NCBI RefSeq assembly: GCF_001747085.1
Contig: NZ_MDJD01000007.1
Coordinates: 186,001 to 250,000, forward strand
Direction: 5' to 3'
DNA length: 64,000 nt
DNA from: Flavivirga aquatica
GTDB taxonomy: Bacteria > Bacteroidota > Bacteroidia > Flavobacteriales > Flavobacteriaceae
Shown piece after piece: positions 1-64,000 of this stretch. The position numbers and the translations under genes are program-made. Each line of letters begins with the position of its first letter. The first letter of the stretch is position 1. The notes under the pieces were generated by a model. It was not told the DNA's origin. It was given only the letters and a program-made list of their open reading frames with translations, and did not search any database.

Positions 1-1098
1 TTATTAAAAGATGATACTGTATTAGTAGAATATTTTTATGGAGAAACTGCCATATATCAGTTTACAATTTTAAGTAAAAACATTTATTTAGATAAAATTA
101 TTTTAAATACTGATACCAGAAAACAAATTACCGATTTCATTCATCTTTTTGATAACGCCTCAATCATAAATAATAATATAAATACTTTTACAACAAAAGC
201 ATTTAATCTTTTTGAACTATTAAAATTCAATACTATTTCAACAAGTAAAAATGTTGTTATTATACCTGATGGATTATTGAATTTTATCTCTTTCGAATCT
301 TTATTAACTTCTAAAACAAGTACAACATCTTATTCCAAAATGCCTTTCCTGGTGAAAACTCATAATGTACTTTATAATTCTAGTGCTCTTTTTTATTCAA
401 CAAAAAATAAACCTGTAGAAACGAATACGCTACTCGGCTTTTTTCCTGTATTTGAAAACACTAAAAAAAAGCTTACTTACTCAATAGAAGAAGCGCATGC
501 CATAAATACAGAAATGTCCTCTAAAATATTTATGTATAATAAAGCAACAAAAGCTAATTTTATAAAAAACGCTAATAACTATAATATTTTGCATTTATCT
601 ACACATGCTAATGCTGGTGATTTTATAAAACCTGCTAATATTGATTTTTATGATGATACACTGTATTTAAATGAATTATACAGCCTTAATTTGAATACAA
701 ACCTAGTCGTTTTAAGTGCCTGCGAAACAGGTATTGGAAAACTATACAAAGGAGAAGGAGCTATGAGTATAGCTCGTGGCTTCCAGTATTCTGGAGCTAA
801 AAATGTACTGTTTTCCTTATGGCGAATCAATGATTTATCAGCGTCTCAAATCATACAATCATTTTATGAAAATTATAGCAAACACCAAGCTACATATCTT
901 GCTAATCACAATTCCAAAATTGAGTATATAGAAAATAACACTATCAGTAATATTAAAAAATCTCCATACTACTGGAGTGCTTTTGTTTATTATGGGGAAT
1001 TTACAAAACCAGATTACAATAGACCTTTATTTTATAATATAGGTATAATTGTATTTATCCTTCTATTTATAGTAATTTTACTTTTGAAATTTAAGTAA
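1..1098 (+). CDS. CHAT-domain cysteine protease, membrane-anchored (C-terminal part, 5' end outside window)
   Basis: The reading frame is open from base 1, so about 365 C-terminal residues are visible and the start lies upstream. The caspase-like CHAT dyad is clear: His in HLSTHA (codon 604-606) and Cys in LSACETG (codon 721-723), followed by the family signature KGEGAMSIARGFQYSGAKN and the W of LFSLWRIND. The last ~24 residues are a hydrophobic helix (NIGIIVFILLFIVILLL) ending in KFK, so the protease is probably tethered to the inner membrane with its catalytic domain in the cytoplasm. CHAT proteins of this type usually carry N-terminal TPR repeats; that part cannot be seen. Only 5 bases separate it from the aspartyl protease gene, suggesting one operon. 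Family assignment is firm; substrate and role are unknown. Confidence 0.9.
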   Translation, partial: LLKDDTVLVEYFYGETAIYQFTILSKNIYLDKIILNTDTRKQITDFIHLFDNASIINNNINTFTTKAFNLFELLKFNTISTSKNVVIIPDGLLNFISFESLLTSKTSTTSYSKMPFLVKTHNVLYNSSALFYSTKNKPVETNTLLGFFPVFENTKKKLTYSIEEAHAINTEMSSKIFMYNKATKANFIKNANNYNILHLSTHANAGDFIKPANIDFYDDTLYLNELYSLNLNTNLVVLSACETGIGKLYKGEGAMSIARGFQYSGAKNVLFSLWRINDLSASQIIQSFYENYSKHQATYLANHNSKIEYIENNTISNIKKSPYYWSAFVYYGEFTKPDYNRPLFYNIGIIVFILLFIVILLLKFK

Positions 1099-1103
1099 AT
1101 CAT

Positions 1104-1547
1104 ATGAAAAAAACATTGCAGGAATTTCTTCTTGAAAAAGACTATACTAAAACAAAACTAAAGCTTACAAAAACGAACCATTTTGAAATTAAAGCAACTA
1201 TTAATGGTACAAAAGGTTTATTTATTTTAGATACTGGGGCTTCAAGTTCTTGTGTAGGTTTTGAAGCTATTAATCCATTTAAATTAAAAGTACAAGATTC
1301 TAAAATAAAAGCTGCAGGTGCTGGTGCTACAAACATGGATACTAAAACATCTAAAAAGAATAAAATTAAAATAGGAAAGTGGGTAAGCAATAAAGTTGTC
1401 TTGGTGTTATTTGATCTAACTCATGTAAATACAGCCTTAATAAACCACAATTCGAAACCTGTTGATGGTATTATAGGAGCAGATATCTTAAAAAAAGCTA
1501 AAGCTATTATAGATTATGAAAAGAAATATATATATTTAAAGCTATAA
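1104..1547 (+). CDS. Retropepsin-like (clan AA) aspartyl protease, 147 aa
   Basis: A compact single-domain protein with the pepsin/retropepsin active-site signature FILDTGASSSCVG (Asp43-Thr-Gly) and the second family landmark IIGADIL near residue 125. One lobe only is present, so it should work as a homodimer as retropepsins do. No signal peptide or membrane helix is visible, so a cytoplasmic location is inferred. It follows the CHAT protease by 5 bases and precedes the response regulator, so two unrelated proteases and a transcription factor form one putative operon. A damaged copy of its last ~22 codons and downstream flank lies immediately after it. Substrate unknown. Confidence 0.85.
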   Translation: MKKTLQEFLLEKDYTKTKLKLTKTNHFEIKATINGTKGLFILDTGASSSCVGFEAINPFKLKVQDSKIKAAGAGATNMDTKTSKKNKIKIGKWVSNKVVLVLFDLTHVNTALINHNSKPVDGIIGADILKKAKAIIDYEKKYIYLKL

Positions 1548-1743
1548 AAAAGCTCATAACACAAATTTATTTTTTCAACTAATAACACATAATCTACTAA
1601 AAATCAATAAAAGACTCTTAGAAGCAGATATCTTAAAAAGATAAAGCTATTATAGATTACAAAAAGAAATATCTATATTTAAAGCTACAAAAACTCTCTT
1701 AATACGAACTCACTTTTTTAATTAATAGCACTTAATCCCTAAA
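1477..1743 (+). repeat. Tandem ~144-bp duplication of the protease gene 3' end; second copy decayed
   Basis: Bases 1477-1601, covering the last protease codons (GADILKKAKAIIDYEKKYIYLKL region) and the following AT-rich spacer, recur at 1621-1743. The second copy keeps GCAGATATCTTAAAAA, AAAGCTATTATAGATTA and ATATTTAAAGCTA but has lost two bases (frameshift) and has no start, so it is a non-coding remnant ending just before the response-regulator start. It is probably the scar of an unequal tandem duplication. Confidence 0.8.
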
Positions 1744-1749
1744 ACATTA

Positions 1750-2382
1750 ATGAATACCTCTATTGTAATTGCAGACGATCATCCACTGATGCTAAGAGGC
1801 CTTACTGATTTTTTAACCTCTAAAGGATATAATATTATTGGAAGCGCAGAAGATGGAAATAGCGCTTACAACCTAATTATAAAATTAAAACCAGAAATTG
1901 CCATTCTTGACATAAGAATGCCACATAAAACTGGTTTAGAAATAGCCGAAGCTTGTAAAAAAAACAATTTACATACAAAAGTTATTCTTATCACTTTTGA
2001 TAAGGAAGAAGAATTATACGATAAAGCTAAAGAGTTTAATGTATATGGATATATTTTAAAAGAGTTTGCTATAGAAGAAATAGAAATGTGTATTAAACAC
2101 GTTATTAGCGGCAAACCTTACTTTAGCGCAGAAATAGCATCTTACTTAAACGCAAGTACTTTAGAACAAAAACCAGATACATTAAATTTACTAACAAAAT
2201 CTGAATTAAAAATAGTAAAACTTATTTCTGAGAATAAAACTAGTCAAGATATTGCTGAAGAATTAATAATATCTGTTCGCACAGTAGATAAACACCGTAG
2301 TAACATTGTTGCTAAATTAGGTCTAGACAACAAACCCACATCTCTTTCCATTTGGGCTAATTTAAATAAAGCATATTTATAA
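1750..2382 (+). CDS. NarL/FixJ-type response regulator (REC + LuxR HTH), 210 aa
   Basis: The N-terminal receiver domain has the acidic pair Asp9-Asp10, phospho-acceptor Asp54 (AILDIRMPHKTG), Thr82 and Lys104. A C-terminal LuxR-type helix-turn-helix occupies about residues 146-208 (LTKSELKIVKLISENKTSQDIAEELIISVRTVDKHR). All phosphorylation residues are present, so control by a histidine kinase is expected, but none is encoded next to it in this window. Its gene runs straight into the first of four tandem operator/promoter/terminator units, whose TACGTAGAAG boxes sit at activator position; by proximity it is the best candidate to bind them. That link is inference. The domain call is certain. 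Confidence 0.95.
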   Translation: MNTSIVIADDHPLMLRGLTDFLTSKGYNIIGSAEDGNSAYNLIIKLKPEIAILDIRMPHKTGLEIAEACKKNNLHTKVILITFDKEEELYDKAKEFNVYGYILKEFAIEEIEMCIKHVISGKPYFSAEIASYLNASTLEQKPDTLNLLTKSELKIVKLISENKTSQDIAEELIISVRTVDKHRSNIVAKLGLDNKPTSLSIWANLNKAYL

Positions 2383-2385
2383 AAA

Positions 2386-2432
2386 TACGTAGAAGTGCGT
2401 ATTTTTTATATTAATCTCATAAATTACCTTTA
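2386..2432 (+). promoter_or_regulatory. Unit 1 operator (TACGTAGAAGTGCGTA) and -7 promoter element
   Basis: The imperfect palindrome TACGTAGAAGTGCGTA (2386-2401) starts 4 bases after the response-regulator stop. TACCTTTA (2425-2432) matches the Bacteroidota -7 consensus TAnnTTTG except for the last base. The box begins 39 bp upstream of the -7 element, which places it over or just above -33, where a class II activator binds. Confidence 0.65.
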
Positions 2433-2437
2433 CACTG

Positions 2438-2503
2438 TTATTAGTTCTTAATGGGTGCTATTAAAAAAAGGCTCTAAATCATTGTGATTTGGAGCTTTTA
2501 TAT
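2438..2503 (+). ncRNA. Putative small RNA, tandem unit 1
   Basis: The predicted transcript starts about 6 bases after the -7 element and ends in the hairpin GCTCTAAATC/GATTTGGAGC (2471-2495, loop ATTGT) plus a T-rich tail, giving ~65 nt. The leader contains TTATTAGTTCTTA, shared with the other units. One stem pair is T.G here, T-A in unit 2 and C-G in unit 4. Start sites are estimated. Confidence 0.6.
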
Positions 2504-2598
2504 TTTTCAAAAAAACTTCTTTTTTTAGAATACTATCACAAATATAGAATACAATAACTTAATTAACTCTTCTACTTAAGACCCAACATATAAAAAGA

Positions 2599-2645
2599 TA
2601 CGTAGAAGTGCGTATTTTTTATACTAATTATAAAGAATACCTTTA
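2599..2645 (+). promoter_or_regulatory. Unit 2 operator and -7 element
   Basis: TACGTAGAAGTGCGTA at 2599-2614 is identical to unit 1. TACCTTTA lies at 2638-2645, again with exactly 39 bp between the two starts. Confidence 0.65.
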
Positions 2646-2650
2646 CAGTG

Positions 2651-2716
2651 CTATTAATTAGTTCTTAGGGAGAATTAAAAAAAGGCTCTAAATCATTACG
2701 ATTTAGAGCTTTTCAT
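2651..2716 (+). ncRNA. Putative small RNA, tandem unit 2
   Basis: Leader TATTAATTAGTTCTTAGGGA, then a poly-A stretch and the terminator hairpin GGCTCTAAATC/GATTTAGAGCT (2684-2710, loop ATTAC) with a T-rich tail. The stem is fully Watson-Crick paired. Predicted length ~65 nt; no start codon with a usable frame. Confidence 0.6.
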
Positions 2717-2809
2717 TTTTTACATAATATACTTTCTTAATTCAGTTATACTATCACGAATATTGAACACAACAATTAATCTTCTACTTAAATCCTTACA
2801 CATAAAAAA

Positions 2810-2856
2810 TACGTAGAAGTGCGTATTCTTTTTACTAAATATAAAAATTACTTTTA
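2810..2856 (+). promoter_or_regulatory. Unit 3 operator and -7 element
   Basis: TACGTAGAAGTGCGTA at 2810-2825 and TACTTTTA at 2849-2856, with 39 bp between starts as in units 1 and 2. Confidence 0.65.
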
Positions 2857-2861
2857 CCTTG

Positions 2862-2926
2862 CTATTAATTAATTCTTATTGAGAATCAATAAAGGTTCTA
2901 AATCATTACAATTTAGAGCCTTTTCT
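2862..2926 (+). ncRNA. Putative small RNA, tandem unit 3
   Basis: Leader TATTAATTAATTCTTATTGA and hairpin GGTTCTAAAT/ATTTAGAGCC (2894-2920) with one T.G wobble and a TTTTCTCT tail. Geometry matches units 1, 2 and 4. Confidence 0.58.
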
Positions 2927-3011
2927 CTCACAAAATATGCTCTTACACATTATAATACTCTCTAAATTTAAGATTCTACTATAACCACGTAATAATACGG
3001 GGTGCAAAAAA

Positions 3012-3057
3012 TACGTAGAAGCCCTATTATTTATAACGAGTAAACAAATTACCTTTA
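3012..3057 (+). promoter_or_regulatory. Unit 4 operator (degenerate right half) and -7 element
   Basis: TACGTAGAAG is intact at 3012-3021 but the right half is CCCTAT instead of TGCGTA. TACCTTTA is at 3050-3057, 38 bp away. This copy shows that the left half, TACGTAGAAG, is the conserved part and may respond more weakly. Confidence 0.55.
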
Positions 3058-3062
3058 TAATA

Positions 3063-3128
3063 CTATTAATAGTTCTTTAGGGAGAGTTATAAAAAGCTCC
3101 AAATTGTAATGATTTGGAGCTTTTATCT
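3063..3128 (+). ncRNA. Putative small RNA, tandem unit 4
   Basis: Leader CTATTAATAGTTCTTTAGGG and hairpin GCTCCAAAT/ATTTGGAGC (3096-3120) followed by TTTTATCTTTT. The C-G pair replacing the T-A/T.G pair of units 1-2 keeps the stem paired despite sequence change. Confidence 0.58.
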
Positions 3129-3210
3129 TTTACAAAACTATACACATATACAACACTCTATGTTTAGTAGGCATAATAAATATTTATTAAAATAAAAGAA
3201 CCACACCTTT

Positions 3211-4530
3211 TTAACTCATATTAAAAGGCTGACCTGTACTTTGTAAAACAGCAAACCAAAATCCAGCTTCTAAATCTATTTTCTTACGTTTCTTAACTAC
3301 TTCCGAAATTGGTAAGTAAACAAATATATTATTGACTACACCTATTACAAATCTAGTTTTTCCTGCCATCGCTCCATGCACTGCATGATACGCTAATCTA
3401 CTACAAAAAATACTATCGCTAGAATTCGCTTTTTCACTTCTGATGATGTAGCTGGGGTCGATATATTTGATGGTAACCTCTTGTTTAATAGACTTGAAGT
3501 GACTTTGAATCTCTTCTTTTAAAAATAAACCAATATCATGATGTTTTAAATTTCCTGATGCATCTTTTACTGTTTTCCCGTTTTTAATTAAATGTTGTCC
3601 TGCCCCTTCAGCAACTACAATTACAGCATGTTTTCTAGATTTCAATCGTTTTTCTAAACTCTTTAGAAACCCATTTTCTCCTTTCAACTGAAAATTCATT
3701 TCGGGAACTAATACAAAATTTACAACAGGCATAGAAAGGGCTGCAGAAGCAGCAATAAAACCACTATCTCTACCCATTAATTTTACAATAGAAATACCAT
3801 TATTAGCTCCATTGGCCTCGATAGCTGCGTTTCTTATAATTGGATTAGCGACATCAAAAGACGTTTCAAACCCAAAAGATTTATCAATTAAATCAATATC
3901 GTTATCGATGGTTTTTGGAATTCCAACAATACTAATTTCAAGTTTCTGTTTATCTATTTCTTTACCAATAGCATCAGCTCCTTTTAACGTTCCATCTCCT
4001 CCTATAGCAAAAAGCATATTGATGTTATTTTCAACTAAATAATTCACCATATCGTTAACATCTTGAGCACCTCTTGAAGAACCTAGAATAGTTCCTCCAA
4101 ATTCATGAATATCCTTAACCTTATCTGGTGTTAACTTTATAGGTTTATGCCCTATACTACTATTCAATCCTTCAAAACCATAAGGGATTCCTAAAATATC
4201 TTCAACTCCATAGAAGTAATGAAGCGTCATTACTGTACCACGTATTACATTATTAATACCTGGACACAAACCTCCACATGTTACAATAGCTGCTTTTACA
4301 TTTTTTGGATTAAAAAAAATTTGCTCTCTTGGACCTGCTTTTTCCATATACAAGGGCATAATATTCTTTTTTAAACACTTATTATAATTTTCGTAAAAAA
4401 TATTATAAATTATTTTTTCGTTTTCTGTTACGAAATTAAAAATCTTATCCCCTCTTTTTTTGCTTAAATCTAAAGGAGAGTTTATTGTAGCTTTTCCTAT
4501 TGTATGTATTTTAAAATTCTTCTCCATCAT
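3211..4530 (-). CDS. pfkA: 6-phosphofructokinase, plant/ATP-type, 439 aa
   Basis: Phosphorylates fructose 6-phosphate to fructose 1,6-bisphosphate in glycolysis. Visible family motifs are CGGLCPGINNVIRG (84-98), the nucleotide site GGDGTLKGA (177-185) and the catalytic loop PKTIDNDID (205-213). The Gly in GGDGT instead of GGDD, together with PKTIDND, matches the long plant-like ATP-dependent enzymes better than PPi-dependent ones, and the 439-residue length agrees. It lies downstream of pckA on the same strand, separated by ~205 bases holding a strong inverted repeat, so it probably has its own promoter. Having the glycolytic kinase beside the gluconeogenic PEP carboxykinase suggests a central-carbon switch point. 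Phosphoryl-donor choice is inferred from motifs only. Confidence 0.9.
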   Translation of the reverse strand: MMEKNFKIHTIGKATINSPLDLSKKRGDKIFNFVTENEKIIYNIFYENYNKCLKKNIMPLYMEKAGPREQIFFNPKNVKAAIVTCGGLCPGINNVIRGTVMTLHYFYGVEDILGIPYGFEGLNSSIGHKPIKLTPDKVKDIHEFGGTILGSSRGAQDVNDMVNYLVENNINMLFAIGGDGTLKGADAIGKEIDKQKLEISIVGIPKTIDNDIDLIDKSFGFETSFDVANPIIRNAAIEANGANNGISIVKLMGRDSGFIAASAALSMPVVNFVLVPEMNFQLKGENGFLKSLEKRLKSRKHAVIVVAEGAGQHLIKNGKTVKDASGNLKHHDIGLFLKEEIQSHFKSIKQEVTIKYIDPSYIIRSEKANSSDSIFCSRLAYHAVHGAMAGKTRFVIGVVNNIFVYLPISEVVKKRKKIDLEAGFWFAVLQSTGQPFNMS

Positions 4531-4631
4531 TATATAGTGTGATTAATATAATTTTAAGTAATAGTCATAATTGGTATTAGAGTAACTTTACATTAATATG
4601 TTGAATGACTTCTATGAAATCACTTAGCATT

Positions 4632-4686
4632 AAAAATGTATTAAGAATAAAATAACGGTGAAAAACATTATTCTTAATACATTTTT
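4632..4686. terminator. 19-bp perfect inverted repeat between pckA and pfkA
   Basis: AAAAATGTATTAAGAATAA (4632-4650) is exactly complementary to 4668-4686, with a 17-base loop. On the minus strand it follows the pckA stop by ~50 bases and ends in a T run, so it probably terminates pckA transcripts. The stem is AT-rich and unusually long for a terminator, so another role (mRNA end protection, binding site) is possible. Confidence 0.6.
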
Positions 4687-4735
4687 ATTGATCATCTCCA
4701 AATTACTTTTTAGCAATAGCACTCATTTAAAACTT

Positions 4736-6361
4736 TTATAAATGATGATCAAGAATTTGATGGGCATCAATTAATGGTCCTCCATGCATGATTTCATCAG
4801 ATGCTAGGTTTATGAATTTATCAAAATTTAGATGAAACGAATGTGCTAACTGAATAGACTTACTTATATAAGCTCCTTTTTGCAACCAAGTATTCATTGG
4901 ATCCAATATTTCTGTTGGTACTCCTTTACAGTATTTAGGCATATATAATCCGAAAATTGGATGTTGTTCGTACTCTACCTTTTCTAATTCCCCTTCCAAA
5001 ATTGAAGAAATCATTGCTCTTGTGTACTTTAATTTAATTCTAGATCCTACACCATACGAGCCACCGCTCCACCCTGTGTTTATTAACCATACATTAACTC
5101 CCGCTTCTATCATTTTTTCACTTAACATTTCTGCATATTTTGTAGGATGTAATGGCATAAATGGCTCACCAAAACAAGCTGAAAAAGAAGGTATAGGCTC
5201 TGTTACACCTGCTTCTGTTCCTGCTACTTTAGCTGTATAACCAGAAATAAAATGATATGCAGCCTGCCCTGGAGTTAGTTTAGATACAGGAGGCAATACT
5301 CCAAAAGCATCACAGGTAAGAAAAAATATATTTTTTGGATTTTTCCCATAAGACGGTTTTGCTATAGCGTCAATATGATCTATTGGGTAACTAACTCTTG
5401 TATTCTGTGTTATTGTACTATCAAAATAATCCACTTCCTTAGTACCTTCTTTAAAAACAATGTTTTCCAGTAGCGCCCCAGGTTTAATCGCTCTAAAAAT
5501 GTCTGGTTCTTTTTCTTCGGTTAGGTCTATTGCTTTAGCATAACAACCTCCTTCAAAATTAAAAATAGTATTTTCCGCTGTCCAACCATGCTCATCATCT
5601 CCAATTAGTTTTCTGTTTGGATCTGCAGATAAAGTTGTTTTTCCTGTACCTGATAAACCAAAGAAAATAGCTGTATCTCCATTCTTACCTATATTAGCAG
5701 AACAGTGCATAGGTAGTACATTTTTTTCTACTGGCAAGATAAGGTTCAACGCAGAAAAAATACCTTTTTTCATTTCTCCCGTATATGCAGACCCACCAAC
5801 AAGTGCTATTTTTTTCGTGAAATTTAAAATAGAAAAATTTCCTTTACGAATACCAAAAGATTCTGGATTTGGTGCTTCATATCCTGGTGCGCAAAGCACT
5901 AACCAATCTTCTTCAAAACCAGCCAATTCTTCTTCATTCAACCTTAAGAACATATTTTTAATAAAATAATTTGACCACGGGTATTCCGTTATCGTACGCA
6001 CATTCAATTGGTATTTTGGATCTGCACAAACAGCTGCATCTCTTGCATAAACTTCTTTGTTTGACAAATATTTAGTTACTTCATCATATAATCTATCAAA
6101 ATTTTCTGAAGAGATCGGTTTATTAATTCTCCCCCACCATACTTTATCTTTAGTATAGTCATCTTTAACTAAAAAACGATCTTTAGGAGAGCGTCCCGTA
6201 AATTTACCTGTATTTACAGCTAAAGTTCCATTTTCTGTTTCTACCCCCAAACCTTGTTCAAGAGTAAGTTTCTGTAATGTTTCTTCATCTAAATTCCAAT
6301 GCGCTTTTACATTGTTTAGTCCATACTTTTCTAGACTTCTTTCAATAATCGTACTTTCCAT
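4736..6361 (-). CDS. pckA: Phosphoenolpyruvate carboxykinase (ATP), 541 aa
   Basis: Converts oxaloacetate plus ATP to PEP and CO2, the entry step of gluconeogenesis, or runs in reverse for anaplerosis. The full-length ATP-type enzyme shows the P-loop GLSGTGKTT (235-243), the Mg-binding IGDDEHGW (253-260), the substrate motif TGRSPKDRF (55-63) and the C-terminal INTGWSGGSYGVGSR signature. Length is normal for the family. It sits 19 bases downstream of the DASS transporter gene, which follows the usp gene by 13 bases, so the three very likely form one transcript under the Crp/Fnr-like promoter at 9040-9082. Uptake of a C4-dicarboxylate feeding PEPCK would make metabolic sense but the transporter substrate is not proven. 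Confidence 0.97.
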   Translation of the reverse strand: MESTIIERSLEKYGLNNVKAHWNLDEETLQKLTLEQGLGVETENGTLAVNTGKFTGRSPKDRFLVKDDYTKDKVWWGRINKPISSENFDRLYDEVTKYLSNKEVYARDAAVCADPKYQLNVRTITEYPWSNYFIKNMFLRLNEEELAGFEEDWLVLCAPGYEAPNPESFGIRKGNFSILNFTKKIALVGGSAYTGEMKKGIFSALNLILPVEKNVLPMHCSANIGKNGDTAIFFGLSGTGKTTLSADPNRKLIGDDEHGWTAENTIFNFEGGCYAKAIDLTEEKEPDIFRAIKPGALLENIVFKEGTKEVDYFDSTITQNTRVSYPIDHIDAIAKPSYGKNPKNIFFLTCDAFGVLPPVSKLTPGQAAYHFISGYTAKVAGTEAGVTEPIPSFSACFGEPFMPLHPTKYAEMLSEKMIEAGVNVWLINTGWSGGSYGVGSRIKLKYTRAMISSILEGELEKVEYEQHPIFGLYMPKYCKGVPTEILDPMNTWLQKGAYISKSIQLAHSFHLNFDKFINLASDEIMHGGPLIDAHQILDHHL

Positions 6362-6380
6362 AGTTTTATAATTTAATTGA

Positions 6381-8219
6381 TTAAAAATGCCATATTAGTG
6401 GTACTAAGATCACTGTTGTTAAAAACAAGAGTAATAAAAGCGGGGTGCCTACTTTCATATAATCCATAAACTTATAATTACCTGCTACCATTACCATTGC
6501 ATTAGTTGTTGTACCAACTGGTGTTAAAAATGCTGTAGACGCTGCAATGGCTACTACTATCATAAATGGTTTTGGAGACACTCCTAATGTAGTTGCCGCA
6601 ATAATAGCTATTGGAGCCATAAGTACTGCTGTAGCAGAATTGTTAATAGTCTGACTAAATGCTGTTGTTAATAAAAATATACCTCCCAATAAAACAGATG
6701 GGTGAATTGCCCCTAAAGTAGTTACTAAATAATCTGCAGCCATTTGTGCTGCTCCTGTTTTTTGTAACGCAACTCCCATAGGAATCATAGCTGCTATCAT
6801 AATAACACTTGTCCAACTTATGTCTTTATATGCTTTAGATATAGGTATACAACCAGACAACATCATGATTCCTGCACAAACTAAAGAAGCTATAGCTCCA
6901 GGCATAATTTTAAAAACTAGTAATATGATTAACAATGACAATGTTCCTAAAGCCAAATAAGATTTAAAAGTAAGCTGATCTACATTTTTTGCCATAGATT
7001 CGGGACTACCAGATATTACTACATTATTATGAGATTTTTGTAATGTCTCAATAGCATTCCATGAACCTCTTATTATAAAAGCATCTCCAGACTTTACATT
7101 AACATTGACATCTGTTAAAGGTTTGTTTCCTCTAGAACCTCCAATTAACTGTATTCCTATTTGTTTTAAGTATGAACCCAATGAAATAGATTGTCCAATA
7201 AATTTAGAACTAGGGGTAATTATCATTTGAGCCAATCCTACTTCTTGGTTGATAAATTCACCTTTTAACTCATCATTAGTATATGGAGTAGGTATTATTC
7301 CTAATTTAAACTTTATCATAAAAGCATTAATTGCTTCTGCATTTCCTTTAACTGTAATACTATCATGATATCTCATTTCAGTATCCATAGTTGGAAATTC
7401 TACAAAAGGAGGTGTTTTTTTTAAAATATTTGGATGCCTTCTACGTAGCCTAATTATCGATATTTCACTGTTTTTTTCAAATTCCCAATCACCAATTCTT
7501 GTATTTATTAAAGGAGACATGGAACGAATTCTAAATCGATATAAATTATATCCTATACTATAATCTTTTACCCATTTATGCAATTCAGAATTAATATCTA
7601 CGGGCTTATTATTCGTTTTATTATTAGGAAGCAACCTATTGCCTATATATCTAAAATAGAGTATTGTTATTAGCAGAAGAGGCAATCCTATTAAACCTAT
7701 TTCAAAAAATGAAAGTCCTTCAAATCCGCTCTCTACCAAAGCATTACTTGCTATAATATTAGGGGGTGTACCTGTAAGTGTTAAAAGACCTCCTGTATTA
7801 GAACCAAAAGCCACTGGAATTAACAACTTAGATGGTAATGTTGCTGCATTCCAAGCCGATGAAACTGTTACTGGAAGTAAAGCAGCCACTGTACCTGTAT
7901 TACTTACAAAACCAGATAAAACACCAGAACCAAGAGTAACGATAACTAATAGTTTATTAACACTATTCCCTGCCCATTCAACAAATTTACGCCCTGCAAG
8001 AGCAGTCCACCCAGTTCTTGATAGCCCTTCTCCAATTATAAATAGAGCTGCAATCATTATTACTGTTGGGTTACTAAACCCTATTAAGGTTTCCTTTAAA
8101 TCTATAACTCCTGTAAGAAACAAAGCGAGCATGGATAATATGCCGACTACATCTGGAGGAAACTTACCCCATATAAATAGGATAATAGTTATACTAAGAA
8201 TTATAAATAATGCTATCAT
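6381..8219 (-). CDS. DASS/SLC13-type anion transporter with two TrkA-C (RCK_C) domains, 612 aa
   Basis: An inner-membrane sodium- or proton-coupled anion carrier. The N-terminal half has about five membrane segments and the motif LTGTPPNIIASNAL; the C-terminal half has the partner motif INNSATAVLMAPIA. Between them (about residues 215-400) lie two cytoplasmic RCK_C/TrkA-C-like domains (PLINTRIGDWEF..., SSKFIGQSISLG...), an arrangement common in bacterial members annotated as SLC13 or ArsB/NhaD-like permeases. Substrate could be a C4-dicarboxylate, sulfate or another divalent anion; coupling to pckA in an operon favours a dicarboxylate by context only. Gene spacing is 13 bases from usp and 19 from pckA. 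Confidence 0.85.
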   Translation of the reverse strand: MIALFIILSITIILFIWGKFPPDVVGILSMLALFLTGVIDLKETLIGFSNPTVIMIAALFIIGEGLSRTGWTALAGRKFVEWAGNSVNKLLVIVTLGSGVLSGFVSNTGTVAALLPVTVSSAWNAATLPSKLLIPVAFGSNTGGLLTLTGTPPNIIASNALVESGFEGLSFFEIGLIGLPLLLITILYFRYIGNRLLPNNKTNNKPVDINSELHKWVKDYSIGYNLYRFRIRSMSPLINTRIGDWEFEKNSEISIIRLRRRHPNILKKTPPFVEFPTMDTEMRYHDSITVKGNAEAINAFMIKFKLGIIPTPYTNDELKGEFINQEVGLAQMIITPSSKFIGQSISLGSYLKQIGIQLIGGSRGNKPLTDVNVNVKSGDAFIIRGSWNAIETLQKSHNNVVISGSPESMAKNVDQLTFKSYLALGTLSLLIILLVFKIMPGAIASLVCAGIMMLSGCIPISKAYKDISWTSVIMIAAMIPMGVALQKTGAAQMAADYLVTTLGAIHPSVLLGGIFLLTTAFSQTINNSATAVLMAPIAIIAATTLGVSPKPFMIVVAIAASTAFLTPVGTTTNAMVMVAGNYKFMDYMKVGTPLLLLLFLTTVILVPLIWHF

Positions 8220-8232
8220 TTCACAATGTATT

Positions 8233-9012
8233 TTAGTCTATAGCTAACACTGGTATTTTAGAGTGTAGTGTTAACAATTCTGTTAATTGACCTTTAGATT
8301 TTTCGCTATTTTTAGCATGATTTCTAGGAAGAATAGTTATCATATCTATATTATGCTTTTTAGCATAAGTCATAATACCTTCTAAAACATCTGTATGTTC
8401 TATAAATGTATGCTCAGAATAAAACTCCTCTAAATAATAAGCTAATATATTCTCGTTCTTTTCATCTATTGGAGAATACCCATAAGTCTCTGGTAAATTT
8501 TTAATAGTAACCACATGTACTTTAGCTTTAAACTTCCTAGAAATATCCAGTAACACATTCAAAACTTTAGCATCGTCAATTTCCTCTTTTCCAATAACTA
8601 ATGCAATATCTTTAATTTTAAAATCATCTATTTTATATGGAATTACAAGAACAGGACAATCTGCTTCTAATACCATTTTTGAAGTATTTGTACTTTCCTT
8701 ATAAGGATCATTTAATGCCCCAAAAGTTCCCATGATAACTAAGTCTATTTGCTTAGATTCTAAAATACTTGTTAAAAAATCTATTAAAGAACCACTTCCA
8801 GAAACCCACTCTACATTTTCTTTAATTTTATTCTTCACCATAATAGAATCAAAAGATTTCTTTAATTCTTTATGGTTATTATCATTTGTAACATAAGCCA
8901 TAATTATCTTCATGTCTTTGTTATCCTTTATAAAATCCATTGCATAATCCAATGCTTTTTTTGAAGAGCCTGAAAAATCGAAAGGCACTAAGATGTTAGA
9001 AATTTTATTCAT
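8233..9012 (-). CDS. Universal stress protein, tandem UspA domains, 259 aa
   Basis: Two Usp domains in one chain: residues ~1-135 begin NILVPFDFSGSSKKALDYA and include the nucleotide-loop-like IMGTFGALNDPYKES...VLVIP, and a more divergent copy covers ~145-259 (DIALVIGKEEIDDAK...PVLAID). No signal peptide, so cytoplasmic. It is the first gene of the usp-DASS-pckA operon and its start lies 28 bases from a TAGTTTTA promoter topped by TGATATATGTCA, a Crp/Fnr-like palindrome. That fits the usual induction of Usp proteins by oxygen limitation or starvation. Precise function unknown. Confidence 0.88.
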   Translation of the reverse strand: MNKISNILVPFDFSGSSKKALDYAMDFIKDNKDMKIIMAYVTNDNNHKELKKSFDSIMVKNKIKENVEWVSGSGSLIDFLTSILESKQIDLVIMGTFGALNDPYKESTNTSKMVLEADCPVLVIPYKIDDFKIKDIALVIGKEEIDDAKVLNVLLDISRKFKAKVHVVTIKNLPETYGYSPIDEKNENILAYYLEEFYSEHTFIEHTDVLEGIMTYAKKHNIDMITILPRNHAKNSEKSKGQLTELLTLHSKIPVLAID

Positions 9013-9039
9013 GATATCCAGATTTAATTATTAATACAG

Positions 9040-9082
9040 TAAAACTAGAAATTGTTCAGGTGTAAAAACATGACATATATCA
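9040..9082 (-). promoter_or_regulatory. usp-DASS-pckA promoter with Crp/Fnr-like operator
   Basis: On the minus strand TGATATATGTCA (9071-9082; wider context TGTGATATATGTCATG) is centred 29.5 bp upstream of TAGTTTTA (9040-9047), a TAnnTTTG-type -7 box. With a start ~12-13 bases after the box's first base the operator is centred near -41.5, class II activator position. Three other genes in this window share exactly this layout. Confidence 0.65.
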
Positions 9083-9256
9083 CATCCATTTGAAAAAAGC
9101 TTATTTTATTCTGCATATATTATTAATGATGAAAAGGACATTTATATGTACATAATTTTATTATTCATTTAATTTTTAAAACCTAACATTAATCATATTT
9201 ATAGCGCATAAAATTTAAAACCTTGCGATAGTTTTTAAAATATAATGCTTTAGATT

Positions 9257-9985
9257 ATGTGTGTAAAAAATTTAAGAAGTCTTACGATTGTAATTTTAAT
9301 TTTCTTTAATACAAGCCTTTTATTGGCTCAAAAAAATAGAGAAGATATTATTGGCTCTTGGATAGTTATTTCAGGAAATAACAAAATAGCAAAAAGATGG
9401 AGTATCCCTACGGTAGGCATTCTACGCCACTATAAATTATTTAATGCTTATGAATTTTCTTTTGCAAGAATAGGCTTAACATATAAAGCAAAAGATAATT
9501 TATTTTTAACAACTGGAATCGCATACCTAGACGCAGAGACTTATGCTATAGGTTCCCAAAAGAAACGATCTACACAATTGTGGCTTTATCAAGAAAATGT
9601 TTTTAATATAAAACTAAAAAAACTAAGAATTTCAAATAGATTAAGATTTGAAAATAGGTGGATTAACAAGAAGGACAACGATATTACTAATTACAGATTG
9701 AGATATAGACTTCAACTAAAATACCCTATTAATAAATATTTTTATTTGAAAACGTTTAATGAATTTTTCTACTCCTTTAACACTTCTAACTTTAATCAAA
9801 ATAGATTTTATGCAGGTTTAGGGTGCAACATTTCCAATTCAATAAAATTAGAAACCGGATATATAAAAAATAGTTTTCCAAAGGCTAAGTATGACAGGTT
9901 GCGTATAGTTCTTTTATTTAAAACTAATTTGATTAAGAAAAAAACAATATTATCTCAAAATAAAATTTTACAGTCTAAAAAATAG
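9257..9985 (+). CDS. DUF2490 outer-membrane beta-barrel protein, 242 aa
   Basis: An N-terminal signal peptide (LRSLTIVILIFFNTSLLLAQ) is followed by the DUF2490 opening IIGSWIVISGNNKIAKRWSIP. Alternating hydrophobic/aromatic strands continue to the end (LRFENRWINKK, YRLRYRLQLKYPI, YLKTFNEFFYSF), as expected of a small barrel. Family members are common in Bacteroidota and have no assigned function. It is divergent from usp across ~245 AT-rich bases in which no promoter of its own could be assigned with confidence. The TonB gene follows by ~97 bases with a separate promoter. Confidence 0.8.
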   Translation: MCVKNLRSLTIVILIFFNTSLLLAQKNREDIIGSWIVISGNNKIAKRWSIPTVGILRHYKLFNAYEFSFARIGLTYKAKDNLFLTTGIAYLDAETYAIGSQKKRSTQLWLYQENVFNIKLKKLRISNRLRFENRWINKKDNDITNYRLRYRLQLKYPINKYFYLKTFNEFFYSFNTSNFNQNRFYAGLGCNISNSIKLETGYIKNSFPKAKYDRLRIVLLFKTNLIKKKTILSQNKILQSKK

Positions 9986-10016
9986 AATTATCACTAGAGT
10001 TATTAGTTTCATAAAC

Positions 10017-10059
10017 TGATAGATGTCATCTAATTAAAAACAAGTAAGTCGTAATTTTA
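10017..10059 (+). promoter_or_regulatory. tonB promoter with Crp/Fnr-like operator
   Basis: TGATAGATGTCA (10017-10028) differs from the usp operator by one base and its centre is 29.5 bp upstream of TAATTTTA (10052-10059). The gene starts 24 bases further on. Same geometry as the usp, cytochrome c and thioredoxin-like promoters. Confidence 0.62.
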
Positions 10060-10082
10060 AGATAATATTAAAATTCACAATC

Positions 10083-10826
10083 ATGGAAATCAAGAAAAAC
10101 CCAGAACTAGATTTAAATAGAAATAGTAGTCTTTATTTTGCAATTGGGTTAGCTACAATGCTATTTCTTACTTGGAGAGCTTTAGAATCCAGAACATATA
10201 TTTCTGATAAAGAACAAGAAGTATTAACCATGCATAGTAAAAATTACATAGAAGAAGAGGAAGAGGAAATTCCTATTATTAAAACAAGTTATAAAATACC
10301 TCCACCACCGCCAAGTGCTCCAATAAAAATACAGGTGGTAAAAAATGAAATTGAAATCGAAGAGACTTTTATAGAAAGTACAGAATCAAATCAAACTACA
10401 GAGATTAGTAATACTGTTATTAATGTAGAAGACATTGAGGTTGGTGAAGTTGATGAAGGAGAATATGTTGTTGTCCCTTTTGCTATTATTGATGATGTTC
10501 CTACATTTCCTGGTTGCGAAGGACTCGCTAAAAAGGATAAAAAAGCATGTTTTAATCGTAAAATAACCGAACATATTAGCAAGCACTTTGATTATCCTCA
10601 AGAAGCATTAGATTTAAGTATTACAGGAAAAGTATATGTACAGTTTGATATTAATGCTAAAGGAGAGGTTGCTAATATTCAAAAAAGAGGACCTGATCAA
10701 ATATTAGAAAAAGAAGCTGTTAGGTTAATTTCTTTATTACCTAAAATGAAACCAGGAAAACAACGTGATATGAATGTAAGTGTTAGATATAGTGTCCCTA
10801 TTTATTTCAAGATGCATATTGAGTAA
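10083..10826 (+). CDS. TonB-family energy transducer, 247 aa
   Basis: Couples the inner-membrane proton motive force to TonB-dependent receptors. An N-terminal membrane anchor at about 17-34 (LYFAIGLATMLFLTWRA) is followed by a charged/proline periplasmic linker (EEEEEEIPII..., KIPPPPPSAP) and the C-terminal TonB domain from ~155 (YPQEALDLSITGKVYVQFDINAKGEV...). The PTFPGCEGL...ACFNRKI segment preceding the domain is typical of Bacteroidota TonB proteins. Two TonB-dependent receptors are encoded ~16 kb away, with no ExbBD nearby, so its partner set is unknown. Its promoter carries a Crp/Fnr-like site, and the fifth TACGTAGAAG unit follows its stop codon by 18 bases. Confidence 0.9.
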   Translation: MEIKKNPELDLNRNSSLYFAIGLATMLFLTWRALESRTYISDKEQEVLTMHSKNYIEEEEEEIPIIKTSYKIPPPPPSAPIKIQVVKNEIEIEETFIESTESNQTTEISNTVINVEDIEVGEVDEGEYVVVPFAIIDDVPTFPGCEGLAKKDKKACFNRKITEHISKHFDYPQEALDLSITGKVYVQFDINAKGEVANIQKRGPDQILEKEAVRLISLLPKMKPGKQRDMNVSVRYSVPIYFKMHIE

Positions 10827-10844
10827 AAATACCTGCTTACAAAA

Positions 10845-10891
10845 TACGTAGAAGTGCTTATTTTTTTTTTACTGAGTGAAATATATCTTTA
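10845..10891 (+). promoter_or_regulatory. Unit 5 operator and -7 element (dispersed copy)
   Basis: TACGTAGAAGTGCTTA (10845-10860) and TATCTTTA (10884-10891) again have starts 39 bp apart, 7.7 kb from the tandem array. Confidence 0.62.
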
Positions 10892-10896
10892 CATAG

Positions 10897-10966
10897 TTAT
10901 TAATTAATTCTTTTGAGAGAGAATTTTTTTAAAACTCTGTGTTGTTTATGACACAGAGTTTTTTAA
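10897..10966 (+). ncRNA. Putative small RNA, dispersed unit 5
   Basis: Leader TTATTAATTAATTCTTTTGA matches units 1-4, but the terminator stem is a different sequence, AACTCTGTGT/ACACAGAGTT (10933-10960), with a T run. The layout is kept while the stem sequence is replaced, arguing that leader and structure matter. The small membrane ORF at 10991 begins just after it. Confidence 0.55.
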
Positions 10967-10990
10967 GCTATTAAAAAGTCAATATCAATA

Positions 10991-11098
10991 ATGAAAAATA
11001 ATAATAATAATAATATTCTTAGTAAATGTTGCTTAGTTGGGTTAGCTATTTTAGTTATAGTCACTATTTCTATAAATATTATAATGTTCTTTCATTAA
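10991..11098 (+). CDS. Putative 35-aa single-pass membrane peptide
   Basis: ATG, a run of six Asn codons, then ILSKCCLVGLAILVIVTISINIIMFFH, essentially one transmembrane helix with two Cys at its start. The frame ends at 11096-11098, just before a strong hairpin. It lies directly downstream of small-RNA unit 5, so read-through from that promoter could express it. Too short for a family call; AT-rich sequence can produce such frames by chance. Confidence 0.35.
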   Translation: MKNNNNNNILSKCCLVGLAILVIVTISINIIMFFH

Positions 11099-11120
11099 TT
11101 ATAAAAAATTCAATAAAAAA

Positions 11121-11153
11121 GGTGTTGTATAAATTTATACAACACCTTTTTTT
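11121..11153. terminator. Bidirectional intrinsic terminator
   Basis: The perfect palindrome GGTGTTGTATAAA/TTTATACAACACC (11121-11146) is flanked by A's on the left and T's on the right, so it can end both the plus-strand unit 5/small ORF transcript and the minus-strand odhAB transcript. Confidence 0.85.
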
Positions 11154-11178
11154 ATTATAAATCGTCTGTATTTTGAAT

Positions 11179-12390
11179 TTACAGTTCTAAAGCTTTCTTA
11201 ATATCGTTATTCATTAATAACTCTACAGGGTTTTCTAAAGCTTCTTTTACAGCTACTAAAAATCCAACACTTTCCTTTCCATCAATAATTCTATGATCAT
11301 AAGATAAAGCGACATACATTATAGGTCGAATTACCACTTGTCCATCTATAGCAACTGGTCGCTCTACAATATTATGCATTCCTAAAATCCCACTTTGTGG
11401 AGGGTTAATAATTGGAGTAGATAACATGCTTCCAAACACACCTCCATTGGTAATTGTAAAGGTTCCTCCAGTCATTTCATCTACAGTAATTTGTCCATCT
11501 CTTGCACGAAGTGCTAAACGTTTTACTTCAGATTCCACACCTCTAAAACTTAAATTCTCAGCATTTCTAATTACTGGTACCATTAATCCTTTAGGTCCAG
11601 AAACAGCAATACTTATATCGCAAAAATCATAAGAAAGCATTTCTTTACCATCAATCATAGAATTAACAGCTGGATACATTTTTAAAGCTCTTACTATTGC
11701 CAATGTAAAGAAACTCATAAACCCTAAACCAACGCCATGTTTTGCTTTGAAAGTTTCCTTATATTCAGAGCGTAATGCAAAAATAGGAGACATATCAACC
11801 TCATTGAAAGTAGTTAACATAGCTGTAGTATTTTTAGCTTCTACTAAACGCTCTGCTACTTTACGACGTAGCATAGACATTTTACTTCTTGAAGTTCCTC
11901 TGTTTCCTCCAGTTGGAGTTCCCATAGATGGTACTGCTTTTACAGCATCTTCTTTAGTAACTCTACCTGCTTTTCCTGTTCCTGAAATTGAATTAGCATC
12001 CATTCCTTTTTCAGCTAAAATCTTTTTAGCTGCAGGACTTGCAGATCCTGTTACATATGTTTTGGCTTCGGCTACAGGAGCTTTAGGCTCCTCTGCTTTT
12101 GGGGCTTCTTCTTTCTTTTCTGGTTTTGCTGCATCACCACCTTCTGGTTTTGCTACACTAGTGTCAATTAAACATACTACTGCTCCAACAGCAACGGCGT
12201 CACCTTCTTCTGCTTTTAGTGTAATTACTCCACTAACTTCTGCAGGTAATTCAAGAGTTGCTTTGTCACTATCAACCTCAGCAATAGCTTGGTCTTTTTC
12301 AACATAATCTCCATCTTCTACTAACCATGTTGCTATTTCTACTTCAGTAATAGACTCCCCTGGCGAAGGTACTTTCATTTCTAAAATCAT
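11179..12390 (-). CDS. odhB: 2-oxoglutarate dehydrogenase E2, dihydrolipoyl succinyltransferase, 403 aa
   Basis: The core transferase of the 2-oxoglutarate dehydrogenase complex in the TCA cycle. The lipoyl domain (1-77) has its lipoylated Lys43 in [14 protein letters not shown]. An Ala/Pro/Glu-rich linker follows, then the E3-binding domain (about 112-148, [14 protein letters not shown]...[11 protein letters not shown]) and the catalytic domain ending with His366 and Asp370 in [14 protein letters not shown]. Full length for the family. It follows odhA by 46 bases on the same strand and shares its promoter. The lipoamide dehydrogenase (E3) gene is not in the window. Confidence 0.97.
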
Positions 12391-12436
12391 TGCTTATAAT
12401 TTTAATTGTATCTTAATTTCTAATTTAGGTATTGAA

Positions 12437-15178
12437 TTAATCAATATTGAAAACTGCATCAATAACACTTTTCTGTCTTCTTTTATCTCTTGTACTTGAT
12501 CCTGGTGCTGGCACAGAACTATAAGGCCTTGAATATACATCTAACTTAACCAAATCTAAGCGTTGTACTATATGACTCCAAGCTCCCATATTCTTAGGCT
12601 CTTCTTGTGCCCAAGCATATGTTTTAACATTTGGATAACGATCAATAATTGCTTGTATTTTCTCTAAATGTAATGGAAATAATTGCTCTATTCTTATTAA
12701 AGCTATATCTTCTCTATTTAGTATTTCTCTTTCAGCCAATAAATCATAATAGAATTTACCTGTACAGAATACTATTTCTTTAACCTTTTCTGGATTAATA
12801 GTATCATCTATAACTTCTTGAAATTCACCTTTAGCTAATTCACTCATTGACGACACCGCTTTAGGATGACGTAATAAACTTTTTGGTGTAAATACAATTA
12901 AAGGTTTTCTGAAATCACGTTTCATTTGACGACGCAATAAGTGGAAGATACTAGCTGGTGTTGTACAGTCTGCAACAATCATATTATCATTACCACATAA
13001 CTGTAAATAACGTTCTATTCTTGCCGATGAATGCTCAGATCCTTGACCTTCATATCCATGAGGTAATAACACAACAATACCATTTTGAGATTTCCATTTA
13101 TCTTCAGCTGCAGATAAGTATTGATCAAAAATAATTTGAGCACCATTACTAAAATCACCAAATTGTGCTTCCCAAATGGTCAATGTGTTTGGATTAGCCA
13201 TAGCATATCCATAATCAAACCCTAATACACCATATTCAGATAAAAATGAATTGTAAATATACATTTCACCTTTATTTTCTGGATTGGTATTTAAAAGGTT
13301 GATACGTTCTTCTGATATTTCGTCTCGTAAAATCGCATGTCTGTGGCTAAATGTACCACGCTCAACATCTTGACCTGAAATACGCACATTAAACCCTTCT
13401 TCCAACAAACTACCATAAGCTAATGTTTCTGCCATTCCCCAATCTAATGTATCGGTTTCAAAAACCATTTTAAAACGACCACTTAAAATCCTTTCAGCTT
13501 TACGTAAAAACTTAACACCTTCTGGAACTGTAGAAATTACTTTAGATATATTTTCTAACTTATCTTTAGGATAAGTCGTGTCTTCAGTTTTAAGTATTCC
13601 TTCTATTCCTTTACGCTCGAATGCTGTCCAACGTTCTTGCATAAATTCTCTAACTTTTGATGATTCTGCTCCCTTAGATTTTTCATATTCTCTCTCTAAA
13701 GTAGCCTTGAAATCACCAACAATTCCATCTACATATGCTTTATCAATAGTATTCTCTGCTATTAATTTATCTGAGTATATTTTAAACGGATTAGCGTGTT
13801 TTGATATTTTTTTATATAATTTTGGCTGTGTAAACCTAGGTTCATCTCCCTCATTATGTCCATACTTTCTATATCCTAATAAATCAATATAAACATCTTT
13901 TTTATAGCGCATTCTGTATTCTAATGCCATTTCTACAGCATGAACAACAGCTTCTGCATCATCGGCATTAACGTGAAGTACTGGAGACAACGTTACTTTT
14001 GCTACATCTGTACAATATGTACTTGATCGTGCATCTAAATAATTGGTTGTAAACCCTATTTGGTTATTTACAACAATATGAATCGTTCCTCCTGTTTTAT
14101 ATCCATTTAATTGGCTCATCTGTGCAACTTCATAAACAACACCTTGCCCAGCAATTGCAGCATCTCCATGCACTATAATTGGTATAATTTTCGAATCATC
14201 ACCACCATAATCATTATCAATCTTAGCACGTGTAATACCCTCTGCAACAGGAGCGACAGTTTCTAAATGAGATGGATTAGGCACCAAATTCATTTTTATA
14301 TTCTTACCATTTTGGTAAGTCTTATCTAGAGTTAATCCTAAATGATATTTTACATCTCCATCAATATCTTCATCTTCAAAATCTTTACCATCAAACTCAC
14401 TAAAAAGCTCATTTACTGGCTTTCTAAAAATATTAACAAGTGTACTTAAACGACCACGGTGAGCCATTCCTAATACACACTCTTTAACACCATATTTTTC
14501 TACAGCATAAAAAAGCACATTACTAATAGCTGGTATTAAAGACTCCCCACCTTCTAATGAAAAACGTTTTTGACCAACATATTTCGTTTGCAAAAAGTTC
14601 TCAAACGTAACAGCCTGATTTAATTTTGAAAGAATATATTTTTTTGTTTCAGCTGAATAATTTGGCTGATTATCATTAACATTTAATTTTTCTTGCCACC
14701 ACTTAATAACCTCTGGGTTTCTTAAGTACATATACTCTAAACCTATAGAACTACAGTAAATATTTTCTAAATGATTGATTATTTGGCGTAAAGTTTTTGC
14801 TCCTATTCCTAGAATTTCCCCTGCATTAAAAACTGTATCTAAATCACTTTCAGAAAGGTCAAAACTTTGTAAATCTAAAGTTGGGGAATAACTTCTTCTT
14901 TCTCTAACAGGATTTGTTTTGGTAAACAAGTGTCCTCGTATTCTATACCCGTCAATAAGTTTAACAACATGAAATTCTTTTTGAACATGTTCTGGTATTT
15001 GAGCAGAGGCACCTTCAATAATTTCTCCGTCTAATCCGTAATTCTCACTACCAAAATCATAACCTTGAAAAAAGGCTCTCCAACTTGGCTCTACCCCATC
15101 TGGATTCTGTAAATATTGATCGTATAAATCAGCAAAATATGCTGTGTGTGCTGCGTTTAAAAATGAAAATTTGTCCAT
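12437..15178 (-). CDS. odhA: 2-oxoglutarate dehydrogenase E1, thiamine-diphosphate dependent, 913 aa
   Basis: Decarboxylates 2-oxoglutarate and passes the succinyl group to OdhB. The N-terminal region (FLNAAHTAYFADLYDQYLQNPDGVEPSWRAFF) is the E1 family start. Key parts include GMAHRGRLSTLVNI, the ThDP-binding GDAAIAGQGVVYE...NNQIGFTTNYLDARS segment and the C-terminal transketolase-like module (SGQDVERGTFSHRHAI, LLPHGYEGQGSEHSSARIERYL). Length is normal for bacterial E1o. As a ThDP enzyme it is a consumer of the thiamine imported by the locus near 58-62 kb. Confidence 0.97.
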   Translation of the reverse strand: MDKFSFLNAAHTAYFADLYDQYLQNPDGVEPSWRAFFQGYDFGSENYGLDGEIIEGASAQIPEHVQKEFHVVKLIDGYRIRGHLFTKTNPVRERRSYSPTLDLQSFDLSESDLDTVFNAGEILGIGAKTLRQIINHLENIYCSSIGLEYMYLRNPEVIKWWQEKLNVNDNQPNYSAETKKYILSKLNQAVTFENFLQTKYVGQKRFSLEGGESLIPAISNVLFYAVEKYGVKECVLGMAHRGRLSTLVNIFRKPVNELFSEFDGKDFEDEDIDGDVKYHLGLTLDKTYQNGKNIKMNLVPNPSHLETVAPVAEGITRAKIDNDYGGDDSKIIPIIVHGDAAIAGQGVVYEVAQMSQLNGYKTGGTIHIVVNNQIGFTTNYLDARSSTYCTDVAKVTLSPVLHVNADDAEAVVHAVEMALEYRMRYKKDVYIDLLGYRKYGHNEGDEPRFTQPKLYKKISKHANPFKIYSDKLIAENTIDKAYVDGIVGDFKATLEREYEKSKGAESSKVREFMQERWTAFERKGIEGILKTEDTTYPKDKLENISKVISTVPEGVKFLRKAERILSGRFKMVFETDTLDWGMAETLAYGSLLEEGFNVRISGQDVERGTFSHRHAILRDEISEERINLLNTNPENKGEMYIYNSFLSEYGVLGFDYGYAMANPNTLTIWEAQFGDFSNGAQIIFDQYLSAAEDKWKSQNGIVVLLPHGYEGQGSEHSSARIERYLQLCGNDNMIVADCTTPASIFHLLRRQMKRDFRKPLIVFTPKSLLRHPKAVSSMSELAKGEFQEVIDDTINPEKVKEIVFCTGKFYYDLLAEREILNREDIALIRIEQLFPLHLEKIQAIIDRYPNVKTYAWAQEEPKNMGAWSHIVQRLDLVKLDVYSRPYSSVPAPGSSTRDKRRQKSVIDAVFNID

Positions 15179-15218
15179 TGGTGCTATTAATACCGTGTAG
15201 TTTAATCAAAATATTCTT

Positions 15219-15226
15219 CAAAAATA
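15219..15226 (-). promoter_or_regulatory. Probable odhAB -7 promoter element
   Basis: TATTTTTG on the minus strand is an exact TAnnTTTG match, 41 bases before the odhA start codon. No clear TTTG lies 19 bases upstream, so this is a moderate call. Confidence 0.45.
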
Positions 15227-15335
15227 CAACTTTTACTAAAATTAGATGTTTCTTTAACTATATTTATAAACCCATAATATACTTTTAACGAATATATATT
15301 TTTACCTGTTAATTTTTTAATGATTTCTAATTTTC

Positions 15336-15866
15336 ATGATAACATTCCTTTCATTTAATAAAAAAGTTACCATTTTTTTAATAGTCATCATATCTTTTTT
15401 TCAATTTATGCAAGCGCAAGAAATGAAAAGCGATTTCTGGAATCATGTCAGGTATGGCGGTGGGTTGGGATTGAATTTTGGTAATCATTTTTTTAGCGCA
15501 ACATTAGCTCCAAATGCTGTTTATGAATTTGATAAAAATTTTGCTCTTGGTCTAGGTCTTAGTGCTACTTTTAATAATCAAAAAAAAGTTTATAAATCTA
15601 CCATTTTAGGAGCAAGCCTAATTGGATTATATAATGTTATTAATGAATTACAAATTTCTGCTGAATTTGAAGAACTCAATATAAATAGAAGATATGATGT
15701 TAATATAAATATCCCTGATGACAATTACTGGTTACCAGCCTTATTTATTGGTGCTGGATATAGAAGTGGAAACATAATTTTCGGTATTAGGTACGACCTT
15801 TTATATGATGAAGATAAAAGTATTTACTCAGATCCTTGGGCTCCTTTTGTTAGGTTTTATTTTTAG
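15336..15866 (+). CDS. Small outer-membrane beta-barrel-like protein, 176 aa
   Basis: A signal peptide (VTIFLIVIISFFQFMQAQ) is cleaved after AQ, the usual flavobacterial context. The mature part, NHVRYGGGLGLNFGNHFFSATLAPNAVYEF and onward, alternates strands and ends WAPFVRFYF with a terminal aromatic, as barrels do. Alpha-crystallin-like or receptor features are absent. Not assignable to a named protein; similar small barrels are widespread in Flavobacteriaceae. It is monocistronic, divergent from odhA, with the cytochrome c promoter ~50 bases after its stop. Confidence 0.75.
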   Translation: MITFLSFNKKVTIFLIVIISFFQFMQAQEMKSDFWNHVRYGGGLGLNFGNHFFSATLAPNAVYEFDKNFALGLGLSATFNNQKKVYKSTILGASLIGLYNVINELQISAEFEELNINRRYDVNINIPDDNYWLPALFIGAGYRSGNIIFGIRYDLLYDEDKSIYSDPWAPFVRFYF

Positions 15867-15914
15867 CCCAGTTTTTTATTTAACATCAAAAATTAAGGAG
15901 GTTTATTTTGAACA

Positions 15915-15957
15915 TGATTTTTATCAACTTTTCTTCCTTTTTTGCGCTATAGTTTTG
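15915..15957 (+). promoter_or_regulatory. Cytochrome c gene promoter with Crp/Fnr-like operator
   Basis: TGATTTTTATCA (15915-15926) is centred 29.5 bp upstream of the exact -7 consensus TAGTTTTG (15950-15957); the ATG is 21 bases beyond. Same spacing as the three other Crp/Fnr-like promoters in the window. Confidence 0.65.
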
Positions 15958-15977
15958 CTTTATTAAAATAAACTAAT

Positions 15978-16481
15978 ATGAAAACTATATTAAAATACTT
16001 AATCGTATTCATAACATTATTCTTTTTTAATTGTTCTGACAAAAAGGAAAAAAACAAGAAAGGTTTTTCATACGAGAATTCATTACAAAAAACAGAACAA
16101 ATAATAAAAAAAAACGCATCCATATCTGCATCAAAAAAAATAGACCTTAACAACAAAGGCATTGGTCCAATTACTTCATTAAAATTATCCAGCAAAATAA
16201 ACCAAACTATGGTAACACATGGCGCAAATGTATTTAAAAGAATGTGTACTGCTTGCCATAAGTCTAATAAAAAATTTATTGGACCATCTCCACAAAACAT
16301 ATTACAACGGAGATCCCCAGAATGGATAATGAATATGATTTTAAACCCTAGTGAAATGACACAAAAAGACCCATTAGCAAAAGCGCTACTCATAGAATTT
16401 AACGGCTCACCAATGCCCAATCAAAGCCTATCTATAGATGATGCTAGAAACATATTAGAATATTTTAGAACACTTAAATAA
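15978..16481 (+). CDS. Cytochrome c (class I), probable lipoprotein, 167 aa
   Basis: The N-terminal hydrophobic helix ILKYLIVFITLFFF ends at Cys19, a plausible though imperfect lipobox, so the protein may be lipid-anchored facing the periplasm. One heme-attachment site CTACH (90-94) follows VTHGANVFKRM, and Met146 in GSPMPNQS is the likely axial ligand. The Lys-rich linker 22-60 separates anchor from heme domain. Probably a small electron carrier. Its Crp/Fnr-like promoter and the following scdA suggest control by oxygen or nitrogen-oxide supply; which oxidase or reductase it serves is unknown. Confidence 0.88.
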   Translation: MKTILKYLIVFITLFFFNCSDKKEKNKKGFSYENSLQKTEQIIKKNASISASKKIDLNNKGIGPITSLKLSSKINQTMVTHGANVFKRMCTACHKSNKKFIGPSPQNILQRRSPEWIMNMILNPSEMTQKDPLAKALLIEFNGSPMPNQSLSIDDARNILEYFRTLK

Positions 16482-16564
16482 TTTATTACATTTTTTAAAT
16501 AATTCAAAAACTAACAAATATCATCTTTTAAACTTATTTGAATCAATAATTTTGAATTGACATT

Positions 16565-16588
16565 AAAAAAGACATAATTATCTTTTTT
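16565..16588. promoter_or_regulatory. Inverted repeat at the scdA promoter
   Basis: AAAAAAGA (16565-16572) and TCTTTTTT (16581-16588) flank CATAATTA, and the right half overlaps TATCTTTT (16579-16586), a -7-like element 20 bases before the scdA ATG. It could be a repressor operator; an AT-rich terminator of the cytochrome gene is the alternative. Confidence 0.35.
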
Positions 16589-16605
16589 GACTTTAACCAG
16601 AATAT

Positions 16606-17322
16606 ATGAATATCCTAGAAAATAAAACAGTCGCAGAAACAGTTGCAGAAAACATTAAAACGGCTCATGTTTTTAAAAAATACGGTATCGATTTTTGTTG
16701 CGGTGGAGGCATAACTATAAAAAAAGCCTGTGAAAAAAAACAACTTGACTATTCGGCTCTAAAAGACGAGCTACTACAAGTTGATGAAGCTCCAAAAAAT
16801 TACGCTTACAATACTTGGAACCTTAGTTTCTTAATTGACCATATTATTAATGTACACCACATTTATGTAAAAGAATCTATTCCTTTAATTCTTCAATATT
16901 CAAACAGAGTTGCTCAAGTACATGGACACCACTACACAGAAGTCGTTAAAATCAACAAACTTTTTACCGAAGTTGCTAACGAATTAACAGCACATATGAA
17001 GAAAGAAGAACTCATTTTATTTCCTTATATTAAAAAGTTATTACAGACAGAAAAAGGTGTTACATTGTCTTCGCCTCCTCCATTTGGCACTATAAGCACT
17101 CCTATACAAATGATGGAATCTGAACACGAAACTGCTGGTGATATTTTTAAAGTTATAGCTAAACTCACAAACAACTACATCCCTCCAGAAGGCGCATGTA
17201 ATACTTTTAAGGCATTGTACGCAAAACTAGATGAGTTTGAACAAGACCTACACGAACACATTCACCTAGAAAACAATATTTTACACCCTAAAGCAATAGA
17301 ATTAGAAAAGAACTTTATATAA
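16606..17322 (+). CDS. scdA: Di-iron iron-sulfur cluster repair protein ScdA/RIC family, 238 aa
   Basis: Repairs Fe-S centres damaged by nitric oxide or oxidants. The N-terminal ScdA domain carries KYGIDFCCGGG (25-35). A hemerythrin-like four-helix domain follows, with the expected His/Glu iron ligands in DHIINVHHIY, HGHHYTEV, ELTAHMKKEE, ESEHETAG and LHEHIHLENNILHP. Length is normal. It is read alone after the cytochrome c gene with a palindrome at its promoter and is closed by a strong terminator at 17339. Cytoplasmic; the assignment is secure. Confidence 0.93.
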   Translation: MNILENKTVAETVAENIKTAHVFKKYGIDFCCGGGITIKKACEKKQLDYSALKDELLQVDEAPKNYAYNTWNLSFLIDHIINVHHIYVKESIPLILQYSNRVAQVHGHHYTEVVKINKLFTEVANELTAHMKKEELILFPYIKKLLQTEKGVTLSSPPPFGTISTPIQMMESEHETAGDIFKVIAKLTNNYIPPEGACNTFKALYAKLDEFEQDLHEHIHLENNILHPKAIELEKNFI

Positions 17323-17338
17323 ATTTTTACCCAAAAAA

Positions 17339-17377
17339 CTCCCTACGAGATTAAAAAACCTTGTAGGGAGCTTTTTT
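17339..17377 (+). terminator. Intrinsic terminator after scdA
   Basis: CTCCCTAC (17339-17346) pairs with GTAGGGAG (17363-17370) and is followed by CTTTTTT. A-rich sequence on the left allows some activity for minus-strand transcripts from 17400 as well. Confidence 0.85.
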
Positions 17378-17399
17378 GGATTTCATAATTATATTTAAA

Positions 17400-17747
17400 T
17401 CAATAATTATGACGAAACCATACCTTTTGCCACTCTCTCTTTAATATTAAAAAAGACACATCCTCTGCCAATTTAAGGATATCATTTCCATCTAAAGCTT
17501 TTACTTGATTTTCTGGCACATCAATTATATATAACAAGTTTAAGTATTCAGTAAATTTTTCTTGAATTAATTTATAAACTGTATCATGAAGTATAAGCTT
17601 TAAGCTTGAAGGCAGAACCTCTTCATGAAAGTCTAAATCAATATTTGCTAAAAGAAAATCTTTATTAAGCTGAATCACCAATTTCTTATACAAATCTAAT
17701 TGATTAGCTTCTTTAATTAAGCCTTCAAAATTTACTGGTGCTTGCAT
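17400..17747 (-). CDS. Conserved-looking hypothetical protein, 115 aa
   Basis: A small, soluble, mostly helical protein (FEGLIKEANQLDLYKKLVIQLNKDF...) without signal peptide or known motif. Its ATG shares one base with the stop codon of the prenyl synthase gene (TAATG), so the two are translationally coupled and probably work together or are made in fixed ratio. I do not recognise the family; a role linked to prenyl diphosphate metabolism is context only. Ends 23 bases from the scdA terminator. Confidence 0.7.
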   Translation of the reverse strand: MQAPVNFEGLIKEANQLDLYKKLVIQLNKDFLLANIDLDFHEEVLPSSLKLILHDTVYKLIQEKFTEYLNLLYIIDVPENQVKALDGNDILKLAEDVSFLILKREWQKVWFRHNY

Positions 17748-18721
17748 TATACTTTTCTATTTATTAAACTACCTCCAAAAGTTTTTAATAACTCTTTTTC
17801 ATCCTCTTCAACATCCAAAAATTCGAGCACACTAAAAGCTCTATCTGTATACTCTTTAATCGCTTTTTTAGTTGCTTCAGCAGAACCAGATGATATAAAA
17901 ATCTGTTTAGCTAAATCAATTTTATGAGTTGGATCTTCTGGATTTGTAGAAAATAAATCTTGTAATTTAGTTTTATCCAATTCCTTTGAAAACTCTAAAG
18001 CTTTTAAATACAAATACGTTTTTTTATTCTCTATAATATCTCCTCCTACTTGTTTTCCAAAAGTCTTAGGATCACCAAATGCATCTAAATAATCATCTTG
18101 TAATTGAAAAGCAATACCTAAGTTTTTACCAAACTCATAAATACTATGCTGGTCTTCTTTTGGTGCTTTAGCAATAATAGCTCCCATATTCATAGCAGCT
18201 CCAACCAAAACAGCAGTTTTATATTCAATCATTTTTAAATATTCAGGAATTGTAACATCATTTCTCGTCTCAAAATCAACATCATATTGTTGTCCCTCAC
18301 AAACCTCTAAAGCTGTTTTGCTAAATAGTTTTGCTAAATCTTGAAAAACATCTGCTTCGTAATTTTCAAATAACTGATATGCCATAATCAACATAGCATC
18401 ACCCGAAAGGATCCCTCTATTAATATCCCATTTTTCATGCACTGTTTTTTCACCTCGACGCAAAGGAGCATCGTCCATAATATCGTCATGAACCAATGAG
18501 AAATTATGAAACACCTCTATACTTAATGCAGCGTTCAATGCCTCTTTATAATCACAATTAAATATTTCGGCAGTCATTAATGTTAAAACAGGACGCAATC
18601 TTTTCCCCCCTAATCCTAAAATGTATTCTATAGGCTCATAGAGATTTCTTGGTTCTTTTACAGTTGAATACGTTTCTAAAAACGCTATAAATTTTTCTTG
18701 ATATTTTTCTATTGTAAGCAT
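17747..18721 (-). CDS. Short-chain polyprenyl diphosphate synthase (FPP/GGPP type), 324 aa
   Basis: Condenses isopentenyl diphosphate with allylic diphosphates. Both Asp-rich motifs are present: DDIMD (79-83) and DDYLD (209-213), with GGKRLRP (38-44) at the IPP site. The residue five before the first motif is Phe74 and the motif has no insertion, a pattern seen in archaeal-type GGPP synthases and some FPP synthases, so a C15-C20 product is likely. GGPP would suit the GGGP synthase encoded at 62303-63028. The gene is coupled to the 115-residue protein downstream. Confidence 0.92.
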   Translation of the reverse strand: MLTIEKYQEKFIAFLETYSTVKEPRNLYEPIEYILGLGGKRLRPVLTLMTAEIFNCDYKEALNAALSIEVFHNFSLVHDDIMDDAPLRRGEKTVHEKWDINRGILSGDAMLIMAYQLFENYEADVFQDLAKLFSKTALEVCEGQQYDVDFETRNDVTIPEYLKMIEYKTAVLVGAAMNMGAIIAKAPKEDQHSIYEFGKNLGIAFQLQDDYLDAFGDPKTFGKQVGGDIIENKKTYLYLKALEFSKELDKTKLQDLFSTNPEDPTHKIDLAKQIFISSGSAEATKKAIKEYTDRAFSVLEFLDVEEDEKELLKTFGGSLINRKV

Positions 18722-18791
18722 TAAGCAAAAATAAAGTAATAAGTAACATTAAAAAGTTTGAATCTCAATTAAATGTTAAAAAACCATAAAA

Positions 18792-18835
18792 CGAAGGAAA
18801 CTTTTTTTGTTTTTAAAGTTTCCTTCGTAGCTTTG
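18792..18835 (+). promoter_or_regulatory. tetR promoter overlapped by a 13-bp inverted repeat (probable TetR operator)
   Basis: CGAAGGAAACTTT (18792-18804) and AAAGTTTCCTTCG (18815-18827) are exact complements. Within and beside them lies a near-perfect promoter: TTTG (18806-18809), an 18-bp spacer and TAGCTTTG (18828-18835). A dimer bound to the repeat would cover the -33 box and spacer, so autorepression is likely. Confidence 0.7.
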
Positions 18836-18844
18836 CGTCTTATT

Positions 18845-19450
18845 ATGAGAGATAAAATTATACCAAAAGCAGCAGAATTATTTTTAACACTAGGTTTTAA
18901 AAGTGTCACAATGGACGATATTGCCCAAGAAATGGGTATATCTAAAAAAACCATTTATGTCCATTTTGCTAATAAAACAAAACTGGTTGAAACTGTTACC
19001 TTTGAGCTTTTTGAAACCATTTGCGATGGTATAGATGATATTTGCGATAGTTCTAACAATCCTATTGAAGAATTATATGATGTAAAAATGTTTGTGATGC
19101 AACATTTAAAAAATGAAAGATCATCGCCTCAATTTCAACTTAAAAAATATTATCCTCAAATATATGATGCCCTAAAACTTAAACAATTTGAAAAAATGCA
19201 TGTTTCCGTAAAGGAAAGTCTTCAAAACGGAGTAGACACAAAACTATTTAGACCAAACATAAATGTTGACTTTATTTCTAGAATGTACTTTAATGGTATG
19301 ACAGGAATAAAAGATCCCTCTATTTTTCCTAAAGAAATTTACAGCATGGAATATTTAATGGAAAGCTACTTAGAATATCACTTAAGAGCTATTGTTACAG
19401 ATAAAGGTCTAGAAATTCTAAATAAATTTATAACATCAAATCAATCATAA
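18845..19450 (+). CDS. TetR/AcrR-family transcriptional regulator, ~201 aa
   Basis: The N-terminal HTH, FKSVTMDDIAQEMGISKKTIYVHFANKTKLVE, is diagnostic; the C-terminal ligand/dimer domain is divergent. The start at 18845 (MRDKIIPKAAELF) is chosen because the frame's earlier in-frame ATG at 18773 lies upstream of the promoter and its -7 box at 18828-18835. The stop is two bases before the tolC-like gene start, and the whole regulator-efflux set reads as one operon. It probably represses its own promoter, and with it the pump, until an effector binds. Effector unknown. Confidence 0.9.
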   Translation: MRDKIIPKAAELFLTLGFKSVTMDDIAQEMGISKKTIYVHFANKTKLVETVTFELFETICDGIDDICDSSNNPIEELYDVKMFVMQHLKNERSSPQFQLKKYYPQIYDALKLKQFEKMHVSVKESLQNGVDTKLFRPNINVDFISRMYFNGMTGIKDPSIFPKEIYSMEYLMESYLEYHLRAIVTDKGLEILNKFITSNQS

Positions 19451-19452
19451 AA

Positions 19453-20796
19453 ATGAAGAACAAACTAATTTTATTTTTTTGTTTACTAGCCTCAATCTCT
19501 ATGTTTTCACAAGAAAACAATAAAAGCTTCACATTGCAAGAAGCTATAGATTTTGCATTAGTAAATAATAGAACTGCTAAAAATGCTGCTCTAGACATTA
19601 AAGCTGCAGAAAAGCAAAAATGGGAAACCACCACTATAGGTTTACCTCAAATTAATGGAAAAATTGATTATAATAATTGGCTGAAGCAACAAGTTTCTTT
19701 AATTCCTGCAGAATTTTTTGGAGGTAATCCAGGTGAGTTTTCAGAAGTTGCTTTTGGCACTAAACAAACGATGAGCGGTACAGTAACGTTAGAGCAATTA
19801 ATTTTTGATGGCTCTTATTTAGTTGGTTTACAATCTGCCAAAGTCTTTTTAGAAATCTCAAAAAATGCCAAAAAGAAAACAGATCTTGAAGTAAGAAAAG
19901 CAGTTATCAATGCTTACGGAAATGTTTTATTGGCCGAGGAAAGTATAGAAATACTAGAACGTAATATTAATGTTTTAGAAAAAAACCTAAATGAAACCTC
20001 TAAAATCTATGAAAACGGTTTAGGAGACGAAGAAAGTGTTGAGCAACTACAAATCACATTATCTGCAGTAAAAAGTAATTTAAGCAATACATCACGCTTA
20101 AAAACTTTAGCTTACCAAATGCTAAACATCACTTTAGGTACCGACATAAATTCTAAAACCATACTAACAGACAATTTAGAAAGTTTAACTACACAGAATA
20201 TTGTTTTAACACTCCTTAATTCTGAAGAAAAAGTTGAAAATAGCATTGATTATAAAATTGCAGAAAATGATAAAACAGCTAAAAAGCTTCTTTTAAAACT
20301 AGAAAAAAGCAAAGCTTTACCTTCTCTACGTGGGTTCATTAATGGCGCTTACGCTGGAAATGCTAACGACTTCGATTTTCTTAAAAAAGAACAAAAATGG
20401 TTTGGCTCATCTCTATTAGGTGTTTCAATGAATATTCCAATTTTTAGTTCTGGAGGAAGAAGTGCCGCGACACAACGTGCTAAAATAAATTTTGAAAAAG
20501 CAAAAGAAAATCTTACCGAAACCGAACAGAAATTAAAGCTTCAAATCGCGTCAGCAAAAAGTGATTATCAATTTGCTATTGAAGATTATGAAAATAAAAA
20601 GCAAAACTTAAATCTTGCAGAACGTATTGAAAAAAAGAATCAAACCAAATTTTTTGAAGGTATTGCTTCAAGCTTTGAATTGAGACAAGCTCAAACACAA
20701 CTATACAGTTCTCAACAAGAATTCTTACAAGCCATGCTTGATGTTATCAATAAAAAAGCTGAATTAGAAACGGTATTAAACAAAACCAATCAATAG
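19453..20796 (+). CDS. TolC-family outer-membrane efflux channel, 447 aa
   Basis: Signal peptide KNKLILFFCLLASISMFSQ, then the TolC/OEP repeat pattern of long coiled-coil helices (KSFTLQEAIDFALVNNRTAKNAALDIKAAE..., second half KLQIASAKSDYQFAIEDYENKK...) with barrel strands between (LEQLIFDGSYLVGLQSAK; LLGVSMNIPIFSSGGRSAAT). Full length. It forms the outer-membrane exit duct for the MFP and RND genes downstream and is encoded two bases after tetR. Substrate not deducible. Confidence 0.93.
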   Translation: MKNKLILFFCLLASISMFSQENNKSFTLQEAIDFALVNNRTAKNAALDIKAAEKQKWETTTIGLPQINGKIDYNNWLKQQVSLIPAEFFGGNPGEFSEVAFGTKQTMSGTVTLEQLIFDGSYLVGLQSAKVFLEISKNAKKKTDLEVRKAVINAYGNVLLAEESIEILERNINVLEKNLNETSKIYENGLGDEESVEQLQITLSAVKSNLSNTSRLKTLAYQMLNITLGTDINSKTILTDNLESLTTQNIVLTLLNSEEKVENSIDYKIAENDKTAKKLLLKLEKSKALPSLRGFINGAYAGNANDFDFLKKEQKWFGSSLLGVSMNIPIFSSGGRSAATQRAKINFEKAKENLTETEQKLKLQIASAKSDYQFAIEDYENKKQNLNLAERIEKKNQTKFFEGIASSFELRQAQTQLYSSQQEFLQAMLDVINKKAELETVLNKTNQ

Positions 20797-20816
20797 ATAA
20801 TCAACACACAAAATCA

Positions 20817-21992
20817 ATGACAATGAAAAATATATATTCACTTCTACTGGCAACAGCTCTATTAACATCATGTGGCGCCGATAAGAAAAAAACTGTTGAA
20901 GATATTATTGCAACAGACAACTTAGAACTTATTAGAAAAAAGAAATCTGAGTTAGATGCTTCTGCTCAAGAAATTTCTGCACAATTAAAACAATTGGAAG
21001 CAACAATAAAGGTTTTAGACCCTCAAGAAAAAATACCATTAATAACTACTTTTAAGGCTAAAGAAGATGTATTCACACACTTTGTTGAATTGCAAGGTAA
21101 TGTAAGTACAAAACAGAATTTGGTAATTTTCCCTGAATTTTCTGGAGTTTTAACTCGAGTATACGTTAAAGAAGGACAAAAAGTAAGCAAAGGGCAAATT
21201 TTAGCAAAAATTGATGATGGTGGTTTAAGTCAACAAGTAACACAATTAAAGATTCAAGCAGATTTAGCAAAAACAACATTCGAGCGTCAAGAACGTCTTT
21301 GGAATCAAAAAATAGGTAGCGAAATCCAATATTTACAAGCAAAATCTAGTTACGAAGCACAACAACAAGCCGTTAGTCAATTACAACAACAAGTTGGAAA
21401 AACAGTTGTTCGTGCACCTTTTTCTGGTACTATAGACGACGTTATTAGTGAACAAGGTAGTGTTGTAGCACCAGGACAATCACAGTTATTTAGAATAGTA
21501 AATCTTAACAAAATGTACATTGAAACTGAGGTTCCAGAACGTTACATTTCAACTATTGTTAAAGGCAAAGAAGTTAAAGTAGATTTCCCTATTCTAGGAA
21601 AACAATTAGATGCAAAAATACGTCAAGCTGGAAATTTTATTAACCCAGCTAACAGATCCTTTCGAGTTGAAGTAGAGATTCCTAATAAAGACAGATCTAT
21701 AAAACCTAATCTTACAGCTAAACTTAAAATTAACGATTACACAAACGATAAAGCCATTTTAATACCACAAAGTATTATTTCCGAGAATGCTGAAAATCAA
21801 CAATATGTTTACACTATAACAAATAAGGTAGAAAACAAAGCTACAGTAAAACGTGTTATCATAGAAACAGGAAAAACACAAGGAGATTATATAGAAATAT
21901 TATCTGGTCTTAAAAACGGAATAGAGATTATTGATGAAGGTGCTCGTAGTGTAAAAGATGGTCAAGAGGTTAAAATCCTTGTTGTAGAATAA
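20817..21992 (+). CDS. RND efflux periplasmic adaptor (membrane fusion protein), lipoprotein, ~390 aa
   Basis: Lipoprotein signal YSLLLATALLTSC with the acylated Cys followed by GADKKK. A coiled-coil hairpin and lipoyl half-motifs (GVLTRVYVKEGQKVSKGQILAKIDDG; VVRAPFSGTIDDVISEQGSVV) flank the alpha-hairpin, followed by the beta-barrel domain (ETEVPERYISTIVKGKEVKVDFP). It bridges the RND pump and the TolC channel. A second ATG two codons in (20823) is equally possible as start. Spacing of 20 bases after tolC and 105 bases before the pump gene supports a shared operon. Confidence 0.93.
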   Translation: MTMKNIYSLLLATALLTSCGADKKKTVEDIIATDNLELIRKKKSELDASAQEISAQLKQLEATIKVLDPQEKIPLITTFKAKEDVFTHFVELQGNVSTKQNLVIFPEFSGVLTRVYVKEGQKVSKGQILAKIDDGGLSQQVTQLKIQADLAKTTFERQERLWNQKIGSEIQYLQAKSSYEAQQQAVSQLQQQVGKTVVRAPFSGTIDDVISEQGSVVAPGQSQLFRIVNLNKMYIETEVPERYISTIVKGKEVKVDFPILGKQLDAKIRQAGNFINPANRSFRVEVEIPNKDRSIKPNLTAKLKINDYTNDKAILIPQSIISENAENQQYVYTITNKVENKATVKRVIIETGKTQGDYIEILSGLKNGIEIIDEGARSVKDGQEVKILVVE

Positions 21993-22097
21993 ACTTGTCA
22001 TTTCTGCTCAAGCAGAACTAACTCTATTTTATAACAATTGAGTTGTATAACAAAAAAGGTCCTTTGACTATTCAGGGCGACAAAAAAATAATCAATC

Positions 22098-25000
22098 ATG
22101 ACTAAAGATAAAAAGAAGAAAAAAGTAAATAAAGAATTTGGATTATCCTCTTGGGCTATCAACAATAAAACAACCATGTATGTGTTGATTACGTTGATAT
22201 TATTTCTTGGTACAGGCGCTTATTTTAGTATGCCTAGAGAAAATTTTCCAGAAATTAAAGAAACCAAAATTTATATAAGTTCTGTATACCCAGGAAATAC
22301 TGCCGAGGATATCGAAAAACTTATCACAGATCCCATTGAAGATAAACTAAAAACAGTTAGTAATGTGGTTGAGATAACCTCAACCTCTCAAGAAGATTAC
22401 TCCATTGTTATTGTAGAATTTGATGAAAGTATTACTGTAGAAGCTGCAAAACAAAAAGTAAAAGACGAGGTAGATTCTGAAACTTCTAGTGAAGATTGGC
22501 CAACCTTTAATGGTGCCAAAGTAGAGCCAAATGTGTTCGATTTAAGCATGTCTGAAGAAATACCAATTCTTAATATTAATATTTCTGGTGATTACCCAGT
22601 AGATAAACTTAAAGAATATGGTGAATATCTTGAAGATGAAATAGAGAGTTTGCAAGAAATTAAACAAGTAGATATTCGTGGTGCTCAAGATAAAGAAGTA
22701 GAAGTCGCTGTAGACATCTATAAAATGATGGCAGCTCAAGTAAGTTTTGATGATATTATAAATACTATTAGCAGAGAAAACATGACTATGGCTGCTGGTA
22801 ATTTAATTACAAGTGGACAACGACGTACTATAAGAATACTAGGTGAAATCGAAGACCCAAAAGAACTTGAAAGCTTTGTTGTAAAATCTGAGCACAACAA
22901 CCCTATCTATTTAAAAGACGTTGCCAAAGTAACATTTAAAGATGAAGACAAAACAACATACGCTAGAGAGTTTGGGCATCCTGTTGTTATGCTAGATGTT
23001 AAGAAACGTGCTGGTAAAAACATGGTAGCTGCTGCAGAACAAATTGATATTATAGTTAAAAATGCTATTGAAAATGTATTTCCTCCAGATTTAAAAGTTA
23101 CTGTTGCTAACGACCAATCCTCTAAAACCATTGGTCAAGTAGACGATTTAGTGAACAATATTATATTCGGTATTATTTTAGTTGTTACCGTTTTAATGTT
23201 CTTTTTAGGATTTAAAAACGCCTTATTTGTTGGTTTTGCTATCCCAATGTCCATGTTCATGTCATTAATGATATTAGATTACCTAGGATATACCATGAAT
23301 ACTATGATTCTGTTTGGTTTAATTATGGGACTTGGTATGTTAGTAGATAATGGTATTGTAGTGGTAGAAAACGTATATCGTTTAATGTCCGAGGAAGGTA
23401 TGAACAGAATAGAAGCTGCCAAAAAAGGGATTGGTGAAATTGCGTTTCCTATTATTATTTCCACAGCAACAACAGTAGCAGCATTTATTCCTTTAGGATT
23501 ATGGCCAGGAGTTATGGGACAATTCATGATATATTTTCCAATTACATTATCTGTCGTTTTAGGCTCATCATTATTCGTTGCTATATTCTTTAATTCCGTT
23601 ATGGTATCTCAGTTTATGACTACTGAAGATAAGGATATGCCACTTAAACAGATTATTAAAATTTCTGCAATCGTTGGAAGTATAGGTTTACTTATTTTAA
23701 TCGCGGGAGGAGCCTATAGAGGTTTAGGAACCTTAATGATAGTAACTGTTATTTTACTTTGGATGTATCGACTATTCCTAAGAGGTTGGGCAAACGGATT
23801 TCAAAACAAAATCCTACCAAAATGGGAACGTTTTTATGAAAAAATGCTACGTGCTGCATTAGGCGGTAAAAAACCGATATTAATTACTGTAGGAACAGTT
23901 ATTTTACTTTTTGTTGCTTTTATGGGTTTTGGAGCTTCTGTAGGAAGTCAACGTACCAAAGTAGAATTCTTTCCAGACAATACACCTAACCAAATTATTG
24001 TTTATATAGAATATCCTGAAGGGACAGATATAAAAAAAACCAATATCATTACAAAAGACATAGAGCAACGTGTTTACAAAATTATTAATGACCAAGCATA
24101 CATACATGGTGATTTTAATTTCTTAACAGAAAGTGCCGTATCTCAAGTAGGAGAAGGTGCAGGAAACCCCCAAACAGATGGAGGTTCTGCAGCAGAAATG
24201 CCACATCGCGGAAAGATTACAGCGACTATGCGTGAGTATAAATTTAGAGATGGAGCAGATAGCAATGTACTTCTTAAAAAGGTACAAGAAAATTTAAAAG
24301 ACATCTACCCTGGTGTTGCCATATCTGTTGAAAAAGATGCCGTAGGACCACCTGCTGGATACCCTATTAACGTAGAATTAGAGGGCGATGATTATTCTGA
24401 ATTAATTGCTACTGCTGAAAAAATGCGAGATTTTGTCAACTCTAAAAACATTCAAGGGATTGACGAATTGAAAATTGATGTAAACAAATCTAAACCATCA
24501 ATGCAAGTTATTGTAGACAGAAAAAAAGCTGGTGAACTTGGTGTAACTTCAGGTCAAGTTGGACAACAATTGCGTAATGCTATTTTTGGAGCTAAAGCAG
24601 GCATTTATAAAGAAGATGGAGAAGATTATGATATTTATGTTCGCTTTAATGAAGAAAACAGATATAATACCAGCGCAATTTTCAATCAGAAAATTACTTT
24701 TAGAGATATGGCTTCTGGACAAATAAAAGAAGTACCAGTTTCGACAATTGCAAAACAAAACAACAACTCTGGTTTTAGTGCTATAAAACATAAAGATGTA
24801 AAACGTGTTGTAACCTTATATTCTGCATTAGCTCCAGGTTTTACAGATGCTGGTGCTATTGTATCTCAAATTCAAAATGAAATGCAAAGTTTTACCGAAA
24901 AACCTAACAGCGTAGAAATAGATTACACAGGACAAATAGAAGAGCAAAATAAACAAATGGCATTTTTAATGGGAGCATTCTTTACAGGTTTAGGCTTAAT

Positions 25001-25622
25001 CTTCTTTATTTTAATATTCCAATTTAATTCGGTTTCGAAACCAGGAATTATCATGCTTGCTATCTTCTTAAGTTTAATAGGTGTATTTGGTGGTATTGTT
25101 GCAACTGGTAGCTCATTTGTTATCATGATGACTATGATGGGCATTATTTCACTTGCTGGAATTGTGGTAAACAATGGTGTAGTACTTTTAGATTACACAC
25201 AACTTTTAATAGATAGAAAAAAGGTTAAACAAGATTTAGATGATAAAGAATATTTACAAACTAACGACTTAATTGAGGCTATAGTAAAAGGAGGAAAAGC
25301 TCGTTTACGTCCTGTACTACTAACAGCAATTACTACTATTTTAGGATTAATTCCATTAGCAACGGGTTTAAATATTAACTTCTTTACTTTGTTTAGTGAG
25401 TTTAATCCACATATTTATATGGGAGGAGATAATGTAATTTTCTGGGGACCTCTTGCTTGGACTGTTATTTACGGTCTTTTTATAGCAACATTCTTAACCT
25501 TAATTGTAGTCCCTATATTATTTTATTTAGTAACTAAATTAAAAATGAAAATATGGAAACCTACAGTTAAAGAGGAGTTAACAACTCAAGAAGTTTTTGA
25601 ATTAACACCTAATAAACAATAA
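22098..25622 (+). CDS. RND-family efflux pump, inner-membrane permease, 1174 aa
   Basis: AcrB/MexB-like proton-driven exporter: an N-terminal helix (TMYVLITLILFLGTGAYFSMPRENFPEI), large periplasmic loops, and membrane clusters with the relay-type segment GLIMGLGMLVDNGIVVVENVYR (written here across residues ~405-427). The second half repeats this (GIISLAGIVVNNGVVLLDYTQ). Length ~1170 exceeds typical AcrB (~1050) because of extra sequence around residues 510-590, including two additional hydrophobic stretches, a form common in Bacteroidota. It is the last gene of the TetR-TolC-MFP-RND operon, closed by the terminator at 25692. Drug versus metal versus lipid specificity cannot be told. Confidence 0.94.
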   Translation: MTKDKKKKKVNKEFGLSSWAINNKTTMYVLITLILFLGTGAYFSMPRENFPEIKETKIYISSVYPGNTAEDIEKLITDPIEDKLKTVSNVVEITSTSQEDYSIVIVEFDESITVEAAKQKVKDEVDSETSSEDWPTFNGAKVEPNVFDLSMSEEIPILNINISGDYPVDKLKEYGEYLEDEIESLQEIKQVDIRGAQDKEVEVAVDIYKMMAAQVSFDDIINTISRENMTMAAGNLITSGQRRTIRILGEIEDPKELESFVVKSEHNNPIYLKDVAKVTFKDEDKTTYAREFGHPVVMLDVKKRAGKNMVAAAEQIDIIVKNAIENVFPPDLKVTVANDQSSKTIGQVDDLVNNIIFGIILVVTVLMFFLGFKNALFVGFAIPMSMFMSLMILDYLGYTMNTMILFGLIMGLGMLVDNGIVVVENVYRLMSEEGMNRIEAAKKGIGEIAFPIIISTATTVAAFIPLGLWPGVMGQFMIYFPITLSVVLGSSLFVAIFFNSVMVSQFMTTEDKDMPLKQIIKISAIVGSIGLLILIAGGAYRGLGTLMIVTVILLWMYRLFLRGWANGFQNKILPKWERFYEKMLRAALGGKKPILITVGTVILLFVAFMGFGASVGSQRTKVEFFPDNTPNQIIVYIEYPEGTDIKKTNIITKDIEQRVYKIINDQAYIHGDFNFLTESAVSQVGEGAGNPQTDGGSAAEMPHRGKITATMREYKFRDGADSNVLLKKVQENLKDIYPGVAISVEKDAVGPPAGYPINVELEGDDYSELIATAEKMRDFVNSKNIQGIDELKIDVNKSKPSMQVIVDRKKAGELGVTSGQVGQQLRNAIFGAKAGIYKEDGEDYDIYVRFNEENRYNTSAIFNQKITFRDMASGQIKEVPVSTIAKQNNNSGFSAIKHKDVKRVVTLYSALAPGFTDAGAIVSQIQNEMQSFTEKPNSVEIDYTGQIEEQNKQMAFLMGAFFTGLGLIFFILIFQFNSVSKPGIIMLAIFLSLIGVFGGIVATGSSFVIMMTMMGIISLAGIVVNNGVVLLDYTQLLIDRKKVKQDLDDKEYLQTNDLIEAIVKGGKARLRPVLLTAITTILGLIPLATGLNINFFTLFSEFNPHIYMGGDNVIFWGPLAWTVIYGLFIATFLTLIVVPILFYLVTKLKMKIWKPTVKEELTTQEVFELTPNKQ

Positions 25623-25691
25623 TACAGCTTGAAATACAGTTGTAATATGTGAGTCCTTTTATCATCCCTAAAAAGGATTAATTAATAGCAG

Positions 25692-25727
25692 AAAAGTCGC
25701 AATTTAAAATTGCGACTTTTCATTTTT
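25692..25727 (+). terminator. Intrinsic terminator of the RND operon
   Basis: AAAAGTCGCAATTT (25692-25705) and AAATTGCGACTTTT (25707-25720) form a near-loopless 14-bp stem followed by CATTTTT. The A run on the left may also serve the minus-strand gene ending at 25791. Confidence 0.85.
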
Positions 25728-25790
25728 ATAATCAATAAGACTTGTCAACTATGCTTGTTATTACTTTAATATGATTTACATATAACGTTT

Positions 25791-26063
25791 TTATAATTCA
25801 CCATCAATATTATGAATTATATCATATTCATTTTGTAATTCCCAAACTAATTTAATAACATTTTTTTGTTCTTCATTTGGTTCTCTATTCCAAGAAACGG
25901 CAAGTTTTCCTTTATGATCATGCAAAGAAATAATTTCTGGAATCTTTTGTTCACTTAAGTCTCCGACCTGAAATTTATATATTCTAGAAACTTTTTCTAA
26001 TCTCGCGATTCTAAAAGGTTCATTTTGTCCGCCTCCACTAGAAGATGTTAAAGATATATTCAT
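25791..26063 (-). CDS. Hypothetical protein, 90 aa
   Basis: A small soluble protein starting MNISLTSSSGGGQNEPFRIARLEKV, with a Gly/Ser-rich start and mixed alpha/beta character (LHDHKGKLAVSWNREPNEEQKNVIKLVWELQNEYDIIHN). No signal peptide, metal site or recognised domain. It lies ~95 bases downstream of the first TonB-dependent receptor on the same strand and may be co-transcribed. I do not recognise the family. Confidence 0.6.
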   Translation of the reverse strand: MNISLTSSSGGGQNEPFRIARLEKVSRIYKFQVGDLSEQKIPEIISLHDHKGKLAVSWNREPNEEQKNVIKLVWELQNEYDIIHNIDGEL

Positions 26064-26158
26064 AATTTATTGGTTTTTATTTATTACAAAAATTCTTAAA
26101 ACTTTGATTTTAGCTATTATACTCTACACAAATGCTTCTCTACAAATAAATAACAACA

Positions 26159-29032
26159 TTACTTCAACTTAAAACTTAATCTAGCAAAAAGGAAACGCCC
26201 TCCAATACCAAACTGCTGTGCTCGTCTTGACCAATCAAAACGTCCGCTACTTCTATTAGTTCCTCCATCTGCTAAAACTTGAGCAGCTCTATCTGGATAA
26301 ATATCAAACAAATTATTAGCTCCTACAGTTAATGTTAAACTTTCCGAAGCTTTATAACCAAAAGACAGGTCTGTTACTAACTTGGTTCCAAATACCTGTT
26401 GTCTATCTACATTCGTAGTAGCCTCGGTAACTTCTCCAAAATAAACATTTCGTAAAAACACATTAAACTTATCTACTGTTAAGTTATTAGTTAAATTTAA
26501 TTTTGTTCTTGGTACTGCTTCCTCTAAATAAACTCTACTATCTTCTGGAAAATACGTTCCTACTAAACCAGCGTCTTCCAAAACTTGAGATGCATTTATA
26601 CGTCCTACTTGTTTTGTTTTGGATAATGTTCCAGACAAATCAGATTTTAACCTCATGTTTGTACCTATGTTAGCTTTATGCGTAATAACAATATCTACCC
26701 CTTTAGACTCAGTATCGATTGCATTGGCAAAAAATGATGCTGCAGATGCATTAGCTTGAGCCAATTCGGCAGCAATTGCATCCCCTCCAAACTGTCCTGT
26801 ATATACAACACGATCGTCAATACCCACAAAATAACCATCGACAGTAATAGTCATATTAGCATCTGGTAGTTTTGCCGTTAAACCTAAACTAATACTTTGA
26901 GACGTTTCTTCTTTCAATTCTGGAATACCTAATATTTCTGCTACCCTACTATCGTTTGCAAAAGTTCCTACTTCTACTGGGTTTCCATTTTGATCGAATA
27001 TAGTTGATGTTGAATTAAAATTTAACTGATGTAAAGATGGTGCTCTAAATCCTGTATTTAAAGCCGCTCTTATATTCAGGTTCTCACCTGCCTTTAATAG
27101 GGTTGCTAATTTAAAGTTAATTGTCGATCCAAAATCTGAATAGTTCTCAAAACGTGTTGCGAAACTCGCTAAAAAAGTTTCAGAAAAATCAGCCTCTAAA
27201 TCAAAATATCCTGCAATACTACTACGCCCTCTAGAAAGCTCATTATTAGGACTAAATCCTGGGAACACTTGCGATCCTCCCGGTCTTGAAGCTCCAAAAA
27301 AGTCTTGAGCTGCTTCTTGAGTAGCTAATGTTATAACTTGCCCCTCTGCTGTGTATCTTGAATACGACGCTTCTTCTCCAGCTTCAATCTCATAGTTTTC
27401 TAATCTATATTCTGCACCAAATGCCACGTTTAATCCTTTTAAAATATCGTCGTAAAACTGACTAACATCTAAATTAACTGTATTTTGCATGAAGTTAAAC
27501 CCACCCGCATCGAACGTTGTTGGAGACGCTTTTTGAAAAGATGCATTAAAGGTATTACCTATAGTATATAAAAAAGCATTTCTTCCCCAAGTATTACTCA
27601 AATCTACATTCCAATTATTTATTTTACCTTTTATACCAACAGCAAATGATTTATCGGTAATTGTAGAATTAATTTCTGGTAAAAACCCATTAATATAAGC
27701 TGGCGTATACGTTCTACTTTGATTTGGTAATCTATAAAAACCAGCAGAGTTTCCTTTTCTAGAACTTGTTCCTGCAAACGAATATAATTCGGTACCATTA
27801 TCATCTAATGGCAACGATAAATTAGCAAAAAAACGTCCGCCACGCACTTCAGACTGACCAACACGCATATTAAAATCGCTTCTAACTAAACCTCTAGCTG
27901 CCAATTCTGCGTCTGTATTGTCGCCAGATAAAATGGTTTGTAATTCTGGTTTTGTAAAACTACTCCCAGTAGGAATAATACCTGCTTGACCTGCATAAAA
28001 ATTAACATCGTCAACATTTTCATCTAGCAACTGGGTTAGATCGTAATCATCATTATTTGCAAATCGTTCAACAGTATTATAAAGGTTAAAAACATTGCCT
28101 TCCCATTCTTTCATTCTACCATAATCTTCTCTAAAATCAAAATCTCCGGTAAAATTAATGAATCCACCATTAGTCCCTATTGGCAAACCATAATTCGCAC
28201 TAATATTTACGGTTTCGCCATCTACACCTCCTGTTTGGTCATTGGCGTTTTTAGTAAAATTTGCTCCCGTAGTAACATTTAAAGTAAGCTCGTTAACATT
28301 TGTATTTAAAACAATATTAATAACACCTGCAATAGCATCAGACCCATATTGTGCCGCTGCTCCATCTCGCAAAACCTCTAATCTTTTAATAGCTCCAGAT
28401 GGTATAGCATTTAAATCTGTACCAACACTACCTCTACCAAAAGTACCATTAACATTAACTAACGATGAGTTATGCCTTCTTTTTCCATTAATTAAAACAA
28501 GTACTTGATCTGGCCCCAAACCTCTTAAAGAAGCTGGATCAATATGATCTGTACCATCTGAAATGGTTTGTGTATTGGAAGTAAATGAAGGTGCTACAAA
28601 ATTTAAAATTTGATTTAAATTTACTTGTGGTCCTTGTGCTGTTAATTCTGTAATATCTATAACATCTACTGGTACTGGAGTGTCTACAGCTACTCTACTA
28701 GGGTTTCTTGAACCTATAAGTACTACTTCTGATAGTGAAACACCAGATTGCATAGTAACATTTAATGTTGTTCCAGAAACTCGAATTTCTTGAGTTTCGT
28801 AGCCAACATAAGAGAAAACCAGAATATTTCCATTACTGGCTGTTATGGAATAATTTCCATCAAAATCTGTAGTTGTTCCTTGTGTAGTTCCTTTAAGAAC
28901 AACAGAAACCCCTGGTAATGGTTGAGATGTATCATCTACAACATTTCCAGAGACCTCTTGAGCCATCATAAAATCTGACGCTCCTATAAACATCAAAAAC
29001 ATAATTAACTTAATAGGTAATAGTTTACTCAT
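26159..29032 (-). CDS. TonB-dependent receptor with carboxypeptidase-regulatory-like N-domain, 957 aa
   Basis: Outer-membrane active transporter. Signal peptide [21 protein letters not shown], then a CarboxypepD_reg-like domain ([22 protein letters not shown]...[11 protein letters not shown]), a plug domain ([19 protein letters not shown]..., [30 protein letters not shown]) and a 22-strand-type barrel ending in [12 protein letters not shown]. No SusD-like gene is adjacent, so it does not belong to a classic polysaccharide locus. The next gene upstream (29337-31958) is a close paralogue sharing signal peptide, N-domain, plug and 5' leader, so this is a tandem duplicate. Substrate unknown. Confidence 0.93.
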
Positions 29033-29278
29033 AATAAAAGTGTTTTGAATTAGTTATAAGCTAATATATATAAATTAAACCAGTTTTTTCGTACAAAAAA
29101 ATACATATATTTATGTTCACAGTATATTCTTAATAAGAAACCAGATTAAAACACACACATTTAACAACTTAATATACAAAAACTTAAGCATTATAAAATG
29201 CTTGTTTTCTTATATTCTACCTCAAAAACAGGATATAACCATTTTTATTTTTTTAACTCTTGAAAGATCAAAAAAAAA
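29033..29278 (-). other. Leader/spacer between the two TonB receptors
   Basis: ~250 AT-rich bases of the 304-base gap between the receptor genes. The first ~75 bases before the start codon (TCATAATAAAAG on the plus strand, then GAATTA, then AAGCTAATATATATAAATTA) closely match the region in front of the paralogue at 31959-32035, so leader and promoter were duplicated with the gene. No ORF seen. Confidence 0.6.
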
Positions 29279-29301
29279 TCGCCTAAAATATTTTTAGGCG
29301 A
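29279..29301 (-). terminator. Intrinsic terminator of the upstream TonB receptor
   Basis: TCGCCTAAAA (29279-29288) pairs with TTTTAGGCGA (29292-29301); on the minus strand it is followed by a run of nine T's, 36 bases after the stop of the receptor at 29337. The two receptors therefore appear to be separate transcripts. Confidence 0.85.
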
Positions 29302-29336
29302 CTCTCTTATTTTATTTTAAAATAACGCTTTTATTC

Positions 29337-31958
29337 TTAAAACTTAAAAGTAACTCCTCCATTAATGGTAGTACCATTAAATCCAAACTGATTTACCTCC
29401 CAAGGGTACCTAAAACGACCTCCTAAATCTGTTACAACATCACCTCTTGTTTCAATCTCATCTGGATAAACATCTAAAAGATTACTGGCTGATACTGTAG
29501 CCGAAAATTTATCACAAAACTTATAATTAACTACTAAATCTGTAATCACTTTTCCAGAAAAAGTTTGATCATTAGCTGGCGTTGTTGCATGTTGCCAAGT
29601 TACCTCTCCAAAATAAGTATTATTTAATATAAAGTTCCACTTACTTATATTATAATCTAGCCCTAATAAAACTTTAGATTTTGGTCTAGATGAAATAATT
29701 CTAGATTGTTCTTTTCTATTAAAAATATCATAACCATTTGCAGCTAGTAAAGAAGGAGTACCTATTTGCCCTTCAATTTTAGTTTCATTAAAATTTGCTG
29801 CTAAAGTTGCTCCTAACTTACCCTCTCCTAACTCAATATTTCTATAATTCATAACTAAATCTACACCAGAAGTATTTGTGTTTACAGCATTTACAAAGAA
29901 TTTTAAACTCGTAATGGAATTATCTATTAATACTTGCTCTACTGGATTTGTAGTTCCAGTGTCTCCATCAAAACCAATTTCTCCTGTAAATAAAACACGA
30001 TCATCTACTTTTACATTGTAGAAATCTAACGAGACTGAAAAATTACTATCAAATTTATATGTAATTCCTGCCGAAATATTTTTAGACGTTTCTGCTGTTA
30101 ATTGTGGCACACCCAAACCTTCTCTAATTACTGGATCTACATTATTAAAAGTCCCTTGGTTCGAAATTGTTCCTCCAGATACTAAAGTTTGAATATTACT
30201 CAAATATATTTGATGTAATGAAGGTGCTCTAAATCCTGTACTATAAGATCCTCTAATAGCGCCTTTATCTCCTAAAGAATATCTTGCATTAACTTTCCAA
30301 GAAGTATTATCTCCAAAATCACTAAAATCCTCATACCTAACAGCTCCACCTATAAGTAATTCTTCAATTAGCTCCCATTCTAAATCTGCATAAACCCCAT
30401 AATTATCTCTGGTTGCTTTAACTTCGTTACTAGGTTGCAATCCTGGAAACGATTGAACACCTCCCATAATATAAGATGCTGGCTCTCCTGCTTTAGCCGT
30501 AAATCGTTCTCCTCTAACCTCGGCTCCAAATGCGATATTTACTTGGCCTAAATTTCTAGAAAAATCTAAATTAGCTAATGTACTGCTAAATGTATATGCA
30601 CCAACATCAAAAGAAGTAGGGCTATTGGCTCCAAGCGCAGGGTTAATGCTGTTATTTACTTCATAATCTACAGCATTTCTTCCATAAGTTCCACTTAAAT
30701 CAACATCAAAATCAAAAAGCTTCCATTTTGCACCAGCAGTCATATTATTATCTCTAACATCTGTTTCAAACGTAGGCTGAAAACCTTGATATTCTGTACC
30801 TGCTTCGTGCAATAAATTAAATGGATCTTGTACCCAATAAGGTGTTCTATATAATGCAAAACTTTTACCTTTTCTATAAGTAAGTCCTCCAAAGGCGTAA
30901 AACTCACCTTCACATTTTTTAAAAGGAATACCTGCATTAAAAAACACATCCAGTTTTTTTAGTTCAGGTTGTCCAATGTTCATTCCTAAATCTGGATTCT
31001 CAGCTAACCAATCCCCAAAAACGGGATCATCTGCTAATACTCCAAACAACTGATCTTCTCCAGGAGTACCAGCTCTATTTGTTTTTTCTTGCTCATAATA
31101 CCCTGCTGTAAAGTTTAAATAACCACCGCTGTCTCCTGTTAAAGCCGTATTTAAATCTACTCCAAAATTAAATCCATCGCCTTCTGTAGTAACACCAGTT
31201 TTTGCATTTACTGTGGTATATTCTACACCTTTTTTTAATACCATGTTTATTACTCCCGCTATAGCATCAGATCCATATTGTGCAGATGCACCGTCTCTAA
31301 GAACTTCTATTCTTTCTATAGCTGCTGAGGGTATACTTTTTAAATCTACACCAACTTCTCCTTTACCTGGAGTATCGTTAATATAAACCAAAGCACTTTG
31401 GTTTTTTCTTTTTCCATTAACTAACACCAAAGTTCTACTAGGTCCTAAACCTCTTAAATCTGCAGGATCAAAATGTGCAGTTGCATCTGAAACGGTTTGA
31501 TTTGTTGAATTAAAAGAAGGTACTTTATAGGTTAACATTTTATCAACCGTTGGTTGCCCTGTGTTTGTAAGCTCTTCTAGTCCTATATTATCAATTGGAA
31601 CAGGAGAATCTAATATGGATCTTGGTTTAGATCTATTTCCAACAAGCACTACAGCATCTAAAGCAACTCCAGGTTGCAATGTTACATCTAAAATCCCACC
31701 TGTAACAGTTGCTTCTTGACTTTCGTAACCTACATAAGAAAAAATTAAAACATCGCCATTGTTTGCTGTTATGGAATATTTTCCATCAAAATCTGTTGTG
31801 GTTCCGCTAGAAGTTCCCTTAATTACAATTGAAACTCCAGGTAAGGGTTGAGATGTATCATCTACAACTATTCCTTTAACCTCTTGAGCAATAATAAAAT
31901 TTGATGCTCCTATAAACATCAAAAACATGATTAATTTAATAGGTAATAGTTTACTCAT
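29337..31958 (-). CDS. TonB-dependent receptor, paralogue of the adjacent receptor, 873 aa
   Basis: Same architecture as its neighbour: signal peptide beginning [19 protein letters not shown], CarboxypepD_reg-like domain ([22 protein letters not shown]), plug (DLRGLGPSRTLVLVNGKRK..., [24 protein letters not shown]) and a barrel ending GTTINGGVTFKF. N-domain and plug are highly similar between the two proteins, whereas the barrel loops differ in length and sequence (873 versus 957 residues), as expected if the copies have diverged in substrate. Ligand unknown; no SusD partner. Confidence 0.93.
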   Translation of the reverse strand: MSKLLPIKLIMFLMFIGASNFIIAQEVKGIVVDDTSQPLPGVSIVIKGTSSGTTTDFDGKYSITANNGDVLIFSYVGYESQEATVTGGILDVTLQPGVALDAVVLVGNRSKPRSILDSPVPIDNIGLEELTNTGQPTVDKMLTYKVPSFNSTNQTVSDATAHFDPADLRGLGPSRTLVLVNGKRKNQSALVYINDTPGKGEVGVDLKSIPSAAIERIEVLRDGASAQYGSDAIAGVINMVLKKGVEYTTVNAKTGVTTEGDGFNFGVDLNTALTGDSGGYLNFTAGYYEQEKTNRAGTPGEDQLFGVLADDPVFGDWLAENPDLGMNIGQPELKKLDVFFNAGIPFKKCEGEFYAFGGLTYRKGKSFALYRTPYWVQDPFNLLHEAGTEYQGFQPTFETDVRDNNMTAGAKWKLFDFDVDLSGTYGRNAVDYEVNNSINPALGANSPTSFDVGAYTFSSTLANLDFSRNLGQVNIAFGAEVRGERFTAKAGEPASYIMGGVQSFPGLQPSNEVKATRDNYGVYADLEWELIEELLIGGAVRYEDFSDFGDNTSWKVNARYSLGDKGAIRGSYSTGFRAPSLHQIYLSNIQTLVSGGTISNQGTFNNVDPVIREGLGVPQLTAETSKNISAGITYKFDSNFSVSLDFYNVKVDDRVLFTGEIGFDGDTGTTNPVEQVLIDNSITSLKFFVNAVNTNTSGVDLVMNYRNIELGEGKLGATLAANFNETKIEGQIGTPSLLAANGYDIFNRKEQSRIISSRPKSKVLLGLDYNISKWNFILNNTYFGEVTWQHATTPANDQTFSGKVITDLVVNYKFCDKFSATVSASNLLDVYPDEIETRGDVVTDLGGRFRYPWEVNQFGFNGTTINGGVTFKF

Positions 31959-32304
31959 AATAAAAGTTTTTTGAATTATTCGAAGCTAATATATATAAAT
32001 TATATAGTCTTTTTCATACGGAAAAATAAAATACCAAATCTACGATTTATACTTTTACGAATAAAACAGTTAAAATCCTATATGTATTTACTAATATAAT
32101 CAAAAAAAAATAAATATTATTTAAACATGTTTTGTTTACATATCTAAGCTTAGAATTAGAAAAACATAGCATTAAACAAATGTATTTTCTCTTAATTAGA
32201 GCCTTTTTTAACCATCGTTTGAGCTTAGTCTATTTCTAAAGTATTAGGTTATTTCAAATGAAATAAAAAATATATTAAAAAATTTAAACTCAATAGTATT
32301 TACT
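31959..32304. other. Divergent intergenic region, TonB receptor / aspS
   Basis: About 350 very AT-rich bases between divergent genes. It holds the conserved receptor leader near 31959-32035 and ends at the aspS promoter. No ORF, convincing hairpin or Crp/Fnr-like site was seen in the rest. Confidence 0.6.
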
Positions 32305-32312
32305 TAAATTTG
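32305..32312 (+). promoter_or_regulatory. aspS -7 promoter element
   Basis: TAAATTTG is an exact TAnnTTTG match 18 bases before the ATG at 32331. It overlaps the in-frame TTG at 32310, which therefore cannot be the start and fixes the ATG as the likely initiation codon. Confidence 0.6.
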
Positions 32313-32330
32313 CACTTCAATTTTACGAAC

Positions 32331-34085
32331 ATGTACAGAAGTCATAATTGTGGCCAATTAAGAGCTACACATATTAATACAGAAGTAACTCTATCAGGTT
32401 GGGTTCAAAAATCAAGAGATAAAGGTTTTATAGTTTGGGTAGATTTGCGTGACCGTTACGGCATCACTCAATTAGTCTTTGATGAAGAACGTACCTCTAA
32501 AACCTTAATTGAACAAGCACAAAACCTAGGAAGGGAATTTGTTATTCAAGTTAAAGGAATGGTTATTGAACGTGCATCAAAAAACCCTAATATTCCAACA
32601 GGAGATATTGAGATACTAGTTTCGGAATTAAACATTTTAAACGAAGCTTTACTTCCTCCTTTTACTATTGAAGATAAAACAGATGGTGGTGAAGATATTA
32701 GAATGAAATATCGTTACCTCGATATTCGTCGTAACCCCGTAAAAGAGAGTTTAATTTTTAGGCATAAAGTAACTCAAGAAGTTAGAAACTATTTATCTAA
32801 AGATGGTTTCATTGAGGTTGAAACCCCTTATTTAATAAAATCTACACCAGAAGGTGCTCGTGATTTTGTAGTGCCCTCAAGAATGAATGAAGGTCAATTT
32901 TATGCTCTTCCGCAATCACCTCAAACCTTTAAGCAGTTACTAATGGTAGGTGGTATGGATAAATACTTTCAAATTGTAAAGTGTTTTAGAGATGAAGATT
33001 TACGTGCCGATAGACAACCAGAATTCACACAAATTGATTGTGAAATGGCGTTTATTGAGCAAGAAGATATTTTAAATGCATTTGAAGGTTTAACACGTCA
33101 TTTACTTAAAGAAGTTAATGGAGTTGAGGTTGAAAAATTTCCAAGAATGCTTTATGATGATGCCATGCGTTTATACGGAAACGATAAACCAGACATTCGT
33201 TTTGGAATGGCCTTTGGCGAATTAAACGATGTAGCACAACATAAAGACTTTAGTGTTTTTAATAATGCAGAGTTAGTAGTTGGTATTGCTGTTCCTGGTG
33301 GAAATAGTTATACTAGAAAAGAAATTGATAAATTAATTAGCTGGGTAAAACGTCCGCAAGTTGGCGCTTTAGGTATGGTCTATACGCGTTGTAATGACGA
33401 TGGCACTTACAAATCGTCTGTAGATAAGTTTTACGATCAAGGTGATTTAGCAAAATGGGCAGAAGTTACAGGCGCTAAACCGGGAGACTTAATATGTGTT
33501 CTTTCTGGCGATAAAAATAAAGTCCGTGCGCAATTAAGTGCTTTACGTATGGAATTAGCAGAGCGTTTAGGTTTGCGTAAGCCTAATGAATTTGCTCCGC
33601 TTTGGGTTATGGATTTTCCATTATTAGAATGGGATGAAGATACCGAACGTTACCACGCTATGCACCATCCATTTACATCTCCAAAACCTGGACAGTTAGA
33701 ATTACTAAAAACAAATCCAGGCGATGTTAAAGCGAATGCTTACGATTTAGTATTAAATGGAAACGAAATTGGTGGTGGATCGATAAGAATTCATGATAAA
33801 GAAACACAATCTTTAATGTTTGACTATTTAGGGTTTACTCCTGAAGAAGCAAAAGAACAGTTTGGTTTTTTAATGGATGCTTTCCAATATGGCGCACCTC
33901 CTCATGGTGGTTTAGCTTTTGGATTGGATAGATTGGTTGCTATTTTAGGCGGACAAGAAACCATTAGAGATTTTATTGCTTTTCCAAAAAACAACTCTGG
34001 ACGTGACGTTATGATTGACGCCCCTGCTCCTATTGATGATGATCAACTAACAGAATTAAGTTTAAAACTTAATTTAAAATCATAA
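32331..34085 (+). CDS. aspS: Aspartyl-tRNA synthetase, bacterial type, 584 aa
   Basis: Charges tRNA-Asp. The N-terminal OB anticodon-binding domain ([31 protein letters not shown]) is followed by class II motif 2 ([18 protein letters not shown]), the bacterial GAD insertion and motif 3 ([14 protein letters not shown]). The length of ~584 fits the bacterial discriminating form. The start at 32331 (MYRSHN) is preferred over the frame's upstream TTG because the -7 promoter box overlaps the latter. Followed by a strong terminator at 34091. Confidence 0.97.
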
Positions 34086-34090
34086 AATTA

Positions 34091-34117
34091 AATCCTGCTT
34101 TTAGCAGGATTTTTTTG
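34091..34117 (+). terminator. Intrinsic terminator of aspS
   Basis: AATCCTGC (34091-34098) and GCAGGATT (34104-34111) with a TTTTA loop and a run of T's. Confidence 0.9.
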
Positions 34118-34163
34118 TATTTATTGTAATTACCCCGTTTAAACTTTTTATCTTTAATTAAAA

Positions 34164-35951
34164 ATGTCTTTTAGTTCTAAAAGCCTACTACGTAAATTTT
34201 TAATCTGGAAATATAAACATATTTCAGAACGTCAATTTGTATATATATTTAGTGTTTTAGTTGGGTTTTTAGCAGGAATGGGAACTGTTGCGCTTAAAAA
34301 CCTAATACACTATATTAGACTCCTTTTTGAATTAAGCCTTTTTAAGAATTCTCAAAATTCTATATACTTTATATTTCCTATAATAGGACTTCTACTTGTA
34401 TATATTATAAAACAAACTTGGTTAAAAAAACATATTGGGCATGGTATTTCGTCAACCTTATATGCTATTTCAAAGTTGAATGGAATTATTCCTCGATACA
34501 ACATTTATGCTGCTTTAATTACTGCACCGTTAACTGTTGGTTTTGGAGGTTCGGTTGGGTTGCAGGGCCCTGCTGTTAGTTTAGGGTCTGCTTTAGGTTC
34601 TAATGCAGCGCGTTTATTCCATATGAATACCAAAACAAGAATGCTTTTAATAGGTTGTGCTGCTGCTGGCGCTATGGCATCGATGTTTAAAGCGCCTATT
34701 GCTGCTATTATTTTTGCTGTTGAAATATTTAGTCTAGACATCGCTTTCACCTCATTAATACCTCTTTTATTAGCTTCTGTATCTGCTGTAGTAACGTCTT
34801 ACATGTTTTTAGGAACCGATGTATTATTACGATTTGAATTAACCGATAAATTTGAAGTTAATGACATCTTATTTTTTGCACTTCTCGGTCTTGTTACTGG
34901 TTTAGCATCGGTCTATTTTTCAAAAGTATTTTTTGGTATTACCAACTTTTTCAAAAAATTTAAAAGTCGAGCTAAGCGTCTTTTAATTGGAGGTATTACT
35001 ATTGGTAGTATGCTCTATTTTATTCCGCCCTTATATGGTGAAGGTTATGGTATCATGAATAACCTACTAAAAGGAGACCATATATCGGCTATTGGTGTGA
35101 CACCTTTTAATTTAGATTTATCTAATATCTGGATAGTTATTAGTTTACTACTAGGTATTTCTGTATTTAAAGCCATAGCTATGACAACCACCTTTGGTGC
35201 TGGCGGTGTTGGTGGTGTATTCATTCCTACACTCGTTATGGGAAGCGCATTAGGGAACTCATTTGCTAAAATTATCAATAATATTGGTTTAGATTTTCAT
35301 GTATCAGAATCCAATTTCACGCTTATTGGTATGACAGGCTTAATGGCTGGTGTTCTTCACGCGCCACTAACAGCTATTTTCCTTATTGCTGAAATAACAG
35401 GTGGCTATGAATTATTTGTGCCTTTAATGATCGTTTCTGCTATTTCATTTGCTATTACAAAATACTATGTATCTCATTCCATTTACACTCTTAAACTTGC
35501 TGAACGTGGTGAACTCATGACGCATGACAAAGACCAAAATGTACTTATGGTTTTAGATATTGATAAGGTTATTGAAACTAATTTTATTATATTAAAACCA
35601 AATATGAAACTTGGTAATATTTTAAAAGAAGCTGTTGCTAAATCTTCAAGAAATCATTTTCCTGTGGTTAACGATGATCATGAATTTTTAGGAGTTATTC
35701 GTTTAGATGATGTGAGGCATATTATGTTCAATTCAGATTTATACGATAAAGTAGAAGCATCTAGTCTTATGCATGCTGATGCTGGTATTATTGATTATTA
35801 TGAAGATTCTATGAACGATATCATGAATAAGTTTAAAAGCAGTGGTGCATGGAATTTACCTGTTATAAAAAACGGAAAATATTATGGCTATATTTCAAAA
35901 TCGAAACTATTAACTGCTTACAGGCAACAACTTATTAACTTTACAAAATAG
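34164..35951 (+). CDS. ClC-family chloride channel/transporter with C-terminal CBS pair, 595 aa
   Basis: Inner-membrane ClC protein: about ten membrane segments, selectivity motifs GGSVGLQGPAVS (128-139, equivalent of GREGP) and FGAGGVGGVFIPTLVMG, then two CBS domains in the last ~130 residues (KPNMKLGNILKEAVAKSSRNHFPVVNDDHEFLG; SSLMHADAGIIDYYEDSM). The gating glutamate of GREGP is replaced by Gln134 (codon 34563-34565), and the internal proton glutamate position after FAVE-IFS appears to be Ile rather than Glu. By comparison with E. coli ClC-ec1 this suggests a passive channel or altered coupling; that is inference. The small membrane gene at 35987 follows by 35 bases. Confidence 0.93.
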   Translation: MSFSSKSLLRKFLIWKYKHISERQFVYIFSVLVGFLAGMGTVALKNLIHYIRLLFELSLFKNSQNSIYFIFPIIGLLLVYIIKQTWLKKHIGHGISSTLYAISKLNGIIPRYNIYAALITAPLTVGFGGSVGLQGPAVSLGSALGSNAARLFHMNTKTRMLLIGCAAAGAMASMFKAPIAAIIFAVEIFSLDIAFTSLIPLLLASVSAVVTSYMFLGTDVLLRFELTDKFEVNDILFFALLGLVTGLASVYFSKVFFGITNFFKKFKSRAKRLLIGGITIGSMLYFIPPLYGEGYGIMNNLLKGDHISAIGVTPFNLDLSNIWIVISLLLGISVFKAIAMTTTFGAGGVGGVFIPTLVMGSALGNSFAKIINNIGLDFHVSESNFTLIGMTGLMAGVLHAPLTAIFLIAEITGGYELFVPLMIVSAISFAITKYYVSHSIYTLKLAERGELMTHDKDQNVLMVLDIDKVIETNFIILKPNMKLGNILKEAVAKSSRNHFPVVNDDHEFLGVIRLDDVRHIMFNSDLYDKVEASSLMHADAGIIDYYEDSMNDIMNKFKSSGAWNLPVIKNGKYYGYISKSKLLTAYRQQLINFTK

Positions 35952-35986
35952 AGTCTTAGAGTAGACTACCATTTTTATTACTTATT

Positions 35987-36217
35987 ATGAAATACATTAT
36001 TTTAATTTTAACCATCGCAGCATTTAGCAGCATTATTATAGGATTTGTTGCAGATCTAGAATATGCTCAAAAACTTATTGGCTTTGGTGTTGTTGGTCTT
36101 TTTTTAATTGTATTTCCTTTATTTTCATACTATCGTTGGAAAGAGAAAAACGTACAAGACTATATGCTTACTAAAGAGAATCTAGATAAAATGCGTGAGC
36201 GAGAGAATAACAAATAA
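35987..36217 (+). CDS. Small two-helix membrane protein, 76 aa
   Basis: Two hydrophobic segments (YIILILTIAAFSSIIIGFVA and LIGFGVVGLFLIVFPLFSYY) followed by a charged tail WKEKNVQDYMLTKENLDKMRERENNK. No known domain. It lies 35 bases after the ClC gene on the same strand and is probably co-transcribed; an accessory role is possible but not shown. Confidence 0.7.
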   Translation: MKYIILILTIAAFSSIIIGFVADLEYAQKLIGFGVVGLFLIVFPLFSYYRWKEKNVQDYMLTKENLDKMRERENNK

Positions 36218-36399
36218 ACATATTTATTGTTTTGGTATAATCTTTTTGAAACAAAATTGAAGGCTAGATTCAATAAAAAGGATAATTTAAACATACCTTA
36301 TACCTGTTTTAACTAATGGACATGCGAAATCCTTCAAAAAACTTTAAAAAGATACATTTCTTAAACTAAATTTGAAACTTAAACGTGTTAGTGTATAAA

Positions 36400-36711
36400 C
36401 TATTTTCTTTCAAAATATCGATTTAAACTCTCATCGATTTTTGCTTGTAAAGAATTAATATCGACCCCTGATTTTCTAAAAATAGTAATATTTTCCTTTA
36501 CTCGATTGCGCTCTACACTTTTTCTTATTTCAATAAGTTCTATATCACTAAAGCTCTCTAAATAACTCTTAATCTCCTCATCTAAAGACTCATCACTCAA
36601 AAAAATCTTGATTGTTTGTTGAGTTGGAGAATTTCTAATTTCAGATCTAAATGGTAACATAAATACTAATTTTAATTTGATCTTAAAGACACTTAATTTA
36701 TCTATCTCCAT
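36400..36711 (-). CDS. Hypothetical protein, 103 aa
   Basis: A soluble charged protein, first part beta-like (KLKLVFMLPFRSEIRNSP), second part helical (DEEIKSYLESFSDIELIEIRKSVERNRVKENITIF...LQAKIDESLNRYFERK). A second Met at residue 18 (MLPFRSE) is an alternative start. No family recognised and no conserved neighbour; it stands alone in an AT-rich accessory gap with a REP-like hairpin and a gene fragment upstream. Confidence 0.5.
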   Translation of the reverse strand: MEIDKLSVFKIKLKLVFMLPFRSEIRNSPTQQTIKIFLSDESLDEEIKSYLESFSDIELIEIRKSVERNRVKENITIFRKSGVDINSLQAKIDESLNRYFERK

Positions 36712-36839
36712 AAAGATAGCATTTTTTTAAATTAAAATGAACAAAAAAAGCCTATTAGAAGACTTAATTCTAAAAGAAACTTGCTAGAAGCAATTATAAT
36801 GACTACTTAAATTTTTTTAGTACGAGACGCTCGTTAACG

Positions 36840-36860
36840 CTACCAGTTGCAAACTGGTAG
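36840..36860. repeat. REP-like palindrome
   Basis: CTACCAGTT-GCA-AACTGGTAG is a perfect 9-bp stem, markedly GC-richer than its surroundings, next to GAGACGCTCG. It is not followed by T's, so it is unlike a terminator; an interspersed repeat is the best guess. Only one full copy is seen in this window. Confidence 0.35.
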
Positions 36861-36973
36861 TAGCACAAGCACTATACTAGAGTGGGGAAATAGTATATCT
36901 ATAATTTAATATTTTTTATAAAGCAAGGGCATCCAAATAGATCTAACTATTAGAAAATTCATATTGAATACTA

Positions 36974-37114
36974 TCATTTTTTATTGTAAATATATATATA
37001 ATCATTATCATCTCGATACCCAAAAAAAGAATTATTGTTTTTAGCATAAAAATTTATATGACCTGTATGTACAGTTTGCCCATAAATTACATATATCAGT
37101 TCACTACTGTCCAC
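36974..37114 (-). pseudogene. Possible 46-codon gene remnant
   Basis: From a GTG at 37114 the minus strand reads VDSSELIYVIYGQTVHTGHI... to ...NDYIYIYNKK, a protein-like composition with a stop just upstream and no ATG. It may be the C-terminal end of a lost gene or a chance frame. Confidence 0.25.
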
Positions 37115-37196
37115 TTATACTATTTTTTATCTCAAACTTATATTACAATTTGTGTCATAGTCTACAATAAATTAATATATCTATAAAAAATACCTT

Positions 37197-38966
37197 TTAA
37201 ACAATTTCCATCTTCTTCAATAAAAAAGATGCATTCATGTTTTGACAAATACCTGATTTTAAAGTATAATCAAAGTGAAGTTCATCATTAATAATTTCGG
37301 CGTCAAAATAGTAATTTTTTACATCATCAAGTTCTTGCTCTATTTCACATAAACTTAAATCGTGTGTAGCTATTATACCTGTGGCATTTGAAGCCACTAA
37401 TTTCTCCACAAATTTTCTTGAGCCAATAGCCTTGTCTGTACTATTTGTTCCTTTTAAAATCTCATCTAAAACAATAAAATAAGGTTCTCTTTGAATAGCA
37501 TCCATGATATACTTTAAGCGTGTTAATTCTGAAAAGAAGTATGAACTATCATCTGCTAAGGAATCTGATGTTCTCATACTTGTAATTAATTTTACTGGAG
37601 AATATTTACTTGTCTTAGCACAAATAGGCAAACCTACATTTGCCATAACGATGTGTAAAGATATGGTTCTTAAAAAAGTACTTTTACCTGCCATATTCGC
37701 ACCTGTAACAATAAAAAATTGTTCTTTTTCAAGAACTAAATCACTATCAACTCGTTTAACTTTATTTAATAAAGGATGCCCTAAATCTATGGCATTAATT
37801 ACAGCTCCTTTTTCTTCTATTTCTGGAAAAACAAATTCTGGGTGATTATAAGTAAAATTCCCTAATGAATTATAAGCGTCAAAAAATGATACAACTTCAA
37901 ACCAATCGGAGACCTTATCTGCATGCTGAGAAATCCATTGCTCAATATGGTAACTATGTTTTATATCTGATAACAAAAGACCATTTCCAAAAATGGCAGA
38001 TATTATATTATTTCTATGATCTAAAGCATCTAATGATTTTGAAAACGCTTTAAAAACAGCAGATGCTTTCATATTATTAGATTGTATTTGCTGCTGTTTC
38101 TGCTTAAGTAATTCTGAGGAAAACACCTCTTCCTCTATTAAATCTAATAGTAATGCATATTGCCTAAAAGTTTCTTTTACTTTATCTGTATTTGAAGCTA
38201 GTACATTTATTTTTTTAAGATAGCGCCCTGTAACTCCTAATCCAGCAAATAAAAAGTATCCGATAATTGACGCGCTAATTATTTTTAAAAAGGTTAACAC
38301 TATTAAAGCTATAGAATTTACCATAAACACTATAGGTAACCATGACATTACTTTTGGTAAAAACAATTGATAATCTTTCAACCATTTAATAATGCTTTTT
38401 GCTGAAGTTTCTACCTCCACGAAACTAGATGTTGCTGTATAATGTTGCCTCCATTTAGGCTTGGTAGATAATTCTTTTATAGCTTCCTGTCGCTGTACAA
38501 TGTCATCAATATTATTTGCTTTTAAGGCATCTGCTAATTTTTGAGTACCTTCATTAATAGTAGTTCTATTTATAAATTGAAAAAATGAACCTCGACCAAA
38601 CAAATCTATATCTACACTATAAAAATGATTGGGGTCTTGAAATTGCAAACCTTCTGCTCTACTATAAAAATCACCCGAAGCTATTTTAATTTCTTCTTCG
38701 TTAATTTCAACTAAAGCCTTATTTAAATTTCGTTGCCTTTTAATATCTGTATACTTAGATAATAATACAATGAAAACAATAATACCCGAAACACCTATAA
38801 AAGTAGCAATCTGCCATTGTTGATATGTCATATAAATACCAAACCCAGTAATTAAAAACACAAGTAATCTATAAGTACTTAAAAGTGTCATTTTTTTGTA
38901 CAGCTTTTGTACTTCTGCTTGATAAATTTCTAATTGTTTTTTATAGTATGATAACGGATTTTCCAT
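37197..38966 (-). CDS. MutS-like ABC ATPase (MutS core/ATPase family), ~589 aa
   Basis: The C-terminal MutS ATPase has the Walker A loop TGANMAGKSTFLRT, the Walker B/signature DEILKGTNSTDK and the His-loop ATHDLSL. The N-terminal part has two or three membrane-like hydrophobic stretches (LLVFLITGFGIYMTY; FIGVSGIIVFIVLL; IVFMVNSIALIVLTF) and lacks the mismatch-binding domain of MutS1 and the Smr domain of MutS2. It is the Bacteroidota membrane-associated MutS-like family of unclear role. The start at 38966 (MENPLSYYKK) is chosen because the only earlier in-frame start is a TTG at 38996 inside the T-tract of the upstream terminator. Confidence 0.82.
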   Translation of the reverse strand: MENPLSYYKKQLEIYQAEVQKLYKKMTLLSTYRLLVFLITGFGIYMTYQQWQIATFIGVSGIIVFIVLLSKYTDIKRQRNLNKALVEINEEEIKIASGDFYSRAEGLQFQDPNHFYSVDIDLFGRGSFFQFINRTTINEGTQKLADALKANNIDDIVQRQEAIKELSTKPKWRQHYTATSSFVEVETSAKSIIKWLKDYQLFLPKVMSWLPIVFMVNSIALIVLTFLKIISASIIGYFLFAGLGVTGRYLKKINVLASNTDKVKETFRQYALLLDLIEEEVFSSELLKQKQQQIQSNNMKASAVFKAFSKSLDALDHRNNIISAIFGNGLLLSDIKHSYHIEQWISQHADKVSDWFEVVSFFDAYNSLGNFTYNHPEFVFPEIEEKGAVINAIDLGHPLLNKVKRVDSDLVLEKEQFFIVTGANMAGKSTFLRTISLHIVMANVGLPICAKTSKYSPVKLITSMRTSDSLADDSSYFFSELTRLKYIMDAIQREPYFIVLDEILKGTNSTDKAIGSRKFVEKLVASNATGIIATHDLSLCEIEQELDDVKNYYFDAEIINDELHFDYTLKSGICQNMNASFLLKKMEIV

Positions 38967-38994
38967 GCTTAATTTTAATAGAATGTAAAGAAAC

Positions 38995-39020
38995 AAAAAA
39001 GCCCTGAAAAATTTCAGAGC
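38995..39020 (-). terminator. Intrinsic terminator of the YugP-type protease gene
   Basis: On the minus strand GCTCTGAAA/TTTCAGGGC (39001-39020) is followed by six T's. It separates the metallopeptidase gene from the MutS-like gene. Confidence 0.8.
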
Positions 39021-39049
39021 TTTTTGAATTGTATTTTATTTTACAGGGA

Positions 39050-39745
39050 TTAATCTCTTCCTCCAAATACTTGAAATGCCCAATAAACTAATGATGCTAA
39101 TGCTCCAATGGCAGCTACTAAATATGTTCTTGCAGCCCATTTTAAAGCATCTTCAGAACCTTTATATTCTTCTTGCGACACCATATTTTTATTTTTCAAC
39201 CATGCTAACGCTCGGTTACTTGCATCATATTCTACAGGTAATGTAATAAAACTAAATAAAGTAGCGAACCCCATCATCACTAAACCAGCAACGGCTATCC
39301 AATATCCCAATCCTAAACCTGCTGCTGCTCCCAACATAAGGCCTCCAATAACTACCCATTGAGACATGCCTGATGTTACGCTAACAACTGGTACTAACGT
39401 AGAACGCATTTGTAGCCAACTGTAAGCTTGTGCGTGTTGTACTGCATGCCCACATTCATGAGCTGCAACTGCTGCTGCTGCTGCATTTCTCTGACTATAA
39501 ACAGCTTCACTTAAATTAACTGTTTTATTTTTAGGGTTATAATGGTCTGTTAAACGACCTGGTGTAGAAATAACTTCTACATCTGTAATCCCATGATCTG
39601 CTAACATTTTTTCTGCAATCTCTGCACCACTCATGCCATTACGCAATTGTACTTTAGAATACTTAGCAAACTTTTTCTTTAACTGACTGCTTACTAACCA
39701 ACTTATAAGTGCTATAGCTCCTAATAGTATATAATATTGTAACAT
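39050..39745 (-). CDS. YugP-type membrane zinc metallopeptidase, 231 aa
   Basis: Zinc-binding motif HECGH (96-100) inside AAVAAHECGHAVQH, a Glu further on as third-ligand candidate (LPVEYDASNRA), and four hydrophobic segments (1-19, 125-145, 147-170, 210-226). Family and length fit DUF/peptidase YugP. Located in the inner membrane. Substrate unknown. It is transcribed alone; the ald gene upstream ends 90 bases before its start codon, and its own terminator follows. Confidence 0.88.
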   Translation of the reverse strand: MLQYYILLGAIALISWLVSSQLKKKFAKYSKVQLRNGMSGAEIAEKMLADHGITDVEVISTPGRLTDHYNPKNKTVNLSEAVYSQRNAAAAAVAAHECGHAVQHAQAYSWLQMRSTLVPVVSVTSGMSQWVVIGGLMLGAAAGLGLGYWIAVAGLVMMGFATLFSFITLPVEYDASNRALAWLKNKNMVSQEEYKGSEDALKWAARTYLVAAIGALASLVYWAFQVFGGRD

Positions 39746-39835
39746 TGTTTCTTTTTTTAGATTAAATTTCTACATTAAAGATAACAAAAATAACGCCAAT
39801 TATAAATAAATGTAAGTTTGTCAGCTCTTAATAAA

Positions 39836-40936
39836 CTATGATGTTACAAATTCTAAATCAAAAGCCTCTGCTATTTCTTTATAAACAATTTCTCCTTTTA
39901 CAATATTTAAACCCTTTTCTAAGGCTTTATTGTTTTGGCAAGCTTTTTCCCAACCTTCATTTGCTAATTTAACAACATAAGGCAATGTTACGTTTGTTAA
40001 CGCTACCGTAGATGTATAAGGCACTGCCCCTGGCATATTAGCTACACTGTAATGTACTATATCATCAATAATATATGTTGGATCTTCATGTGTTGTTGGT
40101 TTTGTCGTTTCAAAACATCCACCTTGATCTACAGCAACATCTACAATTACTGTTCCTGGTCGCATCTCTTTCAACATTTCTTTAGTTATTAATTTTGGTG
40201 CTTTTGCTCCCTTTAATAACACACCTCCAATAACTAAATCTGATTCCTTGATATGTTTTCTAATATTGTATTCATTAGAAAATTCTGTTATTACATTTTT
40301 AGACATTACATCATTAATATAACGTAATTGTTTCATATTAATATCTAAAATAGTTACAATAGCTCCTAAACCCGCTGCCATTTTAGCTGCTTGTACACCT
40401 ACTACTCCGCCTCCTAAAACAAGTACTCTACCCGGAGGAACTCCTGGTACTCCTCCTAACAAAACACCTCTTCCTTTTACTGGTTTTTCTAGATATTTAG
40501 CACCTTGTTGAATAGACATTCTTCCTGCTACCTCAGACATTGGTACTAATAGCGGCAACGAACCATCTATATCTTCTACCGTTTCGTAAGCTATACAAAT
40601 AGCATTACTATTAATCATTGCTTTGGTAAGTACCTCACTAGACGCAAAGTGAAAATACGTAAACACAACTTGATTTGGCTTAATCAAGCTATATTCTTCT
40701 TCAATAGGTTCTTTTACCTTAATGATCATTTCTGCTACTTCATAAACGTCTTGAATAGTATCAAGAATAATTGCACCAGCATCTATATAATCTTTATCCA
40801 AAAAACCGCTACCAAAACCAGCATTTTTCTGTACAAAAACAGTATGATCTCTTTTAGTAAGTTCAAAAACACCAGATGGTGTCATCCCTACTCTGTTTTC
40901 GTTATTTTTTATTTCAATAGGAACTCCAATTTTCAT
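39836..40936 (-). CDS. ald: Alanine dehydrogenase, 366 aa
   Basis: NAD-dependent interconversion of L-alanine and pyruvate plus ammonia. N-terminal signature MKIGVPIEIKNNENRVGMTP with the catalytic Lys region, the Rossmann loop VLGGGVVGVQAAKMAAGLGA (about 172-191), and the active-site stretch IVDVAVDQGGCFETTKPT. Length slightly below the 370-378 norm but no domain missing. Monocistronic by spacing. The start is the first Met of the signature. Confidence 0.95.
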   Translation of the reverse strand: MKIGVPIEIKNNENRVGMTPSGVFELTKRDHTVFVQKNAGFGSGFLDKDYIDAGAIILDTIQDVYEVAEMIIKVKEPIEEEYSLIKPNQVVFTYFHFASSEVLTKAMINSNAICIAYETVEDIDGSLPLLVPMSEVAGRMSIQQGAKYLEKPVKGRGVLLGGVPGVPPGRVLVLGGGVVGVQAAKMAAGLGAIVTILDINMKQLRYINDVMSKNVITEFSNEYNIRKHIKESDLVIGGVLLKGAKAPKLITKEMLKEMRPGTVIVDVAVDQGGCFETTKPTTHEDPTYIIDDIVHYSVANMPGAVPYTSTVALTNVTLPYVVKLANEGWEKACQNNKALEKGLNIVKGEIVYKEIAEAFDLEFVTS

Positions 40937-41145
40937 AAATTAAAATGTATTAATTGTGGAAATATTGGCGAAATTAAAATAATATTTTTAAATATTCTAA
41001 GTGATTTACTGATTTAGATGATTTTTTTTCATCAAATTGTGTTAAACAATAGTTAATACATAATTTCTATCTGTTTTATAGGAATAAGAAAAGAAGGATA
41101 AATCCTATAATAATGAACGATTTAAGTACCTTTTCGAATAATTCA

Positions 41146-41409
41146 CTATTTACTTTTGGTATATTTAAACTTAAAGTAAATTAATAAAAAGAAAGATATT
41201 ACTGTAATACTATTGGCAAAAATCATAGAAGGGCTATCTTTTAAAAAACCATAAACCAACCATATTAAAACACCAATAAAAAACAAAATAAGCATAGGTA
41301 AAGAAAGACCAGAGACATCTTTCGTTTTCCATGTTTGATATACTTGAGGCAAAAAAGCTGCTGTTGTTAAAAAAGCTGCTATAAAGCCTATAATTTCTAT
41401 ATAATTCAT
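41146..41409 (-). CDS. SemiSWEET sugar transporter, 87 aa
   Basis: A single three-helix PQ-loop unit: helix 1 contains FLPQVYQTWKTK with Pro21-Gln22, followed by GLSLPMLILFFIGVLIWLVYGF and a third helix FANSITVISFFLLIYFKF. That is the complete SemiSWEET layout, which functions as a homodimer moving sugars across the inner membrane. Asn in the third helix (ANSITV) fits the sugar-site position. Stands ~230 bases downstream of leuS with a hairpin between. Confidence 0.9.
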   Translation of the reverse strand: MNYIEIIGFIAAFLTTAAFLPQVYQTWKTKDVSGLSLPMLILFFIGVLIWLVYGFLKDSPSMIFANSITVISFFLLIYFKFKYTKSK

Positions 41410-41501
41410 TTAATAATTTTTTAAAATAGTCTAACTTCTTGTTGAAACTAGAATTTTTGGCATCGTTGAAATATAACCAAGTCGTTATTTAACAAGTCAA
41501 A

Positions 41502-41526
41502 GACACCACATAATATATGTGATGCC
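41502..41526 (-). terminator. Probable terminator downstream of leuS
   Basis: On the minus strand GGCATCACAT pairs fully with ATGTGGTGTC (two G.T pairs), followed by TTTGA. The T-tract is short, so termination may be partial. Confidence 0.5.
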
Positions 41527-41640
41527 TCAACTGAATTCTTATTTTAACAGATTCTTTTTACTAATAGTAGTAGCTTTAAGCATACTTCGACTACGCTTAG
41601 CAGAGAGACACTATTAAGTAATAAACTATGTATTATAATG

Positions 41641-44577
41641 TTATCCTACAATATTTACAATTTTACCAGGAACAACAATCACTTTTTTAGGTTCGCGACC
41701 TTGTAATTGTTCTTTCGTTTTTTCATGAGCCATAACTGCGGCTTCAATATCATCTTTACTCATATCTAATGATAATTCCATTGTAAAACGTGTTTTACCA
41801 TTAAATGAGATTGGATAATTTTTACTACTTTCCACTAAATGATTTGCATCAAACTTAGGAAAGGCTACTGTCGAAATCGATCTTTCATGTCCTAATTGAC
41901 TCCATAACTCTTCCGAAATATGGGGTGCATAAGGTGAAATTAAAACCAATAAAGGTTCCAATATTTCTTTACTCGTACATTTTTGAGCTCCCAACTCGTT
42001 AACTGCAATCATAAAAGTAGATACCGAAGTATTAAATGAGAAGTTTTCAATATCGTCCTCTACCTTTTTAATCGTTTTATGAAGCGTTTTTAAATTATCT
42101 TTTGTCGGTGCTGTATCAGTTGTTTTTAATCCGTTATCGTCTGCATATAATTTCCAAAGTTTTTTAAGAAATGAGTGTACACCTGTAATACCAGCTGTAT
42201 TCCATGGTTTGTATTGTTCTAATGGTCCAAGGAACATTTCGTAAAGACGAAGGCTATCGGCACCGTAATCTGAAACGATATTATCTGGATTAACGACATT
42301 GTATTTAGATTTAGACATTTTTTCGACTTCGCGAGTAACTAAATATTTACCATCATCATTCGAAATAAACTCACCATTAATATAATCAGAATATAATGAA
42401 TGATTTTTAAACTTCTCAATATCTAACTCATTAGTAATATCATTTATAATAGAAATATCTATGTTACTATATATATATTGAATATCCAATATTTTTTCAA
42501 AACTTGAATCGCTATGAATATAATTTTCAAATATAACTTCGTCAAAATACTCTTTTGAATTCTTTAAGTCATTCCTACAAATAATTTTGAATTTTGAATC
42601 TTCATTAACATAGTTCATTTTCACTATTAAAACAAAAGCACTATTCCCCAGTATCATTCCTTGATTGATCAACTTTTTAGCAAACTCATCAACAGGAACA
42701 ACACCTTTATCGAATAAGAATTTTTGCCAAAAACGAGCATATAATAAGTGTCCTGTAGCATGTTCACTTCCTCCAATATATAAATCGACATCTTGCCAAT
42801 AATCCATAGCTTCTTTTGAGGCCATTTCGTTTGGATTTTCTGGATCCATATAACGGTTAAAATAGAATGAACTTCCTGCCCACCCTGGCATGGTATTTAA
42901 TTCTAATGGAAATATAGTTTCATTATCAATTAAATCATTTGAAACGACTTTATTATCAATACTATTCCAAGCCCAAACTGTAGCATTACCTAATGGCGGC
43001 TCACCAGTTTCGGTTGGTAAATATTTTTCTACTTCTGGTAATTTAATTGGTAAGTGTGCAGCGTCAATCATTTGAGGCATCCCTTTTACATAATATACAG
43101 GGAATGGCTCTCCCCAATAACGTTGACGCGAAAATACAGCATCACGCAAACGGTAATTTGTTTTCCCTTCTCCTTGCCCTATTTGTTCTAGTTCGTAAAT
43201 AGCACGTTTGGTTGCTTTTTTATAATTCATTCCATTAAGGAAATCACTATTACCAATAATTGTTTTCTCTTTATCTGAAAATGCAGATTCTGAAATATCT
43301 ACACCATCAAAAATATTTATAATTGGTATGTTAAAATGATTTGCAAATGCATAATCCCTTTCATCTCCACAAGGTACAGACATCACTGCTCCCGTACCAT
43401 AACCTGCTAAAACATAATCGCCAATCCAAATTGGGATTGGTTCTTTTGTAAATGGATGTTCGGCATAAGCTCCTGTAAATGCCCCAGAAATGGTTTTTAC
43501 ATCTGCCATTCTATCTCGCTCGCTACGTTTAGCCGTGGCTAAAACATAGGCATCAACCTCTGCTTTTTGTTCTGTTGTTGTTATTTGTGATACTAACTCA
43601 TGTTCTGGAGCCAAAGTCATAAAACTAACACCAAAAATGGTATCTGGACGTGTTGTGAATACGGAAATAGTTGTTGGTTTCTGGTTATTTGTTATTGGTA
43701 AAACATTAAAAGTTACAGACGCTCCAACAGATTTACCAATCCAGTTACGTTGGCTTTCCTTTAAAGAGTCTGTCCAATCTATAGTTTCTAAACCTTGAAG
43801 TAAACGTTCTGCATAGGCAGAAATTCGCATACTCCATTGTGTCATCTTTTTACGAATCACAGGGTAACCTCCACGTTCGGAAACACCATTTACTATTTCA
43901 TCATTTGCTAAAACTGTTCCTAATTCTGGACACCAGTTTACTTCCGTTTCGGCTAAATAGGTTAATCTATATTGTAGTAATATTTTTTGTTTAGCTTCTG
44001 AAGACATTGCATCCCAATCATCGGCAGAAAAAGATTCAATATTATCATCACAAACAGCATTCACTTTTAAATTTCCTTCTGAAACAAAAACGGCTTCTAA
44101 AGTAGAAATATCTTCTGCTTTATTTGTATCGTTATTAAACCAAGAGTTGAACAATTGAATAAAAATCCATTGTGTCCATTTGTAATAACTAGCGTCAGAT
44201 GTTCTAACTTCACGAGACCAATCAAAAGAAAAACCAATTTGATCTAATTGACGACGGTAGGTTTTTATGTTTTCAGCAGTTGTAATAGCAGGATGTTGCC
44301 CAGTTTGAATAGCATATTGTTCTGCTGGTAAACCAAAACTATCGTAACCTTGCGGATGCAATACATTAAATCCTTTATGGCGTTTGTAACGTGCATAAAT
44401 GTCTGAAGCAATATACCCTAAAGGATGTCCAACATGCAAACCAGCTCCACTAGGGTAAGGAAACATATCTAAAACATAATATTTAGGTTTTTCGCTATTA
44501 TTTACTGCTTTAAAAGTTTGGTTTTCCGCCCAATACTTTTGCCATTTGGCCTCTATCTCGTTGAAATTGTATTTCAT
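41641..44577 (-). CDS. leuS: Leucyl-tRNA synthetase, 978 aa
   Basis: Class I synthetase charging tRNA-Leu. HIGH-type motif HVGH (48-51) in YPSGAGLHVGHPLGYI, the CP1 editing domain including the TTRPDT-type motif (STRPDTIFGVSF-like: VFTTRPDTIFG), and KMSKS (753-757) are intact. About 110 residues lie between GMILG (~640) and KMSKS, with a low-complexity, acidic/aromatic insert (KFKIICRNDLKNSKEYFDE...) longer than I expect even for Bacteroidota. Terminal anticodon and C-terminal domains complete the protein (ends KKVIVVPGKIVNIVG). Confidence 0.97.
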   Translation of the reverse strand: MKYNFNEIEAKWQKYWAENQTFKAVNNSEKPKYYVLDMFPYPSGAGLHVGHPLGYIASDIYARYKRHKGFNVLHPQGYDSFGLPAEQYAIQTGQHPAITTAENIKTYRRQLDQIGFSFDWSREVRTSDASYYKWTQWIFIQLFNSWFNNDTNKAEDISTLEAVFVSEGNLKVNAVCDDNIESFSADDWDAMSSEAKQKILLQYRLTYLAETEVNWCPELGTVLANDEIVNGVSERGGYPVIRKKMTQWSMRISAYAERLLQGLETIDWTDSLKESQRNWIGKSVGASVTFNVLPITNNQKPTTISVFTTRPDTIFGVSFMTLAPEHELVSQITTTEQKAEVDAYVLATAKRSERDRMADVKTISGAFTGAYAEHPFTKEPIPIWIGDYVLAGYGTGAVMSVPCGDERDYAFANHFNIPIINIFDGVDISESAFSDKEKTIIGNSDFLNGMNYKKATKRAIYELEQIGQGEGKTNYRLRDAVFSRQRYWGEPFPVYYVKGMPQMIDAAHLPIKLPEVEKYLPTETGEPPLGNATVWAWNSIDNKVVSNDLIDNETIFPLELNTMPGWAGSSFYFNRYMDPENPNEMASKEAMDYWQDVDLYIGGSEHATGHLLYARFWQKFLFDKGVVPVDEFAKKLINQGMILGNSAFVLIVKMNYVNEDSKFKIICRNDLKNSKEYFDEVIFENYIHSDSSFEKILDIQYIYSNIDISIINDITNELDIEKFKNHSLYSDYINGEFISNDDGKYLVTREVEKMSKSKYNVVNPDNIVSDYGADSLRLYEMFLGPLEQYKPWNTAGITGVHSFLKKLWKLYADDNGLKTTDTAPTKDNLKTLHKTIKKVEDDIENFSFNTSVSTFMIAVNELGAQKCTSKEILEPLLVLISPYAPHISEELWSQLGHERSISTVAFPKFDANHLVESSKNYPISFNGKTRFTMELSLDMSKDDIEAAVMAHEKTKEQLQGREPKKVIVVPGKIVNIVG

Positions 44578-44732
44578 TATCCTTGCTACTAAATATTAAC
44601 GTCATTACTAATTATGACGACAAATTAATTGGCAAATTTAAACTTATTATAACAATGTTGAAAGTTTAAACGTTGTAAAGAACAATCAATTAGAATACTT
44701 TACTATTTTTACAACTTCAACCTTAATTATTT

Positions 44733-45611
44733 ATGAGTTCATCATTTGAAAAACATCAAAAACGTAAGCTTATTTCTTCTTACTTTTCAGTAGTATTAAG
44801 TATTGCTTTAGTATTGTTTTTATTAGGATTATTGGGTATGTTAGTTCTTAATGCAAAAAAAGTCTCTGACCATTTTAAAGAACAAGTTGTTCTAACTATC
44901 TATTTAAAAGATTCTGCCAAACAAGTCGAAATTAAGCAGCTTGAAAAAAGCTTAGCTATGGCTGATTATACAAAATCTACAGAATACGTTTCTAAAGAAC
45001 AGGCTGCCGAATTTATGAAAGCCGAAAATGGTGAAGACTTTATGGATTTTGTAGGCTACAATCCTTTACAAAATTCTATTGATGTTAATCTTAAAGCCGA
45101 TTTTGTGACTTCAGAACAGCTTGAAAAAATTGCAACAGAAGCTTTAAATAAAAATTTTGTTGATGAAGTTTCCTACGATAATGACTTAGTAAATTTAATG
45201 AACGATAATGTAAAAAAGATTAGCTTTTGGGTACTCTTTATAAGCGGTATTTTTACTTTAATTGCAGTATTACTTATAAACAGCTCTATACGATTAGCCG
45301 TTTATTCTAAACGATTTACTATAAAAACAATGCAAATGGTTGGAGCTACGAAACAATTTATTAGACGTCCTTTTGTTTGGAAAAGTGTACGACTAGGTAT
45401 GCTAGGTGCTTTTCTAGCTATAATTGGAATGGCTATTGTACTATATTACCTAAACAAAACATTTACTGAATTACAATTATTAAGCAAGCCTTTTTTAGTT
45501 GGACTTCTATTTGTTTTAATATTTGGATTAGGTATCGTAATTACTTGGATTAGCACTCATTTTGCAACACAACGATTTTTGAATTTAAAAACAGACCAAT
45601 TATATTATTAA
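44733..45611 (+). CDS. ftsX: Cell-division ABC transporter permease FtsX, 292 aa
   Basis: Works with FtsE to activate peptidoglycan hydrolases at the septum. One N-terminal membrane helix (ISSYFSVVLSIALVLFLLGLLGMLV), a periplasmic domain of ~110 residues, then three further helices (KISFWVLFISGIFTLIAVLLI; LGMLGAFLAIIGMAIVLYYL; FLVGLLFVLIFGLGIVITWI). FtsX landmark AVYSKRFTIKTMQMVGAT precedes helix 3. FtsE is not adjacent here. First gene of a row with DUF3098, uppP and truB. Confidence 0.93.
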   Translation: MSSSFEKHQKRKLISSYFSVVLSIALVLFLLGLLGMLVLNAKKVSDHFKEQVVLTIYLKDSAKQVEIKQLEKSLAMADYTKSTEYVSKEQAAEFMKAENGEDFMDFVGYNPLQNSIDVNLKADFVTSEQLEKIATEALNKNFVDEVSYDNDLVNLMNDNVKKISFWVLFISGIFTLIAVLLINSSIRLAVYSKRFTIKTMQMVGATKQFIRRPFVWKSVRLGMLGAFLAIIGMAIVLYYLNKTFTELQLLSKPFLVGLLFVLIFGLGIVITWISTHFATQRFLNLKTDQLYY

Positions 45612-45710
45612 TAATCGCTAATTGAAACTATAAATTAAAAGACTCTTAACAGGATCATTTTAAATAAATCCGTTACTTTGCATCTATATATTTGTCTATA
45701 ATTACTAATC

Positions 45711-45965
45711 ATGGGAGAGAAAAAACGAAAAGACGCAACAAAAAGTGAATTTATTTTTGGAAAAAAAAACTATAAATTCATGTTTATTGGTTTAGCATGT
45801 ATTGCTATAGGTTTTATTTTAATGTCTGGAGGCGGCAGTGACGATCCTAACGTTTTTAATCCTGATATTTTTAGTTTCCGCCGTATTAGATTAGCACCAA
45901 TGCTTGTTCTTATAGGTTTTGGTATAGAGATTTATGCTATTTTATTAGACCCTAATAAAAGCTAA
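45711..45965 (+). CDS. DUF3098 small membrane protein, 84 aa
   Basis: Two hydrophobic segments (FMFIGLACIAIGFILMSG and APMLVLIGFGIEIYAILL) separated by the family-typical SGGGSDDPNVFNPDIFSFRRI loop. DUF3098 regularly sits between ftsX and uppP in Flavobacteriia, as here, suggesting an envelope or division role. A TACTTTG -7-like element lies ~35 bases before the start. Confidence 0.85.
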   Translation: MGEKKRKDATKSEFIFGKKNYKFMFIGLACIAIGFILMSGGGSDDPNVFNPDIFSFRRIRLAPMLVLIGFGIEIYAILLDPNKS

Positions 45966-46006
45966 AAAATTAGACTTATATTTATTATTCCATTAATGTA
46001 TTTTAA

Positions 46007-46014
46007 TACTTTTG
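46007..46014 (+). promoter_or_regulatory. uppP -7 promoter element, near-leaderless start
   Basis: TACTTTTG is an exact TAnnTTTG match ending only four bases before the uppP ATG (46019), so transcripts starting at the usual distance would have almost no 5' leader. Confidence 0.5.
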
Positions 46015-46018
46015 CGGC

Positions 46019-46816
46019 ATGGATATCATAGACGCAATTATTTTAGGCATTATTCAGGGGCTTACTGAATTTTTACCTGTTTCATCTAGCGGACATTTAG
46101 AATTAGGAAAAGCCATTCTTGGCAACAACTCTGTACCAGAAGAAAGCTTACTTTTTACTGTTGTTCTTCATTTTGCAACAGCACTAAGCACTATTGTTGT
46201 TTTTAGAAAAGATATTTTAGACCTAATAAAAGGTCTTTTAAAATTTAAATGGAATGATGATTTACAATTTGTTTTAAAAATCGCACTCTCAATGGTTCCA
46301 GCTGTTATTGTTGGTTTATTTTTCGAAAAACAATTAGAACAACTTTTTGGAGGTAGTATTCTATTAGTCGGTTGCATGTTAATTGTAACTTCGCTTCTTT
46401 TATTTCTTGCTGATAAAGCTAAAAACACTAATAAAGATGTTTTCTTTAAAAATGCTTTTATTATTGGCATTTCTCAAGCTATTGCCATGTTACCTGGTAT
46501 TTCGCGTTCTGGAGCAACAATTTCAACTTCTGTTTTATTAGGGAACGATAAAATTAAAGCTGCTCGGTTTTCTTTTTTAATGGTAGTCCCTTTAATTTTT
46601 GGAAAAATTGCTAAAGACATTTTAAGTGGAGATTTAACATATAATAGCCAAAATTTCACGGCCTTATCAACAGGTTTTATAACTGCTTTTATAGCTGGAT
46701 TATTTGCCTGTACTTGGATGATTTCTTTGGTTAAAAAAAGTAAGCTCTCTTACTTTTCAATATACTGTGTTATAGTAGGTTTTATTGCTATTGTATTTTC
46801 ATTATTAAATTCGTAA
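46019..46816 (+). CDS. uppP: Undecaprenyl-diphosphate phosphatase, 265 aa
   Basis: Recycles the undecaprenyl carrier lipid for cell-wall synthesis and confers bacitracin tolerance. Both family motifs are present: GLTEFLPVSSSGHLELG (15-31) and LPGISRSGATISTSVLLG (about 159-176), in a polytopic membrane protein of normal length. One base separates its stop from the truB start. Confidence 0.96.
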   Translation: MDIIDAIILGIIQGLTEFLPVSSSGHLELGKAILGNNSVPEESLLFTVVLHFATALSTIVVFRKDILDLIKGLLKFKWNDDLQFVLKIALSMVPAVIVGLFFEKQLEQLFGGSILLVGCMLIVTSLLLFLADKAKNTNKDVFFKNAFIIGISQAIAMLPGISRSGATISTSVLLGNDKIKAARFSFLMVVPLIFGKIAKDILSGDLTYNSQNFTALSTGFITAFIAGLFACTWMISLVKKSKLSYFSIYCVIVGFIAIVFSLLNS

Positions 46817-46817
46817 T

Positions 46818-47513
46818 ATGCTTTCGAAAGACGATTATCTTTCTGGTCAAGTTTTGCTAATTGATAAGCCTCTCAATTGGACATCATTTCAAGTTGTAAA
46901 TAAATTACGTTGGGAAATACGACAAGCTTTCAGTATAAAAAAAATAAAAGTAGGTCATGCAGGCACTCTTGATCCTTTAGCTACGGGTCTCTTAGTTATT
47001 TGCACAGGAAAAATGACTAAACAAATAGATACTTTTCAAGGTCAAATAAAAGAATATACAGGTACTTTTGTGTTAGGAGGTACAACGCCATCATTTGATT
47101 TAGAAACCGAAATCAATGATACTTTCCCAACTAATCATATTACTGAAGATTTAATATATAAGACTACCGAACAATTTATTGGAAACATTCAACAGTTTCC
47201 ACCAGTGTTTTCTGCATTAAAAAAAGACGGAAAACGTTTATATGAATTTGCCAGAGCAGGTGAAGCTGTAAAAATTGAATCAAGAACGGTAAACATTTCT
47301 AAATTTGAAATCACAAAAATTGATGGTTTGCACATTAATTTTAGAGTAGTTTGTAGCAAAGGCACCTATATTCGTTCTTTAGCTAATGATTTTGGTAAAG
47401 CCTTAAAATCTGGTGCTCATCTATCTGTTTTAAGACGTACAAAAATTGGTGATTTTAATATTGATACAGCGAATTCTATTGAAGACTTTATAAAAAATCT
47501 CCCTTCTGAATAA
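46818..47513 (+). CDS. truB: tRNA pseudouridine-55 synthase, 231 aa
   Basis: Isomerises U55 in the T-arm of tRNAs. Catalytic-Asp motif GHAGTLDPLATGLL, the KKDGKRLYEFARAG stretch and RVVCSKGTYIRSLANDFG are all typical. Short bacterial form lacking an extended PUA domain. Translationally adjacent to uppP (one-base gap), so certainly co-transcribed. Confidence 0.96.
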   Translation: MLSKDDYLSGQVLLIDKPLNWTSFQVVNKLRWEIRQAFSIKKIKVGHAGTLDPLATGLLVICTGKMTKQIDTFQGQIKEYTGTFVLGGTTPSFDLETEINDTFPTNHITEDLIYKTTEQFIGNIQQFPPVFSALKKDGKRLYEFARAGEAVKIESRTVNISKFEITKIDGLHINFRVVCSKGTYIRSLANDFGKALKSGAHLSVLRRTKIGDFNIDTANSIEDFIKNLPSE

Positions 47514-47638
47514 TTCTAATTTAATGATCAATTTTTTAAAAATAGTATTTCTATTTTCTTCAGAATTGACGCAATATTAAACTTTTTAAGTTACTTTGTC
47601 GTATATTAGTATAAAATCACAGCTCTTAAAAGGACCTA

Positions 47639-48361
47639 TTGCACTTTAACGATCAACATAAAGCTCTCTTACTTACATTTCTAATCTCTGGAACTGTAGT
47701 ATTGTCTATTTTTAATTTAGGACTTAAAAAACATAACGAATTTGCTTCCGAGAGTTACTATGAACTAGAACCAGAAAAAGAGTTAACAGAAGAAGATATT
47801 AAAGTTCTAGAAGCTTTAGAAAAATTAAACAACACTAAAGCTGAAACCAACGAAGCTTTCGACCAATCGCAACAAAACAAGCATTTCGCACAAGCATATA
47901 AGACTATTGCTCCTCCTGAAGACTTTATACCAAAGCATGATGATAACACTACAGACTATCTAAAAACTATTAACGAAAGACACAATAACGCTACGCAAGA
48001 CTCTAAATTAAACGAAGAAGAATTATCTAAATTTAATAAAGCTAATGAAATATTAAAAAAGCAATTGTCTGAAAATAACAATTCTAAAAGCTCTATTGGT
48101 TTCTCGTTAGTTAACAGAACAAAAGTCTACATTCCAATTCCTGTTTATCTTTGTGAAGTTGACGGTAAAATAGTTGTAAATATAACTGTTAATTCAAATG
48201 GAGATGTTATTGATGCTTATATTAACACCTCTTCTACTTCAAATAATGAATGTTTAATTGAACATGCTTTAGATTATGCAAAACAATCTAAATTTAGTAT
48301 TGATGGCTCAAAAAAAACTCAAATAGGGTCAATTACTTTTAGTTTTATAGGCAAATACTAG
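47639..48361 (+). CDS. TonB-like envelope protein, TTG start, 240 aa
   Basis: An N-terminal membrane helix (ALLLTFLISGTVVLSIFNLG), a long charged linker (SESYYELEPEKELTEEDIKVLEALEKLNN...), and a C-terminal TonB-like fold with VNITVNSNGDVIDAYIN...CLIEHALDYAKQSKF. An in-frame stop lies only 10 bases upstream and there is no ATG before the helix, so TTG at 47639 is the only sensible start. The linker lacks the usual Pro repeats, so it may be a TonB-like partner rather than a classic transducer. Its 3' end overlaps the convergent thioredoxin-like gene by 17 bases. Confidence 0.75.
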   Translation: MHFNDQHKALLLTFLISGTVVLSIFNLGLKKHNEFASESYYELEPEKELTEEDIKVLEALEKLNNTKAETNEAFDQSQQNKHFAQAYKTIAPPEDFIPKHDDNTTDYLKTINERHNNATQDSKLNEEELSKFNKANEILKKQLSENNNSKSSIGFSLVNRTKVYIPIPVYLCEVDGKIVVNITVNSNGDVIDAYINTSSTSNNECLIEHALDYAKQSKFSIDGSKKTQIGSITFSFIGKY

Positions 48362-48962
48362 GTTGAAATTCGCAAAGCATTTTAGTAATATCATCAATAA
48401 TATTTTGCCCCTTATTACTATTATACCAACGCTGTAAATCTTCTTTAAACTCTGAAGTTAGTTTACCATGTTCTGCTTTGTATGCATTAACAATAGCTGT
48501 AGCCTCGCTAGGTCTTGGGCCATATGTATTTATAACATCTCCTGTTTCATCATCAATCATAATAACTTTAGCTATAGCTCTACCTCCATTAGTTAAAAAA
48601 GCATCTATTAACTCTAAATTCTCATCACGAAGTACTATTCTAATATTAATCTTATTATTTAATTCTGCAATTTTATTAAGCGCAGGCATAACATGAGCTG
48701 CATCTCCACACCAACTTTCTGTAATAATTAACCACGTTATACTTTGATTAAAGTCTAAAATTTTACGCTGAGCTTCTTCAGATATTTTTATCGTTTTATC
48801 CCAACGTTTCATACGTCTATCATTTAGCTTTGTATAATCTACTAAAACTTTTGTTTTTGCTAATCCTGTTGTAGAATTATCTTCTGCTAATTGCTTTACT
48901 AAATCACGATAAGCATCATAAGACATACTATTTTCTAAACCTGATTTTATAACTTCGTTCAT
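48345..48962 (-). CDS. Thioredoxin-fold protein with single-Cys active site, 205 aa
   Basis: The thioredoxin-like stretch ITWLIITESWCGDAAHVMPALNKIAEL keeps the first active-site Cys (WCGDA) but lacks the second, so a dithiol redox reaction is unlikely; a thiol-transfer or binding role fits better. No signal peptide, so cytoplasmic. The upstream promoter carries the TGA-N6-TCA palindrome at the same spacing as usp, tonB and cytochrome c, implying co-regulation with respiratory or stress genes. Convergent 17-base overlap with the TonB-like gene. Confidence 0.85.
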   Translation of the reverse strand: MNEVIKSGLENSMSYDAYRDLVKQLAEDNSTTGLAKTKVLVDYTKLNDRRMKRWDKTIKISEEAQRKILDFNQSITWLIITESWCGDAAHVMPALNKIAELNNKINIRIVLRDENLELIDAFLTNGGRAIAKVIMIDDETGDVINTYGPRPSEATAIVNAYKAEHGKLTSEFKEDLQRWYNSNKGQNIIDDITKMLCEFQPSICL

Positions 48963-48985
48963 AAAGAATTATTTAATTAATACTA

Positions 48986-49028
48986 TAAAATTAGTACCTT
49001 GATCTTTTAATTTAGATGATATTTGTCA
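48986..49028 (-). promoter_or_regulatory. Thioredoxin-like gene promoter with Crp/Fnr-like operator
   Basis: On the minus strand the -7 box TAATTTTA (48986-48993) has the palindrome TGACAAATATCA (49017-49028; plus strand TGATATTTGTCA) centred exactly 29.5 bp upstream. The start codon is 24 bases after the box. Confidence 0.62.
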
Positions 49029-49088
49029 TACTTTTACTTTAAACCTTACGTTCGTTATGAATAATTAATTTTGATTAAAAAATAACTC

Positions 49089-49652
49089 ATGAAAAAACAC
49101 AGATGTGGCTGGTGTGAAGGAGATGATTTATATGAAGCTTATCATGATAATGAATGGGGCGTTCCTGTTTATGATGATGACATACTTTTTGAATTTTTAA
49201 TTTTAGAAACTTTTCAAGCTGGATTAAGCTGGATTACCGTATTAAGGAAACGTGAAAATTTCAAAAAGGCTTTTGATAATTTTAATTATAAAAAAATAGC
49301 AAAATACAATCAAAATAAAATTGACGAACTACTTCAAGATGCTGGCATTATTAGAAATAAACTAAAAGTAAATGCTACAGTAACCAATGCTCAAGCATTT
49401 ATAAAAATTCAAGAAGAATTTGGATCTTTTAGTAAATACATTTGGGGTTTTATTGATGGAAAACCTATTAAAAATAGTTTTAAAAATTTAAGTGATATCC
49501 CCGCGAACACTCCTTTAAGCGATAACATTAGCAAAGATTTAAAAAAACGTGGATTTAAATTTGTTGGCACTACCGTCATTTATGCGCATATGCAAGCTAC
49601 TGGTATGGTGAACGACCACGAAACTGGATGTTTTAGATATAATGAGATTTAA
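49089..49652 (+). CDS. tag: DNA-3-methyladenine glycosylase I, 187 aa
   Basis: Excises 3-methyladenine in base-excision repair. N-terminal CGWCEGDDLYEAYHDNEWG provides the zinc-ligand Cys and His typical of Tag, with the second zinc site HMQATGMVNDHETGC at the C-terminus, and LILETFQAGLSWITVLRKRENF as the helix-hairpin core. Full length. Monocistronic. Confidence 0.96.
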   Translation: MKKHRCGWCEGDDLYEAYHDNEWGVPVYDDDILFEFLILETFQAGLSWITVLRKRENFKKAFDNFNYKKIAKYNQNKIDELLQDAGIIRNKLKVNATVTNAQAFIKIQEEFGSFSKYIWGFIDGKPIKNSFKNLSDIPANTPLSDNISKDLKKRGFKFVGTTVIYAHMQATGMVNDHETGCFRYNEI

Positions 49653-49730
49653 ACTTTTTATATTTTCATTATAATACCAAACGTATTCTAATATTGCTAT
49701 TTATAACAGATTAAGTATATTTTTTTCTAT

Positions 49731-50909
49731 CTAAAAAATGGTATAACCAAAAACTACAGAAACATTATTGTAATCAGAGTTCCAATAAACATACTTTTCT
49801 AGCAAATTAGATTCTGTCGCATATATTAACTCTAAACTATACTTATTCTTATACTTATAACCTAATCCCAAATTCAGATTATTATTTACCGATTCCACAT
49901 CTAGGTTACCTACAGTAGAATTCAAATTAAAGTTAGTAGCCAAAGCCCCATTTAAAAAGAGTTTAGAGTTTTTATTAAAAAACATATAATATCTTATTCC
50001 TATGGGCAATTGAATATATTTATAATCGACTTTAACATCCCTATTTCGTACTCTTTTTTCAGATTTATAAGATTGATAATTAGGCTCAACTATAACCGAC
50101 CATTTATTTTTATTAAACTTAAAAATAAACTCTACTTCCACCCCAGTTCTAAATGAAATTTTATTCTGAAAATCCACCTCAGAACCTATATTAGAAGAAT
50201 TTTTAATAAAAAGACTAGAATTATTTATACCTGCCTTTAATGTTAAATTAAAAAAATCTCCATTCTTTACTTTCTTTTGATAATTCGTGATTTCAGAATT
50301 TCCACATTCATTATATTTTTTAAAAAGGCTTACCAAGTCTTTTACCTGATATTTAAGATATTCAATATCTCTTTTTGAAATAGACTCACATATTAAATTA
50401 TTTAATAATTCTTGTTGAAACCCTATATTTTCAACAATAATATTTTGTGAATTCCTATACTCCTTATAAACTAATTGTTTAAGATCCCCTTCCTCTAAAC
50501 TATAAAAAAACCTGATTAAATTCTGTTCTTTATATAAAAACAAATCCGCTTTGCCCGTAATTAAAGTCTTTAAAAAGAGTTTTTCTTTTTTAAACTCTGG
50601 CAATCTATTTCTACTCATTTCAGAAATTTTAGTGCTAGATCTATCCATATCTACCAAACACCTTACGTATCTAAAATCATTAGTTATTCCAAATTCCTTT
50701 ACATTATCAATTGTTTTTTTTATAATTCTAGAATCTTCGCTAAGTTTATATTCAAACTCAGTAGGGTTATTATACCATTCAATATTTTTAATTAAACAGT
50801 CATTTTTTTGATTGGCATTATTTATATAATATCCTTTTTCAAAAACAATTTGAGAATAAGAGCTAATACTCGACATAACAAGTAAAAGAAACGTAAATAG
50901 GTTTTTCAT
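49731..50909 (-). CDS. Outer-membrane beta-barrel protein, hypothetical, 392 aa
   Basis: Signal peptide KNLFTFLLLVMSSISSYSQ. The first ~200 residues are a soluble mixed region (FEKGYYINNANQKNDCLIKN...); the last ~180 alternate barrel strands (FNLTLKAGINNSSLF, FRTGVEVEFIFKFN, WSVIVEPNYQSYKSE, YIQLPIGIRYYMFF, NLNLGLGYKYKNKYSLELIYA) in the PorT/outer-membrane insertion style. Common in Flavobacteriaceae, no named function. Lies alone between tag and aat. Confidence 0.72.
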   Translation of the reverse strand: MKNLFTFLLLVMSSISSYSQIVFEKGYYINNANQKNDCLIKNIEWYNNPTEFEYKLSEDSRIIKKTIDNVKEFGITNDFRYVRCLVDMDRSSTKISEMSRNRLPEFKKEKLFLKTLITGKADLFLYKEQNLIRFFYSLEEGDLKQLVYKEYRNSQNIIVENIGFQQELLNNLICESISKRDIEYLKYQVKDLVSLFKKYNECGNSEITNYQKKVKNGDFFNLTLKAGINNSSLFIKNSSNIGSEVDFQNKISFRTGVEVEFIFKFNKNKWSVIVEPNYQSYKSEKRVRNRDVKVDYKYIQLPIGIRYYMFFNKNSKLFLNGALATNFNLNSTVGNLDVESVNNNLNLGLGYKYKNKYSLELIYATESNLLEKYVYWNSDYNNVSVVFGYTIF

Positions 50910-50986
50910 ATTTTATTGATAACGACTTAGAGTAAAAACTTGTCAAATATAGTACGTTTCTGACTAACTTTTTCAGAAATCGTTAA

Positions 50987-51610
50987 CTATAAATAACTCA
51001 AGAATTTATCTCTAGAAATATCTTCTGCACCTAAACTTTCTAAATGATTAGTATATACTTGACAATCTATAACTCTATAATTAGTATTTTGAATAAACGT
51101 AATAAACCCTGCTTTACTAGCATTACTTTCTTTAGTAAACATACTTTCTCCCGAAAACACACCATTCCCTAAATCCATCCCATAAAGCCCTGCAACCAAT
51201 ATATTATCATTCCAAACTTCTATAGACTTTGCATATCCTAATTCATGAAGTTTGATGTAAGCATCCATCATATTATTTGTTATCCAAGTTCCATTTTGCC
51301 CATTCCGTTTTATTTTAGAACATTCTCCTATAACATCTTTAAATGCTTTATTAATTGTTACTACATAATTTTTATTACGTAATACTTGCCGCATACTTTT
51401 AGACACTTTTAACTTATCTGGAAACAATACAAAACGTGGATCTGGAGACCACCATAAAATAGGCTCTTCTGTTTCAAACCAAGGAAAAATCCCTTGTTTA
51501 TACGCCAACAATAAACGCTCAACAGATAAATCACCTCCAACAGCTAGCAAACCATCCTCAGCAGCCTCTATAACATTTGGAAACCATATATTCTGTGTTA
51601 GATACTTCAT
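50987..51610 (-). CDS. aat: Leucyl/phenylalanyl-tRNA-protein transferase, 207 aa
   Basis: Adds Leu or Phe to N-terminal Arg/Lys of proteins, marking them for the N-end rule ClpAP pathway. Motifs FPNVIEAAEDGLLAVGGDLS, YKQGIFPWF, LWWSPDPRFVL and GLYGMDLGNGVFSGESMF are all diagnostic. Normal length. Separated from the upstream DUF3127 gene by a strong terminator at 51635. Confidence 0.96.
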   Translation of the reverse strand: MKYLTQNIWFPNVIEAAEDGLLAVGGDLSVERLLLAYKQGIFPWFETEEPILWWSPDPRFVLFPDKLKVSKSMRQVLRNKNYVVTINKAFKDVIGECSKIKRNGQNGTWITNNMMDAYIKLHELGYAKSIEVWNDNILVAGLYGMDLGNGVFSGESMFTKESNASKAGFITFIQNTNYRVIDCQVYTNHLESLGAEDISRDKFLSYL

Positions 51611-51634
51611 AAAAATATTTCTATAAAAATAAAA

Positions 51635-51665
51635 AACCTCAACGTATAATTATAACATTGAGGTT
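51635..51665 (-). terminator. Intrinsic terminator of DUF3127 gene
   Basis: On the minus strand AACCTCAATGT...ACGTTGAGGTT forms a stem followed by TTTTATTTTT. A second small hairpin (AATACCTGTGAAAGCAGGGATT) precedes it at 51677-51699. Confidence 0.8.
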
Positions 51666-51704
51666 CGTTTTATAAAATCCCTGCTTTCACAGGTATTATA
51701 TTAA

Positions 51705-52082
51705 TTAAAATGGTAAATCGTCGTGATCTTCTTCTTTTAAATTAGTTGCAGGTTCAAAAGCATCCGCTGGAGGTACTGGAGGAACATTATCTCCTGAAGC
51801 CTCTGCCTGTAATGCTTCAATTCTCCATCCTTGAATAGAATTAAAATATTTAGTTTCTCCTTGAGGATTAACCCACTCTCTCCCTCGTAAATTAATACTA
51901 ATCTTCACTTGCTGTCCTGCCTGATAACTATTTAATAAATCACATTTATCTTGAACAAACTCTACCATGATGTGTTGTGGATATTGCTCTTCGGTTGTTA
52001 CCACAATTTCTCTCTTTCTAAACCCATTGGTTCCAAAAGTTTGAGTTTCACCAATCATTTTTATTCTTCCTTGAACTTCCAT
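51705..52082 (-). CDS. DUF3127 OB-fold-like protein, 125 aa
   Basis: EVQGRIKMIGETQTFGTNGFRKREIVVTTEE and GREWVNPQGETKYFNSIQGWRIE are the family's conserved stretches; the predicted all-beta core followed by an acidic disordered tail ending EEDHDDLPF resembles single-stranded-DNA-binding proteins, whose C-terminal DLPF-like tip recruits partners. A nucleic-acid role is inferred from that resemblance only. The flavin reductase gene ends 37 bases upstream of its start codon. Confidence 0.85.
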   Translation of the reverse strand: MEVQGRIKMIGETQTFGTNGFRKREIVVTTEEQYPQHIMVEFVQDKCDLLNSYQAGQQVKISINLRGREWVNPQGETKYFNSIQGWRIEALQAEASGDNVPPVPPADAFEPATNLKEEDHDDLPF

Positions 52083-52119
52083 GTCTACTATTTATATCTG
52101 TTAATTATTGTTTTATTTT

Positions 52120-52989
52120 CTAACTTAATAATATTTTCCAAGCACTTTCCACATCACCAAAACTTAAATAATTACGTGCCAATGTATGTTTTTCACTATG
52201 GCTTATTTCTTTTATGTTGGAACTCTGTACTTCCAATTCTTCTATAAAACCCTTAATACTTTCTTTGGTAGGCAAAGCTTCTACATTAGCCAACATCCCT
52301 AAATCATTACCTGTTAAAATCATACTATTTTTAACATGTTCTGGGAAACTATCAACACCAATACCTAATGTTGATAATGGCTTAGGTATTTCAAAAAAAC
52401 CTTTTTTTGCACGACTGTAATAACTACCTCCCGCTCTTGCCACTAAATCCAGTTTTTCTTGATTTATACTACCTTTTTCATCAATAACTTCTTCATCTAT
52501 ATGAAGTTTAAGAACTTCACATATAACTAAGTTTCCCGCTCCTCCATCTGTTCCTAACTTAATAACATCATTCACCTTACACTCAAATTGAACAGGTGCT
52601 TCTGCTACACGAAATGGTTTTACTATATCTGATTTCAACATAGTCAATCCTGCTTTGTCAAACTCATTAACACCTTCGGGGTACTCAGTACTGCTTAATG
52701 ACATTTGATAAACCATATCGTAATTTACCACATTAATAACCACTTCTTTTGTTACTTCAACATTTTGCAACGTATGTTTCGTTGTATTATCTCTTACACG
52801 GCGTGCAGGAGAAAAAATCAAAATTGGTGGATTAGCACTAAATACATTAAAAAAACTAAATGGTGATAAATTAGGGTTTCCATCTACATCAACAGTACTA
52901 GCAAATGCTATCGGTCTAGGTGCTACAGCACTTAACAAATAAGCATGTAGTTTACTGACTGACAATGTTTTTGGGTCAAATGTTAACAT
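52120..52989 (-). CDS. Flavin reductase-like FMN-binding split-barrel protein, 289 aa
   Basis: The Flavin_Reduct domain occupies ~15-190 (LLSAVAPRPIAFASTVDVDGNPNLSPFSFFNVFSANPPILIFSP is its core, residues listed across ~17-60). A C-terminal extension of ~80 residues (KEISHSEKHTLARNYLSFGDVESAWKILL) is usual for Bacteroidota members. Probably a cytoplasmic NAD(P)H-flavin oxidoreductase; partner enzyme unknown. Confidence 0.9.
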   Translation of the reverse strand: MLTFDPKTLSVSKLHAYLLSAVAPRPIAFASTVDVDGNPNLSPFSFFNVFSANPPILIFSPARRVRDNTTKHTLQNVEVTKEVVINVVNYDMVYQMSLSSTEYPEGVNEFDKAGLTMLKSDIVKPFRVAEAPVQFECKVNDVIKLGTDGGAGNLVICEVLKLHIDEEVIDEKGSINQEKLDLVARAGGSYYSRAKKGFFEIPKPLSTLGIGVDSFPEHVKNSMILTGNDLGMLANVEALPTKESIKGFIEELEVQSSNIKEISHSEKHTLARNYLSFGDVESAWKILLS

Positions 52990-53247
52990 TAAGATTCTTT
53001 AGATTCTACAAAACTAATTAAAAAAATCATTAAAACTTAATCTTGCCTTATTATTAGTTTATCTATATCTAACTTAAACAAATTATTATGTAAGAGAATT
53101 AAAACATCATCTAAATTCAATGTATAGAATACAGAATCTAATCTAACAAAAAGCGATTCTATAGCTAGAGTTAAAAACTAATTTACCTCCTTCTTAGACA
53201 ATAATATTAGCAGATTTACATTATATTACATGTTAAATTAATTATTA

Positions 53248-54402
53248 ATGATTTTTACAAAATACAGTAATGCTCTCCGCTGGATTATCATCGCTACTTC
53301 ATTTATTATTGTATCCCTTATTTTATGGAATACTTACGTGTTTTTTCAAACTTTTAAGGAAGAAGAACGTGCAAAAATGCAAAATTGGTCTTTCGCTCAA
53401 AAAGAACTAAGCAAAACCAGTAATTTAAATGCTAACATTGGAGAACTACCTATTGAAGTTGTACAAAGTAATAAAACGACACCTGCAATTAGTGTAAATC
53501 AAAATGGGAGTTATGATTTTATTAATATTGACAAAGAAAAGGCTAAAGATTCTGCTTATATAAAAAATCTCATCATAAAATTTCAAAGTGAGTATAAACC
53601 TATTGATGTTATATATAATGGAGAAGTATTATCTACTATTTATTATGGCAATTCTCCTTTGTTAAACAAACTAAAATATTATCCGTTAGCTCTATTACTT
53701 ATTATTTTCCTTTTTAGCGCCGTTGTTTTCTTTTTTTACAGAAGTAACAAAACTGCAGCCCAAAACAAATTATGGTCTGGTATGGCAAAAGAAACAGCTC
53801 ATCAAATAGGAACTCCACTATCTTCCTTAATTGGTTGGACAGAAATACTAAAAATAGAAAATATAAACCCCGATTATATTACTGAAATAGAAAAAGATGT
53901 TGATCGATTAAAAACTATCACAGAACGTTTTAGTAAAATAGGCTCATTACCTACCTTATCAGTAACTGGTATTGTTAAAGAATCCATAGATTCCTTTGAC
54001 TATTTAAAAACACGATCTTCTGATCTTATAGATTTTGAAATTATTTCTCCTAATGATGAAATTCTAGTAAATTTAAATACACAGCTTTATAGCTGGACTA
54101 TTGAAAATTTAGTCAAAAATGCTATAGACGCCATGAGAGGTAGAGGTAAAGTTACTGTTGAAATTTTTCAATTTGAAAACAATGTAAAAGTAAATGTAAC
54201 AGATACAGGTAAAGGCATCTCTAAAAAGAATTTTAATAAAATATTTGAACCTGGTTACACTACTAAAAAACGTGGCTGGGGATTAGGCTTATCTTTAACC
54301 AAACGTATCATTGAAGATTTTCATAATGGTAAAATAAAAGTTTTAAAATCTGAAAAAGATAAAGGTACCACAATACAAATTAGCTTAAAACGCGTTAACT
54401 AA
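53248..54402 (+). CDS. Sensor histidine kinase, 384 aa
   Basis: Two membrane helices (12-33 and 146-164) frame a ~110-residue periplasmic sensor of no recognised family. The kinase core has the H-box GMAKETAHQIGTPLSSL with His185, N-box NLVKNAIDAMRG, and the G-boxes DTGKGISKKNFNKIFEPGYTTKKRGWGLGLSL. There is no HAMP or response regulator next to it, so it is an orphan kinase; it could in principle phosphorylate the orphan regulator at 1750, but nothing here shows it. The small zinc-ribbon-like gene follows after two bases. Confidence 0.93.
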   Translation: MIFTKYSNALRWIIIATSFIIVSLILWNTYVFFQTFKEEERAKMQNWSFAQKELSKTSNLNANIGELPIEVVQSNKTTPAISVNQNGSYDFINIDKEKAKDSAYIKNLIIKFQSEYKPIDVIYNGEVLSTIYYGNSPLLNKLKYYPLALLLIIFLFSAVVFFFYRSNKTAAQNKLWSGMAKETAHQIGTPLSSLIGWTEILKIENINPDYITEIEKDVDRLKTITERFSKIGSLPTLSVTGIVKESIDSFDYLKTRSSDLIDFEIISPNDEILVNLNTQLYSWTIENLVKNAIDAMRGRGKVTVEIFQFENNVKVNVTDTGKGISKKNFNKIFEPGYTTKKRGWGLGLSLTKRIIEDFHNGKIKVLKSEKDKGTTIQISLKRVN

Positions 54403-54404
54403 TT

Positions 54405-54758
54405 ATGTCTGAAAAACTAATTAATATAAAAGAAGTTGCCTTAAAAAATAATTGTCCTGAATGTTTCAGTAATGATGGTTTACACTTAACTTTTAAACAA
54501 AAAATAGTAAATACTAAACTTTACAAATCGATTACCTCTGATATTAGTCATGAAATAGAATGTAAAACATGTCATTCTATTATTTATCCAGTACAGTGGA
54601 CAGATGATATTGATCGCGTATTTGAATATCAAAAAAAGGCTGTTACACCTAAAAAGTCATCAACATACTTAAAAAAAGCATCTTGGTTTGTTATTATAGC
54701 TGTAATCATAATTATAATAGCTATAACATTACTTATAATATATTACACAAACTTATAA
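54405..54758 (+). CDS. Small membrane protein with Cys4 zinc-ribbon-like domain, 117 aa
   Basis: Two CxxC pairs (Cys17-Cys20 in NCPECFS; Cys53-Cys56 in CKTCHS) 32 residues apart look like a zinc ribbon, followed by a C-terminal membrane helix WFVIIAVIIIIIAITLLIIYYT. Its start follows the histidine-kinase stop by two bases, so the pair is co-translated and may be functionally linked. The last six bases overlap the convergent HIT gene. Family not recognised. Confidence 0.75.
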   Translation: MSEKLINIKEVALKNNCPECFSNDGLHLTFKQKIVNTKLYKSITSDISHEIECKTCHSIIYPVQWTDDIDRVFEYQKKAVTPKKSSTYLKKASWFVIIAVIIIIIAITLLIIYYTNL

Positions 54759-55142
54759 TTGTGCTTTAATCGCATCTAAAACTTCCTGAAATTCTTCCGA
54801 AGATAATTTTGTCTTTTGAATAAACCGAGCATCCTCCATAGAATGTAACGGAATTAAATGAACATGGGTATGTGGCACTTCTAAGCCTATTACAGTAATT
54901 CCAACACGTTTACATGGAATGGCTTTTTCTATAGCTAACGCAATACGTCTAGAAAAACTCATTAAACCATTATAAGTAGCTTCATCTAAATCAAAAATTT
55001 TATCAACTTCTTTTTTTGGTATACAAAGCGTATGTCCCCTGCTATTAGGATTAATATCAAGAAAGGCCAAATAACCCTCGGTTTCTGCTATTTTATAACA
55101 TGGGATTTCTTCATTTATTATTTTAGTGAAAATTGAAGTCAT
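54753..55142 (-). CDS. HIT-family nucleotide hydrolase/transferase, 129 aa
   Basis: Histidine triad HTHVHLIP (His91-His95) and the N-terminal FTKIINEEIPCYKIAE motif define the HINT/FHIT-like branch, probably acting on nucleoside phosphoramidates or dinucleotides. Cytoplasmic. Follows greA on the same strand by ~70 bases and may be read with it. Confidence 0.93.
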   Translation of the reverse strand: MTSIFTKIINEEIPCYKIAETEGYLAFLDINPNSRGHTLCIPKKEVDKIFDLDEATYNGLMSFSRRIALAIEKAIPCKRVGITVIGLEVPHTHVHLIPLHSMEDARFIQKTKLSSEEFQEVLDAIKAQL

Positions 55143-55213
55143 AATAGTTTTAAAGAATTTTTAGAGGAAAATGTTTTATTTTAATTAAGCTATTAATTAG
55201 AAAGGATTTTTTG

Positions 55214-55687
55214 TTATCTAGATATCTCTATTATATCAAATTTTATAACCCCATTTGGCACTTGAATTTCAGCAACATCTCCTACTGATTTCCCTAACAA
55301 TCCTTTACCTATTGGCGAATTTACCGATATTTTTCCTGAAGCCAAATCAGCCTCCCCATCTGCAACCAAAGTATAATTCATTTCCATTCCATTGGTTTGA
55401 TTTTTTATTTTCACTTTTGATAAAACTAATGCTTTAGAATTATCTAGCTGAGATTCATCAATAATACGAGCTCCAGCTAAAGCATCTTCTAATTTAGCTA
55501 TTCTCATCTCTAACATACCTTGAGCTTCTTTAGCTGCATCATATTCTGCATTCTCACTTAAATCACCTTTATCTCTAGCTTCTGCTATAGCTTTAGATGC
55601 TTTTACACGCTCAACATCCTTTAGCTGTTTTAGTTCTCCTCTTAGTTTTTTTAACCCTTCTGGTGTATAGTATGATACTTTACTCAT
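55214..55687 (-). CDS. greA: Transcription elongation factor GreA, 157 aa
   Basis: Stimulates transcript cleavage by stalled RNA polymerase. The N-terminal coiled coil has the acidic tip ARDKGDLSENAEYDAAKE (catalytic Asp/Glu pair), and the C-terminal FKBP-like domain ends VPNGVIKFDIIEI with the family SPIGKGLLGKSVGD motif. Full length. The gene is preceded by a promoter whose predicted start is immediately followed by two hairpins (55714-55761), suggesting control by early termination. Confidence 0.96.
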   Translation of the reverse strand: MSKVSYYTPEGLKKLRGELKQLKDVERVKASKAIAEARDKGDLSENAEYDAAKEAQGMLEMRIAKLEDALAGARIIDESQLDNSKALVLSKVKIKNQTNGMEMNYTLVADGEADLASGKISVNSPIGKGLLGKSVGDVAEIQVPNGVIKFDIIEISR

Positions 55688-55713
55688 TACTTCATCGTTT
55701 TACTTAATAAAAG

Positions 55714-55775
55714 ATGCTGAAACAAGTTCAGCATATAAAAAAATCTCGCTTATACGAGATTGCATAACAAATATA
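55714..55775 (-). promoter_or_regulatory. greA promoter and two-hairpin leader (possible attenuator)
   Basis: Minus strand: exact -7 box TATATTTG (55768-55775), then at about the start site the hairpin AATCTCG/CGAGATT (55742-55761) followed by seven T's, a typical intrinsic terminator. A second hairpin ATGCTGAA/TTCAGCAT (55714-55734) follows before greA (start 55687). No gene upstream on this strand needs terminating, so the terminator lies in greA's own leader. Confidence 0.6.
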
Positions 55776-55834
55776 CAAAATATTTACCTCAATTTGCTTT
55801 TTGTTGTAAATTGCACTTTAATTTTTTAAGAATT

Positions 55835-56263
55835 ATGAAATCTCTTTTTTCTTTAATATCTCTTAGTATTTTATTGTCTTGCAGTAGTAACTCTGTTGAT
55901 AATAAAAATTGTAAATTTTTATTAGATGTTGGCGTTAATGTTAATATTGACCTTAGCTTACCTCAATATAGTCAACTTCCTTTTGCGGGTAATTCTATAT
56001 ACATAGCTAATGCTGGAAATGCTGGTATTATTGTTGCCAGTACTGGCGCAGATTTTTTTGCTTGGGATGCTAGTGACCCAAATCACGTACCAAGTTCTTG
56101 TTCTGCCCTTACCCCTTCTGGATTGGAAGGTACATGTGGTTGTGATGATGGCAATCAGTATAGCTTAGTAACTGGAGAACCTTTAAAAAACGGTTCTTTA
56201 CAATGTAGTTTAAGAAACTATCGCGTTGAAAAAAATGGTAATACACTCTTAATTTTTAATTAG
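55835..56263 (+). CDS. Small secreted lipoprotein, 142 aa
   Basis: The start at 55835 gives MKSLFSLISLSILLSC, a clean lipoprotein signal with Cys16; the longer frame from a TTG at 55760 would put the signal internally and is rejected. The mature part resembles a Rieske-like or ferredoxin-fold periplasmic protein in the way Cys/Gly pairs occur (FAWDASDPNHVPSSCSAL, LEGTCGCDDGNQYSLVTGEP, GSLQCSLRNY): CxC/Cys-His-like pairs might bind a [2Fe-2S] cluster, but the canonical CxH motifs are not complete (only Cys-Gly-Cys and isolated His). Treated as unknown. Its stop codon lies inside a 20-bp inverted repeat. Confidence 0.75.
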   Translation: MKSLFSLISLSILLSCSSNSVDNKNCKFLLDVGVNVNIDLSLPQYSQLPFAGNSIYIANAGNAGIIVASTGADFFAWDASDPNHVPSSCSALTPSGLEGTCGCDDGNQYSLVTGEPLKNGSLQCSLRNYRVEKNGNTLLIFN

Positions 56264-56314
56264 TTCACTATAAAAGTCCTTCCCAGAATGAAGAACTTTT
56301 ATAGTGAACTAATT
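56258..56314. terminator. 20-bp inverted repeat between convergent genes
   Basis: AATTAGTTCACTATAAAAGT (56258-56277) is exactly complementary to 56295-56314, with an inner CTTC/GAAG extension. It ends both the plus-strand lipoprotein gene, whose TAG (56261-56263) is inside the stem, and the minus-strand receptor gene ending at 56325. Confidence 0.7.
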
Positions 56315-56324
56315 AATTCTATTA

Positions 56325-58580
56325 TTAAAATTTTAATGTAATACCTGCTAAGAAATTTATTGTTGCTTGCGGATAATAAAAGTTCTCAGTTATAGCTGCA
56401 TCGTTAGAATTTAATGGTCTATAAAAATAGCTATATGTATAACCATTAGAAACATATTCTGAATCAAATAAATTATTAACTAATACATTAAACGCTATTT
56501 CCTTTATCCATTTAGGCTGTATTTTATAAGATAGATTTAAATCGTTTACAAAATAAGCATCTATACTTTTTCTATTGCTAGAAGTATTATCTAAATACTG
56601 TTTTCCAACATATTTAGACAACAATGCAACACTTCCATTTTTAATTGGAGCATATGTTAAAGTATTTCCAAAAATAACATTAGGCGAAAATGAAATATCT
56701 GTATCTTTAAATTGAGTAATAACAGGCTCATAAGACACACTTTCGAATGTATTTGTATCATATTGCGTATCATAAACTACATAATCAAATTCTTTTATTT
56801 TATTTTGACTAAATGTAGCATTAGCATCTATTCTAATTTGCTCTGACACTTTATAACCTGCTTGCAGTTCTATTCCTGCTCTATAACTATTTGCTACATT
56901 TTCTCTAATAGGATCTCCTACATCATCTAAATCACCAGTTAAAACTAATTGGTCTTTATAATCCATATAATACAAGTTAGCTATTACATATAAGTTTGAT
57001 GTTTTTAATTTGTAACCAAATTCAAAATCATACAAACGCTCAGATTTTGGACGTATTGGGTTTTTAGTCAAATCATCGCGATTTGGTTCTCTATTTGCTA
57101 TAGCAAGAGAGCCATAAACAGTACTGTAATTATCAATTTTATAAGTTAACCCCAGCTTTGGATTAAAAAAGTCAAAGGTTTCTTTTACATTAATATCTAA
57201 TAAATCTGAACTAGTACCTACTGACTTATAATCGACTCTTCGATATTGTAAATCTAATAATGCAAATAAATTGTCACTAATATCATATTCCGCTTTTATA
57301 TATGTATTATAATCACTCTTTTCTCCATAACTAAAATAGTAGTTGCTTCTAATAGGTATTAAAGAAGGGAAAGAATCCCATATAACTTCACCAAAATGAT
57401 CTCCTTTATAAATATTATAACCCCCTCCTAAATATAAGTTTAAAGCGTCTTTTTTATAGTTAAATGAATAAACTAAAGCATAAAAATCATTATCTAACCA
57501 GCGTCTTCTAATAACATCTCCTTCATCTGAAGCATTAGAACTATTTGGAAAATAATCACCTAATTCTTCATCATCTTTATATTGTTCAAAATACCCTTTT
57601 CCTCTAGTAAAATTACCTGAAAGGTTAGCTGAAAGGTTAGTATTAAACTGATGCGAAACATGTAACTGATAATGTGTTTGTTGATAATTATCGACTTCAT
57701 TATCATAAGTATAAAAATTATATCTTCTACCAGAGTTTAATAAATTTTGAGTATCAGATTCTGAAGGGAAATTTCTATCAATAAATGCTTTTATCTCATC
57801 TCTATCATTATTAACCACAGCCTCTGGCGTTCCGTACCAAGATTGGTAAGTTTCTTCTTTTCCACCAAAAACAATGGCTTTTACCGCTGTTCTTTTGTTT
57901 AAAAACCCAGCTTCTAAGTAATACGAATTTAAATCTGCTCTGGCTCTGTCTATATACCCATCACTTTGAATATTAGACAACCTACCTTCTGCATAAAAAT
58001 TATTCTTTAATCCAGAACCAAAACTAATATTATGTTTTCTAGTTCCAAAACTACCTATAGCATTCGTTGTAGAGGCATATCCTTCACTTGAAGGTTTTAG
58101 TGTTTTTATATTTAAACTTGCCCCAAAAGCTCCAGAACCGTTAGTTGATGTACCTACGCCCCTTTGCAATTGAATATCTTCTACAGAGCTTACAAAGTCT
58201 GGCATATTTACCCAAAACGTACCTTGACTTTCGGCATCATTATATGGTATGCCATTAATGGTTACATTCACTCTTGTAGCATCGCTACCACGTACACGAA
58301 TTCCTGTATAACCTACTCCTGCACCTGCATCACTTGTTGTAACAACAGAAGGCAATTGATTTAATAAAATTGGTAAATCTTGACCTAAGTTAACAGATTC
58401 TAATTCTACTTTTGTTATATTGGTAAAAGCAACTGGTGTTTTGTCCTTAGCTCTAGTTGCAGAAAGAAGGACTTCGTCTAATTTTTCTGTTTTAGTTGAA
58501 TCTTGTTGTACTTGATTTTCTTGAGAGTTTACACTAACTGAGAATACAAGTAGTGCCAAAAAAAGAAATAAATTTTTCAT
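56325..58580 (-). CDS. TonB-dependent outer-membrane receptor, probable thiamine/precursor uptake, 751 aa
   Basis: Signal peptide NLFLFLALLVFSVSVNSQ, plug domain (LDEVLLSATRAKDKTPVAFTNIT, ...GIRVRGSDATRVNVTINGIPYNDAESQG) and barrel ending FLAGITLKF. There is no carboxypeptidase-regulatory N-domain, unlike the 26-32 kb receptors. The gene is controlled by a TPP riboswitch at 58699-58776, and the operon just upstream encodes a YkoF-like thiamine-binding protein and a Pnu-type transporter, so thiamine or a thiamine precursor is the likely ligand. Domain call is certain, substrate is inferred from the riboswitch. Confidence 0.93.
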   Translation of the reverse strand: MKNLFLFLALLVFSVSVNSQENQVQQDSTKTEKLDEVLLSATRAKDKTPVAFTNITKVELESVNLGQDLPILLNQLPSVVTTSDAGAGVGYTGIRVRGSDATRVNVTINGIPYNDAESQGTFWVNMPDFVSSVEDIQLQRGVGTSTNGSGAFGASLNIKTLKPSSEGYASTTNAIGSFGTRKHNISFGSGLKNNFYAEGRLSNIQSDGYIDRARADLNSYYLEAGFLNKRTAVKAIVFGGKEETYQSWYGTPEAVVNNDRDEIKAFIDRNFPSESDTQNLLNSGRRYNFYTYDNEVDNYQQTHYQLHVSHQFNTNLSANLSGNFTRGKGYFEQYKDDEELGDYFPNSSNASDEGDVIRRRWLDNDFYALVYSFNYKKDALNLYLGGGYNIYKGDHFGEVIWDSFPSLIPIRSNYYFSYGEKSDYNTYIKAEYDISDNLFALLDLQYRRVDYKSVGTSSDLLDINVKETFDFFNPKLGLTYKIDNYSTVYGSLAIANREPNRDDLTKNPIRPKSERLYDFEFGYKLKTSNLYVIANLYYMDYKDQLVLTGDLDDVGDPIRENVANSYRAGIELQAGYKVSEQIRIDANATFSQNKIKEFDYVVYDTQYDTNTFESVSYEPVITQFKDTDISFSPNVIFGNTLTYAPIKNGSVALLSKYVGKQYLDNTSSNRKSIDAYFVNDLNLSYKIQPKWIKEIAFNVLVNNLFDSEYVSNGYTYSYFYRPLNSNDAAITENFYYPQATINFLAGITLKF

Positions 58581-58698
58581 TACGATTATATTACAATCGA
58601 ATAAAAAGAGGTTATTATTCTTTATGCTATTAGTTTAGTTTTGAATGTTTAACTCATTGTTACATATAAAAGTTTATCATACTTTTGTTTATGTTATT

Positions 58699-58776
58699 TC
58701 CCTTAGCAGCATTATCTGCTCAGGTTCAATGGGTATGATCTCAGCCAATAATGGGCACCCCTTTTTGAGAACGGTG
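58699..58776 (-). ncRNA. TPP (thi-box) riboswitch
   Basis: The minus strand reads GGGGTGCCCATTATTGGCTG, then AGATCATACCCATTGAACCT, then GAGCAGATAATGCTGCTAAG, matching the thi-box consensus (GGGGTGC...GGCTGAGA.CATACCC...GAACCTGA.C.GGATAATGCC..CGTAGGG). It is preceded by an exact -7 box TACATTTG (58777-58784). About 118 bases separate it from the receptor start; no obvious intrinsic terminator is seen there, so it may act on translation initiation or by a weak antiterminator. Confidence 0.93.
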
Positions 58777-58826
58777 CAAATGTAGTAACGAATTATTGAT
58801 TATCAATTATTTATTGTTAATTATTT

Positions 58827-59237
58827 TCAATCAACATTAGGCTTTCTCCTATTTATTTTTTTATCAGAAAGCTTACTTTTGTTTTTCAACCTCCTTCTGA
58901 TAACTGACTTTGGAGTTTTAGTTGGTATGCGTCTTTTTGGGATAATTAAAGCAAATTTTATCAACCTCAAAAAGCGCTTTATGACCAATTCCTTATTTTT
59001 ATGTTGACTTCTACTTTCATCACATTGTAAAATAAGAATAAAATCTTTTGTTAATCTATGTTGCAATTTTACACGTAGTCTTTCTTTTTGTTCACTATTA
59101 AAAACAGATGATTCAAATAAATTAAAAACCAATTCTACTTTTGATGCTACTTTATTTACATGTTGCCCACCACTACCAGAACTACTAATCGCTTTAAATT
59201 TTAATTCTCGTAATATAAGTTCTTCATTAAATATCAT
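58827..59237 (-). CDS. arfB: Alternative ribosome-rescue factor ArfB (GGQ peptidyl-tRNA hydrolase), 136 aa
   Basis: Releases ribosomes stalled on non-stop mRNA. The GGQ motif is at 23-25 (SSGSGGQHVNKVASKVELVFNL) and the basic C-terminal tail needed for the mRNA channel (RRRLKNKSKLSDKKINRRKPN) is present, so ArfB rather than RF1/RF2. Overlaps the DUF4301 gene by four bases (ATGA-type), the last gene of the operon running from 62184. Confidence 0.92.
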   Translation of the reverse strand: MIFNEELILRELKFKAISSSGSGGQHVNKVASKVELVFNLFESSVFNSEQKERLRVKLQHRLTKDFILILQCDESRSQHKNKELVIKRFLRLIKFALIIPKRRIPTKTPKSVIRRRLKNKSKLSDKKINRRKPNVD

Positions 59238-60781
59238 GACACTTGATGTGCTAGTTTTAGCAAATCATTTACATTTTTTACAGGATTAAAAGTAGATAAA
59301 GGGATTTCAATAAAAATAGAATTCCAATATGCCATACTACCATTCCATAATCCAGGAAGTTCTAATGCCTTTATATCTGTTCCATTCTGTGTTTTCATAG
59401 TAATAAAAGCTGCTTTGTCGTCTACAAATTTTCTTAAATCAAACTTCTCCCCTCTATAATTTTTAATTGCACAAACTAAATCTGTTGGGTTAAAATGAGT
59501 TGCATTTTGAACTATTTTATTTTGCTGTTCATTATCTATATCTATCTGAGCAAATTCAACTATTTGCAATGATATATTTCCATTCTTATCTTTTACCCAA
59601 AATGGCCCTCCTCCTGGTTCTCCTTCATTTTTAACCATACCACAAACTCTGATAGGGCGATTTAATTTTTTATATAAATAATCTCTTTTTTCTCTTATAT
59701 TAAAATCATCAAACCGATCATCAATTTCTACATTCATTTTGTTTGACAAAAACAATGCTATTTCAATAATTTCTTCTTCTAAAACGGAATTACCATCCAG
59801 TTTATTTAAAAATTTAAAAGCCTGTTCTTGAATTTCCAAAAGAACACCAGCTAACATTTTTTTATAATCTGATACTTTTTTATTTCGTTTATAAACAACA
59901 ATATTATCTATGTTTTTTATAAAAACAAGATCATAATCTAACTCATTTAAATTCTCTAATAGAGCTCCATGACCGGCTGGTCTAAATAACAAAGCATCAT
60001 TTCCATTTCTATATAAATCATTATCTGCCTTGAGAGCAATTGTATTTGTAGATTCTTTTTGAAAAGAAAACGAAATATTAAACTCCATTTTCGTTTTTTC
60101 TTGAACTCTCTTAATTATTTCTTCTAAAGTTTCATCAAACTGTTGTTTATGCTTCTCTGAAACCGTAAAGTGTAAATCTGCTTTACTATTAGCAGATGCA
60201 TAAAGTGCTGCTTCAAATAAATGTTCTTCAAAAGCCGTTGAAACATGAGTCTCATAATCATGAAATGGCAATAATCCTTTTGGGTAATTACTATAATTTA
60301 AATGCTCTTCACAAAGCATTGTTTTTATAAACTCTCGATGTTTCTCATCATAAGGCAATTCACTATAATTAGGCACTGCTTTTTTAACTTGACTAAGAAC
60401 ATCTCTATAAAAAGGAAATTTCTCTAAACCACTAACAAATATCCAAAGTGTTTTATTCCTTTTTAAATAGGCATCAAAACGCAAGTCAGATCTATTATAT
60501 TCATCTAAAAATTTAAATAAAAACTTAAACATACGGGTAGCTGCACCAGATGCTGGTACAAATTTCACCATGTTTATAGAATTTCGTTTTTGTTCAAATA
60601 AATCAATGAAATAATCTTGGGATTTATTATTCTTAATTTTAAGAATACCATTACCAATCGTTGCCGCCTCTACTAAATTGGAATAAGTCATTCCTGATTT
60701 TATAGTAGTTATCTGAGCATTAACTTTATTAATAGTTAAACCTATATCTTCTATCTGTTCTTGATCTTTTTCTAAAAACAT
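59234..60781 (-). CDS. DUF4301 protein, 515 aa
   Basis: The family's PASGAATRMFKFL stretch (about 76-88) resembles nucleotidyltransferase phosphate-binding loops of the GXGXR type. Other conserved parts are FRPAGHGALLENLNELDYDLVFIKNIDN and VCGMVKNEGEPGGGPFWV. A nucleotidyl- or sugar-nucleotide-linked activity is therefore possible but not established. Start and stop overlap the kinase and ArfB genes (1 and 4 bases), showing tight operon packing. Confidence 0.85.
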   Translation of the reverse strand: MFLEKDQEQIEDIGLTINKVNAQITTIKSGMTYSNLVEAATIGNGILKIKNNKSQDYFIDLFEQKRNSINMVKFVPASGAATRMFKFLFKFLDEYNRSDLRFDAYLKRNKTLWIFVSGLEKFPFYRDVLSQVKKAVPNYSELPYDEKHREFIKTMLCEEHLNYSNYPKGLLPFHDYETHVSTAFEEHLFEAALYASANSKADLHFTVSEKHKQQFDETLEEIIKRVQEKTKMEFNISFSFQKESTNTIALKADNDLYRNGNDALLFRPAGHGALLENLNELDYDLVFIKNIDNIVVYKRNKKVSDYKKMLAGVLLEIQEQAFKFLNKLDGNSVLEEEIIEIALFLSNKMNVEIDDRFDDFNIREKRDYLYKKLNRPIRVCGMVKNEGEPGGGPFWVKDKNGNISLQIVEFAQIDIDNEQQNKIVQNATHFNPTDLVCAIKNYRGEKFDLRKFVDDKAAFITMKTQNGTDIKALELPGLWNGSMAYWNSIFIEIPLSTFNPVKNVNDLLKLAHQVS

Positions 60782-61347
60782 TATTTTCTTTCTAATAACC
60801 TGTTAATATGCATAACCGCAGTTTCTAAACGTTCATTTTTATTACCTTTAAGTAGCACATATGGTCTCTTATTTTTAATTAGTTCATTTTCAAAAAATTC
60901 AAACATCATTTCTCTATTTTCTGGTCTATCCCTTAAGTCATCAGCTTCCCAAGGAGTATCAATATAAGTTAAAAAATACAAATTATAAGTGTTTTCTTCT
61001 GCATATTTTTTTAAAATAGGATCACAGCTTCCTCGATAATAAGCTTCAGAATATACTTTTGTCTCCAATAAATCCGTATCACAAATTAAAACAGAATCTG
61101 TTTTTTTAGCAAGCTCATTTTCAAGTTTAATTTGTCCAGCTGCAATAAGCAACAAATCATCTGGCTCACAAGTTTTCCGTTCATTATTCCATTTGTTTTG
61201 AAGATATTCACGTGCATATTCTGGAACCCAAACAGAATTATAATGTCGAGCTAACTGACGAGATAGTGTTGTTTTTCCCGTACTTTCAGGACCAAACAAT
61301 ACCACCTTTATGCAGTTCGAAAATTGCTGTTTATATTTTTCTTCCAT
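60781..61347 (-). CDS. NadR-like ATP-binding kinase (nicotinamide riboside kinase family), 188 aa
   Basis: Walker A loop GPESTGKTT (19-27) in KVVLFGPESTGKTTLSRQLARHY, then WVPEYAREYLQN and LICDTDLLETKVYSEAYYRG, the NadR kinase-domain hallmarks; no HTH or NMN adenylyltransferase domain is present. In NadR this domain phosphorylates nicotinamide riboside. Here the gene overlaps a Pnu-family transporter gene by 40 bases and shares an operon with a YkoF-like thiamine-binding protein, so a thiamine (vitamin-trapping) kinase is an equally good reading. Undecided from sequence. Confidence 0.88.
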   Translation of the reverse strand: MEEKYKQQFSNCIKVVLFGPESTGKTTLSRQLARHYNSVWVPEYAREYLQNKWNNERKTCEPDDLLLIAAGQIKLENELAKKTDSVLICDTDLLETKVYSEAYYRGSCDPILKKYAEENTYNLYFLTYIDTPWEADDLRDRPENREMMFEFFENELIKNKRPYVLLKGNKNERLETAVMHINRLLERK

Positions 61348-61940
61348 GCTATATAACCATAAATTGCAATAAATGTAAATCCTAAGTATTGTAAACTAGT
61401 AAATGTAAACCCCTTATAAAAATATAGAGGAACAGATATTAAATCACCTACAATCCAAAAAAGCCAATGTTCCAGTTTTCTTCGAGCCATAAGCCACATG
61501 CCTACAAAAAATATTGCTGTTGTAATAGTATCAACATATGCTACCCAACTTGTCCATTTATCAAAAAATTGATAAACTAAATAAACAAATAATAATGTTA
61601 CTAAAAATATAATTGTACTAACTTTTTTTTCTTTAGAAACTGTTCTTGTAATAGGCGTAACATTTAATTTATCTACTTTTAATGTCCAAACATACCAACC
61701 ATAAAGACTCATTATAAAATAGTAAGCATTTATCATCATATCTCCAAGTAGTTCCCATTTAAACAACAAGTAAACAAAAATCACAGTACTTATTATTCCT
61801 GTAGGAAAAACAAAAACATTATTTTCTTTTGAACACCAAACAGATATGAAACCAAAAATGACAGCAATAACCTCTAAAACAACATCATTCAATTCATATC
61901 CAGAATATTGCCCAAATAAAAACTCAAAAATGGGGTTCAT
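61308..61940 (-). CDS. Pnu-family vitamin transporter (PnuC/PnuT), 210 aa
   Basis: Six to seven membrane helices and the Pnu signature MINAYYFIMSLYGWYVW (about residues 70-86) identify the family, which imports nicotinamide riboside (PnuC), thiamine (PnuT) or riboflavin (PnuX) by facilitated diffusion, with trapping by a kinase. The kinase is encoded in the overlapping next gene. Context with a YkoF-like protein and a TPP-riboswitch receptor favours thiamine (PnuT), but no riboswitch precedes this operon itself. Overlaps the YkoF-like gene by 17 bases. Confidence 0.88.
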   Translation of the reverse strand: MNPIFEFLFGQYSGYELNDVVLEVIAVIFGFISVWCSKENNVFVFPTGIISTVIFVYLLFKWELLGDMMINAYYFIMSLYGWYVWTLKVDKLNVTPITRTVSKEKKVSTIIFLVTLLFVYLVYQFFDKWTSWVAYVDTITTAIFFVGMWLMARRKLEHWLFWIVGDLISVPLYFYKGFTFTSLQYLGFTFIAIYGYIAWKKNINSNFRTA

Positions 61941-62184
61941 AATCGTATCTATCAGATTTTACAATTTTTATATATAATAAGCCTTTATCCATAAGTTCAA
62001 AAGCTTCTTTTATTTCAAATGTTAATAAATGCATAACCTCATCATAATCACCATAAACTTGAGTACTTAATGGTGTTTCAATTATTTTCAAATTTGAAGC
62101 TCTTAGCTTTTTTATAAAATGAATAATCGCCGCCTCATAATCATCATGTAAAGGTGTTAACGTTAATTCTACAGATATTTTCAT
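61924..62184 (-). CDS. YkoF/MTH1187-type thiamine-binding domain protein, 86 aa
   Basis: MKISVELTLTPLHDDYEAAI, then LRASNLKIIETPLSTQVYGDYDEVMHLL, follow the ferredoxin-like YkoF/MTH1187 pattern (ISVE.sl.PL...sT.v.Gd...v). Family members bind thiamine or hydroxymethylpyrimidine. One domain only, 86 residues. It leads the five-gene overlapping operon ending with arfB, in front of the TPP-riboswitch receptor. Assignment rests on pattern similarity. Confidence 0.72.
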   Translation of the reverse strand: MKISVELTLTPLHDDYEAAIIHFIKKLRASNLKIIETPLSTQVYGDYDEVMHLLTFEIKEAFELMDKGLLYIKIVKSDRYDYEPHF

Positions 62185-62302
62185 TTATAATTTATTTTTT
62201 ATTTCCGTCTTCTATTAAAGCTTTTAATAAACTATAACGAAAATTTTATTTGTTTTATTTAGATGTTAAAACATCTTTACAGTGTCAATATGTTGTAATA
62301 AT

Positions 62303-63028
62303 TCACTTAATTAAATCATCAAAAAACGATTCATCTTCCTCAAAAGCTGTGCCAATAACAACTAAATCCGCCCCTGCACTATACGCTTCTTCAATTTCTT
62401 TTTTACTCCTAATACCTCCACCAACAATTAATGGAATTTGTAATGATTTTTTAACCCTACTAACAATCTCTTTTGAAATTGGATAAATTGCGCCACTGCC
62501 CCCTTCTAAATATATTAATTTCATTCCAAGCAATTCTCCTGTTTTTGCTGTATCAACTATATACTCAATATTACTTCTTAACATTGGACTTGTTCCAGTA
62601 ACTCTTTCAACAGCTGTTTTTTTCCCACTCTCAATTAAAACATATCCAGTTGGAATCACTTCTAAATTTGTTTTTCTCAACTTCGAAACGGCTTCAACAT
62701 GCTTACCTATTAAATATTCAGGATTTCTTCCTGAAATTAAAGATAAAAATAAAATAGCATTTGCCTTATCTGTAATTTGAGTTACATCTCCAGGAAATAA
62801 TATTACAGGTAATTTTGTATGTTTTTTTATTTCTTCAACTAAAACATCTGTAGTATTTACACCAACAGTACTACCTCCAACAAAAACATGAGTTGCTATA
62901 GATCTGTTCACTTTACCTATAAAACCTTCAATGTTTTCAATAGAGAATTTATCTGGATCAATTAAAACAGCAAGCAACTTTTCTTGTAGACAAATTGAGG
63001 ACATTATGTCTTTAAAAATATATTCCAT
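62303..63028 (-). CDS. Geranylgeranylglyceryl phosphate synthase (PcrB/GGGPS group II), ~241 aa
   Basis: TIM-barrel enzyme joining a polyprenyl diphosphate to sn-glycerol 1-phosphate through an ether bond. Phosphate-binding motifs VFVGGSTVG, VILFPGDVTQI, YLEGGSGA and LIVGGGIRSKKEI are typical, and FSLISGRNP-type stretch LFLSLISGRNPEYLIG matches the group II bacterial enzymes. The start at 63028 (MEYIFKDIMSS) leaves a one-base gap to the phosphopantetheinyl transferase stop; the longer frame would overlap it by 35 bases. The GGPP-type synthase at 17747 could supply substrate. Confidence 0.9.
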   Translation of the reverse strand: MEYIFKDIMSSICLQEKLLAVLIDPDKFSIENIEGFIGKVNRSIATHVFVGGSTVGVNTTDVLVEEIKKHTKLPVILFPGDVTQITDKANAILFLSLISGRNPEYLIGKHVEAVSKLRKTNLEVIPTGYVLIESGKKTAVERVTGTSPMLRSNIEYIVDTAKTGELLGMKLIYLEGGSGAIYPISKEIVSRVKKSLQIPLIVGGGIRSKKEIEEAYSAGADLVVIGTAFEEDESFFDDLIK

Positions 63029-63029
63029 G

Positions 63030-63656
63030 TTAAGCAATAGCGTATGCACAAGTAAACCCTTCAAATTCTATAAAATGAATATTGTAACGGTATTTTTTTC
63101 CATCATAATCAATCCATGCAATAGTTTCATCATCACATATTTCAAAAGGAATAACTAAACAATGTGTTTTAAAACTAAGCCCAGGTGTTGCAAATAGTTT
63201 ATATAACGACTCTTTCACGCACCAAATAGCTGTTAATTTTTTAATATAATCTTCGGCATCTTTATTTAAATAATTAAACTCGTAGTCAATAAATTTATGA
63301 GCTATAACACTAATTTTATCGCGTTGTTTTTCAACATCAATACCAATTATAACATCACTTACTATAACTGCCGAAAAATTAAATGAATGCGTAATAGAAA
63401 TTTGTTTATTATCTTTTAAATAAGGTTTTCCATTTTCATCATAAAATAAATCATCATCATTGTAGCCAAACTCTTCTAATAAGCATCGAACACTTAAAAA
63501 CCCACGTTGGTGTAATTCACTTTTCATCGTCAGAACACGTTCTAAATTTTCTGGTTTTAGATTTACCGTCTCCATTAAATCATTATAAGATTCAGTAATC
63601 TTCCATATTTTAACAATAGTTTTCGAATTTGGAGTAATGGTTTTATAAAGTGGCAT
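63030..63656 (-). CDS. 4'-phosphopantetheinyl transferase superfamily protein, 208 aa
   Basis: Transfers phosphopantetheine from CoA to carrier-protein Ser. The Sfp-type core motifs are VIIGIDVEKQRDK (Asp/Glu metal ligands) and AIWCVKESLYKLF (WxxKE). At 208 residues it is the compact Sfp/HetI form rather than AcpS. Its own N-terminal half (LKPENLERVLTMKSELHQRGFLSVRCLLEEFGY) is normal. Its target carrier protein is not in the window. Adjacent to the GGGP synthase gene, one operon. Confidence 0.92.
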   Translation of the reverse strand: MPLYKTITPNSKTIVKIWKITESYNDLMETVNLKPENLERVLTMKSELHQRGFLSVRCLLEEFGYNDDDLFYDENGKPYLKDNKQISITHSFNFSAVIVSDVIIGIDVEKQRDKISVIAHKFIDYEFNYLNKDAEDYIKKLTAIWCVKESLYKLFATPGLSFKTHCLVIPFEICDDETIAWIDYDGKKYRYNIHFIEFEGFTCAYAIA

Positions 63657-63679
63657 TTAATATTCTAAAAGTTATTAGT

Positions 63680-63711
63680 TATCTTTGCACAGCCAAATAA
63701 TTTGGCGTTTT
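63680..63711 (+). promoter_or_regulatory. ahcY promoter with hairpin at the predicted transcript start
   Basis: Exact -7 box TATCTTTG (63680-63687), then GCCAAAT-A-ATTTGGC (63692-63706), a perfect palindrome followed by GTTTTT. The hairpin would form the very 5' end of the ahcY mRNA and resembles a terminator. The leader to the ATG at 63784 is ~90 bases. Confidence 0.5.
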
Positions 63712-63774
63712 TAACACGCGAATTTAAGTATTTTAAGAACTAAACCAATCATGTTTAGATTTTAACAAAAATAA

Positions 63775-64000
<226 letters not shown>

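Follow-up and report, generated by a model that had tools for sequence, protein, structure and literature searches.

Tandem small RNA genes beside a NarL-type response regulator as a predicted feedback-wired output module in Flavobacteriaceae

The window analyzed here, a 64,000-nucleotide stretch of the Flavivirga aquatica genome, contains an array of four ∼210-bp units (2386 to 3130), each combining a dyad promoter with a terminated noncoding RNA of ∼65 to 75 nucleotides. The array adjoins a NarL-type response regulator, an arrangement that recurs in many marine flavobacteria with one to six nearly identical RNA genes, and we consider it likely that the whole constitutes a feedback-wired output module of this regulator. 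From sequence anatomy, conservation, covariation, spacing, co-occurrence with the regulator, and leader complementarity, we infer transcription, DNA binding, and translational repression along the following lines. The activated regulator would bind ATACGTA-N4-TACGTAT, whose center lies ∼42 bp ahead of the start, and would activate weak sigma-A-type promoters from this class II position. Each promoter would yield an RNA of ∼65 to 75 nucleotides, which would pair with the leader of the regulator mRNA over the start region and repress translation, closing a negative loop. The tandem copies would set the dose. The same promoter type would also drive small membrane-peptide open reading frames (ORFs), and the presence of the RNA core under other dyads would let other signals use the same output, making further mRNA targets probable. 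Little is known of how small RNAs regulate genes in Flavobacteriaceae. If the reading is true, the array belongs to a widespread RNA family (about one-quarter of the sampled genera) that is supported by structure and for which an activator, a rule for the promoters, and a predicted target can be named, so that the family is directly testable.

A preliminary description of the window, made from the sequence alone, had proposed four tandem promoter-RNA-terminator cassettes behind the regulator. This array was borne out: the TACGTAGAAG box recurs at 2386, 2599, 2810, and 3012, a TAnnTTTA −7 box begins 39, 39, 39, and 38 bp further on, and the proposed starts (2438, 2651, 2862, and 3063) lie within 1 nucleotide of where the conserved RNA begins. 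The box itself required revision. It is present in all four units but is really one half of a full dyad, ATACGTA-N4-TACGTAT, the right half of which is missing from unit 4. Alone, it is not special in the genome (12 occurrences versus 23 for the reversed box); what is special is the box together with the spacing and the −7 box (6 versus 0 for the reverse).

All units lie on the forward strand. Unit 1 has the dyad TACGTAGAAGTGCGTA (2386 to 2401), the −7 box TACCTTTA (2425 to 2432), and a small RNA with terminator whose core is divergent (2437 to 2506; covariance model R1, 6.4e-5). Unit 2 (dyad, 2599 to 2614; −7 box, 2638 to 2645) encodes the consensus core GCTATTAATTAGTTCTTAGGGAGAATTA followed by the terminator (2650 to 2723; R1, 2.8e-11). 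Unit 3 comprises a dyad at 2810 to 2825, a −7 box at 2849 to 2856, and an RNA with terminator at 2861 to 2933 (R1, 8.9e-9), and unit 4 comprises the left-half box at 3012 to 3027, a −7 box 38 bp from it at 3050 to 3057, and an RNA with terminator at 3062 to 3134 (R1, 9.3e-9). The RNA loop has diverged in units 1 and 3. Between 2300 and 3200, four terminator-like sites were found (three on the strand of the units and one on the opposite strand), versus 0.2 ± 0.6 in shuffled sequences. A fifth unit (10845 to 11098), overlooked in the preliminary description, lies outside the four-unit array; its dyad has the right half TGCTTA (10845 to 10860), and its RNA leader carries a terminator-like hairpin (10896 to 10973; R1, 5.8e-7) and runs into an ORF for a 35-amino-acid single-pass membrane peptide, MKNNNNNNILSKCCLVGLAILVIVTISINIIMFFH (10991 to 11098). 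Scanning the whole genome with the RNA covariance model retrieved exactly these five units at E < 1e-4, with the next match at 0.0186. A block of genes (3211 to 10830; pfk, PEPCK, a transporter, and others) sits between the array and its last unit. In relatives, the array continues straight into odhB without the pfk/PEPCK block; thus, the genome of the window is rearranged at this position.

The RNA consensus is GCUAUUAAUUAGUUCUUAGGGAGAAUUA followed by the terminator. It opens with a single-stranded 5′ end, GCUAUUAAU, continues with a small hairpin, UAGUUCUU-AGG-GAGAAUUA, and closes with the terminator. Both hairpins are supported by the alignment, in which 92.8% of cells were paired and 18/22 pairs showed double changes; none of 500 shuffles scored as high, and sliding the structure along the alignment gave at most 61.5% of cells paired. 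Most of the covariation falls in the terminator, but the 5′ hairpin also has double changes, in 4/5 of its inner pairs. Conservation of the single-stranded 5′ end equals that of the loop. No coding potential was found in the core, as each of the three frames reaches a stop within 20 nucleotides and contains no ATG. In Rfam, no family reached its gathering threshold in the window, and only unrelated weak matches appeared up to an E value of 10. A literature search on combinations of CHAT, retropepsin, the regulator, and flavobacterial small RNAs returned nothing matching, and the RNA family appears to be undescribed so far. A phage origin was also considered and rejected, the core being missing from 2.9 million viral contigs.

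To place the array in context, 80 loci of relatives were gathered with the regulator protein (Flavivirga, Algibacter, Tamlana, Lacinutrix, Bizionia, and other genera). The units adjoin a NarL-type regulator in 80/80 loci, with one to six units detected per locus and the first mostly starting no more than about 25 bp from the stop codon of the regulator gene. Spacing is constrained: counted from where the RNA core begins, the dyad center is at exactly −43.5 bp in 107 of the 119 scored class A sites. Given a −7 element immediately before the start, the dyad would lie near the classical position of a class II activator. Across a sample of 199 Flavobacteriaceae genomes (one per genus; regulator presence called at E ≤ 1e-40), the class A promoter pattern occurred in 55/93 genomes with the regulator versus 4/106 without it (Fisher P = 4e-19, kinship ignored). 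Taken with the constant adjacency, this distribution supports regulator-dependent small-RNA cassettes at the level of sequence, and the regulator probably switches on the adjoining RNA genes.

The leader of the regulator itself contains the predicted target. Just ahead of the regulator ATG at 1750 in the window, an anti-seed, TAATTAATAGC (1719 to 1729, forward strand), is complementary to the small-RNA 5′ end GCUAUUAAUUA, and an anti-loop, TCCCTAA (1736 to 1742, forward strand), is complementary to UUAGGGA of the small RNA. The anti-seed AATAGC was present in 51/80 regulator leaders versus 18/757 other gene starts, and the anti-loop group (TCCCT, CCCTA, CTCCC, or TCTCC) was present in 48/80 versus 12/757. 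Controls for the anti-loop were a dinucleotide shuffle and other genes, as the reversed motif is uninformative (TCCCT is its own reverse). Because the leaders are related by descent, P values are overstated; among 40 nonredundant leaders, the anti-loop occurred in 22 and the anti-seed in 18. The mean duplex energy between core and regulator leader was −13.7 kcal/mol; shuffled leaders gave −9.2, and 506 other starts averaged −7.9. Cofold binding energy was −10.3 versus −4.7, and the regulator leader outperformed the mean of its own shuffles in 78/81 cases. Distant loci, where the regulator is only 50 to 55% identical, also displayed complementarity (mean, −13.7); kinase-type regulators, at whose loci the core is absent, did not (mean, −8.4).

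Among the genes near the locus, strong and consistent complementarity was confined to the regulator start. The starts of sucA and ExbD (and etf, n = 9) showed a weaker effect, and those of the micropeptide, odhB, retropepsin, CHAT, and asparaginase genes showed no significant effect. Since most loci show complementarity between the core and the regulator leader, we predict a negative feedback loop in which the small RNAs probably switch the regulator off again. In most leaders the anti-seed lies upstream of the anti-loop, an order in which one RNA cannot pair with both sites as a simple duplex; the two may be alternative sites or may need two RNA molecules. We note that positions 1492 to 1618 and 1635 to 1761 form an imperfect direct repeat of 127 nucleotides (79%), in which the end of the retropepsin gene and the following spacer are duplicated, and that the second copy makes up the leader of the regulator.

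The RNA core extends beyond the regulator locus. It was retrieved from 50 of the 199 sampled Flavobacteriaceae genera (versus 0 for the reversed pattern), and several genomes carry an identical core at unlinked loci behind different dyads. A second dyad, AATACTCAAATTGAGTATT (TACTCAA-TTGAGTA; class B), stands over the core in about 20 genera (L108 to L124 and L155 to L166), often between gldJ-like and murF-like genes, both recognized by eye. Its center is at −43 in 19/22 sites, nearly the same distance as in class A (−43.5), and the terminator stem of these units differs (AAGTGTCTG...CAGGCACTT). A third dyad, TTACGG-N4-CCGTAA, precedes an identical core, with two units about 7 kb apart at one locus (L107, G005 contig C3). 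The window contains no class B dyad. Because the core is identical under the other dyads while terminator stems vary with dyad type, and because some genomes with the core lack the regulator, the functional part is probably the core, and its role probably extends beyond the regulator locus. In the three genomes that have the second-dyad type without the NarL-type regulator of the array (G128, G162, and G169), the core must serve another purpose.

Membrane peptides recur alongside the RNA. In most relatives, the last unit runs into an ORF of ∼33 codons with one hydrophobic stretch, and in 76/80 loci a short hydrophobic ORF could be assigned that shares the motif of the window's 35-amino-acid peptide. 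Elsewhere in the F. aquatica genome, a class A promoter precedes an ORF for a 58-amino-acid membrane peptide ending in LAPTGS (L175, 508 to 835; C34:726808), and homologues of this ORF lie behind the same promoter type in four other genera (L177, L183, L190, and L191). The LAPTGS peptide matches no Pfam family at its cutoff. In deeper, kinase-type relatives, the dyad after the regulator mostly serves a membrane-peptide ORF directly, with no RNA core, and one genome (G155) represents an intermediate state in which a single RNA-like unit precedes the peptide. If the feedback reading is true, the steps of its evolution would be visible in living relatives: the promoter would have served a peptide ORF first, with RNA units inserted later.

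These observations also bear on three other explanations. A NarL-type regulator, a palindrome, and redundant RNAs in which a covarying hairpin presents AGGGA in its loop together reproduce the layout of GacA-Rsm, so the RNAs might use the purine loop to titrate an RNA-binding protein, the way RsmX/Y/Z do with CsrA/RsmA, and not base pair at all. We regard titration as unlikely. No CsrA was detected in the genomes of 21 relatives or in that of F. aquatica, where neither Hfq nor an RRM_1 match was detected either (positive controls were retrieved in each case, from Bacteroides for RRM_1). Each RNA also has a single loop motif, not several, and its 5′ end matches the loop both in conservation and in being complementary to the regulator leader. 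Slightly less probable again is a scenario in which the membrane peptide is the real product, the leader hairpin is an attenuator, and the upstream units are duplicated leaders that end prematurely and have no function in trans. Such a history would suit the deeper relatives, where the dyad promoter precedes the peptide ORF without an RNA, and the most common arrangement in the 80 loci, where the last unit runs into that ORF. It is at odds with a core that is kept to the base at peptide-free loci under other dyads and that is complementary to the regulator leader but not to the peptide start.

The dyad could in principle be no protein site but an element (A-tract, short stem, and T-tract) that terminates transcription of the regulator mRNA and each unit, given that AAAAATACGTA-N4-TACGTATTTTTT right after the regulator stop codon resembles a weak terminator. 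A terminator would not be expected to keep a fixed distance of 39 bp to a −7 box, to precede, often without a T-tract, the promoter for a membrane-peptide ORF that is not linked to the array (L175 and four genera), or to track regulator presence when spaced as in a promoter, and we consider this explanation very improbable. The feedback-wired module remains our preferred reading. Counting against it are the order of anti-seed and anti-loop in most leaders, the failure to detect an Hfq that could help the RNAs pair, the loop divergence of units 1 and 3, a genome (G048) with retropepsin and units but no regulator match, and the occurrence of the core in genomes without this regulator.

As predicted from sequence, this module resembles LuxO-Qrr1-5 in having redundant, regulator-driven RNAs and feedback on the regulator mRNA. 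LuxO is a sigma-54 activator, and the Qrr RNAs act with Hfq; in contrast, the flavobacterial array has a NarL-type regulator, the sigma-A −7 box TAnnTTTA, and no detected Hfq, and its RNAs lie in tandem beside the regulator and are unrelated in sequence. No Qrr match from Rfam was obtained between 2300 and 3200 at E values up to 10. In Vibrio, LuxO activates nearly identical small RNAs that repress its own mRNA (PMC3262071). The preliminary description had invoked Qrr only as a precedent for redundant RNAs under one regulator; the parallel is closer than it recognized, as the regulator's own leader is the predicted target. GacA-RsmX/Y/Z of Pseudomonas and relatives likewise combines a NarL-family regulator and a palindromic upstream site (PMC2375449) with redundant, amplified small RNAs, of which rsmX-1 and rsmX-2 are presented as gene amplification (PMC7911923). 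Rsm RNAs, however, titrate CsrA/RsmA with many GGA loops, whereas the flavobacterial RNA has one loop and complementarity to an mRNA; no CsrA was found in the relatives, and the dyad differs in sequence and position. Because no sigma-54 promoter, Hfq, CsrA, or Rfam match was found, the array is a member of neither LuxO-Qrr nor GacA-Rsm, yet its predicted mode of action is that of LuxO-Qrr. If true, a LuxO-Qrr-like feedback circuit would have evolved independently.

Closer to home, the nearest multicopy RNA family in the same phylum is FopS/GibS of Bacteroides thetaiotaomicron, paralogues of ∼65 to 70 nucleotides with a conserved 5′ seed (PMC11697453). Unlike the units described here, the genes for FopS lie scattered without a regulator linked to them, and the RNAs associate with the RRM protein RbpB; no RRM was found in F. 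aquatica. Within the Flavobacteriaceae, small RNAs are represented by the Rfp RNAs of Flavobacterium psychrophilum, for which the accessible portion of PMC9723704 gives a sigma-A −7 consensus of TAnnTTTG, describes no regulator-linked tandem array, and depicts Rfp18 as distinct, with several stem-loops.

The regulator (210 amino acids; 1750 to 2382, forward strand) matches Pfam Response_reg (1.6e-23) and GerE (1e-11), and its phospho-acceptor and switch residues are kept in at least 79/80 relatives. The NCBIfam UvrY/SirA/GacA model matches at 2.6e-28, far below its cutoff; thus, the regulator is not a UvrY/SirA/GacA equivalog. Directly upstream lies a gene for a retropepsin-like (clan AA) aspartic protease of 147 amino acids with a DTGA motif (1104 to 1547, forward strand; PF13650, 1.1e-12), which is probably cytoplasmic, no N-terminal hydrophobic signal being apparent by eye. 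The suggestion that two upstream protease genes belong to the system found no support, since the retropepsin gene precedes the regulator in 80/80 loci and CHAT in only 29/80.

No histidine kinase gene was found beside the regulator in any of the 80 RNA-bearing loci. In deeper relatives (regulator 53 to 61% identical), a histidine kinase gene stands before the regulator in place of the retropepsin gene. Further loci showed the retropepsin upstream of 24 regulators, the kinase upstream of 15, and none with both (two loci were too short), and a tree places the retropepsin-type regulators together on one side of a branch (support, 94/60). Searches of retropepsin-type genomes found no cognate kinase; their best matches are about 30 to 37% identical (32% in the F. 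aquatica genome); a few have a 43 to 47% match to another kinase, versus 58 to 100% in kinase-type genomes. Because the phosphorylation residues are kept, the regulator may take phosphate from another kinase. As a guess from gene position, the retropepsin could provide input to the regulator, and its presence where relatives keep a histidine kinase would raise the question of how the regulator is controlled. A bolder proposal, which we hold to be possible but doubtful, is that the retropepsin replaced the kinase as partner of a proteolysis-gated regulator, whose output would be a new small-RNA family that feeds back and acts as a plug-in under at least three dyads. One genome (G048, locus L163) keeps the retropepsin, two units, and the membrane-peptide ORF, with no regulator match at E ≤ 1e-40.

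Two observations concern sites elsewhere. A full dyad, TACGTAGAAGTACGTA, lies just upstream of a gene of the F. aquatica genome that by eye resembles an xerC/xerD-like tyrosine recombinase (L096, 1500 to 1560; C54:17984). The same protein of ∼495 amino acids is encoded behind a class A promoter in two genera (L176 and L194); by eye it appears SH3-like and metallo-beta-lactamase-like, and it is a possible further member of the regulon.
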